Assembly (NCBI GenBank): GCA_021845725.1
Contig: JAJZVL010000018.1
Coordinates: 1 to 48,457 of the forward strand
Length of the DNA: 48,457 nucleotides
Direction of reading: 5' to 3'
From: Actinomycetes bacterium
GTDB taxonomy: Bacteria > Actinomycetota > Acidimicrobiia > Acidimicrobiales > RAAP-2
Shown here: positions 1 to 48,457 of the stretch, one piece after another
Layout of the letters: the number at the start of each line of letters is the position of its first letter
Position numbering within the stretch: the first letter of the stretch is position 1
Translations under genes and position numbers: made by a program
The notes under the pieces: model-generated
Database searches by the model: none
Seen by the model: the letters and a program-made list of their open reading frames with translations, nothing else
Told to the model about the DNA's origin: nothing

Positions 1-921
1 GTCGACCAGCTCGGGGGGGGCCTCCACCAGGCCGCTCCCCATCCCCTCGGAGCTGAACCCGAGGCTCACGTGGCCGCGCGCGGCGACCGCCTCGAACCTG
101 TCGACGCAGCCTGCGACCACCGCCTCCACCTCGGACACCTCTCCGTGGTGCGCCACCTCGGTCCCGCTGTCGGCGCGAGCGAGCCACAGAAGGTCGTCCA
201 CGATGCGCCGCAGCCGTCGGCTCTCACCTGCGATGCGACGCAGGACGGCTTCGTACTCCTCGGGGGCTCGGCGCCGCCGCAGTGCCAGGTCGACCTCCGC
301 CTCCACCACACTGAGCGGGGTGCGCAGCTCGTGCGACGCATCTGCGGTGAACTCGGCTTGGCGACGTCGGATCTGCTCGAGCGGTGCCGACGCACGGAGC
401 GCGACGAGGAGCGAGCCGACGAACGTCGCGAGGGCGAGGAGGACGCCGAAGAGCGTTTCGGGCAGCACCAACGCGCCCTCCAGCCGTGCAATCTCGGCGA
501 CGCTCTGACCCGCCACGACCCATCCGGCACCCCTCGGGACGGCTTCGAACCTGAAGGCCGTGACTCCGATCGACCGCGTCCGAGGGACCGCGCTCCAGCC
601 GCCTCCCGGCAGCGTCGGAGCTCCGAGCGTGAGCGCGACCGCGTGGCCATGGGAGGGGACGTACCAGAAGAAGATGGGCGCGTCGTCGAGGTCACCGCTG
701 TCGGTCGAGGGGCCCACAGGAGTCGGAGGGCTCGGACGCAGTGAGAGGCCGCGAGCGCCTGCGAGCGCCACGTGGATACGCCCGTCGACCTCTGCCGTCA
801 GCCGGTGCGTGACGAAGACGCGCAGCCCCAACGCGCACAACGCGTAGCACGCGAGCACGACAACGGTGGCCGCGGTCGCGACTCGAGCGGCATGGACCCA
901 GAGCCTGCGCCTGTCGCTCAC
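1..921 (-). CDS. Sensor histidine kinase, 3' end outside window
   Basis: Membrane sensor kinase of a two-component pair; it should phosphorylate the regulator encoded just upstream. The visible part is 307 codons with no stop. Start is GTG at 921, overlapping the regulator's TGA as GTGA. Residues about 12-37 are a first membrane segment, 40-150 a periplasmic or external region, and 152-175 a second membrane segment. The H-box SHELRTPL follows, with phospho-acceptor His197 in a HisKA dimerisation domain. The ATPase domain (N, G boxes) would lie beyond position 1. Only about 15 residues separate the second membrane segment from the DHp helix, so a normal HAMP domain does not fit. The ligand is unknown. 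Confidence 0.93.
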   Translation of the reverse strand, partial: MSDRRRLWVHAARVATAATVVVLACYALCALGLRVFVTHRLTAEVDGRIHVALAGARGLSLRPSPPTPVGPSTDSGDLDDAPIFFWYVPSHGHAVALTLGAPTLPGGGWSAVPRTRSIGVTAFRFEAVPRGAGWVVAGQSVAEIARLEGALVLPETLFGVLLALATFVGSLLVALRASAPLEQIRRRQAEFTADASHELRTPLSVVEAEVDLALRRRRAPEEYEAVLRRIAGESRRLRRIVDDLLWLARADSGTEVAHHGEVSEVEAVVAGCVDRFEAVAARGHVSLGFSSEGMGSGLVEAPPELVD

Positions 922-1586
922 GGCACGACCACTCGATAGCCGCTCCCCCGCACGGTCTGGATCTTCGCGGTGCTGGCGGCGATCTTGGAGCGGAGCCGAC
1001 CGACGTGCACGTCGATGGTGTTGGAGCCGACCACATCGGCCTCGTCGTCCCAGACCTGCAGCGCGATCGAGCGCCGCGTGACGACGGCGGGCGACCGCCG
1101 CAGCAGCAGCTCCATGATCGCGAGCTCGGTGCTCGTGAGCGCAACCGGCAACCCCGCGACGGTCAGTTCCCGGGTGGAAGGGTCGTAGCAGAGGTCTCCG
1201 ACGGTGATCTTCGGCGCCACGGTCAGCGCGGGACGCCGCTGCAGGGCAACCAGGCGCGCCAGGAGCTCGTCGAAGTCGAAGGGCTTCACCAGGTAGTCGT
1301 CCGCGCCTGCATGGAGCCCTGCCACCCGGTCAACCGGGGCGTCGCGGGCCGTCAGCATCAGGATCGGCGTCTTCACCCCGAGGCGCCGGATCTCCTCGAC
1401 GACCTCCACACCGCTCTTCAGCGGCATCCGCCAGTCCAGGATCGCAACCTCGTGCTCGTAGGCACGCAGCCACTTCACCGCAGCCTGTCCGTCCGCGACC
1501 GCGTCCACCACATAGCCGTTCTCTCGCAGGCCTCGCTCGAGCACTGTGCGCAGCGCGGCGTCGTCCTCAGCGACGAGCACTCTCAT
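918..1586 (-). CDS. OmpR/PhoB-family response regulator
   Basis: DNA-binding response regulator, 222 aa, normal length for the family. Receiver domain is residues 1-115: acidic pocket EDD at 7-9, phospho-acceptor Asp51 in ILDWRMP, and conserved Lys101 in VKPF. The C-terminal winged helix (about 125-222) contains LTSTELAIMELLLRR and ends in the family-typical VRGSGYRVV. It is co-transcribed with the kinase (4-nt overlap). A -10 hexamer TAAGGT lies at 1605-1610 on this strand. The predicted transcript begins near a GTG that opens a 4-codon ORF ending inside this gene's ATG. Target genes cannot be deduced. Confidence 0.96.
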   Translation of the reverse strand: MRVLVAEDDAALRTVLERGLRENGYVVDAVADGQAAVKWLRAYEHEVAILDWRMPLKSGVEVVEEIRRLGVKTPILMLTARDAPVDRVAGLHAGADDYLVKPFDFDELLARLVALQRRPALTVAPKITVGDLCYDPSTRELTVAGLPVALTSTELAIMELLLRRSPAVVTRRSIALQVWDDEADVVGSNTIDVHVGRLRSKIAASTAKIQTVRGSGYRVVVP

Positions 1587-1597
1587 CGCCAGCTCAC
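1583..1597 (-). CDS. Possible leaderless 4-codon uORF before the response regulator
   Basis: GTG AGC TGG CGA TGA encodes V-S-W-R and stops. The GTG lies exactly 7 nt after the TAAGGT -10 hexamer, the same spacing seen at other likely leaderless starts in this window. Its TGA overlaps the regulator's ATG as ATGA. If translated, it would couple initiation on a leaderless mRNA to the regulator start by termination-reinitiation. Coding status is inferred from spacing alone. Confidence 0.35.
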   Translation of the reverse strand: MSWR

Positions 1598-1604
1598 CGG
1601 CCCC

Positions 1605-1610
1605 ACCTTA
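1605..1610 (-). promoter_or_regulatory. -10 hexamer TAAGGT for the two-component operon
   Basis: TAAGGT fits the actinobacterial TAnnnT -10 pattern. No clear -35 was identified. The predicted start of transcription is about 7 nt downstream, at the GTG at 1597. Confidence 0.5.
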
Positions 1611-1650
1611 CGCGACCATGGATCATCGACGGACGCCGTCACCGCGCGAT

Positions 1651-1676
1651 CCGAGCGCGTTCGACGACGCGCTCGG
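1651..1676. other. Perfect 9-bp inverted repeat between divergent genes
   Basis: CCGAGCGCG and CGCGCTCGG are separated by 8 nt. The repeat lies between the divergent regulator and Nudix genes, upstream of both. It could be an operator, for example for autoregulation by the adjacent response regulator, or an RNA hairpin in the Nudix 5' region. No U-tract follows, so it is not a typical terminator. Confidence 0.45.
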
Positions 1677-1699
1677 AGACGACGGACCATCATGGGCAC

Positions 1700-2200
1700 G
1701 TGCCCACGCGCAGTGCCGGCCTCGTCGTCTATCGCCGGATCGATCGCCACAGACCTGGAGACGAGCAAGACGGCGAACGCACCCGGCTGGTCGAGGTCCT
1801 CCTCGTCCACCCTGGCGGTCCCTACTGGGTCCGGCGCGACGAGGGATGGTGGAGCATCCCGAAGGGTGAGGTCCGCGAGGGCGAGGACGAGCTCGCGGCG
1901 GCCGAGCGCGAATTCGCCGAGGAGCTCGGGACCCCCGCACCCGCCGGTGAGCGGCTCGCGCTCGGGGAGATCGTCCAGGCAGGCGGAAAGCACGTGCGGG
2001 CGTGGGCGATCGCCGGCGACCTGGACGCGTCGAAGATCAGCGGAAACCGCTTCGAGCTGGAGTGGCCGCCACGGTCCGGCAAGCTCCAGACGTTCCCCGA
2101 GGTCGACCGTGCCGCGTGGTACGGCCTCGAAGAGGCACGGCGTAAGCTCCTCCCCGGCCAGCTGCCGTTGCTCGACCGCCTGGAGGCCGCGGTCACGTAG
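1700..2200 (+). CDS. Nudix hydrolase
   Basis: Pyrophosphohydrolase of the Nudix superfamily, 166 aa, with GTG start. The complete Nudix box (G-x5-E-x7-REUxEExGU) runs from Gly56 to Gly77, beginning GEVREGED and ending REFAEELG, so all metal-binding acidic residues are present. The sequence before the box (RRDEGWWSIPKG) resembles MutT/Ap4A-like house-cleaning enzymes, including actinobacterial small Nudix proteins that act on diadenosine polyphosphates or oxidised nucleotides; the substrate is not fixed by sequence. The stop at 2198-2200 abuts the stop of the convergent lyase gene with no gap, leaving no room for a separate terminator. Confidence 0.93.
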   Translation: MPTRSAGLVVYRRIDRHRPGDEQDGERTRLVEVLLVHPGGPYWVRRDEGWWSIPKGEVREGEDELAAAEREFAEELGTPAPAGERLALGEIVQAGGKHVRAWAIAGDLDASKISGNRFELEWPPRSGKLQTFPEVDRAAWYGLEEARRKLLPGQLPLLDRLEAAVT

Positions 2201-2938
2201 TCACCGGGGAGCAGTGCGTTTCAGGTACGAGGGGAACGACCGCGTGGCACGCCGATGCAGCGCGAAGAGGCGTCGCTGGGCAGCTGCGTCCCCGTTCCAC
2301 GCGGCGATGCAGTCGGTCGGCGCGACGTTGGCGAGGGCCAGGAGTGCCCCGGACGCCCCGCACCGTCCGGCGACCATGAGCTGGGTCGCACTTCCGACGT
2401 AGACGCGCACACCCAGCTCGACGAGATCCGCGAGCCGGTTCGTGCTGGCCGAGGAGTCCTTCACGCCGTCGATCTCGAGCGTCGCCACGGTCTCGGTGCC
2501 GAGCTCTCGGGCCCCCGGCAGCGCAGGGTTGTGGTAGGCGAGCACGTGCCGCCCGCGCGCCTCTGCGCGCAGTGCCCCGAAGAACGGTCCAGGTGTCGCG
2601 TCCACGGGGCAGTAGACGAGGAACGCGTCGGCATGTGCGTGGGCGGCGACCCTCGCGGTCGCCTCCAGCGAGGCGTCCGTCCCGGCATGGCCGGTCCCCA
2701 CGATCAGCGCGACGCCCGGCGCCGCGTCCTTCACCGCCGCCGCGAGCTCGACGCGATCGTCCACCGAGAGTCGTCCGGCTTCACCCGTCGTGCCGGCGAC
2801 CAGGATGGATGACACCCCGAGGTCGACGCAGCGACGGGCACGCTCGACAGTCGCCTTCACGTCGACGATGCCATCGGCGTCGAAGAACGTCACGAGAGCG
2901 ACACCGACTCCCGAGGGAAGGGGAAGCACTGGGCTCAC
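2201..2938 (-). CDS. DapA/NAL-family class I aldolase
   Basis: Member of the dihydrodipicolinate synthase/N-acetylneuraminate lyase family, which forms a Schiff base with pyruvate or another 2-oxoacid. From the chosen GTG the protein is 245 aa, shorter than the usual 290-300. The GTTGE motif is at residues 49-53, catalytic Tyr135 in YHNPALPG, and Schiff-base Lys160 in IDGVKDSS. The shortening falls in the C-terminal helices that mediate tetramer contacts, and no Asp/Lys pathway gene is nearby, so the substrate is uncertain. TACCAT (2945-2950, this strand) followed by 6 nt and GTG supports a leaderless start at 2938; an ATG at 2959 is the alternative, giving 252 aa. Confidence 0.85.
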   Translation of the reverse strand: MSPVLPLPSGVGVALVTFFDADGIVDVKATVERARRCVDLGVSSILVAGTTGEAGRLSVDDRVELAAAVKDAAPGVALIVGTGHAGTDASLEATARVAAHAHADAFLVYCPVDATPGPFFGALRAEARGRHVLAYHNPALPGARELGTETVATLEIDGVKDSSASTNRLADLVELGVRVYVGSATQLMVAGRCGASGALLALANVAPTDCIAAWNGDAAAQRRLFALHRRATRSFPSYLKRTAPR

Positions 2939-2944
2939 GCCCAC

Positions 2945-2950
2945 ATGGTA
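2945..2950 (-). promoter_or_regulatory. -10 hexamer TACCAT for the DapA-family gene
   Basis: TACCAT lies 6 nt before GTG 2938 on the minus strand. The same arrangement occurs before vapB at 39465-39470, suggesting a leaderless mRNA. Confidence 0.5.
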
Positions 2951-2980
2951 GGGGAGCATCGAGCTCGGCGGGGCGGGCGG

Positions 2981-2986
2981 TATCCT
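2981..2986 (+). promoter_or_regulatory. -10 hexamer TATCCT for the COG4280-like operon
   Basis: TATCCT is a good -10 match, divergent from the DapA-family promoter. Transcription from about 2993 would give an untranslated leader of about 87 nt, unusual here because most nearby genes look leaderless. Confidence 0.5.
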
Positions 2987-2989
2987 GTT

Positions 2990-3060
2990 CCCCGACGTCG
3001 GCGGGGAGCGGTCTGCTGGCGCACACGAGAGGACCGATGAGACCGACGGGGCGTCCCGAG
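2990..3060 (+). ncRNA. Structured 5' leader, possible cis-regulatory RNA
   Basis: GUCGG (2997-3001) can pair with CCGAC (3043-3047), and inside it CGGUC (3009-3013) with GACCG (3032-3036). The internal loop between the two helices carries GGGGAG (3003-3008) on the 5' side and UGAGACC (3038-3044) on the 3' side. Those two sequence islands recall the yybP-ykoY manganese riboswitch, which controls metal exporters. The second conserved loop of that class (CGUCAA and CCGGC parts) is not visible, so assignment to that family is not supported. A short ORF (ATG 3037, stop 3073-3075) also lies in the leader. The element may be a new or minimal metal-sensing RNA, or coincidental pairing in GC-rich DNA. 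Confidence 0.35.
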
Positions 3061-3079
3061 GCCACGAGAGGCTGACGCG

Positions 3080-3877
3080 ATGAGCAGCGCCACCGTCATG
3101 CTCATGCTCGCGGTCTTCGGGGCGTGCAGCGTCGAGGCCGTCGAGGCTCTGACCATCGTCCTCGCCTCCGGCACGACTCGAGGCTGGCGTTCGGCCATCG
3201 AAGGCACGGGGGCCGCGCTGGTCGTCCTGGCCGTCATCGTGGGCGCGGTCGGCGTGCCGCTCGTGCGCTACGTCCCGATCGACGCCATCAGGGTGGTGGT
3301 CGGCGCGCTTCTCTTGGTCCTCGGCCTGTCGTGGCTGAGAAAAGCCATCCTCCGCGCGAGCGGGCACAAGGCCAAGCACGACGAAGACGCCATCTTCGAG
3401 CGGACGGCGGCCTCACTGCGCGCCGACGGCAGCCTGCGTGGCCGGCGCGACAGCATCGGGTTCGTCGTGGCGTTCAAAGGCGTCTTCCTCGAGGGCATGG
3501 AGGTGGTCCTCATCGTCATCAGCCTGGGCGCCAGCCAACACAGGCTGGGTGATGCCGCCCTCGCCGCGGCCGCTGCGGTCGTGCTCGTCTCCGCGGTCGG
3601 TCTCGCCGTGTCGCGCCAGCTCTCCCAGGTTCCCGAGAACACCATCAAGACCGTGGTGGGCATCATGCTCACCAGCTTCGGGCTGTTCTGGCTCGGCGAG
3701 GGCGCGGGCGTCCGATGGCCCGGCAGCGACCTCGCCATCCCGGTCCTGATCGGAGTGTTCGGTGCGGTAGCGGCCGGCGCCGTCGCGATGCTGAAGACCC
3801 AGGCTCCACTGCCGGCCGGCACAGCGCCCCGTTCCGCCGAGACCGAGGCCTCCGCCGCGGAAAGGCTCGGCCCGTGA
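3080..3877 (+). CDS. COG4280-like polytopic membrane protein with two ExxE repeats
   Basis: Integral membrane protein of 265 aa with about seven hydrophobic segments and a charged cytoplasmic-type loop at residues 95-125. Two related segments begin the protein halves: E19-A-V-E22 followed by ALTIVLASG, and E138-G-M-E141 followed by VVLIVISLG. This internal duplication with acidic pairs in a membrane helix resembles the E-G-x-E motifs of FTR1 iron permeases and suggests a divalent-cation transporter, but the substrate is not established. The C-terminal tail after residue 240 is hydrophilic. A possible structured leader precedes it, and the next gene overlaps it by 4 nt, so both are probably one translational unit. 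Confidence 0.8.
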   Translation: MSSATVMLMLAVFGACSVEAVEALTIVLASGTTRGWRSAIEGTGAALVVLAVIVGAVGVPLVRYVPIDAIRVVVGALLLVLGLSWLRKAILRASGHKAKHDEDAIFERTAASLRADGSLRGRRDSIGFVVAFKGVFLEGMEVVLIVISLGASQHRLGDAALAAAAAVVLVSAVGLAVSRQLSQVPENTIKTVVGIMLTSFGLFWLGEGAGVRWPGSDLAIPVLIGVFGAVAAGAVAMLKTQAPLPAGTAPRSAETEASAAERLGP

Positions 3878-4152
3878 CCCGCACCGTCGTTCGCTGGGCG
3901 AAGGCGTTCGGCCACTTCTGGTGGGACTTCCTCGTCGGCGACACGCCGGAGCTCTTCGCCGCGATGCTGGTCCTGGTCGGGATCGCGTTCGCGCTCCGGC
4001 ACGACCGGATCGCCGACGTCGTCACCCTCCCGCTGCTCGCCGCCGCTGCACTCTCCGCGAGCGCGTGGCGGGGGCGGGTGCGCCCGCAGAACCGCTCGGA
4101 GACCTCGAAGCCCCCAACCGCAGAGTCCTCACTCGATCGTCAGGAACCGTGA
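3874..4152 (+). CDS. Small membrane protein coupled to the COG4280-like gene
   Basis: 92-aa protein with GTG start overlapping the previous TGA as GTGA. The N-terminal amphipathic region contains FWWDFLVGDTPELF, followed by two hydrophobic segments (about 27-40 and 45-62) and a hydrophilic Ser/Pro/Arg-rich tail. No named domain is recognised. The tight overlap suggests a subunit or chaperone of the upstream transporter-like protein. Codon use resembles its neighbours. Confidence 0.75.
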   Translation: MTRTVVRWAKAFGHFWWDFLVGDTPELFAAMLVLVGIAFALRHDRIADVVTLPLLAAAALSASAWRGRVRPQNRSETSKPPTAESSLDRQEP

Positions 4153-4153
4153 G

Positions 4154-4159
4154 TACCAT
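4154..4159 (+). promoter_or_regulatory. -10 hexamer TACCAT for the ubiA-dprE1-dprE2 operon
   Basis: TACCAT is followed by 8 nt and the ATG of the prenyltransferase gene, so the mRNA would be leaderless or nearly so. It lies directly after the preceding stop codon. Confidence 0.45.
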
Positions 4160-4167
4160 GCTCAACG

Positions 4168-5118
4168 ATGGGGTTCCCCGCGCGTGAAGCCGCCCCGACC
4201 GTCGAGCTCCAGCCGCCGGTGCCAGCCCCAGCGAGACACCGGGTGGTGCGTGACTGGCTGCAACTGGCACGGCCGAAGCAGTGGGCCAAGAACGTCCTGG
4301 TCTTCGTCGCCCCGGGTGCTGCAGGCGTGCTCACGCACGCGGGCCCCGCGCTCCACGCCCTCGGGGCGTTCGGGATCTTCTGCGCCGCGGCATCGGCCAC
4401 CTACTTGGTGAACGACAGTGTCGACGCCGACGCCGACCGGCGTCACCCAGGCAAGCGTCTCCGGCCTGTCGCGGCCGGTCTCGTCAGCCCCGCTGCCGCG
4501 ATCTCGGTCGCCGTGGCGCTCCTGGGAGTCGCGCTCGCCGGCGCTGCTCTCCTCGCTGGCTGGCCGCTCGTCGTCGTGGTCGCTGCCTACGGCGCGGTCA
4601 CCATCGCCTACACGCTTCGACTGAAGCACGAGCCGGTGATCGAGCTGACGGCTGTGGCCTCGGGGTTCGTCCTGCGAGCGATCGCCGGAGGCGTGGCCAC
4701 GCACGTGCCGCTGTCCAGCTGGTTCCTCGTCGTCACGTCGTTCAGCGCGCTCTTCATCGTGATCGGGAAGCGCACCGCCGAGCACGAGACCCTTGGCGAG
4801 GACCGCGGCCAGCACCGGAGCACCTTGGACCACTATTCGCCGGCGTTCCTGCGCTCGGCCCTCACGCTGAGCGCAGCGGGCGCCGTCACCACCTACTGCC
4901 TGTGGGCGTTCGACAAAGCGGGGCTCGCTCGCCACGGCGGCCACCTCGTCTGGATCGAGCTGTCCGTGGCACCGGTCGTCACCGGGGTCCTCTACGTCCT
5001 GCGCCTGCTCGACGCCGGGCGCGGCGGGGCACCCAGCGAGCTCGCCTTCGAGGACCGCACCTTGCAGGTCCTGGCGCTGCTGTGGACGGTGCTCGTCGGC
5101 ATCGGCGTCTATGCCTGA
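4168..5118 (+). CDS. ubiA: Decaprenyl-phosphate phosphoribosyltransferase (UbiA superfamily)
   Basis: Integral membrane enzyme of 316 aa that transfers 5-phosphoribose from PRPP to decaprenyl phosphate, the first step toward decaprenylphosphoryl-arabinose for cell-wall arabinan. The first Asp-rich motif NDxxDxxxD is intact (N82, D83, D86, D90) and is followed by HPGKRLRPVAAG, typical of the mycobacterial Rv3806c group. The second motif reads YTLRLKHEPVIE at about residues 152-163, with Glu where Asp is usual, followed by ASGFVLRAIAGG. About nine membrane helices are evident. The downstream dprE1 start overlaps this gene by 8 nt, forming an operon with the epimerisation enzymes. The phosphatase for the intermediate step is not adjacent; a PAP2 protein occurs at 43.9 kb. 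Confidence 0.92.
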   Translation: MGFPAREAAPTVELQPPVPAPARHRVVRDWLQLARPKQWAKNVLVFVAPGAAGVLTHAGPALHALGAFGIFCAAASATYLVNDSVDADADRRHPGKRLRPVAAGLVSPAAAISVAVALLGVALAGAALLAGWPLVVVVAAYGAVTIAYTLRLKHEPVIELTAVASGFVLRAIAGGVATHVPLSSWFLVVTSFSALFIVIGKRTAEHETLGEDRGQHRSTLDHYSPAFLRSALTLSAAGAVTTYCLWAFDKAGLARHGGHLVWIELSVAPVVTGVLYVLRLLDAGRGGAPSELAFEDRTLQVLALLWTVLVGIGVYA

Positions 5119-6517
5119 CACGTCGCTCGCGCCCGCGCAGCGGCTCCTGACGGGATGGGGACGCGCCGACGCCACCCGTGGCCTGGTCTGGACGCCCCGG
5201 CGCGGCGAGGAGATCGCGGAGCTGCTCGCGAACCTCGAGAGCGCCGCCGTCATCCCACGAGGACTGGGCCGGAGCTACGGGGACGCGGCCCAATCGGCGG
5301 GGGGCACGATCGTCGACACCACGCTGCTCGACCACGTCGGCTGCGTGGACGCGAACGGCGAGGTCGAGGTCAGCGCGGGAACCTCCCTCGACACGCTCGT
5401 ACGACGGATGCTCCCCCAGGGCTGGTTCCTCCCCGTGACCCCCGGCACGCGCCAGGTGACGGTCGGCGGCGCGATCGCGGCCGACGTGCACGGGAAGAAC
5501 CACCATGCAGACGGCAGCTTCGCACGCCACGTGACCGCCATGACCGTGGCGACGCCGACCGGCGTGCACCGGGTTGCCCCGACACGCGATCCCGACCTGT
5601 TCTGGGCGACCGCCGGCGGCATGGGCCTCACCGGCATCGTCACGTCGGCGAGGCTCCGCATGCTCGCGGTCAGCACGGACCGGATGCTCGTGGACACGGA
5701 CCGCTTCGCCGACCTCGACGCCGTGATGACGGCGATGGAGGAAGGCGACGCGCGCTACCGCTACTCGGTGGCCTGGGTCGATTGCTCCGGAAAGGCCGGC
5801 CGAACGCGCCCGGGAGGCGGGCTGGGGCCGGGAGCGGGACGCGCGGTGCTCACCAGGGGTGACCACGCGAGCCTCGATGACGTTCCGGCTCCACAGCTGC
5901 GTCGTGCGGCCGTCGCTGCCGCGCGCGTGCCTCGACCGCATCTCCGGGTGCCTCGCCACGTCCCGGGGGGCCTGCTCAACCGGCTGAGCATCGCAGCGTT
6001 CAACGAGACGTGGTTCCGACGCGCCCCTACGCACCGCACGCAAGAGCTCCAGTCGATGTGGAAGTTCTTCCACCCCCTCGATGGCGTGGCGGAGTGGAAC
6101 CGCCTCTACGGCCCACTGGGCTTCCTCCAGTACCAGTTCGCGGTCCCGCCAGGTCGCGGCGACGTGGTCCACACGGCGATCCAGACCCTCTCGTCGCACC
6201 GGATCCCCGCGTTCCTCGCCGTCTTGAAGCGCTTCGGCCCGTCTTCACCCGGCCCGCTCTCGTTCCCGATGCCTGGGTGGACCCTCGCGCTGGACGTGCC
6301 CATCGGCCCCGACGGGGTCGGGCGGTGCCTCGACCGGCTCGACGAGGTGGTGGCCGAGGCCGGAGGCCGTGTCTACCTCGCGAAGGACTCCCGGCTCCGA
6401 CCGGACGTGGTGCCGATCATGTACCCGCGCCTCGAAGAGCTGCGAGCGGTACGCCGGCGGGTCGATCCCCGCGGCATCCTGCGCTCCGACCTCGCCCGGC
6501 GACTGGACCTCTGCTGA
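5111..6517 (+). CDS. dprE1: Decaprenylphosphoryl-beta-D-ribose 2'-oxidase
   Basis: FAD-dependent oxidoreductase of the VAO/GMC-like flavin family, 468 aa, close to the 461 aa of M. tuberculosis DprE1. It oxidises the 2'-OH of decaprenylphosphoryl ribose, and DprE2 then reduces the keto group to give the arabinose epimer. The FAD-binding motif GLGRSYGDAAQ is near residue 52-62. The conserved FHPLDGVAEWNRLYGP and substrate-site Lys in YLAKDSR are present. At the position of the benzothiazinone-targeted Cys387 this protein has Ala393 (codon 6287-6289, in GWTLALDVPI). Residues about 226-285 are unusually Arg/Pro/Ala-rich but remain in frame. It overlaps ubiA and precedes dprE2 by 7 nt. Confidence 0.95.
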   Translation: MPDTSLAPAQRLLTGWGRADATRGLVWTPRRGEEIAELLANLESAAVIPRGLGRSYGDAAQSAGGTIVDTTLLDHVGCVDANGEVEVSAGTSLDTLVRRMLPQGWFLPVTPGTRQVTVGGAIAADVHGKNHHADGSFARHVTAMTVATPTGVHRVAPTRDPDLFWATAGGMGLTGIVTSARLRMLAVSTDRMLVDTDRFADLDAVMTAMEEGDARYRYSVAWVDCSGKAGRTRPGGGLGPGAGRAVLTRGDHASLDDVPAPQLRRAAVAAARVPRPHLRVPRHVPGGLLNRLSIAAFNETWFRRAPTHRTQELQSMWKFFHPLDGVAEWNRLYGPLGFLQYQFAVPPGRGDVVHTAIQTLSSHRIPAFLAVLKRFGPSSPGPLSFPMPGWTLALDVPIGPDGVGRCLDRLDEVVAEAGGRVYLAKDSRLRPDVVPIMYPRLEELRAVRRRVDPRGILRSDLARRLDLC

Positions 6518-6524
6518 GGCCCGC

Positions 6525-7283
6525 ATGCTCGACGCATTCGGTCAGCCCCAGTCGGTCGTCGTCCTCGGCGGCACCTCCGACCTCGCAGGTGCCATCGTCG
6601 AGGCGCTCGTACGCCGACGATGCCGGACCGTCGTCCTCGCCGGAAGGGACGACCAGCGGCTGGGTGCCGCCGCCACCGCCGCCACCGCCACGGGGGCGCA
6701 GCACGTGTCCACCGTGCGCTTCGACGCGCTCGACATCGCCGGCGCCGTGGCGACCGTCGACGACGCCTTCGATGCCGCCGGGGCCGCCGACCTCGTCCTG
6801 CTCGCGGTCGGCGTGCTGTCGCACGAGCGCGACGAGCTCGACCCCGAGCGAACTGCCGAGGTCGTCACTGCGACGTACTCCTGGCCGGCCACGGCACTCA
6901 CCCGTGCGGCCGCACGGCTCCGAGAGCAGGGCTACGGCCGGATCGTCGTCCTGTCCTCGGTCGCCGCCATGCGAGTGCGCCGCCAGAATTTCGTCTATGC
7001 GTCGGCCAAGGCAGGCCTCGACGCCTTCTCGATCGGGCTCTCCGAGGCATTGCGCGGCACCGGCGTCGCCGTCCAGATCGTCCGCCCCGGCCGGGTCCCG
7101 ACCAAGATGACCGAGGGCTTGCCGAGCGCTCCGATGTCCTCCACGCCCGGCGCGGTCGCCGACGCGGTGATGGCCGGGCTCGAGTCGGGAGCACCGGTCA
7201 TCTGGGTCCCTCCCGCGGCAAGGTGGGCAATGGGTCTGGCTCGCCTGGTTCCCCAGGCGTTGTGGCGGAGGATCCCCGGCTGA
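6525..7283 (+). CDS. dprE2: Decaprenylphosphoryl-2-keto-beta-D-erythro-pentose reductase
   Basis: Short-chain dehydrogenase of 252 aa that reduces the DprE1 product with NADH to decaprenylphosphoryl-arabinose. The Rossmann glycine motif is VVLGGTSDLAGAIVEAL near residues 8-24. Catalytic Ser is in VVLSSVAAMR, and the YxxxK pair is in YASAKAG. Length is typical for DprE2. The ATG at 6525 is chosen because the Rossmann strand starts right after it; upstream in-frame sequence lies within dprE1. A hairpin overlapping the stop codon may end the operon. Confidence 0.93.
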   Translation: MLDAFGQPQSVVVLGGTSDLAGAIVEALVRRRCRTVVLAGRDDQRLGAAATAATATGAQHVSTVRFDALDIAGAVATVDDAFDAAGAADLVLLAVGVLSHERDELDPERTAEVVTATYSWPATALTRAAARLREQGYGRIVVLSSVAAMRVRRQNFVYASAKAGLDAFSIGLSEALRGTGVAVQIVRPGRVPTKMTEGLPSAPMSSTPGAVADAVMAGLESGAPVIWVPPAARWAMGLARLVPQALWRRIPG

Positions 7284-7297
7284 TCCGCCGCGCCACA
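7261..7297 (+). terminator. Candidate hairpin terminator at the end of dprE2
   Basis: TGTGGCG (7261-7267) pairs with CGCCACA (7291-7297), and inside it GGATC pairs with GATCC. The hairpin spans the dprE2 stop codon. There is no U-tract, so it is weak as an intrinsic terminator. Confidence 0.4.
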
Positions 7298-7325
7298 GGA
7301 CCACCCTTCAGCCGTGGGTGCCAGC

Positions 7326-7331
7326 TACGGT
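7326..7331 (+). promoter_or_regulatory. -10 hexamer TACGGT for the CsrA-like gene
   Basis: TACGGT lies 33 nt before ATG 7365. The leader would be about 26 nt and contains a strong Shine-Dalgarno sequence, GGGAGGGG, about 8 nt before the start. This leadered architecture contrasts with the many leaderless genes nearby. Confidence 0.4.
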
Positions 7332-7364
7332 TGGAGCTCGAACATCAGGCGGGAGGGGCCGCGC

Positions 7365-8009
7365 ATGCTCGTGCTCAATCGCCGACCAGGCGAGTCGATC
7401 ATCATCGAACCGCACCTTCGGCTGACCGTCCTTTCGTTGACGGACCGCCGGGTCTGGATCGGGCTCAGCACACCGGGTGCCTTCCCCGAGCTGCGCGTGT
7501 CGGCGACCGTCGTGTCACCGGAGCAGGCGCGCCTCGAGATCGTCCCGACCTCGAGCATCGTGTTCGACGGCGACCGCGTCCGGATCACGACCGCGCCCCA
7601 AGGCGCGACCGCCACCACCGTACGAGCCGGGCTCGCCGTGGACCGCAGGCCAGGCGAGTCGGTCGAGGTTGGTGACGACATGTGGGTGGCGGTCGGTGCG
7701 ATCTCGAGGGGGAACCCGTCCCTCGAGTTCGGCGGCGATGCGATCGGCAGCACGTTCAGCGTCACGCTCATCCGGCCTGCCGGAAGCTACGTGCGCCTCG
7801 GGGTCGACGCCCCCGACCGCCGCGTCTATCGCGAGGAGCTCTGGAACGTCGTCCAGGCTCCTGGTGCGTCGGGCCTCGTGGAGGCTCGTCACGATCTCGA
7901 GCACCCCGAGGGCGGCACCGCGGTATCGGCCTCGGACGGGACCTCCCCGACCGCGACGGCGGTCGTGACGCTCGCGGCCAGGCTTCAGCCTGGCTCCCGG
8001 ACGAAGTAG
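7365..8009 (+). CDS. Tandem CsrA-like RNA-binding protein
   Basis: 214-aa protein made of repeated CsrA units. Residues 1-36 (MLVLNRRPGESIII, then LTVLSL, then RRVWIGLSTP) align with CsrA beta1-beta3, keeping Leu4 and Arg6 of the RNA-contact strand. A second beta1-like segment, LAVDRRPGESVEVGDD, begins at residue 90. Residues 131-164 align without gaps to CsrA beta2-alpha1: SVTLIRPAGSYVRLGVDAP then RRVYREELWNVVQ, which keeps the Arg-Glu-Glu of the HREEI motif. CsrA is normally a 60-75 aa homodimer whose GGA-binding site combines beta1 of one chain with beta5 of the other; here one chain seems to supply both. Residues 180-214 are a loosely structured tail. An SD sequence, GGGAGGGG, supports the start. 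The 3' end overlaps convergent glgB by 25 nt. The role is inferred to be post-transcriptional control; no flagellar gene is nearby. Confidence 0.82.
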   Translation: MLVLNRRPGESIIIEPHLRLTVLSLTDRRVWIGLSTPGAFPELRVSATVVSPEQARLEIVPTSSIVFDGDRVRITTAPQGATATTVRAGLAVDRRPGESVEVGDDMWVAVGAISRGNPSLEFGGDAIGSTFSVTLIRPAGSYVRLGVDAPDRRVYREELWNVVQAPGASGLVEARHDLEHPEGGTAVSASDGTSPTATAVVTLAARLQPGSRTK

Positions 8010-9901
8010 ACGCAGCTCAGCGGCGGAGCGACCATCGTGAGGGTGCACGGCCAGCCATGGGCCCGCGCCACTTGGGCGTTCGACGGTACCGGTTCGGCGT
8101 GTGACGGTACCCGTTGGGCGTGCAGACCGCCGAGGTTGCCGAGGCCGCTCCCCCCGTACTCGACCGCGTCGGAGTTCAGGCGCTCGCGCCAGAAGCCCGG
8201 AGCGGGCACGCCCACGAGCAGGTTGTCGCGGGGCACCGGCGTGAAATTGCAGACAACGAGCGCAACACGACCACGCGACGACCTGCGCAGGAAGCTCAGC
8301 ACGCTGATCTCGGCGTCTTCGTACTGCACCCACTCGAACCCCGCCGGGTCCGCATCGAGCTCGTGCAGCGCGGGCTCGCTGCGGTACAGCTCGTTCAGGT
8401 CGCGGATCCACCGGCGTACCCCGGCATGCCGGTCGTCATCGAGCAGCTCCCAGCGCAACCCCTCGTCGTGGTCCCACTCGCTCCAGTCCGCGAGCTCGGA
8501 CCCCATGAAGAGGAGCTTCTTCCCCGGCAGCCCGTACTGGTAGCCGTAGAGCAGCCGGAGGTTCGCGCGCTTCTGCCAGTCGTCACCCGGCATCTTCGCG
8601 AGCAGTGAACCCTTGCCGTGCACGACCTCGTCGTGGGAAAGCGGAAGGACGAAATTCTCGGTGAAGGCGTAGACCGCGCGGAAGGTCAGCTCGCCGTGGT
8701 GCCAACGGCGGTGGACCGGATCGCGTGCCATGTACCCGAGCGTGTCGTGCATCCAGCCCATGTCCCACTTGAACCCGAACCCGAGCCCCCCCCACTCGAC
8801 CGGCCGGGAGACCCCGCCCCAGGCGGTGGACTCCTCTGCGATGGTCTGAACGCCGGGGTGATCTGCGTAGACGCCGGCGTTGAGCTCACGCAGGAAGGCG
8901 ATCGCGTCGAGATCCTCGCGCCCGCCATAGGGGTTCGGATCCCACTCGCCCGCCTTACGCGAGTAGTCGAGGTACAGCATGGAGGCCACCGCGTCGACCC
9001 TCAGGCCGTCGGCGTGGTACGTGCGGATCCAGTGGTCTGCCGACGAGGAGAGGAAGCTCCGCACCTCGTGACGCCCATAGTTGAAGACGAGGCTGTTCCA
9101 GTCCGGATGGACGCCGCGGCGCGGGTCGGCGTGCTCGTAGAGGTGGGTACCGTCGAACGACGCGAGCGCGAACTCGTCGGAAGGGAAGTGGGACGGCACC
9201 CAGTCGAGGATGACGCCGATCCCCGCCTGGTGCAGCGCGTCGACCAGCGCCATGAAGTCCTGGGGTGCGCCGTACCGTGCGCTTGGCGCGAAGTAGCCCG
9301 TCGTCTGGTAGCCCCAGCTCCCGTAGAAGGGATGCTCCATCACAGGAAGGAGCTCGACGTGGGTGAACCCGCTGCTCCGCACGTGATCGACGAGCTGAGC
9401 TGCGAGCTCTCGGTACGTCAGCAGCTCGTGTGGCCTGCGAGGTGTCCGGCGCCAGCTGCCGAGGTGGACCTCGTACATCGAGATCGGCGAACGCAGCGTC
9501 TGGCGCTCTGCACGGGCCGCCATCCACTCCTGGTCGCCCCAGTCGTAGGCGAGGTCCCAGATCACCGACCCGGTCCGCGGAGGCACCTCGCAGAAGAACG
9601 CGAACGGGTCAGCCTTCTCGAGGACCGTGCCCTCGGCGGTCGTGATCGCGAACTTGTAGACCTGGCCCTTCCTGGCATGGCGGGCGACGCCCTCCCAGAT
9701 CCCCGAGCTCCCGCGCACCGAGAGCGGATCGGCGTCGCTGCGCCACCAGTTCCAGTCCCCGATGACCGACACGCCTCGGGCGCTTGGCGCCCACACGGCG
9801 AAGTGGACCCCTCCTGCGTCCAGAAGATGCGCTCCGAGCTTCTCCGCGAGGCGCCGGTGCGACCCCTCGTTGAACAAGAAGAGGTCGTCGTCGGTGATCA
9901 C
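7985..9901 (-). CDS. glgB: 1,4-alpha-glucan branching enzyme
   Basis: GH13 enzyme of 638 aa that introduces alpha-1,6 branches into linear alpha-1,4-glucan. Domain order is an N-terminal CBM48-like module (about 25-120), the catalytic barrel (about 140-500), and a C-terminal all-beta domain. Nucleophile Asp is in GLRVDAVASMLY, acid/base Glu in IAEESTAW, and stabilising Asp in LSHDEVVHGK. It starts with GTG overlapping the malQ stop (GTGA) and is the last gene of the GlgE cluster, branching the linear glucan made by GlgE. The C-terminal tail of about 30 residues after SGLGNLGGLHAQ is longer than usual and overlaps the convergent CsrA-like gene. Confidence 0.97.
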   Translation of the reverse strand: MITDDDLFLFNEGSHRRLAEKLGAHLLDAGGVHFAVWAPSARGVSVIGDWNWWRSDADPLSVRGSSGIWEGVARHARKGQVYKFAITTAEGTVLEKADPFAFFCEVPPRTGSVIWDLAYDWGDQEWMAARAERQTLRSPISMYEVHLGSWRRTPRRPHELLTYRELAAQLVDHVRSSGFTHVELLPVMEHPFYGSWGYQTTGYFAPSARYGAPQDFMALVDALHQAGIGVILDWVPSHFPSDEFALASFDGTHLYEHADPRRGVHPDWNSLVFNYGRHEVRSFLSSSADHWIRTYHADGLRVDAVASMLYLDYSRKAGEWDPNPYGGREDLDAIAFLRELNAGVYADHPGVQTIAEESTAWGGVSRPVEWGGLGFGFKWDMGWMHDTLGYMARDPVHRRWHHGELTFRAVYAFTENFVLPLSHDEVVHGKGSLLAKMPGDDWQKRANLRLLYGYQYGLPGKKLLFMGSELADWSEWDHDEGLRWELLDDDRHAGVRRWIRDLNELYRSEPALHELDADPAGFEWVQYEDAEISVLSFLRRSSRGRVALVVCNFTPVPRDNLLVGVPAPGFWRERLNSDAVEYGGSGLGNLGGLHAQRVPSHAEPVPSNAQVARAHGWPCTLTMVAPPLSCVYFVREPG

Positions 9902-11831
9902 CCGTCCTCCTCCTGCCTCAGCGCGTCGATCCTCTGCAGCGCCGTGGCAACCTCTTCGTCTTCGAAGATCTCTTCGAGCGTCCTGGCCGCCCGGTGCCGC
10001 CAGTTGCCGGTCTCTGGACCGGTCCCGGGGCGGTTGTGCGGCACGCGCTCGAGCCAGAGGTCCTCGACGTCGACGAGGAGGAGGCGCGCGGGACCGGCGG
10101 CGAGGTGGTCGAGGCTCGCGCGCAGGCCTCGGCGTGCGTCCCCGCCCAGTGCCTGGCGCCAGCTGGCGTGCATGGGTGCCTCCCAGTAGGTCACGAAGCG
10201 TGGCAGGTCATGGGTGCCGATGCTCGCCAGCGAGAGCTCGGGGGGATCGGGGGGCGGCGCGCCGGCAGAAGCCTCGAACTGCAGCACCCACGTTCGCAGC
10301 ATCCGGTCGTCGTGCATGCCGAGGCGGACCTCGTCGGGAACGGTGCCGAGGTCCTCCCCCACGATGGCCGTGCCCGAACGCTGTGCCTCGAGCGCGACGA
10401 TCGCCCGCAGCTCGTCGTCGCGGTAGCGGACGTACGCACCCTCGGTGGCGTCCGCGCCGGCCGGCACCCAGTACAGGCGGTACAGCCCCATCACATGGTC
10501 GAGGCGCAGGACCGATGCGTGTCGCATCGCATGGCGGAGCACCGCCACCACGTGGCGGTACCGCTGCTCCCGCAGGCCGCGGGGGTGCAGAGGGCGAAAC
10601 GACCATCGCTGGCCCCTGGCGAAGAAGGCGTCGGGGGGCGCCCCGCCTTCGACACCCAGGGCGAAGACTGTCGGCTCGAAGCTCGGGTCGAACCCCGACG
10701 GGTGCACCCCAATGGGGAGGTCGAGAAGCAGGTTGCCTCCAGCCGCAGCCAGCTGCCGCTCCGCGACCCACTGGGCGTAGAGGTGCGAGCGCGCGCGGTC
10801 ACCGTCGGGCACGGCCGCTCCACCGCTCGACGGGGTGCTCGTCTCCACGCGCTCGCCAGCCCGAAAGCGCGCGTAGGCAACCATCTCCGGCCGCGCACGG
10901 GCAAAGTCCTCGAGCTCCCTTCGACGCGGCGAAGGAGTGGCGAAGAGCGCCCGCGCCAGCGCGTCGAGCACCTGCCTGACGAGCGCCATCGAGGCGGAGT
11001 AGTCCACGAGCGCGTTGCGGCGGACCGCCGCCAGCGCGTCGGTGAAGGCATCCGACGCGAGCAGGTCGCGAGCCTCCGACGACGCCTCGAGCTCGGGGAG
11101 CTCGGTCGGATCGACGTAGAGCTCGTTCCACCCGAGCCTCGTCACCGGGAGGTAGGGGCTGATCTCGACCGGCTCCTCGTAGTAGGCGGGGTAAAGCGGC
11201 AGCGTGCCCAAGAGGTCCCCACCGAGGCGGCTCACCCAACGCGAGGTCTCGCGCAACGCGGGGTAGCTGCCCACCCCCCAGTCCGTTCTCGTCCGCATCG
11301 CCTGCACCGGGAGGAACGCGCCCCAGCCCCGCGCGGGAAGCGGACAGCGCGGGGCGACGACGACCATCGCCGACGCCTCGATCCCAGGACCCTCCACGCG
11401 CAGCTCGTGGTACCCGGCGGGCAGCAGGTCGACAGGCGAGCTGAGGTGCACCTCATAACGGTCCATCGACCTCCCCTCGACGCGTGCCGAGCCGAGCGGT
11501 CGCTGGATGGCCGCCATGAGCCGGGTCCGACGGGTCTCAGCGTCCTCTGCCTCGAGCACGAGCCAACAGTCCCGCGGGTGCACCGACCGCGGGAGGCCGA
11601 CCTCGATGGCCTGCGTGCCCGCCGCGGGCAGCGCGCACACGGGCTCGATCACCTGGGTGTGCTGGCGGAGGCGCTCCTCGCGTGCCGCCGAGGCGGGATC
11701 TGTCACCGGCGCACCGAGTGCGCTGAGCACCGCCGCCAGCACGTCCGCCGTCGCCTCGCGCACCTCGCCGGAGGCGTTGACGTAGGCAGTCTCGACCTCG
11801 TAGAGCTGTGCGAGGGTCTCGAGCTCTCCGC

Positions 11832-11835
<4 letters not shown>
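9898..11835 (-). CDS. malQ: 4-alpha-glucanotransferase (amylomaltase)
   Basis: GH77 enzyme of 645 aa that disproportionates maltodextrins by transferring glucan segments. The N-terminal region of about 150 residues before the barrel (LAQLYEVETAYVNASGEVRE onward) is typical of the long actinobacterial and enterobacterial MalQ form. Catalytic Asp is in LRLDHVMGLYRLYW, Glu in IVGEDLGTVP, and the transition-state Asp in GTHDLPRF. ATG at 11835 overlaps the treS-mak stop as ATGA; upstream in-frame codons belong to that gene. Within this cluster it would adjust chain length of glucans made by GlgE before branching by GlgB. Confidence 0.95.
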
Positions 11836-15154
<3,319 letters not shown>

Positions 15155-15158
<4 letters not shown>

Positions 15159-17239
15159 GCGGCCTCCCGCGCCAGCTGCCTCGAGCTTCCGTCGATCGCC
15201 AGGACGTGCGCAGGGACGGCCGCGGGGTCGAGGATCACGAAGCTCCGCGCTCCTTCCCAGCGATAGCGGGCGTCGGTGAGCAGGTCGTGCGCCTCGATCG
15301 GCTCTCCGGGATCGCGGCCGAGCTCTCCCAGCTCGACCCAGCCCGACTGCGAGTACCTCGGATCGAGGTTCACCACGACGAGCACGATGTCGTCGCCCCA
15401 GGTCTTCGAGTACGCGATCAGCTGGTCGTTGTCCGTCGGGTGGAACTGCAGGGTGTCGTTGCGCTGGAGCGCCGGATGAGCACGGCGCAGCGCGTTCAGG
15501 CGCGCCATCAGCGGCGCGAGGCTTCCAGCCGAGTCGAGGTCCCAATGACGTACGGCGTACTTCTCAGAACGGAGGTACTCCTCGGAGCCCGGTGCGCGCG
15601 CCTGGTGCTCTTGGAGCTCGAACGCAGGACCGTACACCCCATAGCTCGCCGCGAGGGTCGCTGCGAGGACGAGGCGGGAGACGAACGCAGCCCTCCCTCC
15701 CGTCTGCAGGGCCTCGGTGAGGATGTCGGGCGTGTTCGGCCAAAAGCTCGGTCGGAAGAAGTCCGCGACCTGGGCGAGCTCGCTCATGTACGACTCGATC
15801 TCCCACTTCGAGTTGCGCCATGCGAAATAGGTGTACGACTGGGTGAACCCGAGCTTCGCCAGCCGGTACATGACGGCGGGACGGGTGAACGCCTCGGCGA
15901 GGAAGATCGTCTCGGGATGCTCCTCCTTCACCGTGGCGAGCAGCCACTCCCAGAACGCGAAGGGCTTCGTGTGCGGGTTGTCGACGCGGAACACCCGCAC
16001 GCCGTGGCCGATCCAGAAGCGCACCACGTCGCCCAGCGCGAGCCACAGCCCCCACCAGTCCTCCGTCTCGAAGTCGAGAGGATAGATGTCCTCGTAGCGC
16101 TTTGGCGGGTTCTCCGCGTAGCGGATCGACCCGTCAGGGTGCTGGCGGAACCACTCAGGGTGCTCTCGCACCCATGGATGGTCCGGCGAGCACTGGAAGG
16201 CAAGGTCCATCGCGAGCGCGATCCCGCGATCCCTGGCCGCAGCGACCAGCGCGTCGAAGTCCGCGAGCGTGCCGAGCCCAGGATCGATCGCGCAGTGGCC
16301 GCCGTGCGACGACCCGATCGCCCACGGGCTCCCTGGGTCCTCGGGTCCGGGTTCGGTTGCTCCGTCCGCGCCCTTGCGCGCCGTCGTGCCGATGGGGTGG
16401 ACGGGTGGCAGGTACAGCACGTCTGCACCAAGCCATGCAACGTAGTCGAGGCGGGCCTGCACGTCGGCGAGCGTGCCCGGACGCCCTGGGTCCGCGGACG
16501 CGCCCCGCGGGAACATCTCGTACCAGGTGGAGAAGCGCGCGAGGGCGGGGTCCACGACCACCGTGCGCACCTCCGAGGTGGTCGCGTCCGACGTCACCCC
16601 GTATCGCCGGACGAGCTCGCTCAAGCGCGCATTGCCGAGCATGCCGCCGACGGTCCCGTCGGGCGCGAGCTCCCCGCCGTCGCCCACGGCCGGCGACGCC
16701 AGTCCCTCGGTGGCTCCCGCGAGACACTCTGCGGCGGCAGCGAGCAACCTCCTGTCGGTGCCGCTCGCTCGAGAAGCGGACCTCGCGAGCAGCCCGGCCC
16801 CGACTGCCAGCTCCCCACGGACGTCCTGGCCCGCGTCGGCACGTGCATGGAGGTCCCTCAGCCACGTCCCGTACCTGTCCACCGCCGCGCGCACGGCGAA
16901 GCGGTAGCGGCCCAGCTCCGTGGCACGAAACGTCCCCTTCCAACGGTCATTGCCGAGCGGCACCATCTCGATCGTGGACCACGACGCGTCACCGTCACGC
17001 TGGACGCGCACGTCGCACACGAGGAGGTCGTGGCCGTCTGCGAAGGCAGTGGCTTCCACGACCACGGCATCTCCCACCACGGCCTTCGCGGGGAACCGGC
17101 CGCAGTCGACCGTCGGGCGGACGTCCTCGACCGCTGCACGGCGGAGGACGCCAGCCGGCCTCACCACCGGCACGTGCGTGCCGTCGGAGACCGCTTCCTT
17201 GTCGGGACCGTAGAGCCTGCGGGCGCGCGTTGTCGCCAT
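15155..17239 (-). CDS. glgE: Maltose-1-phosphate maltosyltransferase
   Basis: GH13_3 enzyme of 694 aa that extends linear alpha-1,4-glucan with maltosyl units from maltose-1-phosphate and releases phosphate. The N-terminal beta-domain (about 35-120) and helical insert precede the barrel. Conserved GlgE segments include FSTWYEMFPRGAS, SPDHPWVREHPEWF and ENPPKRYEDIYPLDFE. The nucleophile Asp is in FRVDNPHTKPF and the acid/base Glu in FLAEAFTRPAVMY. The start is set by a strong SD (GGGGAGAG) ending about 10 nt before ATG 17239. It lies 28 nt after aidB and overlaps treS-mak by 4 nt, as the first enzyme gene of the glucan module. Confidence 0.97.
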
Positions 17240-17267
17240 TGCGCTGATCTCTCCCCTCGTGTGATCT

Positions 17268-18986
17268 TCAGCCGGACGCGTGCGCCCGGGCGACCCGGCT
17301 GAGCGCCGACTGCGGGCCCCCTTCGTCCTCCGAGGCCGCCATCCTGAGCTCGGTGGCACCCGCTTCCACCTGGGCCCGCTCCATGACGGCGTGCAGGTCC
17401 ACCCGCGAAGAGAGCTCGCCGAAGGTGCCACCATGGTCATCGTCCAGTCTCGACGACAAGAACGCATCCGCGACCGCGGGCGCCCCGTGCCGGAGGAGGA
17501 GCGACGCCTGGAGCGCGAGCACCAGGCGGCGGGCGAGGCGCCGGGCGCGCACCTCGAGATCGCCCGTGTCCGCGAGCTCTTCTCGGAGCGCCTCGAGCGC
17601 ACGACCGAGGCGAGCGTCTTCACCCGACGCGACCGCGACCTCGTCGACGAGGGCGTCCATGCTCTCGGGGCACGTCGCCACCGCTCGGAGCACGTCGAGC
17701 GCCGCGACGTTGCCCGAACCCTCCCAGATCGAGTTCACCGGCGCCTCACGGTAGAGACGGGGCATCTGCGACTCCTCTACGTACCCGTTGCCCCCGAGGC
17801 ATTCGAGCGCCTCGGCAGCGTGCACCGGGGCCCGCTTGCAGATCCAGTACTTTGCCGCAGGAAGCGCGATCCTGCGCAAGGCGGCCTCAGCTTCGTCACC
17901 TGCGGCCGCGCGGTCCGTCGCAGCCGCGACACGCAGGCTGAGCAGCGTTGCCGCTTCGGACTCGATCACCAGGTCCGCAAGGACGTTGGCCATGAGCGGC
18001 TGGTCGGCGAGGAGCGCTCCGAACGCCCGGCGGTGGCGGGCGTGATGGACGGCCTGGACAACGCCCCATCGCATCCCCGCAGCGCTTGCGGTCATCGCGT
18101 CGAGCCGCGTCGCCGAGACCATCTCCATGATCGTGCGAATTCCTCGGCCCTCTTCGCCCACGAGCCAGCCGAACGCGCCGTCGTACTCCACCTCCGCCGT
18201 CGCGTTGGAGCGGTTCCCGAGCTTGTCCTTCAGCCGCTCCAACCGGATGGCGTTTCGCTCGCCGCCCGGAAGCACGCGTGGCACGGCGTAGCACGACTGG
18301 CCACCGGGCGCTCGAGCCAGGACGAGGAAGACGTCGGACATCGGCGCCGACGTGAACCACTTGTGCCCGACGAGCCGGGAGCCGCCGTCGCCGGCCGGCG
18401 CAGCGATCGTTGCGTTGGCTCTGAGGTCGGAGCCGCCCTGCTTCTCGGTCAACGACATCCCTGCGACGAGGCCGCGCTTGGTCTGTGGGTCGCGCAACCC
18501 GAAGTCGTAGACGGCCGACTCGAGCAGCGGCTCGAAGCGCGCCGCGAGGTCGGGAGCGTGACGGAGCGCCGGGACCGCTGCGTAGGTCATCGAGATCGGG
18601 CACAGATGCCCGGCATCCGTCTGCCCCCACACGAGGAGCTTCGCCGTGCGCGCGGTGTGCGCCATACGCCTCGGTGTTCGCCACGCTGCGGCGTGCAGGC
18701 CCTGGGCAACGGCGAGCTGCATCAGCTCGTGCCAGTAGGGGTGGAACTCCACCTCGTCGACCCGGTTGCCGAAACGGTCGTGGGTGTGCAGCACCGGCGG
18801 GCGTTCGTTCACCACCCTGGCGAGCTCCGCGACATGCGCCGACCCTGCGAGCCTTCCCACCTCGTGGAGCTCGGGCTCCGCCCACCCGGCGCCGAAGGCG
18901 TGCAGCCCCGCGAGCAGCGCCGGGTCCGCTGCCACGTCGTAGTCGACGAGAACAGGTGGCTGGTTGGTCACTTCGTGCGTCTTCAC
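17268..18986 (-). CDS. aidB: AidB-type acyl-CoA dehydrogenase family protein
   Basis: Flavoprotein of the AidB branch of acyl-CoA dehydrogenases, 572 aa (E. coli AidB is about 541). Long stretches match E. coli AidB, including LCPISMTYAAVPAL, MSLTEKQGGSDLRAN, LVGHKWFTSAPMSD, NAIRLERLKDKLGNRSNA and YREAPVNSIWEGSGN. The N-terminal NQPPVL region is also characteristic. In E. coli it binds DNA and is part of the adaptive response to alkylation; enzymatic activity is weak and its natural substrate unsettled. The start is GTG with an SD AGGAGGTGA close upstream and a -10 TAGCCT at 19010-19015. It lies 28 nt before glgE and may share its transcript, though no functional link is known. Confidence 0.95.
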   Translation of the reverse strand: MKTHEVTNQPPVLVDYDVAADPALLAGLHAFGAGWAEPELHEVGRLAGSAHVAELARVVNERPPVLHTHDRFGNRVDEVEFHPYWHELMQLAVAQGLHAAAWRTPRRMAHTARTAKLLVWGQTDAGHLCPISMTYAAVPALRHAPDLAARFEPLLESAVYDFGLRDPQTKRGLVAGMSLTEKQGGSDLRANATIAAPAGDGGSRLVGHKWFTSAPMSDVFLVLARAPGGQSCYAVPRVLPGGERNAIRLERLKDKLGNRSNATAEVEYDGAFGWLVGEEGRGIRTIMEMVSATRLDAMTASAAGMRWGVVQAVHHARHRRAFGALLADQPLMANVLADLVIESEAATLLSLRVAAATDRAAAGDEAEAALRRIALPAAKYWICKRAPVHAAEALECLGGNGYVEESQMPRLYREAPVNSIWEGSGNVAALDVLRAVATCPESMDALVDEVAVASGEDARLGRALEALREELADTGDLEVRARRLARRLVLALQASLLLRHGAPAVADAFLSSRLDDDHGGTFGELSSRVDLHAVMERAQVEAGATELRMAASEDEGGPQSALSRVARAHASG

Positions 18987-19009
18987 GTCACCTCCTGCTC
19001 ACAAGATCC

Positions 19010-19015
19010 AGGCTA
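19010..19015 (-). promoter_or_regulatory. -10 hexamer TAGCCT before aidB
   Basis: TAGCCT lies 23 nt before GTG 18986 on the minus strand, leaving room for a short leader that contains the AGGAGGTGA Shine-Dalgarno sequence. It may drive aidB and the whole glgE-treS-malQ-glgB set, since no other clear promoter was found inside the cluster. Confidence 0.45.
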
Positions 19016-19086
19016 CGTCCCGAACAGCCCCCGTTCCCCCCCGGGCTCGAGGAGGCTCTTCGCACAACGGTGCCTCATGCCGTGGG

Positions 19087-19092
19087 TAGGCT
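19087..19092 (+). promoter_or_regulatory. -10 hexamer TAGGCT for the small acidic protein
   Basis: TAGGCT is followed by exactly 7 nt and GTG 19100, consistent with a leaderless mRNA. The same hexamer occurs before the acyl-CoA synthetase, E1alpha and PAP2 genes. Confidence 0.5.
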
Positions 19093-19099
19093 CGGCTGT

Positions 19100-19324
19100 G
19101 TGAGTCCCGGCGACGACGTCAACGAGGCAGACCGCCTCGAGCAGGGCATGCCTCCCGCTCGCGACGAACGCGAGGAGCGTCCCATTCCCCCTGACGCACC
19201 CGACGCGGACGTGCTCGAGCAGCAGCTCCCCGTGGTCGACGAGCACGAGACGACGGGCATCGATGCCGAGCGCACCGAGCCGGTCTCCGACGAGGATTGG
19301 GCGCCCACATCGTCTGGCGGCTGA
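19100..19324 (+). CDS. Small acidic protein with repeated (D/E)AD-x-LEQ motif
   Basis: 74-aa, strongly acidic protein with no membrane segment. Two short repeats are visible: NEADRLEQGMPP at residues 8-19 and DADVLEQQLPVV at about 36-47, each followed by D/E-rich sequence. Similar short acidic proteins of unknown function are widespread in actinobacteria. The protein is probably largely disordered. The start is chosen from the leaderless promoter spacing (TAGGCT, 7 nt, GTG). Confidence 0.6.
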   Translation: MSPGDDVNEADRLEQGMPPARDEREERPIPPDAPDADVLEQQLPVVDEHETTGIDAERTEPVSDEDWAPTSSGG

Positions 19325-19478
19325 CTCACCTGGCTCCGCCGGAGCTCGGGGGGGTGCAAGGGGCCGCGGGTGCGCCGGCGGGGTCGACGCTGTGACCATC
19401 CGTCCAAGACGTGCCGCCACGGGGCTCGTGAAGGCCCCGAGGTCGTGCCAACACGGGGCTCGGGCCGCGGTCAGTCGC

Positions 19479-20153
19479 GTGATCGTTGCACGAGGCCTCT
19501 TCGTGCCTGCCGTCGCAGCAGCCTCCTTTCTCGCAGCATCGGTACCGTTCTCCCAGCTCGCAGCCCGCCGGTTCGCCGGCGCCGACCTCCGCAGGGTGGG
19601 CAACGGCACCGTCTCGGGGACCGCCCTCTACGACGTCGCCGGCTTCTGGCCCCTCGCCGCCGCCGGGATCCTCGAGGTGGCGAAAGGAGCCGTCGGGCCG
19701 GCGCTCGCGCGCCGAGCGGCCCTCTGGGCCGCACAGGACCCTCCCCCCGGACGCGTGCGGAGCCACCTGGGGGCGCTGGCGGCCTGCACGGCGATCGCCG
19801 GCCACGACTGGTCCCCCTGGCTCGGCGGCGCAGGAGGGCGGGGCCTCTCTCCTGCGCTCGGCGCCACCCTTGTGCTCGCCCCCGAGGGCACCGCGGTCCT
19901 CGTCCTCGGCATGGCCATCGGCCGCCTGCTGCGCCAGAGCGGGATCGCGACGCTGCTCGCTTCTCTCGCGCTCCCCGTCGTGCTGGGCGTGCGCCGCGGC
20001 AGGTCTGGAGCCGTGCTCGGGCTGTGCATCTGCGTCCCGATGCTTGCCAAGCGAGTGCTCGGCAACTCCCCCCTCCGATCCGCTCCGGGCGCACCCATCT
20101 CGCGGTTGGTCTCCCGGCTCGTCTTCGACCGGGATCCGGCGCCGACCCGCTGA
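19479..20153 (+). CDS. PlsY-like membrane protein, divergent motifs
   Basis: 224-aa membrane protein with about six hydrophobic segments and the overall layout of PlsY, the acyl-phosphate:glycerol-3-phosphate acyltransferase. Motif 1 is recognisable (SVPFSQLAARRFAGADLR), but the usual GSGNxGATN reads GNGTVSGTA. Motif 3, normally GHxxPxFLGFKGGKG, reads GHDWSPWLGGAGGRG, replacing the Lys. Loss of these phosphate-binding residues makes canonical acyltransferase activity doubtful. The next gene encodes a lipid-flippase-like protein, so a role in membrane lipids is plausible. GTG 19479 is chosen near the first helix; GTG 19428 is an alternative. Confidence 0.7.
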   Translation: MIVARGLFVPAVAAASFLAASVPFSQLAARRFAGADLRRVGNGTVSGTALYDVAGFWPLAAAGILEVAKGAVGPALARRAALWAAQDPPPGRVRSHLGALAACTAIAGHDWSPWLGGAGGRGLSPALGATLVLAPEGTAVLVLGMAIGRLLRQSGIATLLASLALPVVLGVRRGRSGAVLGLCICVPMLAKRVLGNSPLRSAPGAPISRLVSRLVFDRDPAPTR

Positions 20154-20157
20154 CCGC

Positions 20158-20202
20158 GGCGCCTGCCAGCGGCGCCTGCCAGCGGCGCCTGCCAGCGGCG
20201 CC
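20158..20202. repeat. 13-bp tandem repeat, 3.5 copies
   Basis: GGCGCCTGCCAGC occurs at 20158-20170, 20171-20183 and 20184-20196, followed by a half copy GGCGCC. It fills most of the gap after the PlsY-like stop and ends 3 nt before the -10 of the next gene, so copy number could affect spacing of upstream promoter contacts. Confidence 0.85.
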
Positions 20203-20204
20203 GC

Positions 20205-20210
20205 TACCTT
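20205..20210 (+). promoter_or_regulatory. -10 hexamer TACCTT for the flippase-like gene
   Basis: TACCTT is followed by exactly 7 nt and GTG 20218, the leaderless spacing seen elsewhere in the window. Tandem repeats lie immediately upstream, where a -35 would be. Confidence 0.5.
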
Positions 20211-20217
20211 CACACGT

Positions 20218-21399
20218 GTGGCAGTACGACGCGAGCGTGTGCGACACGAACAGGCGCGGTCTTCGGTCGCGGACGCGAACCGAGGCGGCGCGCCTCGCCC
20301 AGGGCCCTCGGAGGACGCCGGCGCATCGCGACGCACGCACCGCAACTGGCACCGCGTGCGCACCATGGCTTCCCTCGCGCTCTTCGTCTCGGCAGTCGTC
20401 CTCGTCGTGCTGAAAGGAGGGACACTGGCCCGGGGCGCGGCGCGCCTGAGCCACGTCCGTTTCGAGTGGCTCGTCTTCGCCGCCGTCGCAGAAGCCGCCT
20501 CGATGGTCTGCTTCGGCCGCATGCAGCAGAGGCTCCTCCGAGCCGGCGGAGCGGACCTCTCCCTTCCGACGATGGTCTCGATCACCATGGCCGCGAACGC
20601 CCTCAACGGGACGCTTCCCGGCGGCGGCGGATGGGCCGCTGCGTGGCTGTACGACCATCTCGGGTCCCGGCAGGTCGCGCGGTTCCTACGGGTCTGGATG
20701 TTCCTGGTCGCCGGCGGTATCTCGAGCTTTGCCCTCTTCTGCGTGATCGCTGCAGGGGTCGAGATCGCCGGCCCTCGAGGGCCTGTCGCATCGCTGCGAT
20801 GGCTCGTCTTCCTCCTCGCGCTGATCCCGGCCGTCGTTGTGGCGCTCGAGGCCTTCCGGACGCGGCCGCCTGTGCGTCAGCTCGTCGAGTGGGCCGAGCG
20901 CCATGCCGAGCAGCATGCCGAGCCTCCCCCTGATCGGCACGCCGAGCACCACGTGCAGGGCCGACCGTCCCTTCTCGACAGGTTCCGGGCGCTCATCTCC
21001 CGTATCAGCGCGGTCAGGCTCGGCTCCTGGGGTTGGATCGCCGTGCTGCTGCTCGCGCTCGGGAACTGGCTCTTCGACTGCGCGGTCGCGATCGCCGCGA
21101 TGGAGGCGCTCGCGGTGCGGGTCCCCTGGAGCGGCGTGCTCGTCGTCTACGGGCTCACGCAGATCTCGGCGGCGATCCCGATCACCCCCGGTGGGATCGG
21201 CGTCGTCGAGGGGAGCATGACGGCACTCCTCCACGCCTACGGCATGCCCCTCTCCGGAGCCCTCCCTGTCGTCCTCCTCTATCGGATCGTGAGCTTCTGG
21301 ATCCTCGTGCCGATCGGGTGGGCGGTATGGGGCGCGCTCGAGACGTCGACCCGGGCTCGCCAGCTGCGCGAGGGCCGCCCATCGACGGAGCAGCACTGA
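20218..21399 (+). CDS. Lysylphosphatidylglycerol synthase TM-region/UPF0104-like membrane protein
   Basis: 393-aa protein with about eight membrane helices, belonging to the flippase-like domain family found in the N-terminal half of MprF and in stand-alone UPF0104 proteins. Family signatures are NGTLPGGGGWAAAWLY near residue 137 and PITPGGIGVVEGSMTALL near 322. A hydrophilic His/Glu/Pro-rich insert (about 222-255, HAEQHAEPPPDRHAEHH) is unusual. The cytoplasmic LPG synthase domain is absent, so it cannot aminoacylate lipids itself; a lipid-translocation role is inferred. The first 50 residues are Arg-rich and hydrophilic; the start rests on the leaderless promoter spacing, and a later start nearer the first helix is possible. 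Confidence 0.82.
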   Translation: MAVRRERVRHEQARSSVADANRGGAPRPGPSEDAGASRRTHRNWHRVRTMASLALFVSAVVLVVLKGGTLARGAARLSHVRFEWLVFAAVAEAASMVCFGRMQQRLLRAGGADLSLPTMVSITMAANALNGTLPGGGGWAAAWLYDHLGSRQVARFLRVWMFLVAGGISSFALFCVIAAGVEIAGPRGPVASLRWLVFLLALIPAVVVALEAFRTRPPVRQLVEWAERHAEQHAEPPPDRHAEHHVQGRPSLLDRFRALISRISAVRLGSWGWIAVLLLALGNWLFDCAVAIAAMEALAVRVPWSGVLVVYGLTQISAAIPITPGGIGVVEGSMTALLHAYGMPLSGALPVVLLYRIVSFWILVPIGWAVWGALETSTRARQLREGRPSTEQH

Positions 21400-21400
21400 C

Positions 21401-22279
21401 GTGGCGCACTCAGACAGCGCTGTCGCCGTGGTGACCGACAGCGCGGCGTCGCTCCCGCCCGGCGCACGTGACGAGCTCGGCATCGGTGTGGTGCCGATGG
21501 CGGTGGTGATCGACGATCACGTCTACGCGGACCCACAGCTGACGCCGGCCGAGCTCGTCAGGCGGGCAGCGCGGGTCCCGGTGAGCACGTCCGCACCGAG
21601 CCCCGGTGCGTACCTCGGCACGCTCGCAGAGCTGCGCGGCCGTCAGGTCCTCGTGATGACGGTCGCCCGAGGGATGAGCGCGTCGTATGAATCGGCGATC
21701 ACGGCCGCCGGCTACACCGAGGATGGTCACGTGGCCGTCCTCGACACCGAGACGGCTGCAGGAGGCCAGGGACTGGTCGTCATGGCCGCCGCCCGCGCGG
21801 CGAGCGCGGGCGGGAACCTCGAACAGGTGACGGCAGCCGCCAGGCACGCCGCCGGCCGCGTGCACCTGCTCGCCGTCCTCGATCAGCTCGACTTCTTGGT
21901 GCGGAGCGGCCGCGTGCCCGGCATCGCCGCACGAGCAGGGCGGTCGCTCGGCGCCCGAGCCGTGTTCGAGCTCTCGCGCGGTCGGGTCCGCAGCCGCCGC
22001 CCTGCACGCGGCATCGACAACGCGATCACCCACATCGTCGAGTCGTGCCGCGCGGACGGGCAGCCCACAGGACGGCTCCACGCCGCCGTGCTCGACGCCG
22101 AGTCCCCGCGCGCTGCCGAGATGCTCATGGCTGCAGTCCACAGCCTCGCCCCGGACGCGGACGTCTACGCTGCGCCCTTCAGCTCGGTGCTGGTCGCGCA
22201 CACCGGCCCGGGCCTCGCTGGGCTCGCCTGGTGGTGGGAACCTCAGGTCCCATCCCGGAGCACAGCCGTCACATCCTGA
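21401..22279 (+). CDS. DegV family fatty-acid-binding protein
   Basis: 292-aa DegV-domain protein. The family motif VVTDSAASLPP is at the N-terminus, STSAPSPGAYL in the first lobe, and LDFLVRSGRVPG in the second. DegV proteins bind a fatty acid and, in firmicutes, act as FakB carriers that present fatty acids to the kinase FakA; no FakA/DAK gene is seen here. The GTG start lies one base after the preceding stop, so it is probably co-transcribed with the flippase-like gene, another membrane-lipid link. The 3' end overlaps the convergent comB-like gene by 11 nt. Confidence 0.93.
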   Translation: MAHSDSAVAVVTDSAASLPPGARDELGIGVVPMAVVIDDHVYADPQLTPAELVRRAARVPVSTSAPSPGAYLGTLAELRGRQVLVMTVARGMSASYESAITAAGYTEDGHVAVLDTETAAGGQGLVVMAAARAASAGGNLEQVTAAARHAAGRVHLLAVLDQLDFLVRSGRVPGIAARAGRSLGARAVFELSRGRVRSRRPARGIDNAITHIVESCRADGQPTGRLHAAVLDAESPRAAEMLMAAVHSLAPDADVYAAPFSSVLVAHTGPGLAGLAWWWEPQVPSRSTAVTS

Positions 22280-23072
22280 CGAACATCTCGCCGTCCATCA
22301 CCGAGGCATGGTCGTCGGTGTCGAGCGCGGCGGCGATCTCGGCCTCCTCGGGGAAGCCCATCGCCGAGAGCTCACGTCCCGACGCGCATCGCGCGATCGC
22401 CGCATGCAGGTCTTCGGTGCCGGTGAACGTCTGTGCCGCTGCTCGTGCCTCAGGGGAGAGGGTGCATCCCGACCGCTCCAGGGCGTCGGCGAGCGCACCT
22501 GCACCCAGCTGGTCCTCGAGCGCTGGGCGGAGCGATCCCCCCGGCCATCGCTCCCCCGCGGCGATCAGCCACACCGGGCGCTCGTCGGTGCCGTACCCGC
22601 GCGCGACCAGCCAGGCGACGGTGGCCGTGACGTTGCGCACGCACCCCGCGACGACCGCCGGGCCGTCCGTGCGCTCGTTGGGATCGTCCCCTCTCCGGCC
22701 ACCCGCGACCGCTGCGGCGATCGCCGAGCCGTTCGGAGACGGCAGGACGAGGCGGTGCGTGCGCGGAGCAACGAGGAGGGCGCCGGGCGAGAGCGTCCAG
22801 GGATGCGCGGCCGACCGCTCACGGCGCGGCACCGCGAGCGCGGCGCCCAGGCGCTCGGCCAGATCGGCCGCGCCCGGCGCCCCGAGCGCGTGCGGCACGA
22901 CCGCGATCCCGCGACCGGTCGCCACGCTCACCGCCGTCGTGAACGACAAGACGTCGACGACCACGAGCGCGCAGGTCGGCCCCGGCAGCGTCGCCGCGGC
23001 GGTCGCGCCCCAGTCGAAGCGGACGCCCGCACCGGCCTGCCGGAAGGAGTCGACAAGGGCGTCCTCTACCAC
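22269..23072 (-). CDS. ComB-like 2-phosphosulfolactate phosphatase family protein
   Basis: 267-aa protein of the ComB family. Characteristic segments are VVVDVLSFTTAVSVA, LVLPSPNGSAIAAA, GCVRNVTATVAW, IAAGERWPGG and EDQLGAGAL. In methanogens ComB dephosphorylates 2-phosphosulfolactate during coenzyme M synthesis; many bacteria have homologues without the other Com genes and their role is unsettled. No ComA, ComC or ComDE is in this window. CATACT (23079-23084), 6 nt and GTG 23072 suggest a leaderless start. Confidence 0.88.
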   Translation of the reverse strand: MVEDALVDSFRQAGAGVRFDWGATAAATLPGPTCALVVVDVLSFTTAVSVATGRGIAVVPHALGAPGAADLAERLGAALAVPRRERSAAHPWTLSPGALLVAPRTHRLVLPSPNGSAIAAAVAGGRRGDDPNERTDGPAVVAGCVRNVTATVAWLVARGYGTDERPVWLIAAGERWPGGSLRPALEDQLGAGALADALERSGCTLSPEARAAAQTFTGTEDLHAAIARCASGRELSAMGFPEEAEIAAALDTDDHASVMDGEMFVRM

Positions 23073-23078
23073 CGGCGG

Positions 23079-23084
23079 AGTATG
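23079..23084 (-). promoter_or_regulatory. -10 hexamer CATACT for the comB-like gene
   Basis: CATACT sits 6 nt before GTG 23072, indicating a leaderless transcript separate from the E1/lipoyl operon upstream. Confidence 0.4.
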
Positions 23085-23154
23085 GCACGGGCCCGAGCCG
23101 CAGCATGCCCGCAGCCCCGAGGGCCGGTCCGGTGCGGGGAGCGCGCCCGAGGGC

Positions 23155-23388
23155 TCAGCCGATGGTCGCGATCACCTGCCCTTGGCGGAGCGGCACCTGC
23201 TCGGCCGCGGCGAGATGGACGACACCGTCGGCCGGGGAGTACACCTCGACCGACACCTTGTCCATCTGCACCTCGGCCAGGAGCTGGCCCGTGGCAACGG
23301 TCTCGCCATCGGCGACGAACCAGGTCGCCACGATCCCTTCCTTGTCGGGCTCGGCCTCGGACAGCTGAGGGAAGGTCACGTCCATCAC
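23155..23388 (-). CDS. Free-standing lipoyl/biotinyl domain protein
   Basis: 77-aa single lipoyl domain. The attachment site is Lys44 in the hairpin VQMDKVSVEV, and the fold's symmetric Gly pattern (SPADGVVHLAA) is present. This is the N-terminal domain of a 2-oxoacid dehydrogenase E2, but the reading frame ends after the domain: there is no peripheral-subunit-binding or acyltransferase domain. It follows E1alpha and E1beta on the same strand with a 49-nt gap. It may be a mobile lipoyl carrier for an E2 encoded elsewhere, or serve an E1 whose product is used differently. The start is GTG 23388 or the adjacent ATG 23385. Confidence 0.88.
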   Translation of the reverse strand: MMDVTFPQLSEAEPDKEGIVATWFVADGETVATGQLLAEVQMDKVSVEVYSPADGVVHLAAAEQVPLRQGQVIATIG

Positions 23389-23437
23389 GGGAGCGACGCC
23401 AGCGTGCAGGGGGCTCGATCGCCTTCGAGCAGAGCCG

Positions 23438-24484
23438 TCACCCCATGACCTGCCGGACGGCCGCGCGGATCCGCTCGGGCGTCGGCAGGACCGCCTGCTC
23501 GAGTGCCCGGGCGTACGGGATGGGGACGTCGGGGACCGCCACCCGCACGGGGGCGACGGTGAGCAGGGAAGGGTCCCGTTCCGCGACCGTCGCCATCACC
23601 TCGGCAGACATGCCGAAGGAGCGGTAATCCTCGTCCACGACGACCAGCCTCCCGGTCCGGCTCACCGACTCGACGATCGCGTCGCGGTCGAGAGGCACCA
23701 GGCTCCGCAGGTCGAGCACCTCGACGTCGATGCCCTCGGACGCCAGCTCGTCGGCGACGTCGAGCGCGTAGTGGACCGACAGCGAGACCGTGACGACGGT
23801 GACGTCGCGGCCGGGTCGAGCGACGGCCGCTTTCCCGATCGGCGTCTCGTAGGACTCGGAAGGGACGTCGCCGAGCGCCCGGCGAGTCTTCGCCATCCAC
23901 GCAAGCCCCATCGCCCCTTTATGGAAGAGGTAGATCACCGGGTTGTCGTCCCTGATGGCCGAGATCATGAGGCCCTTGGCATCGGCCGGGGTCGACGGGA
24001 TCACCACTTTCATCCCCGGAAGGTGGGCAAAGGTGCCCCAGAGGCACTGGGAGTGCTGGGCGCCGTCGGAGTACCCACCGCCCACCGCGCTCGTGAGGAC
24101 GACCGGAACCTTGACGTTCCCGCCCGACTCGAAGTGGATCTTCGCCATGTGGTTGTAGATCTGGTCCATGCACACGCCGAAGAAGTCGGCGAACATCAGC
24201 TCGACGATCGGTCGCATGCCTTCCACAGCAGCCCCGGTGGCCAGCCCCATGAAGGCGGTCTCGGAGATCGGGGTGTCTCGAACCCGTTCTGGACCGAAGC
24301 GCTCGAGGAGACCCGTCGTCGAGCTGAAGATCCCTCCGTAGGCGCCGACGTCCTCGCCCATGTAGAAGACGGACGGGTCTCTTTCCATCTCGGCGGCGAT
24401 GCCCTCCACCATCGCCTTTGCCATCGTGAGCCGCCGGGGGGGTGGCGGGGAGGCTTTCGCTGCAGGCTCTTCGACCACGGTCAT
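23438..24484 (-). CDS. 2-oxoacid dehydrogenase E1 component, beta subunit
   Basis: 348-aa transketolase-like beta subunit of a thiamine-diphosphate-dependent 2-oxoacid (pyruvate, acetoin or branched-chain) dehydrogenase. Visible signatures are MGEDVGAYGGIF, DTPISETAFMGLATGAA, ELMFADFFGVCMDQI, SAVGGGYSDGAQHSQ and the C-terminal-domain segment VEVLDLRSLVPLDRDAI. The insertion GGGYSDGAQHS resembles acetoin and pyruvate E1beta subunits. An SD GGGAGG precedes ATG 24484, and the gap to E1alpha is 10 nt. The substrate is not fixed by sequence, and no E2 acyltransferase or E3 is in the window. Confidence 0.93.
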   Translation of the reverse strand: MTVVEEPAAKASPPPPRRLTMAKAMVEGIAAEMERDPSVFYMGEDVGAYGGIFSSTTGLLERFGPERVRDTPISETAFMGLATGAAVEGMRPIVELMFADFFGVCMDQIYNHMAKIHFESGGNVKVPVVLTSAVGGGYSDGAQHSQCLWGTFAHLPGMKVVIPSTPADAKGLMISAIRDDNPVIYLFHKGAMGLAWMAKTRRALGDVPSESYETPIGKAAVARPGRDVTVVTVSLSVHYALDVADELASEGIDVEVLDLRSLVPLDRDAIVESVSRTGRLVVVDEDYRSFGMSAEVMATVAERDPSLLTVAPVRVAVPDVPIPYARALEQAVLPTPERIRAAVRQVMG

Positions 24485-24494
24485 GGTTCCTCCC

Positions 24495-25559
24495 TCACTC
24501 GAACGCGTACGCGGTCGCCGTCGACGGGTCTGGCTCGGGGCTTGCCAGCGCGAATTCGACGGCCCGTTCCACCTTGGTGGCAGCCTCTTCGGCGATGCGC
24601 TCCACGCCAGCCTCGTCCAGCACCCCTGCCTCGACGAGGAGGCGGCGATAGCTCGGGATCGGGTCGCGTTCCTCGACCGTCGCGAGATCGGGCCTGTAGG
24701 TCTGCGGATCGCCCTCGAAGTGGCCCCAGAGCCGGAGGGTGTGCACCTCGATCAGCGAGGGGCCGTGCCCGGCACGGGCCCGTTCGACGGCCGTCCGTGC
24801 CGCGCGGTAGACGGCCTCCACGTCGTTGTCCTCGATCCGCACGCCCGGCATGGCGTTGGCGGCAGCGCGCAAGGAGTTGTCCTCCACGGACGTCGACGCG
24901 CGGCGGCTGACCGAGATACCCCACTCGTTGTCCTCGATGACGAAGACGACAGGCAGCCGCCAGAGGGAGGCGAGGTTGAGCGACTCGTGGAAGGCACCCT
25001 GGTTGGCCCCTCCCTCGCCGGTGACGGCCACAGCGACGCTGTCAGTGCCTCGGTGGCGGAACGCGAACGCCTGGCCGAGCGCGGGGGGGAGCCCTTCGGC
25101 GACGATCCCCGAGCACGAGAAGTGGACCGCCGGATCGAAGAGGTGCATGTGACCGCCGCGCCCGTGGCCGAGCCCGCCCTGGCGCCCGAAGATCTCGGCG
25201 GTCATCTTGGCGAGGTCGACACCATGGGCGATGGCGAGATGGTGCGGCCGGTGCGTCGCGGTGAGCGCGTCGGAGGGCCGTAGATGCGGGCAGACCCCCG
25301 CCGCCACCGGCTCCTGGCCGGCTGCGAGGTGCATCTCGCCGGGGATCTTGCCGGCGCCGATGTCGAAGCCCGGCGTCTTGTCGGCATGGTACTCCTGGCG
25401 GATCCGCTCCTCGTACGTACGGATCAGGACCATCATGCGGTAGAGGTCCACGCGGACCGACGCGTCCAGGGGTCCGCCAGTCTCCGGGCGTCCGGCCTCG
25501 GAATAGTCGGACTGGGAGTGGTCGGACTGGGAGTGGTCGGACTGGGAGATTGCAGCCAT
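24495..25559 (-). CDS. 2-oxoacid dehydrogenase E1 component, alpha subunit
   Basis: 354-aa alpha subunit of the same E1 heterotetramer. It carries the thiamine-diphosphate motif GDG...N in the form VTGEGGANQGAFHESLN and the conserved GRGGHMHLFD and VEDNEWGISV-type region (VIEDNEWGISVSRRAS). Decarboxylation of the 2-oxoacid and transfer to a lipoyl domain is the expected reaction. The N-terminus has a repeat, SQSDHSQSDHSQSDY, from three 15-bp DNA repeats, preceding the conserved VDLYRMMVLIRTYEERI. ATG 25559 has an SD GGAGG upstream. Likely operon order is E1alpha, E1beta, lipoyl domain. Confidence 0.93.
   Translation of the reverse strand: MAAISQSDHSQSDHSQSDYSEAGRPETGGPLDASVRVDLYRMMVLIRTYEERIRQEYHADKTPGFDIGAGKIPGEMHLAAGQEPVAAGVCPHLRPSDALTATHRPHHLAIAHGVDLAKMTAEIFGRQGGLGHGRGGHMHLFDPAVHFSCSGIVAEGLPPALGQAFAFRHRGTDSVAVAVTGEGGANQGAFHESLNLASLWRLPVVFVIEDNEWGISVSRRASTSVEDNSLRAAANAMPGVRIEDNDVEAVYRAARTAVERARAGHGPSLIEVHTLRLWGHFEGDPQTYRPDLATVEERDPIPSYRRLLVEAGVLDEAGVERIAEEAATKVERAVEFALASPEPDPSTATAYAFE
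25506..25550. repeat. 15-bp tandem repeat inside the 5' end of the E1alpha gene
   Basis: GTCGGACTGGGAGTG occurs at 25506-25520 and 25521-25535, with a third copy at 25536-25550 ending in AT. It keeps frame and encodes repeated SQSDH, so copy number could vary without disrupting the protein. Confidence 0.85.
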
Positions 25560-25628
25560 GCGCACGCCTCCTCGGCCGGTCGTCCTGCTGCCCACGTCGG
25601 ACCGCCAGGACGAGTCGACCTCACGGCG

Positions 25629-25634
25629 AGCCTA
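25629..25634 (-). promoter_or_regulatory. -10 hexamer TAGGCT for the E1alpha-E1beta-lipoyl operon
   Basis: TAGGCT on the minus strand lies about 70 nt before the E1alpha ATG. Part of the leader carries an SD near the start codon. Confidence 0.35.
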
Positions 25635-26317
25635 CGACCGCGCCGCGTGGCCGACAAGGCCCCGTGCGCCTGGCAACGGCCTCTCGCGGTCTCGATCCGG
25701 CCGAGCAGGAGCGGCCGGGGCCTGCGATCCCTGTGACCACCGGCCCTATGACGACGAGCGCGCAGCCTCCATGATCAAGGCAATGGTCGAAGCGCCGCCA
25801 CGGCCGGTCATCTTCCTGACCGACTCCTTCGAGCTCGAAGAGACGCACGTCGATGCCGAGTGCCGGCTTCTACGTGCGGGCTCCGACCTCCTACCGCTCG
25901 TCGGCGCCGCAACGTCCTCGGGCGAGACCATCCTCATGAGGATCGGCCCTTCGCTCGGCGACCACGTGCTCGGCATCCCCGCCAGGGTCCAGCTGGGCCC
26001 GCGCTGGACACGGGGCGGTTGCGCGGCGATCGCTCTGCGCTGGGAGGCGGAGCTCTTCGACTCGCTGTTCCCGGTCCTCGACGGCACCCTGATCATCTCT
26101 TCGCTCGGCACGAATCGCAGTCGCGTCACGATCGAAGCCTCGTACCGTCCGCCACTCGAAGGGATCGGAGCGCTCCTCGACCGCGCCATCCTCCATCGGG
26201 TCGCACAGTCGACGGTCCACGAGTTCCTCCAGCAGCTCGGTGCCGCGTTGTCCCTCGAGGCCGAGCCGACGAGGATCGAGCCTGCGGCACAGGCTGAACG
26301 AGATGCCGGGGCTCTGG

Positions 26318-28402
<2,085 letters not shown>

Positions 28403-28450
28403 CGACGCCTCCTCCCCCTGGGTGGTGCCTGCCGGTAGTCCGACGCCCAG

Positions 28451-28456
28451 AGCCTA
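28451..28456 (-). promoter_or_regulatory. -10 hexamer TAGGCT for the acyl-CoA synthetase gene
   Basis: TAGGCT on the minus strand lies 48 nt before ATG 28402, giving a leader of about 40 nt that contains a purine-rich SD. A divergent TAGCCT for the DedA gene is at 28504-28509. Confidence 0.45.
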
Positions 28457-28503
28457 CGCCCGCCTGACGGCATGCACCCGACGGGCGCGGACGAGGCGTG
28501 CGC

Positions 28504-28509
28504 TAGCCT
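28504..28509 (+). promoter_or_regulatory. -10 hexamer TAGCCT upstream of the DedA gene
   Basis: TAGCCT matches the local -10 pattern, divergent to the acyl-CoA synthetase promoter. The distance to the chosen DedA start is about 100 nt, so either the leader is long or translation begins upstream at ATG 28526. Confidence 0.35.
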
Positions 28510-28612
28510 GCGCCCGGCTGACCGGATGCGTCACGACGCGCATGCCCGATGCGACTGCATCAGACTGCGCCGTGAGCTGGTCGCACAGCGCTCCTGCCGG
28601 CACCACCCGCCG

Positions 28613-29308
28613 GTGGGAACGCCTGGAGAAGCGCTGGCCACGCCCATCGAATCGGAGCGCCTGTTGGAGCATCTCGTCGTCAGCCAGATCACCCGGCACG
28701 GCTACCTCGCCGTGTTCCTCCTCATGGTCCTCGAGTCGGCGTGCATCCCGGTCCCGAGTGAGGCTGTCATGCTCCTCGGCGGCGCGCTTGCTGCCGGCGT
28801 CACCGTCGCCGGTGTGAGCTCCCACCTGAACGTGGTGGTCGTGGCGCTGCTCGGGACCGCTGGCAACATCGTCGGCGCCCTCGCCGCCTACTGGGTGGGG
28901 CGCGCAGGCGGCCGGCCCCTCGTCGAACGCTGGGGCCGCTACGTCCTCCTGCGCCGACGCGACCTGGACCGCGCCGAGCGCTTCTTCGCGCGTCACGGCC
29001 GTTCGGCGGTGCTCGTCGGCCGGGTCCTGCCGGTCGTGCGCACCTTCGTCAGCCTGCCAGCCGGCATCGCCGAGATGCCCGCCCTCCAGTTCACCGTGCT
29101 AACCGCTCTCGGCAGCCTTCCGTGGACGTTCGCCCTGGCGTTCGCCGGCTACGCGGTCGCGGGCAGCTGGCGCGCGGTGTCCTCGGCCTTCACCCCCGTG
29201 ACCATCGGGTTCGGCGTCGCCATCGCGGCGGGGATCGCCTGGTGGGCGGTCCGGCGCGTGCGTGTGGGCTCCCGCCTGGGCATCGTGGACGAGAGCGGCT
29301 CGAGCTGA
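28613..29308 (+). CDS. DedA family membrane protein
   Basis: 231-aa DedA (SNARE-associated/VTT domain) protein, a family implicated in undecaprenyl-phosphate and phospholipid translocation and in membrane homeostasis. The family motif FLLMVLESACIPVPSEAVMLLGGAL is at residues about 38-62, and the helix-turn motif FFARHGRSAVLVGRVLPVVRTFVSLPAG contains the conserved GRxxPxxRxxxxxxAG. About five hydrophobic segments. GTG 28613 is chosen because DedA proteins normally have 15-25 residues before the first helix; ATG 28526 is in frame and would add 29 basic residues. Confidence 0.88.
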   Translation: MGTPGEALATPIESERLLEHLVVSQITRHGYLAVFLLMVLESACIPVPSEAVMLLGGALAAGVTVAGVSSHLNVVVVALLGTAGNIVGALAAYWVGRAGGRPLVERWGRYVLLRRRDLDRAERFFARHGRSAVLVGRVLPVVRTFVSLPAGIAEMPALQFTVLTALGSLPWTFALAFAGYAVAGSWRAVSSAFTPVTIGFGVAIAAGIAWWAVRRVRVGSRLGIVDESGSS

Positions 29309-29359
29309 GCGGGGCTCCGGGCGTCGAACCGCTCGGAGCCTACGAAGGTGCAGCCGCTC

Positions 29360-29365
29360 TACGAT
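29360..29365 (+). promoter_or_regulatory. -10 hexamer TACGAT for ctaA
   Basis: TACGAT is followed by exactly 7 nt and ATG 29373, indicating a leaderless transcript. This spacing decides the ctaA start over upstream in-frame ATGs at 29262 and 29364. Confidence 0.55.
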
Positions 29366-29372
29366 GAGCGCC

Positions 29373-30329
29373 ATGCTCGATGTACCGTTGCGAGGGTCTG
29401 TCGCTCGGTTGTGGAGGGGAAGAGCGGAACGCATCGTCGTGGGATTGGCCGTCGCAACGATGGCCTGCACGTACGCCCTCGTCGTGCTCGGCAGCACCGT
29501 CCGCGTCACGCACTCGGGGATGGGCTGTGCGAGCTGGCCGCTGTGCGACGGCAGCATCACCCCGATCGATCGATACCACGCGCTCTTGGAGCAGTCGCAC
29601 CGTTACCTGGCGGCGTTCGTGACGATCGGAGCGTTCTCGACGGCTGTGGCAGCCCGCCGAGCCCGGGGTCGCCGCGTGGCGTTCGCTCCTGCTGTGGTCG
29701 GGGCATGCCTCGTCCTCTTCCAAGCAGGGCTCGGCGCACTGACCGTGCTGGCGAAGAACGCTCCCTGGACGGTCGCCGTCCACCTCGTCACCGGACTCGT
29801 GTTCCTCGCCGCCACCGTCGTGACGGCGGTCGTCGCCGTGCGCGGTCGAAGGGCATCGTGGTCTCGAGCTGCCGTCGGGTGGTGGGGCTGGGCGATGCTC
29901 GCGGCGACGCTCGCCACGATCGTTGGAGGAAGTCTCGTCGTCGCCAACGGCGCGAGCAGGGCGTGCCCCGACTGGCCCCTCTGCCCATCATCGGCTTCGA
30001 GCCTCGCCGACTGGCAGATCGCCCATCGCGCTCTCGCGAGCACCGCAGGGATCTGCCTCGCCGCGTTCATCGCGAGCCGATGGCGAACGACGTCGGGCTG
30101 GCGGCGCAGGTTCTCGCTCGTCTCGATCGGCGTCTTCGTCGCCGTCGCCGCGTTCGGTGCCGCCAGCGCGCTCAGCCGTGCCGCTGCCGCCTGGCAGGAC
30201 GCCCATCTGGCCATGGTCGCGCTCCTTTGGACCTCCGTCGTCACGATGGTGACCGTGCGAGCGACCGATCCTCCCCGCGCCCCGCAGCCCGGTGCCCTCG
30301 CGCTGGCGGCTCTCGGAAAGGGCACTTGA
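29373..30329 (+). CDS. ctaA: Heme A synthase (COX15/CtaA family)
   Basis: 318-aa membrane enzyme that oxidises the C8 methyl of heme O to make heme A for aa3-type cytochrome oxidase. Eight membrane segments in two four-helix halves are visible. The first half has VRVTHSGMGCASWPLCDG with the loop cysteine pair, followed by EQSHRYLA containing the catalytic-region Glu/His. The second half has NGASRACPDWPLCPSS, another Cys pair, and later IAHRALAS and DAHLAMV, whose His residues fit the second heme ligands. No ctaB or oxidase subunit gene is adjacent. The stop codon lies inside the first copy of a 17-bp direct repeat. Confidence 0.94.
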   Translation: MLDVPLRGSVARLWRGRAERIVVGLAVATMACTYALVVLGSTVRVTHSGMGCASWPLCDGSITPIDRYHALLEQSHRYLAAFVTIGAFSTAVAARRARGRRVAFAPAVVGACLVLFQAGLGALTVLAKNAPWTVAVHLVTGLVFLAATVVTAVVAVRGRRASWSRAAVGWWGWAMLAATLATIVGGSLVVANGASRACPDWPLCPSSASSLADWQIAHRALASTAGICLAAFIASRWRTTSGWRRRFSLVSIGVFVAVAAFGAASALSRAAAAWQDAHLAMVALLWTSVVTMVTVRATDPPRAPQPGALALAALGKGT

Positions 30330-30354
30330 CGGCATCGGGCACTTGACGGCATCG
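30321..30354. repeat. 17-bp direct tandem repeat, two copies
   Basis: GGCACTTGACGGCATCG occurs at 30321-30337 and 30338-30354 with no gap. The first copy contains the ctaA stop codon; the second supplies a TTGACG -35 element for the next gene. Confidence 0.9.
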
Positions 30355-30371
30355 GGCGCTCGCGCTAGAGA
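30342..30371 (+). promoter_or_regulatory. Promoter TTGACG-N18-TAGAGA for the DHp-like gene
   Basis: -35 TTGACG (30342-30347) and -10 TAGAGA (30366-30371) are separated by 18 nt. Transcription from about 30378 would exclude the ATG at 30371 and leave a leader with SD GGGAGA (30385-30390) before ATG 30404. The duplicated repeat provides a second TTGACG one repeat upstream. Confidence 0.45.
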
Positions 30372-30403
30372 TGACGGTGGCGGCGGGAGAAAGCGTGCGG
30401 ATC

Positions 30404-30670
30404 ATGGAAATGACCGTGACGGACCGTGTGTACCACTCCCACCAGCAGGCCATCGGACAGCTCTTCGAGATCGGGCTCGGAGCGACGTCGTTGCAGAAAT
30501 GCACGGCAGACCCCTACGTGCAAGAGCAGCTCCTGCACATGGTCGCGGAGCTGGACCAGGTCATCGCTGCACTGCGGTCGGTGACGTTCGACCTCTTTTC
30601 CGAATCGCAGATGCCGCTCGAGCTCGTTGCGGAGGCGCCCGGTTCCGAGCCCCCCGCTCCCGCCGCGTGA
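30404..30670 (+). CDS. Stand-alone histidine-kinase DHp-like domain, no ATPase domain
   Basis: 88-aa protein. Residues 6-60 resemble the HisKA_3 dimerisation helix pair of DevS/NarX-type kinases: SHQQAIGQLFEIGLGATSL aligns with the family pattern LHDHVIQRLFAIGLxLQ, keeping the His but changing the following Asp and His to Gln. The second helix, MVAELDQVIAALRSVTFDL, matches the family's LDxxIxxIRxxIFxL. No HATPase domain follows; a Pro/Ala-rich tail ends the protein. It may be a phosphoryl-relay or dimerisation partner, or a decayed kinase. ATG 30404 is chosen from promoter and SD position; ATG 30371 is an in-frame alternative. No partner regulator is adjacent. Confidence 0.6.
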   Translation: MEMTVTDRVYHSHQQAIGQLFEIGLGATSLQKCTADPYVQEQLLHMVAELDQVIAALRSVTFDLFSESQMPLELVAEAPGSEPPAPAA

Positions 30671-30694
30671 TGCCGTGGGCGGCGCGCGAGCTCG

Positions 30695-30912
30695 GTGCTC
30701 GACGCCGTGGTCTGGGGCGGCGGCAGCCTGGCCAACCTCTTGGCGTTCTGGGAGGTCCACGGCATCCGGGGGGTCTTGCGCACGGCACGGGAGTCCGGAG
30801 TCGTGCTGGCGGGCGTCTCGGCCGGTCCGCTCTGCTGGCACGCCAGCGGCACGACCGACTCGTTCGGCCGCGAGCTTCGCCCGGTGACGAGCGGAATGGG
30901 GTTCGTCATTTC
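30695..30912 (+). pseudogene. Internal fragment of peptidase E (S51 family)
   Basis: About 70 codons match the centre of peptidase S51/alpha-aspartyl dipeptidase: VVWGGGSLANLLAFWEVHGI, then VVLAGVSAGPLCW with the nucleophile Ser in GVSAG, then SGTTDSFGRELRPVTSGMGF. The N-terminal about 80 residues and the C-terminal part with the remaining catalytic residues are missing; after about position 30912 the reading frame continues into unrelated sequence. It is a relic truncated at both ends. From 30913 to 31047 nothing else is recognised. Confidence 0.78.
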
Positions 30913-31047
30913 GAGACCGGCGCGTCCTTTCGCACTTCTGTCACCGGGACTCACTCGGGTTGCACGTCGCGGTGCTCCTCTCGTTCCCACAGGGGCGCAC
31001 GACGTTGCGCCCAGCCATCCATTCCGAGTAGTGCGCTCGCGTCTCCA

Positions 31048-32412
31048 CTACGGCCACCCATTGCCCTGTCGCCTCCGTTCTCGCTGGACTCCAACCTGGA
31101 GCACCGGTGAAGGCACGCTGAGGTCGTTCCCCGGCGGCCTCAGCGCTCCTGGCCGCCAGCGGAGCTCGACGGGGCCGGCTGCGAGGTCCACGCGCAGCGA
31201 GGCAGGTAGAGCCACCGAGATGCTCCGGTTGGGCACCAGGCGATGGCGACGCACCGCGTGGAGCACCCGGTCTGCTTGGACGAGCTCGATGACCCCTGGG
31301 CCGAGGAAATGGCGGACCCGGGTGAGCAGCCGGCCTCGCGTGGGGCGCTCACGGGTGCTGGTGAGCCGAGAGGGGTGCACCCAGACGAACGGGTCGGAAG
31401 CCAGAAGCTCTGCGCCATCGTCGGGCCATTCGCCGTATGTGAGGTACTGCACGATCGAGCGGGCAGCGTGGCGCCCCCCGAGCGCGCAGACATCGGCAGG
31501 CTCGGCTGCATGGACGAGGTTGCCCGCGGCGAAGAAGCCCGGGCGCGCGGTCCGAAGCCATTGGTCGACGCGCGGATGGGGCCCGGCCATGGCGACCGGC
31601 CTCGTGCGGGCGAGCTCGTAGTCCGGCACCCATCCTCCGGTGAACACGACGGTGTCGCAGGGAACGGACCACCGGGCGCGCGACCGCCGGTCCTCGAGCT
31701 CCACGGCACGGACGCGCTCCGAGCCCGAAATGGCCACGACGTCGGTGCTCACGTAGAGGGGCAGCCGATGGCGCCCGAAGGCGAGCGCCCGGAGCAGGGC
31801 GTAGGACTGGGAGGCGGGCTGATCCGTGACCACGGCGGCGACGGCGACGCCATGGCTGAGGAGCGTGTGCACGGCGGAGAAGCTCACGTGCTCTGCCCCC
31901 ACCACGATCGCACGCTCGCCGATGGGGAGATGGAAGAGGTGGGCGAGCTGCTGGAGCGTCCCGGTGGTGAGCACGCCAGCGGGACGATCGCCCGGAACGA
32001 GGCGCGCGCTACGGGGGCGCTCGCGACAACCAGTCGCGAGCAGCACGGCCTTGGCCGCCCAATGCTGCACCCCAGAGGGGCTGGTGGTGATGAGGTGGCC
32101 CTCGGCGGACCAGTCCGTGGCCGTAGTCGTGAGATGGATGTCCACGCCAGCCCGCTCAGCGAGCGTGGCGTAGTGGGCGGCGTAGGCGGGGCCTGAGAGG
32201 ACGCGGTGCAGGTCGCGCACCCCGTAGCCGGTGTGCCGCGAATGGCGGGGGATGCCTCCGAGTGAGCGCTCGCGTTCGATCAGCGCGACATGCACGCCGG
32301 CGTCCCGCAGTGCGAGCGACGCGGCGAGACCCGCAGGCCCGCCACCGACGATGAGCGCGTCCACCTGACGCACGATGCCTGCCCTGTGCGCTCGGTGCGC
32401 CGGTGTGATCAT
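31048..32412 (-). CDS. FAD-dependent pyridine-nucleotide-type oxidoreductase, partner of the GlpA-like protein
   Basis: 454-aa flavoprotein with an N-terminal dinucleotide-binding motif VDALIVGGGPAGLAAS, a second Rossmann motif around AIVVGAEHVSFSAV, and the FAD-closing segment GFFAAGNLVHAAEPADVCALGGRHAA. It resembles the NAD(P)/FAD oxidoreductase subunits encoded beside BFD-tailed glycerol-3-phosphate dehydrogenases and opine/HcnB-type oxidases, where it shuttles electrons from the dehydrogenase. Start ATG 32412 overlaps the preceding stop as ATGA. The C-terminal 90 residues after AARSIVQYLTYGEWP are less conserved-looking, ending in an Arg/Gln-rich tail. It is the last gene of the five-gene operon. 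Confidence 0.88.
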   Translation of the reverse strand: MITPAHRAHRAGIVRQVDALIVGGGPAGLAASLALRDAGVHVALIERERSLGGIPRHSRHTGYGVRDLHRVLSGPAYAAHYATLAERAGVDIHLTTTATDWSAEGHLITTSPSGVQHWAAKAVLLATGCRERPRSARLVPGDRPAGVLTTGTLQQLAHLFHLPIGERAIVVGAEHVSFSAVHTLLSHGVAVAAVVTDQPASQSYALLRALAFGRHRLPLYVSTDVVAISGSERVRAVELEDRRSRARWSVPCDTVVFTGGWVPDYELARTRPVAMAGPHPRVDQWLRTARPGFFAAGNLVHAAEPADVCALGGRHAARSIVQYLTYGEWPDDGAELLASDPFVWVHPSRLTSTRERPTRGRLLTRVRHFLGPGVIELVQADRVLHAVRRHRLVPNRSISVALPASLRVDLAAGPVELRWRPGALRPPGNDLSVPSPVLQVGVQRERRRQGNGWP

Positions 32413-33869
32413 CGGGTACGAGGGGTTTGCGACACGACGAGTTCGTCCTCGTGACGAGACGGGGCAAGTGGCGGCTCCCTGCGGTCATTGAGCAACGCGC
32501 TGAGCGTTGCCGAGCAGTAGAAGCCCTGGCAGCGGCCGAGCCCCGCACGGGTGCGCCGGCGAAGGCCGTCGGTGCTGCGTGCAGGAAGGGGTCCGACGAG
32601 CGCGTCGAGCACCTCGCCACGCGTGACCCGCTCGCAGAAGCAGACGATCTCGCCGTAGTCGGGGCGCGCGGCGATCGCGTCGTGGTCCCGGAAGAGCCTC
32701 CGCTGGGACTCCCCGATCGGCCGCATGCGAACCTCGCGGTGCACCGCAGCACGCCGGAGAACGAGTCCCGCGTCTTGGAGCAGGTCGGCGACATGGGCGG
32801 CGATGCCCATGGCAGCGGAGAGCCCCGTAGACCGGATGCCTCCGACGCACACGTAACGCTGGGCCGGGTCGCAGTGGATCTGGTAGTCGGAGTGCTCCGT
32901 TGCCGCCCGAAGACCTGCGTACGTGGCGGTGACCTCCTCCTCGACGAGCGCAGGAAGGATCGTGCGCCCCTTGGCCAAGAGATCGTCGAGGCCCTGCCTG
33001 GTGGTCTGGGTGCCCGTGCGGTCGTCCAGCTCCTCAGCCGTGGGTCCCAGGAGCACGTTGCCGAACACGGTGGGAGCGATGAGGACGCCCTTGCTCACCG
33101 GCGTGGGCACGGGCAGGAGGATCGAGGACACCAAGGGGCGCGCCAGCTTGTCGAACACGATGAGCTGGCCCCGCCGCGGATGGATCGTGAAACGCTCGTG
33201 GCCCATCATGCGGTCCACGAGGTCGGAGGACAGGCCTGCAGCATTCACGACCCAGCGTGCCCGAACGCGCCCTCGGGACGTGGCCAGCTCGTAGGCACCA
33301 GCGCCACGCTCGATGGACTGCACCGCGGTGTCGAGCTCGATCTGCACGCCGTTGGTGACCGCCTCGATGGCGAAGGCGAGCGGCATGGTGAAGGGACAGA
33401 CGATGCCTTCGCCCGGCACCGCGAGACCCCCTAGGGCCCCTGGGCCGAGATTGGGCTCCGCGGCGTAGATGCCTTCGGTGCTCACGACCTGGACATCGTG
33501 ACAGCCGTTCGCCCTCGCTTGGATCCGAAGGGCGTCGATGCGCGCGAGCTGGTCGGAGCTCCAGGCGACGAGCAGCGCCCCCGGAGTCTCGAGGGGGATG
33601 CCCGTTCGGGCGGCATAGTCGCTGAGGAGCGGGTAGGCCCGCTCGAGGAGCGCTGCCTCCAACGAGCCGGGCTTGGCGTCGAAGCCCGTGTGGCGGATCG
33701 CCGTGTTCGCCTTGGAGGTCCCGGTCCCCACGTCGTGCCCGGCCTCCAGGACCACGGTGCGCAACTCGTAGGTGCTGAGCTCACGGGCGATCGCAGCCCC
33801 GACCACGCCGGCACCGATGATCGCGACGTCGTAGGTGTGCGGGCCGTCTGCGGCGCCCATGAGGGTCAC
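32409..33869 (-). CDS. GlpA-like FAD dehydrogenase with C-terminal BFD iron-sulfur domain
   Basis: 486-aa protein. The DAO-type FAD domain starts with YDVAIIGAGVVGAAIARELS and has GTGTSKANTAIRHTGFDAKPGSLEA, typical of glycerol-3-phosphate dehydrogenases. The C-terminal about 85 residues form a BFD-like [2Fe-2S] domain: CFCERVTRGEVLDAL then GRCQGFYCSATL supplies four Cys. This is the arrangement of anaerobic GlpA-type enzymes that oxidise glycerol-3-phosphate to dihydroxyacetone phosphate. GTG 33869 overlaps the kinase stop (GTGA), matching other junctions in this operon; ATG 33860 is the alternative. The next gene encodes its likely flavin partner. Confidence 0.9.
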   Translation of the reverse strand: MTLMGAADGPHTYDVAIIGAGVVGAAIARELSTYELRTVVLEAGHDVGTGTSKANTAIRHTGFDAKPGSLEAALLERAYPLLSDYAARTGIPLETPGALLVAWSSDQLARIDALRIQARANGCHDVQVVSTEGIYAAEPNLGPGALGGLAVPGEGIVCPFTMPLAFAIEAVTNGVQIELDTAVQSIERGAGAYELATSRGRVRARWVVNAAGLSSDLVDRMMGHERFTIHPRRGQLIVFDKLARPLVSSILLPVPTPVSKGVLIAPTVFGNVLLGPTAEELDDRTGTQTTRQGLDDLLAKGRTILPALVEEEVTATYAGLRAATEHSDYQIHCDPAQRYVCVGGIRSTGLSAAMGIAAHVADLLQDAGLVLRRAAVHREVRMRPIGESQRRLFRDHDAIAARPDYGEIVCFCERVTRGEVLDALVGPLPARSTDGLRRRTRAGLGRCQGFYCSATLSALLNDRREPPLAPSRHEDELVVSQTPRTR

Positions 33870-35341
33870 CCGCAGGTCTCGGCGGCACCGAGCCCCTGGG
33901 CGACCGCGTCCGCTGCCTGGAGCCACCGAGCCATGCGGTGCTCGGCTTCTCCGGCTGAGCACCCTGGCTCGTAGGTAACCGACGGCGTCCACGCCGACAC
34001 CGCATCCCGAGGGGTGGCGGCGTGGCCCAGGCCGATGCGGGCGAGCGCGGCCACGCCGAGGGCCGTGGCGTGAGGGGTGGAGTACACGTCCACGGGCACC
34101 TGGAGCAGGTCGGCCTGGGCCTGCATGAGGGCTGCGGAACGAACCAGGCCACCGTCCGCTCGGAGGCGCGCGATGGGGAAGCCGACGTCATGCATTCCCA
34201 CGCGCGCCAAGTGCGTGACGTTGGCGGCGATCCCCTCGATGACTGCTTGAACGAGCGCCGCCCGGTCCGTGTCCAGACCGAGGCCCACCCAGCCACCCCG
34301 GGCCTGCGGGGCCCAGTAGGGCGCCGCCAGGCCGCTCAGAGCCGGCACGAAGATCTCCGGACGGTACGGGGTCCTCGGGCTCGATGCCTGCCGAGCACCC
34401 TTGACCAGGCCGTCGACATCGGCCGCCGACGCGAGGATGCCCGCCGACACGAGCCAGCTCACCGCGGAGCCGGCGGTGTACACCTGTCCGTCCAGGCAGT
34501 ACGTGGTGGCATCACCGATGCGCCACGCCACACACGTGGCCAGGCCCGCCTTGGAGCGGGGCGAAGAGATCCCGAGGTTGGTCAACAGGAAGGCACCGGT
34601 GCCGTACGTGCACTTCGCCTGGCCCGGTTCGAAGCACGCCTCGGCGAACAGGGCCGCCTGCTGGTCGACTGCCGTACCCACCACCGGCAACTCCGAGCCA
34701 AATGCACGCGTGCGCCCGACCAGGTCGGTGTTCCCCACGATCCGGGGAAGGGCGGACATATCGACGCCGAAGAGCGCGCAGAGCTCTTCTGACCACTCTC
34801 CCTTGTCGAGGTCGAGGAGGAGCGTCCGCGACGCGGTGGCCGCGTCGGTGACGTAGCTCCCACTCAGCCGGTGGATCAGCCAGGTGTCGGTAGTGGTGAT
34901 CACCGCGTCGTCGGGAACCTGCGGGCGGAGCCAGGCCATCTTGGGCGCAGAAAAGTACGGGTCCAGCTCGAGCCCGCTCAGGGCACGCGCCGCTTGGCGC
35001 TCGGAAGCGAGTGCGTCCGTGATCGAGGCAGCCCGCCGGTCTTGCCAGCCGATCGCAGGGGAGAGCGGCTCGCCTGTGGGGTAGCGCCACGCGAGCACCG
35101 TCTCGCCCTGGTTGGCCAGCGCCACGGCTGAGAGCTCGGCATCGGCCTGGGCCACCGCAGCGCTGCCGGCTGAGACCACCGAAGTCCAGAGGTCTTCGGC
35201 CTCCGTTTCGACGCCGCCTGTCCCCACCGCTCGCAGCGCGACCGGAACTTCTATTTCGGCGGCGATCGACCCATCTGCCAGCACGACCAGCGCCTTGGTC
35301 GCGGACGTCCCCTGATCGAGCGCGAGTACAGCGGCGCTCAC
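33866..35341 (-). CDS. FGGY-family carbohydrate kinase, GlpK-like
   Basis: 491-aa kinase of the FGGY family, most like glycerol kinase. ALDQGTSATKALV is the N-terminal phosphate motif; LANQGETVLAWRYPTGEPLSPAIGWQDRR corresponds to the NQRET...WQDRR region of GlpK; FVPALSGLAAPYWAPQARGG and LRADGGLVRSAALMQAQADLL match the C-terminal FGGY signatures. With the GlpA-like gene next to it, phosphorylation of glycerol or a related polyol is the likely role. Differences such as NQGET for NQRET leave the substrate open. GTG 35341 overlaps the permease stop (GTGA), and its own stop overlaps the dehydrogenase start. Confidence 0.9.
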   Translation of the reverse strand: MSAAVLALDQGTSATKALVVLADGSIAAEIEVPVALRAVGTGGVETEAEDLWTSVVSAGSAAVAQADAELSAVALANQGETVLAWRYPTGEPLSPAIGWQDRRAASITDALASERQAARALSGLELDPYFSAPKMAWLRPQVPDDAVITTTDTWLIHRLSGSYVTDAATASRTLLLDLDKGEWSEELCALFGVDMSALPRIVGNTDLVGRTRAFGSELPVVGTAVDQQAALFAEACFEPGQAKCTYGTGAFLLTNLGISSPRSKAGLATCVAWRIGDATTYCLDGQVYTAGSAVSWLVSAGILASAADVDGLVKGARQASSPRTPYRPEIFVPALSGLAAPYWAPQARGGWVGLGLDTDRAALVQAVIEGIAANVTHLARVGMHDVGFPIARLRADGGLVRSAALMQAQADLLQVPVDVYSTPHATALGVAALARIGLGHAATPRDAVSAWTPSVTYEPGCSAGEAEHRMARWLQAADAVAQGLGAAETCG

Positions 35342-36864
35342 TGGACGTCGGGTGTCTGCGGATGGAGGACCGAGACCGCGAACGTGCCGGAACCCACTGA
35401 CGTGCCGTCCTCTCGAGGCGCCTCGCCTGGCATGGCAAGCGAGCGACGCGTCAGAACCATGTAGGCAAAGTACAGCAGGCCGATGCCCGTCATGATGCCT
35501 GCATACTCCCAGGGCGTCGTGAATGTGCTCGCCCGGAAGATGGAGAGCTCGAAGGCGAGCCACACGAACGCGACAAGGATGACCGGTGCTTCCCACTTCC
35601 CGAGCGAGAAGCCGTGCGACGTAGGAAGACGCCTGCGCGTAAAAACGTACAGGAGGACCGTGACGAAGTAGATCACCGCCGGCATGAGCGTCGCGGCGCT
35701 GAAGAGCTTGAAGAGCGAATCGGTACGGGTCGCGAAGACCGCCAGCACGACCTCGATGAGCACGCCAACCGTGATGGTCGCGAAGAGCGGACTGTCGGTC
35801 TTCCTGTCCACCACACGCAGCATCTTCCAGCCCGGGAAGCGCTGATCTCGCGACATGGCCCACGTCACGCGGGTCGCCGTGACGAAGATGACGAGCCCGC
35901 AGGCGAAGATCGAGTAGAGGACGATCACCAAGAAGATCTTGCCGACTGCTGTCCCCAGGACCCGGACGACCACGTCGGCGATGGGCGTCGGGGAGGCCGC
36001 GAGCGCCTTCAGGTTCCCGGTCGCCGCCGAGACCGCCACCAAGAAGGCGAAGCCCAGTGCTCCTGAGAGCGCGACGGAGCTCCACATGGCGCGCGGCACG
36101 ACCTTCTCGGGCTCCTCGGTCTCCTCAGCAAGGTTCCCCGCAGCCTCGAAGCCGACGATCGTGAAGGCGCCGATGAGGAACCCCAGGATCCAGGGTCCGT
36201 CGGTCGAGCCGGTCCCCAGGTTGAAGTAGCCGGCGTGCGGGATCGCCCCCGTGGACACCACGTGCCCCCAGTGGAGCAGCGAGCGTGCGGCTCCGACCAC
36301 GAGGAGCAGGATCGTGAGCAGGCCGATGCCCGCGATCTCGGTGCCCACTGCGCCGTTGTTGATGCGCTGGGTCAAGTTCGTGGAGAACATGATGAGGATG
36401 CCCTGCGCGAGCACGATGAGCGCGGTGGCCAGCCAGACGTTGTCCTGGGTGCCCGTGTAGCCGAAGAGGGCAGGAGCGACCGTCGAAGCGAGGGCGTAGT
36501 CCACCGCCACCACGTCGACGACGAGGAAGGCGAACACGAACCATCCGAGGATCCACCCGATGTAAGGGTTCGCGAGCCGCGACATCCACTGGTAGGAGTA
36601 GCCCGCGAGCGGGATGCGCGAGGAGAGCACGGCGAAGACGAGGGCAACCATGAGTACGCCCACGGCGACCAAGGGCCACGTCCAGATGCCCAGAGGGCCG
36701 CTCGAGCGCAAGGTTGTGCCGTAGGTGGTGAAAATGCCGGTCGTGATCGAGATGAAGGACATCGGGACGGCGAAGGATGCAAAGCGACGGAAACTTCGCT
36801 TGAACTCCTGGCGGTAGCCGAATTCCTCGAGCCGCTTGGCTGCCTGTGTGAGCTCGGTGGTCAT
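35338..36864 (-). CDS. APC-family permease of the polyol/glycerol-type operon
   Basis: 508-aa membrane transporter of the amino acid-polyamine-organocation superfamily with about 12 helices. The N-terminal sequence (ELTQAAKRLEEFGYRQEFKRSFRRFASFA) and first helix match eukaryote-like amino acid permeases (APC/ACT group). AGYSYQWMSRLANPYIGWILGW and GFEAAGNLAEETEEPEKVVPRAM are family signatures. Members usually carry amino acids, GABA, choline or amines, so its place before a glycerol-kinase-like gene is unusual. SD AAGGGGGGG precedes ATG 36864. It lies 52 nt after the DeoR regulator gene and overlaps the kinase gene by 4 nt. Confidence 0.93.
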   Translation of the reverse strand: MTTELTQAAKRLEEFGYRQEFKRSFRRFASFAVPMSFISITTGIFTTYGTTLRSSGPLGIWTWPLVAVGVLMVALVFAVLSSRIPLAGYSYQWMSRLANPYIGWILGWFVFAFLVVDVVAVDYALASTVAPALFGYTGTQDNVWLATALIVLAQGILIMFSTNLTQRINNGAVGTEIAGIGLLTILLLVVGAARSLLHWGHVVSTGAIPHAGYFNLGTGSTDGPWILGFLIGAFTIVGFEAAGNLAEETEEPEKVVPRAMWSSVALSGALGFAFLVAVSAATGNLKALAASPTPIADVVVRVLGTAVGKIFLVIVLYSIFACGLVIFVTATRVTWAMSRDQRFPGWKMLRVVDRKTDSPLFATITVGVLIEVVLAVFATRTDSLFKLFSAATLMPAVIYFVTVLLYVFTRRRLPTSHGFSLGKWEAPVILVAFVWLAFELSIFRASTFTTPWEYAGIMTGIGLLYFAYMVLTRRSLAMPGEAPREDGTSVGSGTFAVSVLHPQTPDVQ

Positions 36865-36916
36865 GCGCCCCCCCTTGCGGTGTCGGCTGGGCCCGATCAG
36901 CCCAGTCGGTGATCCT

Positions 36917-37762
36917 CTATGGCTGCAGTTCTGACGACTCCTGCCCCCCGGAGCGCTGCACCCCTGCAGCTCCCGGGGCCTCCTCCACGTCGGCGACCAG
37001 CACGGTCGCGCCCGACTCGCGCAGCTCGGCCAGGGATCGCTCCGTCACCCGGGAGTCGGTCACGATGGCGCTCACGTCCTGGAGGTCGCAGACCTTGCAC
37101 AGGGCGATGTGGCCCAGCTTGGTGGCATCGGCGAGCACGTACGTTTCCGCGGCGTGCTTCAGGATGATCTGACGCGCAGCGACCTCCGCGGGGTAGTAGT
37201 CCGTGAGCCCGGCTGTGGGGTGGACAGCGCCGGAACCGAGGATCGCCTTGTCGACGTAGAAGTCGCCGAGAAATCGTTCCGCCTGACGCCCCGAGAGCGC
37301 CATGTCGCCGCGGCGCATCTGCCCACCAGTCACCAGCACCTCGACGCCCTCGTGGCTGTCCAGCGCAGCGGCGACCGGAAGTGATGGCGTGAGCACACGC
37401 CCGTGGAAGTCCCATGGCAACTGGCGCGCAACCTCAGCGACCGACGTACCGACGTCGAGAAGGACCGTGTTGCCGGGCGAGAGCAGGGAAACGACGAGCG
37501 AGGCCATGGCCCTCTTGGCGGGTAGCTCTCGACGCCTGCGCTCGTGCTCAGGGGGCTCGAACGTGCGCGCAGGCACGCCACGGGCACCGCCATAGACACG
37601 CTCCAAGACCCCCTGGCTTTCCAGCGCCACGAGATCCCGACGCACAGTCTCCACCGACACCCCGAAGCGGGCAGAGAGCTCTCCGGCGCGTACCAGGGGC
37701 TGTCGTCGGATCGCCGCTGCGATTGCCAGCCGGCGCTCTTCAGGAATGGTCGCCGCGGCCAT
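36917..37762 (-). CDS. DeoR/GlpR-family transcriptional regulator
   Basis: 281-aa regulator, normal length. The N-terminal winged helix has VRAGELSARFGVSVETVRRDLVALESQGVLERVYGGA, and the C-terminal DeoRC sugar-phosphate sensor domain contains LLDVGTSVAEVARQL, LVTGGQMRRGDMALSG and YVLADATKLGHIALCKV. Such regulators repress sugar or polyol operons until a phosphorylated intermediate binds. It is first in the transcript with the permease, kinase and dehydrogenase genes. ATG 37762 has a GGAGGAGGG SD; in-frame ATGs at 37771 and 37825 lie within or before that SD and the promoter. A strong promoter and repeat pair lie upstream. Confidence 0.95.
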   Translation of the reverse strand: MAAATIPEERRLAIAAAIRRQPLVRAGELSARFGVSVETVRRDLVALESQGVLERVYGGARGVPARTFEPPEHERRRRELPAKRAMASLVVSLLSPGNTVLLDVGTSVAEVARQLPWDFHGRVLTPSLPVAAALDSHEGVEVLVTGGQMRRGDMALSGRQAERFLGDFYVDKAILGSGAVHPTAGLTDYYPAEVAARQIILKHAAETYVLADATKLGHIALCKVCDLQDVSAIVTDSRVTERSLAELRESGATVLVADVEEAPGAAGVQRSGGQESSELQP

Positions 37763-37773
37763 GCCCTCCTCCA

Positions 37774-37842
37774 TATGTGTGGACAATCGAGGGACGACGT
37801 GGATGTATGTGTGGTTATAACGCAATCTGTGGAATCTTGCAA
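37774..37842 (-). promoter_or_regulatory. Promoter TTGCAA-N17-TATAAC with repeated TATGTGTGG operator candidates
   Basis: On the minus strand -35 TTGCAA (37837-37842) and -10 TATAAC (37814-37819) are separated by exactly 17 nt, the best sigma-70-type promoter in the window. On the plus strand TATGTGTGG occurs at 37774-37782 and 37806-37814, 32 bp (three helical turns) apart, with a related TCTGTGG at 37826-37832. The spacing suits cooperative binding by the adjacent DeoR protein across the transcription start. The AT-rich patch stands out in this GC-rich window. Confidence 0.6.
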
Positions 37843-38816
37843 GCAGCGTCGAATGCAGGCGGGGTGTTCGGGCCTTGGTCTCGATGAGCTCCCGAGGCGC
37901 AGACCTCCCGGCTTTCGCCCATGTGCCGCGAGGCCCCCCAGGCTTGTTGGATGACGCACCTCTCCTGTTGCGTGACTGGCCCTGAGTCGGTGTTCACGAC
38001 AAACCTGAAGGGACGCGTGCGCTCGATTGCTCGCTCCAGTCGGCAGCGAGAGTGGGCGGCACCACCAAGCTTCTCTGCGTCTTGAATTGCGACCTTGCTC
38101 GACCGGCGCGCCTCGTAGCGTTCGACAACCAACCCCGGCACCATTCGCGTCGAGGTCGGTGGTGAAGACGGCTATGTCATCGCCGCCCTTCGAGCGGACC
38201 TACCTCAGAGCTTGAACGCGCAGCCGTCCCAGAGCGCGACAGGTCGCCGACGAACCACCCCATGCAGCTTGATATCAAGTCGCCGTGGGCGACCGGCAGC
38301 GGCAAGGAAGAAGACGGTGATGGGACTTTCCACCTGGAGCGGGGCATAACGTGCGGCGTCCCTCGGTCGACGAGTGGTCGCACGGAGCCACGTAGTTCCA
38401 TGACAGCAGCGCTGGCGCGATGAACGAACCCAGAGCGCTCCGCCGTGCGCTTCCACATACTGGCTCGCAGCCTCCTGAACGTGCAGCTGCACGATCAAAT
38501 GCTACATCGCACGCGCAACCAGCAGGCTGCCTCCGTCGGCTGGACACTCAACGTCTCGGGGCCGTCGTGGCTCGCCCGGGCGCGGCCCCCTCAGCGATCG
38601 GAGAGCTGCGCCCGAGCCAGGACCTGCCCCGGCTCGCCGCGCCCTCACGGGCCGGCAGCCTGGCGTCGTCGAAGCCCCATGCTGCCAGCGCTGCACGAGG
38701 GCGCACCCATCGGCCTTTTCACGAGGGCGCGTGGGCCTGAGGAGGGCGAACCGTGCAACGGGCGCCGCGGGCTGGTGCGAGACCACCGCGCCAGGGTGCG
38801 AGGTATCCGTGCCACG
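37843..38816. other. About 1 kb with no recognisable gene
   Basis: Open frames here (for example 38445-39128 plus, 37815-38144 minus) have no recognisable domain, no SD and atypical composition for this genome. Overall GC looks lower than flanks. One 12-bp perfect palindrome, CTTGATATCAAG, lies at 38268-38279. No inverted terminal repeats or transposase remnants were identified. The stretch is the left part of a gene-poor region that extends to the tRNA gene at 41.5 kb and is probably decayed sequence. Confidence 0.5.
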
Positions 38817-39239
38817 TCAACCCGCTTTCGGGAGCACCTCGAAGTAACCGCCGTCGAGCGACCGGAGGACGCCGAAGTGCCGGTGATCCAGGCTGGCGAT
38901 CGTGCGCGTCCGATACCGCTCCGCCAAGACCACGATCGATGCGTCCGCCACGCCGATCTGCTGGTCCCGGTAACTGGCGATGACCCCACGAGCGCGACGG
39001 AGCCCATCCTCGTCGAAAGCTGCCAAGTCCCACGCTCCGCCGGCGAGCTCGTCGAGCACGACCAATTCGGCGTCCACCCCGTGTCGGGTGGCGACGAGGT
39101 AGTCAAGCTCAGCCACCACATAGGGTGAGGCGACCAGGACATCGGCTGCGACAAGCACCTCGGACACCGCCTCATGGTCGGGCTCGGAGGCATCGAAGAA
39201 CGCCAGCAGGGCGCTCGTGTCCACGATGACGGGCGGCAC
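38817..39239 (-). CDS. vapC: PIN-domain ribonuclease toxin (VapC-like)
   Basis: 140-aa PIN-domain protein, typical VapC length. Acidic metal-binding positions are visible: Asp in VIVDTSALLAFFD near the N-terminus, Glu in VVAELDYLV, Asp in GVADASIVVLAERY, and Asp in IASLDHRHFGVL. VapC toxins cleave RNA, often tRNA or rRNA, when freed from the antitoxin. GTG 39239 follows the antitoxin stop by 3 nt, so the pair is translated as one unit. It lies in the gene-poor region beside a tRNA gene. Confidence 0.92.
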   Translation of the reverse strand: MPPVIVDTSALLAFFDASEPDHEAVSEVLVAADVLVASPYVVAELDYLVATRHGVDAELVVLDELAGGAWDLAAFDEDGLRRARGVIASYRDQQIGVADASIVVLAERYRTRTIASLDHRHFGVLRSLDGGYFEVLPKAG

Positions 39240-39242
39240 CGT

Positions 39243-39458
39243 TCAGCGCTCCCCGAAGCCGGCAAGGATCTCTTCGGCGTCGCGGGCGATCGGCCGCCCG
39301 CTCGAGTACAGCCCACCGCGAGGACGAGGGCGAACACCGCCGACCGACGCGCGAATCGAGTCTCGGATGATCTCTGCCTCCGATACGCCGCGCTCGGCGG
39401 CAGCCCGCTTGACCGCCGCCTTCAACTCCTCCGGCAGATACAGCGTCGTCTTCTGCAC
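39243..39458 (-). CDS. vapB: Ribbon-helix-helix antitoxin of the VapC-like toxin
   Basis: 71-aa antitoxin. Residues 1-45 form a ribbon-helix-helix DNA-binding domain: QKTTLYLPEELKAAVKRAA then ERGVSEAEIIRDSIRASV. The C-terminal part (RGGLYSSGRPIARDAEEILAGFGER) would wrap the toxin. It should neutralise the PIN toxin and autoregulate the pair. GTG 39458 is chosen because a TACCAT -10 lies 6 nt upstream, indicating a leaderless mRNA; upstream in-frame sequence is Arg/Pro-rich and not antitoxin-like. Confidence 0.9.
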   Translation of the reverse strand: MQKTTLYLPEELKAAVKRAAAERGVSEAEIIRDSIRASVGGVRPRPRGGLYSSGRPIARDAEEILAGFGER

Positions 39459-39464
39459 AGATGT

Positions 39465-39470
39465 ATGGTA
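39465..39470 (-). promoter_or_regulatory. -10 hexamer TACCAT for the toxin-antitoxin operon
   Basis: TACCAT on the minus strand is followed by 6 nt and GTG 39458, identical in hexamer and spacing to the DapA-family promoter at 2945-2950. Confidence 0.5.
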
Positions 39471-39700
39471 CCACCGGTAGCGCCCCCCCGGCCAGGGGCA
39501 CGACTGGTTCCGTGACCTGAGCGGATGGGATCTCGGCGCCGACAGGCCCTCGCCCGTAACGATGCGACCCGCGCGGTCGCGGCGGGCACCGCCTCGACGC
39601 GTCGGCCCGCCGGCAGTGCCGTGGCCCCCGTCGCCGACGCCCGCCCCCGGCGGCTGCGGGTTTCGGTCGTGATGGGGACCGCAGGGGGGTTGGGTTCGGG

Positions 39701-39746
39701 GGTGGGGCCATTTTCGGCCATCGCGGTGGGGCCAGTTCAGGCCATC
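39701..39746. repeat. 22-bp direct repeat pair, possible insertion-sequence end relic
   Basis: GGTGGGGCCA-n5-GGCCATC occurs at 39701-39722 and 39725-39746, 24 bp apart; only the central 5 bases differ. Closely spaced terminal repeats of this kind are typical of IS21-family ends, but no istA or istB is present. The surrounding 39471-39904 holds no recognisable gene. Confidence 0.6.
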
Positions 39747-39904
39747 AGACTCATCGAGGCCAAGTGCGAGCACCAGGGGCATCGGAGTTCGTTGCCGGAA
39801 GGCTCGGGCAGAGGCCCGCACCTGGCCCACCACGCAAGAAGGCGAGCTCGCCGGCGCGTAGGGCTCCGTCGAGGCGGCGTCGTGGCAGGCGGAGGCCTAC
39901 CGCC

Positions 39905-41306
39905 TCAGTCGCTCGGACCGAGACGGTAGGCCTCCTTCACGATCGCACGGGGGAAGCGCCAGAACAGCGCCTCCCCGAAGCTCTCGCGCACGGCGTACTG
40001 CGGCGCCATCGCGTAGCGCTCTGCGACGTAGGGCCCGAGCAGCCGCTCGGCGGCCCGTGCGAGCACGACGAGCTGCGCGGCGAGCGACGAGGCGTCGGCC
40101 CCGAGCGTGTAGCGGGTGCGCTCGCGCCTGGGGTCGACCGCGTCGAGCAGGCCGACGAAGGGACGCGCGTCCCCTGTCGCCCAGGCACTGAGCGCGGCGA
40201 AGCACGCGTCGCGCCGCCCCGAGCTGAGCTCGGCGCGCATGTGCGCCATCACCCGCTCGGTGAAGGTCCCCTCCTCGACGTCCGCCAGCAGCCAGCCGTG
40301 GCGCTGGGCGACCGAGACGACCACGTCGGCGGGCCACGTGGCGCCTCGAGAACAGCGCGAGCAGCCCGATCACCTCGGCCCTCCCGAGCGTGGCGCCGTC
40401 GGGCAGCGAGCCCGCGGCCAGGCAGCCGTGGGCGACCACCCGCAGCGCCTCCTCGTAGCGGAGCTGGCGCCACGAGCGTGCGAGCCCGGCCTCCCACATG
40501 GAGGCGCCGGTCTCGTCGGCGGCCGCGCCGGGGTGCTCCCGGCGGTAGGACCACCGGCAGAGCACCGGGTCGGCCAGCAGCGCGCGGTAGGGGGCCTCGC
40601 CCGAGACGAGGAGCCCCTGGAGCCGGCACAGCCGCGCGAAGTCCGGGTCCGAGTCGCCCTGGGCGGCCCTGGCCCGCGCGCGGGCCAGGGCGACGACCGC
40701 GAGCCTCTCGAGCCCGACGCCGCTCGACCAGATGCGCTCGGCGTCCTCCAAGGACACGAGCGCGGTGTCGACGTGGCGCACCGGCCCGCCGCCCGAAAAG
40801 AGCGGCTCGACGCCGCTCGGGGCGACGGCGGCGCCCCGCGAGGGGGCGCGGCTGCCCGCGGCGGCCTGGGCAGCGAGCTTGGCCGCCCGGCGCGCCCAGC
40901 TGGCGACGTCGTCGGGCCCGAGCGTGCCGGGCCAGCGCGACGAGACGCCGAGGACGACCTCGAGGCAGGCCGTCACCTCCGCGGCCGAGGGGAACCGCCG
41001 CTGCGCCTCGCCGCTGCGCCTGCACGCGTCGAGGGCCTCGACGACGCACCGGCGCGCCGCCCTGCGACGGGCGTCGGCGAGCGGGCGCGGCACCACGAGC
41101 GTCTGCGCCGTGGCGCCAAGAGCGGCCTCGAAGGGCCGCTCGAGCTCGTCGAAGGAGCGCTCGCCCCTCTGGGACCGCGAGGTCGCCCTCGTCGCGAAGC
41201 CGCTCTGGAACAGCGAGCGGCCCGCGAGCTCGTCGATGTCCCGTGCACGCGAGCCGTCGGCGCGCACGCGGGGGACCTTCACTTGGCGGAAGAACTTGCT
41301 CGCCAT
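39905..41306 (-). pseudogene. Unknown protein gene with a +1 frameshift
   Basis: Two long frames join into one protein of about 466 aa. Frame 1 begins at ATG 41306 (MASKFFRQVKVPRVRADGSR) and reads sensible sequence to about EVIGLLALF. It then turns into Arg-rich nonsense, while frame 2 continues with TWPADVVVSVAQRHGWLLAD to the stop at 39905. Frame 2 has a TGA at 40370-40372, so the shift lies in about 40325-40372 and needs one base to be skipped. No domain is recognised; the protein is helical and soluble-looking. Its base composition is even more GC-rich than neighbours. It could be a pseudogene, a sequencing error or a programmed shift. Confidence 0.65.
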
Positions 41307-41447
41307 GCCACAAGCGTGGGTGGAGCCGCCGGGGCGCTTCCCCCCTGTCGGCCACGGCGGCGACCGCGGACGGTGGGTGCATGTGGGTGCAAGAGGAGGG
41401 CCACAATGAGCAACATCGGCCTACAAGTGGGGTGCCCACAATGGCGC

Positions 41448-41479
41448 TGACCAGGACATGTGCCCACACCTCCTGGTCA
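41448..41479. other. Perfect 9-bp inverted repeat downstream of the tRNA
   Basis: TGACCAGGA (41448-41456) and TCCTGGTCA (41471-41479) flank 14 nt. It lies 43 nt beyond the CCA end of the tRNA on the minus strand and could be its terminator, though no U-tract follows. It could also be part of an integration or element boundary. Confidence 0.5.
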
Positions 41480-41521
41480 GAGGTTCACGAGCGCCCGAAT
41501 ATGCCGCTGACCTGTGGAAAC

Positions 41522-41597
41522 TGGTGGGGCCGGCTGGGATCGAACCAGCGACCCAGGGATTATGAGTCCCCTGCTCTGACCACTGAGCTACGGCCCC
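41522..41597 (-). tRNA. tRNA with CAU anticodon (Ile2 or elongator Met)
   Basis: 76-nt gene with the encoded CCA end at 41522-41524. The acceptor stem GGGGCCG pairs with CGGCCCC, with discriminator A at 41525. The D-arm is AGCTCAGTGGTCAGAGC, the anticodon loop CTCATAA gives CAU, and the T-arm is CTGGTTCGATCCCAG. The CAU anticodon is used by initiator Met, elongator Met and Ile2 (modified to read AUA). The ACTCATAATC stem-loop and GGTCGCTGGTTC region look more like Ile2 or elongator Met than initiator. The gene-poor region lies on its 3' side, the usual side for island integration. Confidence 0.92.
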
Positions 41598-41643
41598 GGA
41601 CGCTGTCTAGCAGGATCGACGGGGCTGCATGCACGCAACAGCG

Positions 41644-41665
41644 CCCGCCCTCGAGTGAGGGCGGG
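41644..41665 (-). terminator. Hairpin after the usp-permease operon
   Basis: CCCGCCCTC and GAGGGCGGG form a perfect 9-bp stem with a 4-nt loop, about 47 nt after the universal stress protein stop on the minus strand. The following sequence is GCGCUGUUG, so the U-tract is poor, as is common in high-GC genomes. Confidence 0.6.
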
Positions 41666-41711
41666 ACCGAGCCTTCCTCGCCGCGAGACGCTGCGAAGGA
41701 CGCAGCGGTGC

Positions 41712-42143
41712 TCAGGGAACGGCGAGAACGGGGCGCTTCGCCGCGTGCAGGACCTTGTACGCAGTCCCGCCGAGCATGAGGGCGCTGAAGACGGATGGCC
41801 CGTGCAACCCGATCACGACCACGTCCGCCGCCACCTCGTCTGCGACCTGCAGGATCGCCCGAGCGGTGTCTTCGACTCGTACGCGGCGGACGTCTGAGAC
41901 GACGTCGACGCCCGCCTCATGAAAGACCGCGAGCTCCTTTCCGAGCAGGGACTCCGCCTCCTCGTCGGTCTCGCGCTCGAAGGAGCCACCGCCCATCTTC
42001 CCGACGAGCACGTCGTGCTCTCTCAGATGGAGCAGGTGGACCGCGCCTCCCGTCGCCTTCGCGAGGTCCCGGGCCACCGCGACCGCCCGATCGGACTGCT
42101 CCGATCTGTCGACAGCGACCATGATCTTCCGGAACTCGCTCAT
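41712..42143 (-). CDS. Universal stress protein (UspA family)
   Basis: 143-aa single-domain UspA protein. The N-terminal strand KIMVAVDRSEQSDRAV carries the conserved VAVDxS, and the C-terminal glycine-rich segment VVIGLHGPSVFSALMLGGTAYKVL approximates the ATP-binding G-x2-G-x9-G(S/T) motif with one extra residue. Such proteins bind nucleotides and modulate survival under stress. It starts 10 nt after the stop of the APC permease on the same strand; permease-Usp pairs of this kind are common and suggest Usp regulates the transporter. Confidence 0.94.
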   Translation of the reverse strand: MSEFRKIMVAVDRSEQSDRAVAVARDLAKATGGAVHLLHLREHDVLVGKMGGGSFERETDEEAESLLGKELAVFHEAGVDVVSDVRRVRVEDTARAILQVADEVAADVVVIGLHGPSVFSALMLGGTAYKVLHAAKRPVLAVP

Positions 42144-42153
42144 CGCACCTCGC

Positions 42154-43752
42154 TCATTGGACCTCGCTCCCGCTGTGGACCAGCTCCTTCACTTCCTCGC
42201 CGTGCCTCTTGTGCGGCTGGTGGGCGAGGTAGACGACCGCGCCGATCACGAGGATCACGAACATCACCACCAGCGTCATCCAACCGTAGTTGAAGAGTGC
42301 CGCGCGCGGAGAGGTGAGCGCGCTCGGGAACACGATGTTCACGAGCATGCCCACGCCGTAGATCATGGCCACGATGTAGACGGGGTACGCCCATCGACCG
42401 AGATCGAACCCCGCAGGACGCCACCCTCGGATCCGGCCGATCAGCGCCCCGAGGACCACCATCTGGAAGGAAAGGTAGATCCCCGAGGTCGCGAACGACA
42501 CGAGGATGAACAGCGCGTTCACCTTGGCTGGATATGTGAAGAAGAGGATGTGGATCGGCTTGGCCGGCGTCGCCCGCGCGAGGAGGGCGAAGAGCGCGGG
42601 AAGCACCGTCGCGACCAGGACAGCCACCACGGGCGTCTTCGTCTGGCGCGAGATGCTCCGCAGCGCCCCGCTCGCCGGCAGCTGGCGGTCCCGCGCATAG
42701 CTGAACAGCACGCGCGACCCTGCGGCCTGCACCGAGAGGCCACAGGAGAAGAAGGCCAGGCAGATGAGCACGAGGACGGTGTCCGCCAACGCCGACGAGT
42801 GGATGTTGGACGAGATGATGTATGGCACGCCGCCCGTGATCACCTTGGAGAGGTTCGACCCGGGGATCGCGAGGGAGAGCCCGGCCACGAGGAGAAAGGA
42901 GGTGATCCCCCCCACGATCATCGTGGTGACCATCGCGCGGGGCACTCGGCGGCGCGCGTCGACCACCTCCTCGGCGATGTCGCCCGCAGACTCGAAGCCG
43001 TAGAAGATGTAGACGTTCGCGAGCACCGCGATGAGCGCGGCTCCGGGGAACCAGCTCCCTCCGAAGCTCACTCCGAAGGGGTTGTGGGCCACACGTGTGG
43101 TGCCGGCGGTCGAGTTCAGGTACCCGGCAGAATGGTGGAACCCCGCCACGGCGAGCAGCACGAAGACCCCGAAGGTGCCCAGGACCTCCACCCAGACGCC
43201 CCAGCGCGCGATGAGCGCCGTGTAGTTCACTCCGACGATGTTGATCGTCGCCTGGATCGCGATGAGCACGATGGTGCAGATGAAGATCACGTTCGCACTC
43301 GACGCTGTGAAGTGGGTCCCGAACCAGTTGTTGACGAGCGTGACGACGTAGCTCGTGATTCCGGTGTCCACCGACGCAACGGTGATGATCAGTGCCCACG
43401 CGTAGATCCACCCGACCCACCAGCCGTAGGAGGGGCCGACGACCCGTCGCGACCACTGGTACAGCGCGCCGGCGAGCGGATAGGAGCTTCCGAGCTCGGC
43501 GAAGACGAGCGAGACGAGGAGCTGGCCCGCGACGACGATCGGGATCGTCCAGATGTAGCGCGGACCGCCCGTCCCCACGCCGAGCGCGAACAACGAATAG
43601 ATGCCCACCACGGGTGACAGGTACGTGAACGCGACGCCGAAGTTCGAGAAGAAGCTGAGCGACCGACGCAGCTCCTGGTGGTAGCCGAAGCTCGCCAGCT
43701 GCTCGGTGTCAGGCGGTTGGCCGTGCTGTTCCGGCCCGACGTGCTGCGACAT
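42154..43752 (-). CDS. APC-family amino acid permease
   Basis: 532-aa transporter with 12 predicted helices. It shares the N-terminal block LASFGYHQELRRSLSFFSNFGVAFTYLSP with the permease at 35.3 kb, and has SYPLAGALYQWSRRVVGPSYGWWVGW and YGFESAGDIAEEVVDARRRVPRAM. This places it in the amino acid/choline/GABA (ACT) group; the substrate is unknown. The SD GGGGG precedes ATG 43752. Short repeats containing GATCGAC lie upstream. A universal stress protein gene follows in the same operon. Confidence 0.93.
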   Translation of the reverse strand: MSQHVGPEQHGQPPDTEQLASFGYHQELRRSLSFFSNFGVAFTYLSPVVGIYSLFALGVGTGGPRYIWTIPIVVAGQLLVSLVFAELGSSYPLAGALYQWSRRVVGPSYGWWVGWIYAWALIITVASVDTGITSYVVTLVNNWFGTHFTASSANVIFICTIVLIAIQATINIVGVNYTALIARWGVWVEVLGTFGVFVLLAVAGFHHSAGYLNSTAGTTRVAHNPFGVSFGGSWFPGAALIAVLANVYIFYGFESAGDIAEEVVDARRRVPRAMVTTMIVGGITSFLLVAGLSLAIPGSNLSKVITGGVPYIISSNIHSSALADTVLVLICLAFFSCGLSVQAAGSRVLFSYARDRQLPASGALRSISRQTKTPVVAVLVATVLPALFALLARATPAKPIHILFFTYPAKVNALFILVSFATSGIYLSFQMVVLGALIGRIRGWRPAGFDLGRWAYPVYIVAMIYGVGMLVNIVFPSALTSPRAALFNYGWMTLVVMFVILVIGAVVYLAHQPHKRHGEEVKELVHSGSEVQ

Positions 43753-43776
43753 CGATACCCCCGTTCACTACAGCAA

Positions 43777-43825
43777 GACCCCACCCGATCGACAAGGCAG
43801 GACCCTGCCGGATCGACGAAGCAAG
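43777..43825 (-). promoter_or_regulatory. Repeated motif upstream of the APC permease
   Basis: Related segments AGCAAGACCCCACCCGATCGAC, AGGCAGGACCCTGCCGGATCGAC and AGCAAGTC follow each other with a period of about 24 bp. They could be operator sites. A possible promoter on the minus strand within them is TTGTCG-N17-TGTAGT. Nothing else is seen in 43753-43946. Confidence 0.4.
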
Positions 43826-43946
43826 TCTGTACACGATGCGGCCGCGACGTCCAGTATCTCCGGGACGCTCGAACCTCGACGGCCACCCAGCAACGACCCG
43901 TTCGCCGAGCGACCGGGCAACCTGGAAGTCCCCCTTGCCGCCTCGA

Positions 43947-44747
43947 TCAGCGCGCAGCCGGGAGGTCGCCCTCGCCCCCGGTACCCCTTGCACGGCGTCC
44001 CCCGGGGTCGTCGCCACGGCCGACCTCGGACGACGGCCGGCGGATGAGCACCCCCAGTGGCGTCTGCTCGATGGCGTCCACCATCCAGTAGGCGATCGGC
44101 CGCATCGCCGAGACCAAGAGGACCACCGCTCCGCCCAGCAGCACGCCGGCGACCACGTCACCCGGGTAGTGGGCACCGACATAGACGCGGGCGAAGAGGA
44201 GGAAGAGGCATACGACTGCAGCGGCGGCGGCAAGGGCGACCATCGAGCCCGTGGCTCTCGGCCGGGACCCGGGCATGCCGGTGGCGCCGGCCACATGGCC
44301 TGGCGCCCCTGATCCCGCGGGGCGAACCACGAGGAGCACCGACACGAAGAGGGCCCCGGCGACCGTGGCATGGTCCGAGGGAAAGGCGAAGTCGTGCGCC
44401 TTGGCAACCAGCACCAGCGCGTGCGGATAGGTGTCGTACGGGCGGAGCTCCCCTGCAGCATGACCGACGAGCTGGTTCAGGCCGAGGGCCACCAGCGTCC
44501 CGACGCCCCCCACGAAGAGCAAGGCGGCGGCATGGACGTCCCGTCGCCACCACGCCAGCGCGTACGCCACGAGGAACACGGCCGCCATGAGCGCGAGCCC
44601 CAGCCACAGCGCGTACGCGTGCATGAACCCGTGCGCCCAGGCCGTCTGCCGAGACACTCGGTTCAGGTCCAGGTACAAGCTGGTGTTCAAGCCCCCCGGC
44701 CAGAGGACCCTCACGCTGGCGACCACGAAGCGGTCGACTACGGGCAT
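43947..44747 (-). CDS. PAP2-family membrane phosphatase
   Basis: 266-aa membrane phosphatase with about six helices. The three PAP2 motifs are visible: GHAAGELRPYD (related to KxxxxxxRP, lacking the usual Lys position), FPSDHATVAG (PSGH-like, as PSDH), and ARVYVGAHYPGDVVAG (SRxxxxxHxxxD-like, Ala replacing Ser). Catalytic His residues are retained. Substrates may be undecaprenyl diphosphate, phosphatidate, or the decaprenyl-phosphoribose intermediate of the arabinan pathway, but it is far from that operon. The C-terminal about 45 residues are hydrophilic. A leaderless short ORF overlaps its start. Confidence 0.9.
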   Translation of the reverse strand: MPVVDRFVVASVRVLWPGGLNTSLYLDLNRVSRQTAWAHGFMHAYALWLGLALMAAVFLVAYALAWWRRDVHAAALLFVGGVGTLVALGLNQLVGHAAGELRPYDTYPHALVLVAKAHDFAFPSDHATVAGALFVSVLLVVRPAGSGAPGHVAGATGMPGSRPRATGSMVALAAAAAVVCLFLLFARVYVGAHYPGDVVAGVLLGGAVVLLVSAMRPIAYWMVDAIEQTPLGVLIRRPSSEVGRGDDPGGRRARGTGGEGDLPAAR

Positions 44748-44776
44748 GCGCGACCGGTCGCTTCCGTCGTCGGCAC
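44738..44776 (-). CDS. Possible leaderless 12-codon uORF overlapping the PAP2 start
   Basis: GTG 44776 lies exactly 7 nt after TAGGCT on the minus strand and reads V-P-T-T-E-A-T-G-R-A-C-P before TAG at 44738-44740. The stop lies just inside the PAP2 gene, in another frame, so terminating ribosomes could restart at ATG 44747. Translation is inferred from spacing only. Confidence 0.35.
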   Translation of the reverse strand: MPTTEATGRACP

Positions 44777-44783
44777 CCGTCAG

Positions 44784-44789
44784 AGCCTA
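44784..44789 (-). promoter_or_regulatory. -10 hexamer TAGGCT upstream of the PAP2 gene
   Basis: TAGGCT on the minus strand, 7 nt before GTG 44776. It is the same hexamer as before the small acidic protein, the acyl-CoA synthetase and the E1 genes. Confidence 0.5.
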
Positions 44790-44854
44790 CTCCCGCTCTG
44801 CCGGCACGGAAGGTCCGTCTCGTCGCGCACCAGCGCCTGCGCGATGCTGAGGCC

Positions 44855-47800
44855 GTGACGATCGAGACCAACGACGTACCCGTGCCGGACGATGATCCCT
44901 GGGCGCGCGACCTGCTCGCGGGCGCGACGGACCCCCAGGCGAAACACGTCGCGCTCGACCTCAGCCGGCGGGCACCTGCGAGCTATCGGGAGCGGACCAC
45001 GCCCGGACAGGCAGCGCTCGACGCCGGCGAGCTGCGGACGCTCTTCGGTGACGGGCAACTGGCAGGCGCCGGGAGCCCGCCTCCGGGCGAAGCGAACGCC
45101 GAGCACCGGTTCGCAGTACGCGCGTTGGGCGACGGGCGGTTCCACATCCGCAGGCTGGCGGCGAAGCCCGTCGAGCTGACCGCCCTTCTCCCTGTGCTCG
45201 AGAGCTTCGGCCTCGTCGTCGAGGAGTCCGTACCGTACCGCTTCGAGCTCAGAGACGGGCTCCCGGTGTCGATCGACGACGTCGGCGTGCACCTGGTCAA
45301 GCTCGGTGCCGGGGCTGGCACCTTCACCCCGGCGACGGACGGGCCACGGCTCGTCGACGCGCTCGACGCCGTCGTTGGCGGGCGGACGGAGGTCGACCGT
45401 CTGAACGTGCTCGTTCCCGCCGCCGGCCTCAGCTGGCGCGAGGTCGCCCTACTGCGCACGTACACGAATTACTGGGCGCAGTGCGACCCGCCCGTGCCGC
45501 CAGCCGACGTCGAAGAGGCCTTGGTCGCGTTCCCCGCAGTCGCCCGGAACCTCGTCGGGTACTTCGTCGCTCGCTTCGACCCGACTGTGGAAGAGCCGGA
45601 GGCGTCGGCTCGCGCCGCGTGCGTCGCCGAGCTCACGAAAGTGCCTCTGCTCCGCTGGGATCGGGCCCTGCGCGTCGTGCTCTCGCTCATCGACGCGACC
45701 GTTCGCACGGATTTCTTCCAGCGAAGGGTCACAGGGCAACCGAAGGACGCGGTCACCCTCAAGCTCGAGAGTGCCTCGGTCCCCCAGCTGCACGCCCCGC
45801 TGCCGAGGTTCGAGGCCTGGGTGCACGCGCCTGGCGTCGAGGGCATCCACCTGCGCGCCGGCTTGGTCGCCCGCGGCGGCATCCGCTGGAGCGAACGACC
45901 GGACGACTTCCGCACCGAGGTGCTCGACCTCATGGTGGCGCAGGTCAAGAAGAACGCGATCATCGTCCCGACGGGGGCGAAGGGGGGTTTCGTCTGCCGC
46001 CAACCAGGACGCCCCACCCCCGAAGACGTCCGTCGCTCCTACTCGGTCTTCGTGGGCTCGCTCCTCGACATCACCGACAACCTCGAGGGCGGCAAGGTCG
46101 TCGCTCCCCCAGACATGGTCATCCACGACGGGGCCGACCCCTATCTCGTCGTCGCGGCGGACAAGGGCACCGCAGCGCTGTCCGACCTCGCCAACGAGCT
46201 CAGCGCGGCGCACGGGTTCTGGCTCGGCGACGCGTTCGCATCAGGTGGGAGCCATGGCTACAACCACAAGGCCATGGGCATCACCGCGCGTGGTGGCTGG
46301 GTGGCCGTCCGGCGCCATTTCCACCAGCTCGGCATCGACGTCCAGCGCGAGCCGATCCTGGTGGCCGGCGTCGGCGACATGTCCGGAGACGTCTTCGGCA
46401 ATGCGATGCTGCTCAGCAGCGCGATCCGGCTCGTCGCCGCGTTCGATCACCGGCACATCTTCTTGGATCCCGACCCAGACCCCGCGACGTCATTTCGCGA
46501 GCGGACGCGCCTGGCAAAGCTCGCCACGTCGAGCTGGGCCGACTACTCGACCGACGTCATCTCCCCTGGTGGGGGCGTCTGGGCACGCGACGTGAAGGAG
46601 ATCCCGCTCGCCCCTGAGGCGCGACGGGTGCTCGGCATCGAGGCGGAACGCCTCTCGCCTCCCGAGCTCATCAGCGCCATCCTCGAGGCGCCCGTCGATC
46701 TTCTGTGGTTCGGTGGCGTGGGCACGTTCGTCAAGGCATCCGGCGAGCCCGACAGCGAAGTGGGCGACCACGCCAACGACGAGGTCCGGGTCACCGCGGA
46801 GCGCATCCGCGCCCGGGTGATCGGCGAGGGGGGCAACCTCGGCCTCACCCAGCAGGCTCGGATCCGCTACTCACGGCGCGGCGGGCGCATCAACACGGAC
46901 TTCATCGACAACTCGGCGGCAGTCGCCACCTCCGACCGCGAGGTGAACCTGAAGATCCTCCTCGCGCTCGCGATCGAGGAGGGCCGCCTCGAGCCCCTCG
47001 ACCGGGACGCCTACCTCGAACGCGCCCAGGACGCCGTCGCCACCGAAGTGCTGCGCCAGGTCGACCACAGCGTTGCCGCCCTCAACAGGGCGGTGCCAGA
47101 TAGCGCCGAGCAGCTCGACGCCTACGCCGCGCTGATCGACGTCCTCGAGGCGTCGGGCCGCGTCAACCGAGCGGTCGAGTCGCTCCCTGCAGCCGACGAG
47201 ATCACGGTCCGGCGCGCGGCGGGCGCGGGCATGATCCGGCCGGAGCTTGCGGTCCTCCTCGCCTACGCGAAGTCCGACCTCAGCACAGCCATCGAACGGT
47301 CCCCGGTCATCGCGGACCGGTCGTTCGCCAGCGCGGTCGAGTCCTACTTCCCCGCGGCGATGCGAGCGGACTTCCAAGACCTCATCGCCAAGCACCGTCT
47401 CTACGACCAGATCCTGGCGACCGAGGTGGCGGGCGAGATCGTCGACCAGCTCGGAGCGGTGTGGGCGCACGAGACCGCGGCCGAGCTCGGCGTCGGCTTG
47501 GGGGACGTCGCCGGCGCGTACTGGGCGGCACGCCACGTCGTGGGAGCCGCGGGACCCTGGGAGGAGCTCGACACGTTGTGGACCGAGCTGCCGGCGGACG
47601 CAGACGCGCGGCTGCACCGCATCGTGAGCGACGCGGTGGCCGGCCTTGCGCGAACGTACCTCCGACGCGGGGTGCCGGTGCAGCCGAGTGCGCTCGTCGC
47701 CGACGACGTTCCGATCGCCGAAGCGCTCGCAGGCGTTCCGCAGGGACAGGAGGCGGTCAACGAGCTCCTGGCGCTGGGTGTCGACCGGTCGCTCGCCGAG

Positions 47801-48223
47801 CGCTGGACCGCCATTGCCGCACGTGGTGCCGTAGGCGACGTGGGACCGGTCGTTCGTGCGACCGGGCGACCGGTGGACGAGGTCCTCGGGGCATTCGCGC
47901 TCGTCGACGACGCGGCTGGCGTCCCGCGTATGACGCGCGCTCTTCGACAGGCGTCCACGCCGGACCGATGGCGGTCTTGGCTCACGAGGGCCACCTCCGA
48001 CGACCTCGCGGACTGGCGGGTCGCCGCCGTGCTGGACGCACTCGAGTCCGGGCAGGATCCAGCGAACCCGCTCATCGGTTGGGCAGCTGCGCACGACGCG
48101 TCGCTCTCCGCCGCGCGACGGCTCCTCCTCGCACTGGACGCACAGGGTGCAGACCCCACGACCGTGGTGGCCGTCGCCCTGCGGCGGCTGCCAAAGATCA
48201 CCGTCGCAGACGGTCGCAGATGA
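44855..48223 (+). CDS. NAD-dependent glutamate dehydrogenase, large-type, shortened N-terminus
   Basis: 1122-aa protein matching the catalytic and C-terminal parts of the bacterial 180-kDa NAD-glutamate dehydrogenase (usually about 1600 aa), which deaminates glutamate to 2-oxoglutarate. Signatures are GGIRWSERPDDFRTEVLDLM, VKKNAIIVPTGAKGGFV with the catalytic Lys, PPDMVIHDGADPYLVVAADKGTA, SHGYNHKAMGITARGGW and the NAD-binding GVGDMSGDVFGNAML. The N-terminal ACT-like regulatory region of about 450-500 residues is missing; the protein begins within the segment preceding the catalytic domain. GATGCT, 6 nt and GTG 44855 suggest a leaderless start; no in-frame ATG, GTG or TTG was found in the 140 nt upstream. 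Confidence 0.92.
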   Translation: MTIETNDVPVPDDDPWARDLLAGATDPQAKHVALDLSRRAPASYRERTTPGQAALDAGELRTLFGDGQLAGAGSPPPGEANAEHRFAVRALGDGRFHIRRLAAKPVELTALLPVLESFGLVVEESVPYRFELRDGLPVSIDDVGVHLVKLGAGAGTFTPATDGPRLVDALDAVVGGRTEVDRLNVLVPAAGLSWREVALLRTYTNYWAQCDPPVPPADVEEALVAFPAVARNLVGYFVARFDPTVEEPEASARAACVAELTKVPLLRWDRALRVVLSLIDATVRTDFFQRRVTGQPKDAVTLKLESASVPQLHAPLPRFEAWVHAPGVEGIHLRAGLVARGGIRWSERPDDFRTEVLDLMVAQVKKNAIIVPTGAKGGFVCRQPGRPTPEDVRRSYSVFVGSLLDITDNLEGGKVVAPPDMVIHDGADPYLVVAADKGTAALSDLANELSAAHGFWLGDAFASGGSHGYNHKAMGITARGGWVAVRRHFHQLGIDVQREPILVAGVGDMSGDVFGNAMLLSSAIRLVAAFDHRHIFLDPDPDPATSFRERTRLAKLATSSWADYSTDVISPGGGVWARDVKEIPLAPEARRVLGIEAERLSPPELISAILEAPVDLLWFGGVGTFVKASGEPDSEVGDHANDEVRVTAERIRARVIGEGGNLGLTQQARIRYSRRGGRINTDFIDNSAAVATSDREVNLKILLALAIEEGRLEPLDRDAYLERAQDAVATEVLRQVDHSVAALNRAVPDSAEQLDAYAALIDVLEASGRVNRAVESLPAADEITVRRAAGAGMIRPELAVLLAYAKSDLSTAIERSPVIADRSFASAVESYFPAAMRADFQDLIAKHRLYDQILATEVAGEIVDQLGAVWAHETAAELGVGLGDVAGAYWAARHVVGAAGPWEELDTLWTELPADADARLHRIVSDAVAGLARTYLRRGVPVQPSALVADDVPIAEALAGVPQGQEAVNELLALGVDRSLAERWTAIAARGAVGDVGPVVRATGRPVDEVLGAFALVDDAAGVPRMTRALRQASTPDRWRSWLTRATSDDLADWRVAAVLDALESGQDPANPLIGWAAAHDASLSAARRLLLALDAQGADPTTVVAVALRRLPKITVADGRR

Positions 48224-48228
48224 CCGTC
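48209..48228 (+). terminator. Hairpin spanning the glutamate dehydrogenase stop codon
   Basis: GACGGTC and GACCGTC form a perfect 7-bp stem with a 6-nt loop that includes the beginning of the stop codon. There is no U-tract; terminator function is uncertain. Confidence 0.35.
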
Positions 48229-48245
48229 GGGCCCGTGCTCGGGGC

Positions 48246-48347
48246 GAGCTGCACCGGGGCGAGCTGCACCGGGGGCGGGCTGCACCGGGGCGAGCTGCAC
48301 CGGGGGCGGGCTGCACCGGGGCGAGCTGCACCGGGGGCGGGCTGCGG
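48246..48347. repeat. 31-bp tandem repeat with 15/16-bp substructure
   Basis: Two full 31-bp copies (48261-48291 and 48292-48322) are flanked by a half copy before and a partial copy after. Each unit is two related halves, GAGCTGCACCGGGGG and CGGGCTGCACCGGGGC. It lies just downstream of the glutamate dehydrogenase gene. From about 48348 to the window end nothing reliable is seen apart from a weak GGCGAA/TTCGCC inverted repeat. Confidence 0.9.
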
Positions 48348-48457
48348 CGAGGGCCGGACGTCCACGACGCGCGTGAAAGGCGAAAAGCTCGCCGTTCGCC
48401 GCCACGATGAACGTGGTCATCGCCCGGAGATCGCCGCCTGCGCTCGATCTCTTCGAC

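Follow-up and report, generated by a model that had tools for sequence, protein, structure and literature searches.

The window analysed here, the whole stretch of 48,457 nucleotides, carries at 7365-8009 on the forward strand a gene, tcsrA, for a tandem CsrA-family protein of 214 amino acids, recognised from its open reading frame, from Pfam and from its relatives. The ATG lies at 7365 and the stop codon at 8007-8009, and a good Shine-Dalgarno-like sequence, GGGAGGGG (7351-7358, forward strand; read from the sequence and similar in relatives of the glycogen-locus, or glg, class to which this copy belongs), has its last base 6 bases upstream of the ATG. A conserved element, GCCAGCTACGGTTG, occupies 7320-7333 on the forward strand and recurs at nine of ten glg-class genes, with GCCARCTACGGTTG about 45 nt upstream of nine of the ten, and similar sequence also precedes L065 and the flagellar-class member L064. 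Judged from its letters, this element may be a promoter with a -10-like TACGGT or a hairpin with a UACG loop. The sole other exact copy of CARCTACGGTTG in the genome is at 42281 on the reverse strand, inside a permease-like ORF of the window; with at most one mismatch there are 5 genome matches, against 58 for a reversed control pattern. Downstream, tcsrA converges with an ORF taken as glgB (7985-9901, reverse strand), and the 3' ends overlap by 25 nt (7985-8009); the preliminary description likewise has the gene end against the glycogen operon. The adjoining reverse-strand block (9898-15545) holds a malQ ORF (9898-12063) and a treS-maltokinase ORF (11832-15545), whose starts may be over-extended; all three names are by inspection, and the glgB/malQ/treS neighbourhood is kept at 10/10 glg-class loci. 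In L057 and L058 the tcsrA and glgB ORFs do not overlap, the window protein having a longer tail. Rfam models return a single tRNA only in the window.

The encoded protein comprises two 88-residue CsrA-like units, each with an extra beta-hairpin, followed by a disordered tail. Three of its segments match Pfam CsrA (PF02599), with 64.3 bits and an E of 9.8e-18 for the whole protein (gathering cut-off 27), and the NCBIfam single-domain csrA equivalogs, whose cut-offs are those of a single short chain, remain below threshold (PRK01712 61.6 against 73; TIGR00202 53.7 against 70.1). When the N unit (1-88) is compared with the C unit (89-176) by hhalign, residues 2-70 align without gaps to 90-158 at an offset of 88 (69 columns, E 7.1e-11, probability 97%), and a profile built from 30 conventional CsrA proteins of actinobacteria matches both units (E 1.2e-13 and 4.1e-13), over 1-41 in the N unit and over 90-169, with a 25-residue insertion, in the C unit. 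The N unit (7365-7628, forward strand), delimited by the Pfam stretch 1-39, the hhalign repeat and predicted strands, has an intact beta1-beta4 (1-39), the extra hairpin and a degenerate beta5 region (62-76). The C unit (7629-7892, forward strand), delimited by its hhalign match to conventional CsrA and by predicted strands and helix, has a degenerate beta1, the extra hairpin and an intact beta3-beta4-beta5-helix. The earlier proposal of tandem CsrA-like units in one polypeptide, to be checked by an HMM search for two or three CsrA matches, is thus borne out by the Pfam stretches and the internal repeat, and the second RRPGES-type beta1 that it named is present as LAVDRRPGES from residue 90. 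Two of its boundaries needed revision: the N-terminal match exists but extends through beta4 (1-39) rather than stopping at beta3 (1-36), and the C-terminal similarity is real (beta3-beta4-beta5-helix, 127-166) but belongs to a whole CsrA at 90-169 with a 25-residue insertion and not to two loose fragments. Chance likeness to RRPGES was ruled out by the Pfam E-value together with the hhalign repeat and CsrA profile matches, and a spurious ORF by relatives in which the protein is conserved and the tails vary. Fusion of two CsrA units in one chain is well supported, and on the sequence evidence the protein is a real, conserved variant of the known CsrA family with two units per chain and one conserved site. 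Among the open-literature matches listed, searched as titles and abstract openings, no report of a tandem or single-chain CsrA was found.

AlphaFold2, run with 13 sequences, yields a confident beta-rich model of the window protein, with 124/214 residues at pLDDT of at least 90, a mean pLDDT of 75 in the linker (81-90) and pLDDT below 50 in the tail (173-212). Strands in the N unit are placed at 2-6, 11-14, 18-26, 29-36, 40-51, 54-60, 62-68 and 71-76, and their spacing is equal in both halves at offset 88 up to residue 60 versus 148. A model of the flagellar member L064 has a near-identical strand order, with a C-terminal helix at 157-171 that is longer than the one at 157-164 in the window protein; strand boundaries are CsrA-like in both, and the two single-chain models reach pTM of 0.71 and 0.75 with their disordered tails included. 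Foldseek against PDB chains returned nothing at E of 0.001 or below for either model (best E 0.15 and 0.084), and no CsrA chain was among the best 50 of 414 and best 50 of 397 matches; this chain-wise comparison is a weak test, as CsrA strands swap between chains. From homology and strand order we infer a CsrA-type swapped fold for the tandem protein.

CsrA is described as homodimeric and as having two RNA sites (PMC7652899); each site brings strand beta1 of one chain together with strand beta5 of its partner, and L4 and R44 are critical residues there (PMC7652899, PMC7829508). In the tandem protein, the first half of what would be site I is N-unit beta1, LVLNRR (L4, R6, R7; 7368-7385, forward strand), which is LVLNRR or LVLRRR in 30/30 tandem proteins, and the second half is C-unit beta5, RVYREELW (7821-7844, forward strand), where R156 corresponds to CsrA R44; the L4, R6 and R44 equivalents are invariant in 30/30, and R156, E158 and W160 are conserved in 19/19 alignment rows. 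The reciprocal site II would combine C-unit beta1, LAVDRR (7632-7649, forward strand), which is variable among tandem proteins (R94 in 14/19 rows), with the N-unit beta5 equivalent SIVFDGDRV (7554-7580, forward strand), placed by the register of the hhalign repeat. Here the R44 equivalent is D68 in the window protein; across the 30 tandem proteins it is acidic (Asp or Glu) in 22, Val in three, Gly in two, Ala in one and Arg in two (L017 and L150). These 30 rows represent 29 different proteins, since L148 is identical to L021, and are drawn from two families of one order. One complete beta1/beta5 set of RNA-binding residues, split between the units, is therefore present per protein in 30/30, and the two equivalent sites that characterise CsrA are not seen in the sequence, the second being unconserved. 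The suggestion that the N-terminal beta1 and C-terminal YREEL make one intact site while the other pair is degraded is upheld by these counts, and an asymmetric site with one conserved combination of halves is well supported at the level of sequence; the conservation is compatible with N-beta1/C-beta5 pairing within one chain or between two. As only this pairing is intact, an asymmetric pseudo-dimer is argued below. Binding of RNA by tandem CsrA is likely.

Tandem proteins fall into a flagellar class of 20 and a glg-locus class of 10, the window copy included, and in an unrooted tree a branch with support of 100/100 separates the glg class from the other tandem proteins. In 19/20 cases fliW lies within the stretch examined around the flagellar-class gene, about 9 kb away in G003 and G006. 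The remaining one, L150 (G626), has no fliW within 14 kb of the tandem gene, and it is assigned to this class by its kinship, by a sigma-factor match close by and by a conserved 385-aa neighbour. A second tandem gene of the window's own genome (G000:C48:17458-17958, reverse strand) adjoins fliW (18081-18422) on a contig that also encodes flagellin, FlgK, FliL, MotA, FlbD, a sigma factor and FlhA. Across 13 genomes of the same genus, 32/32 PF02599 matches lie inside tandem genes, with at least one in 12/13 genomes, and this search revealed no separate conventional CsrA; a glg-class gene is present in 10/13, the own genome counted. Full-length tandem matches occur in 14/172 genomes of the family, namely 12/13 in the window genus together with G019 and G023, and 7 further genomes match the last part of the tandem profile only, as conventional CsrA would. 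In a sample of the order, where scoring was confined to the few best candidates of each genome, 10/397 genomes have full-length tandem matches, nine of which belong to f101, a second family, and 76/86 matching genomes have partial matches only. CsrA matches are found in 73/396 sampled genomes of the phylum, and the 30 conventional proteins taken from these are single units of 62-98 aa; to call CsrA uncommon in actinobacteria, as had been done for this locus, was thus too strong.

The two classes also differ at the position of CsrA Asn55, without which CsrA does not bind FliW fully (PMC7829508). Its equivalent, defined as R44+11, is Asn in 20/20 flagellar-class versus 0/10 glg-class proteins; in the window protein it is Gly167 (codon at 7863-7865, forward strand). 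Asn stands there in 21/30 conventional proteins, a set chosen without regard to FliW. Flagellin-type and FliW matches are present in 7/13 same-genus genomes, all 7 of which have the flagellar class, although G006 has a weak flagellin match (6.4e-13), comparable to the second matches in other genomes. Neither flagellin nor FliW was detected in the other 6/13 drafts, from all of which the flagellar class is absent; these absences are provisional because the drafts are 58-93% complete. The glg class is retained in 5/6 of these genomes as the only CsrA found there, and in the sixth, G002, no tandem gene was found. The residues and gene contents together make it appear that the window copy has left the FliW circuit.

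The RNA partners of the flagellar class can be approached through leader sequences. Eighteen tandem-CsrA genomes have a Flagellin_N match, and flagellin leaders were examined in 13 of them, that of G898 being unreadable. G006, G019, G023, G806 and G853 were left out, as was G529 from the conventional set, for matches that were weak or truncated at the end of a contig. The motif CA-N-GGA-N-G (CANGGANG) occurs 39-48 nt before the ATG in 10/12 readable tandem-CsrA genomes, being missing from the leaders of G005 and G626, and 33-57 nt before the ATG in 6/6 conventional-CsrA genomes examined. It sits on at least 4 contiguous pairs in 7/12 and 6/6, respectively; the hairpins of the own genome (G000) and G004 have 2 pairs beside the loop followed by an A.C mismatch, and that of G913 has 3 contiguous pairs. 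In the conventional-CsrA leaders (L113, L172, L173, L177, L179 and L183) stems of up to 11 contiguous pairs are seen. Motif plus at least 4 pairs arises in about 0.35% of shuffled leaders and at 1/221 gene starts in 19 stretches (ORFs of at least 150 aa). Among 15 distinct flagellin hairpins, 89.2% of stem cells pair, and the covariation score was reached by 0/500 shuffles, with slid controls at a maximum of 0.24 versus 0.83; the count of double-sided pair changes, reached by 206/500 shuffles, is unremarkable. Loop invariance in this alignment is by construction, because the alignment was chosen by motif; stem pairing is not.

A second leader with the same features precedes flbD, which was found in 7/14 stretches searched (leaders in L071, L074, L075, L076, L078, L079 and L080). 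The strict CsrA-type motif stands about 32-37 nt before flbD in 6/7, and the seventh leader (G006) has UAAGGACG in a hairpin; the covariation score was reached by 0/500 shuffles and the double-sided changes by 115/500. An RNA model trained on flagellin leaders alone recovered the flbD leaders of G003 and G005. In 13 same-genus genomes this model gave 23 matches, comprising 4 flagellin leaders (all from the training set, of which the leader of G010 was not returned), 2 flbD leaders and 17 others, among which no convincing shared leader was seen; an orthologous trio (G007, G008 and G012) looks like coding conservation. Given the leader motifs and covarying hairpins, the flagellar class very likely continues to serve as a CsrA for flagellin and flbD mRNAs, and flbD is a likely second target.

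For the glg class, the preliminary description had pointed to the adjacent glycogen genes as possible targets. Regulation of glgC by CsrA is the classical precedent in E. coli (PMC7652899), and the 10/10 synteny would suit a post-transcriptional role of this kind. However, tcsrA and the glg genes are convergent, and within the window there is neither a CANGGANG hairpin with at least 4 pairs nor ACANGGANGT. The relatives' loci contain 7 isolated strict hairpin matches in 5/9 loci, one of them upstream of the treS start (L058), but these are common to no two loci, and a shared glg leader hairpin, sought in the window and the 9 relatives' loci, was accordingly rejected. Glycogen control is an attractive guess that these data do not support, and we regard it as unlikely; no glg-class target emerged from the window, the relatives' loci or the RNA-model search of 13 genomes.

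Taken together, these data are best accommodated by a model, to which we assign a probability of roughly 70%, in which the tandem protein is a single-chain CsrA pseudo-dimer with one site, of flagellar origin, whose glg-side duplicate lacks the FliW contact. This model proposes that one polypeptide, with its two hairpin-enlarged units, supplies both halves of the CsrA dimer, such that N-unit beta1 and C-unit beta5 would form one functional site for a GGA hairpin, with GCACGGACGC as a candidate ligand of site I, and the reciprocal site would have decayed. The fusion probably originated within flagellar clusters, as their csrA, and there the protein would bind the hairpins of the flagellin and flbD leaders and would likely be antagonised by FliW via the retained Asn55. 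A duplicate may then have moved beside the glg genes and subsequently lost the FliW contact, a direction that goes beyond the unrooted tree, and the glg-class copy may persist where flagellin and FliW are undetectable as a FliW-independent RNA regulator. What the computation shows is the homology, the internal repeat, the conservation, the gene contexts and the leader hairpins; strand pairing, RNA binding, single valency, the effects of FliW and the direction of the duplication are inferred. Counting against the model are the lack of a CsrA chain among the best 50 Foldseek matches per model, the short stem of the own genome's flagellin hairpin, the flagellin leaders of G005 and G626 without the motif, the site II Arg of L017 and L150, the conventional proteins without Asn55 and the higher dN/dS of some glg-class pairs given below.

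An alternate scenario, rather unlikely in our estimation, is that the tandem protein dimerises in trans, with N-beta1 and C-beta5 meeting across chains to give two intact sites and so preserving CsrA bivalency. Bridging CsrA uses two GGA sites, as described in PMC7652899, and in five of six window-genus flagellin leaders the leader motif is accompanied by a second GGA at the Shine-Dalgarno (CAAGGA), which counts against single valency, as a bivalent CsrA would want two. However, CANGGA is found at the Shine-Dalgarno of 0/6 readable f101 leaders, an absence of little weight given that only 2/6 conventional leaders have it, and since conventional-CsrA genomes mostly do without it too, these counts decide nothing on valency. 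The confident single-chain models also argue against a trans dimer, though oligomers would still be compatible with them. It is very improbable that the tandem protein instead behaves like RsmN, with the insertion undoing the strand swap so that each unit folds alone around a site of its own. The extra hairpin in each unit is reminiscent of RsmN, in which an alpha-helix insertion between beta2 and beta3 is described as abolishing the swap (PMC3791407), but the N unit is without the beta5 Arg in 28/30 proteins and the C unit without a conserved beta1. The notion that the glg-class protein has ceased to bind RNA and is drifting as a remnant of the flagellar copy, which we consider improbable, draws on the lack of a shared CsrA hairpin at glg loci, on the lost FliW contact and on dN/dS, which is 0.56-0.73 in three pairs of close relatives that differ by few changes. 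Conversely, dN/dS is 0.21-0.35 in the five more diverged of the eight pairs, the L4, R6 and R44 equivalents are invariant in 10/10 glg-class proteins, and the class is kept in 5/6 same-genus genomes without detectable flagellin or FliW.

Set against known systems, the proposed single-chain pseudo-dimer shares with CsrA/RsmA (PF02599) the beta1-beta4 sequence, the L4, R6 and R44 residues and, in the flagellar class, the GGA hairpins of flagellin leaders and the proximity of fliW. It differs from the homodimer in having two units per chain, an extra hairpin per unit and one conserved site, and the window copy further lacks the Asn55 contact. RsmN (RsmF) of Pseudomonas, as described in PMC3791407, is likewise a rearranged CsrA paralogue with an insertion and a retained Arg44, but it is a single unit (71-residue construct), its insertion is an alpha helix that separates beta2 from beta3, and its dimer has two sites. 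The flagellar class resembles the FliW-CsrA checkpoint of Bacillus and Campylobacter, as outlined in PMC7829508 and PMC7652899, in fliW proximity, the Asn55 extension and leader sites, except that CsrA is fused here and the window paralogue appears to be outside the circuit. A parallel for valency is offered by dimers of E. coli CsrA in which one of the polypeptides carries R44A (Mercante 2009, cited in PMC7652899). These have one functional site per dimer, as tandem CsrA would; they are a laboratory construct, whereas tandem CsrA is natural and covalent. The need for both sites has been argued from those engineered dimers (PMC7652899), so that a natural single-chain CsrA with one conserved site would make the two-site requirement directly testable. 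The paralogue pair would also illustrate clearly how a regulator can part from its protein antagonist, the FliW-contact residue being lost in the copy found where flagellin and FliW are not. A more tentative extension, to which we give somewhat less than an even chance, is that a naturally monovalent, covalently closed CsrA left the FliW checkpoint, shed the contact with its antagonist and now serves on its own as a metabolic RNA regulator in the absence of flagella genes; if so, bivalency would be dispensable in nature.

Two minor observations concern the flagellar class. L148 lies on a 6-kb contig (G853:C55) and is identical to L021 though its genome is of another family, and may represent a binning error or recent transfer. 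In the own genome, FlhA is followed by a 385-aa protein with no Pfam match (L071:8001-9158, forward strand), relatives of which lie near flagellar-class tcsrA genes in two families; it is possibly FlhF-like, although this is a guess.
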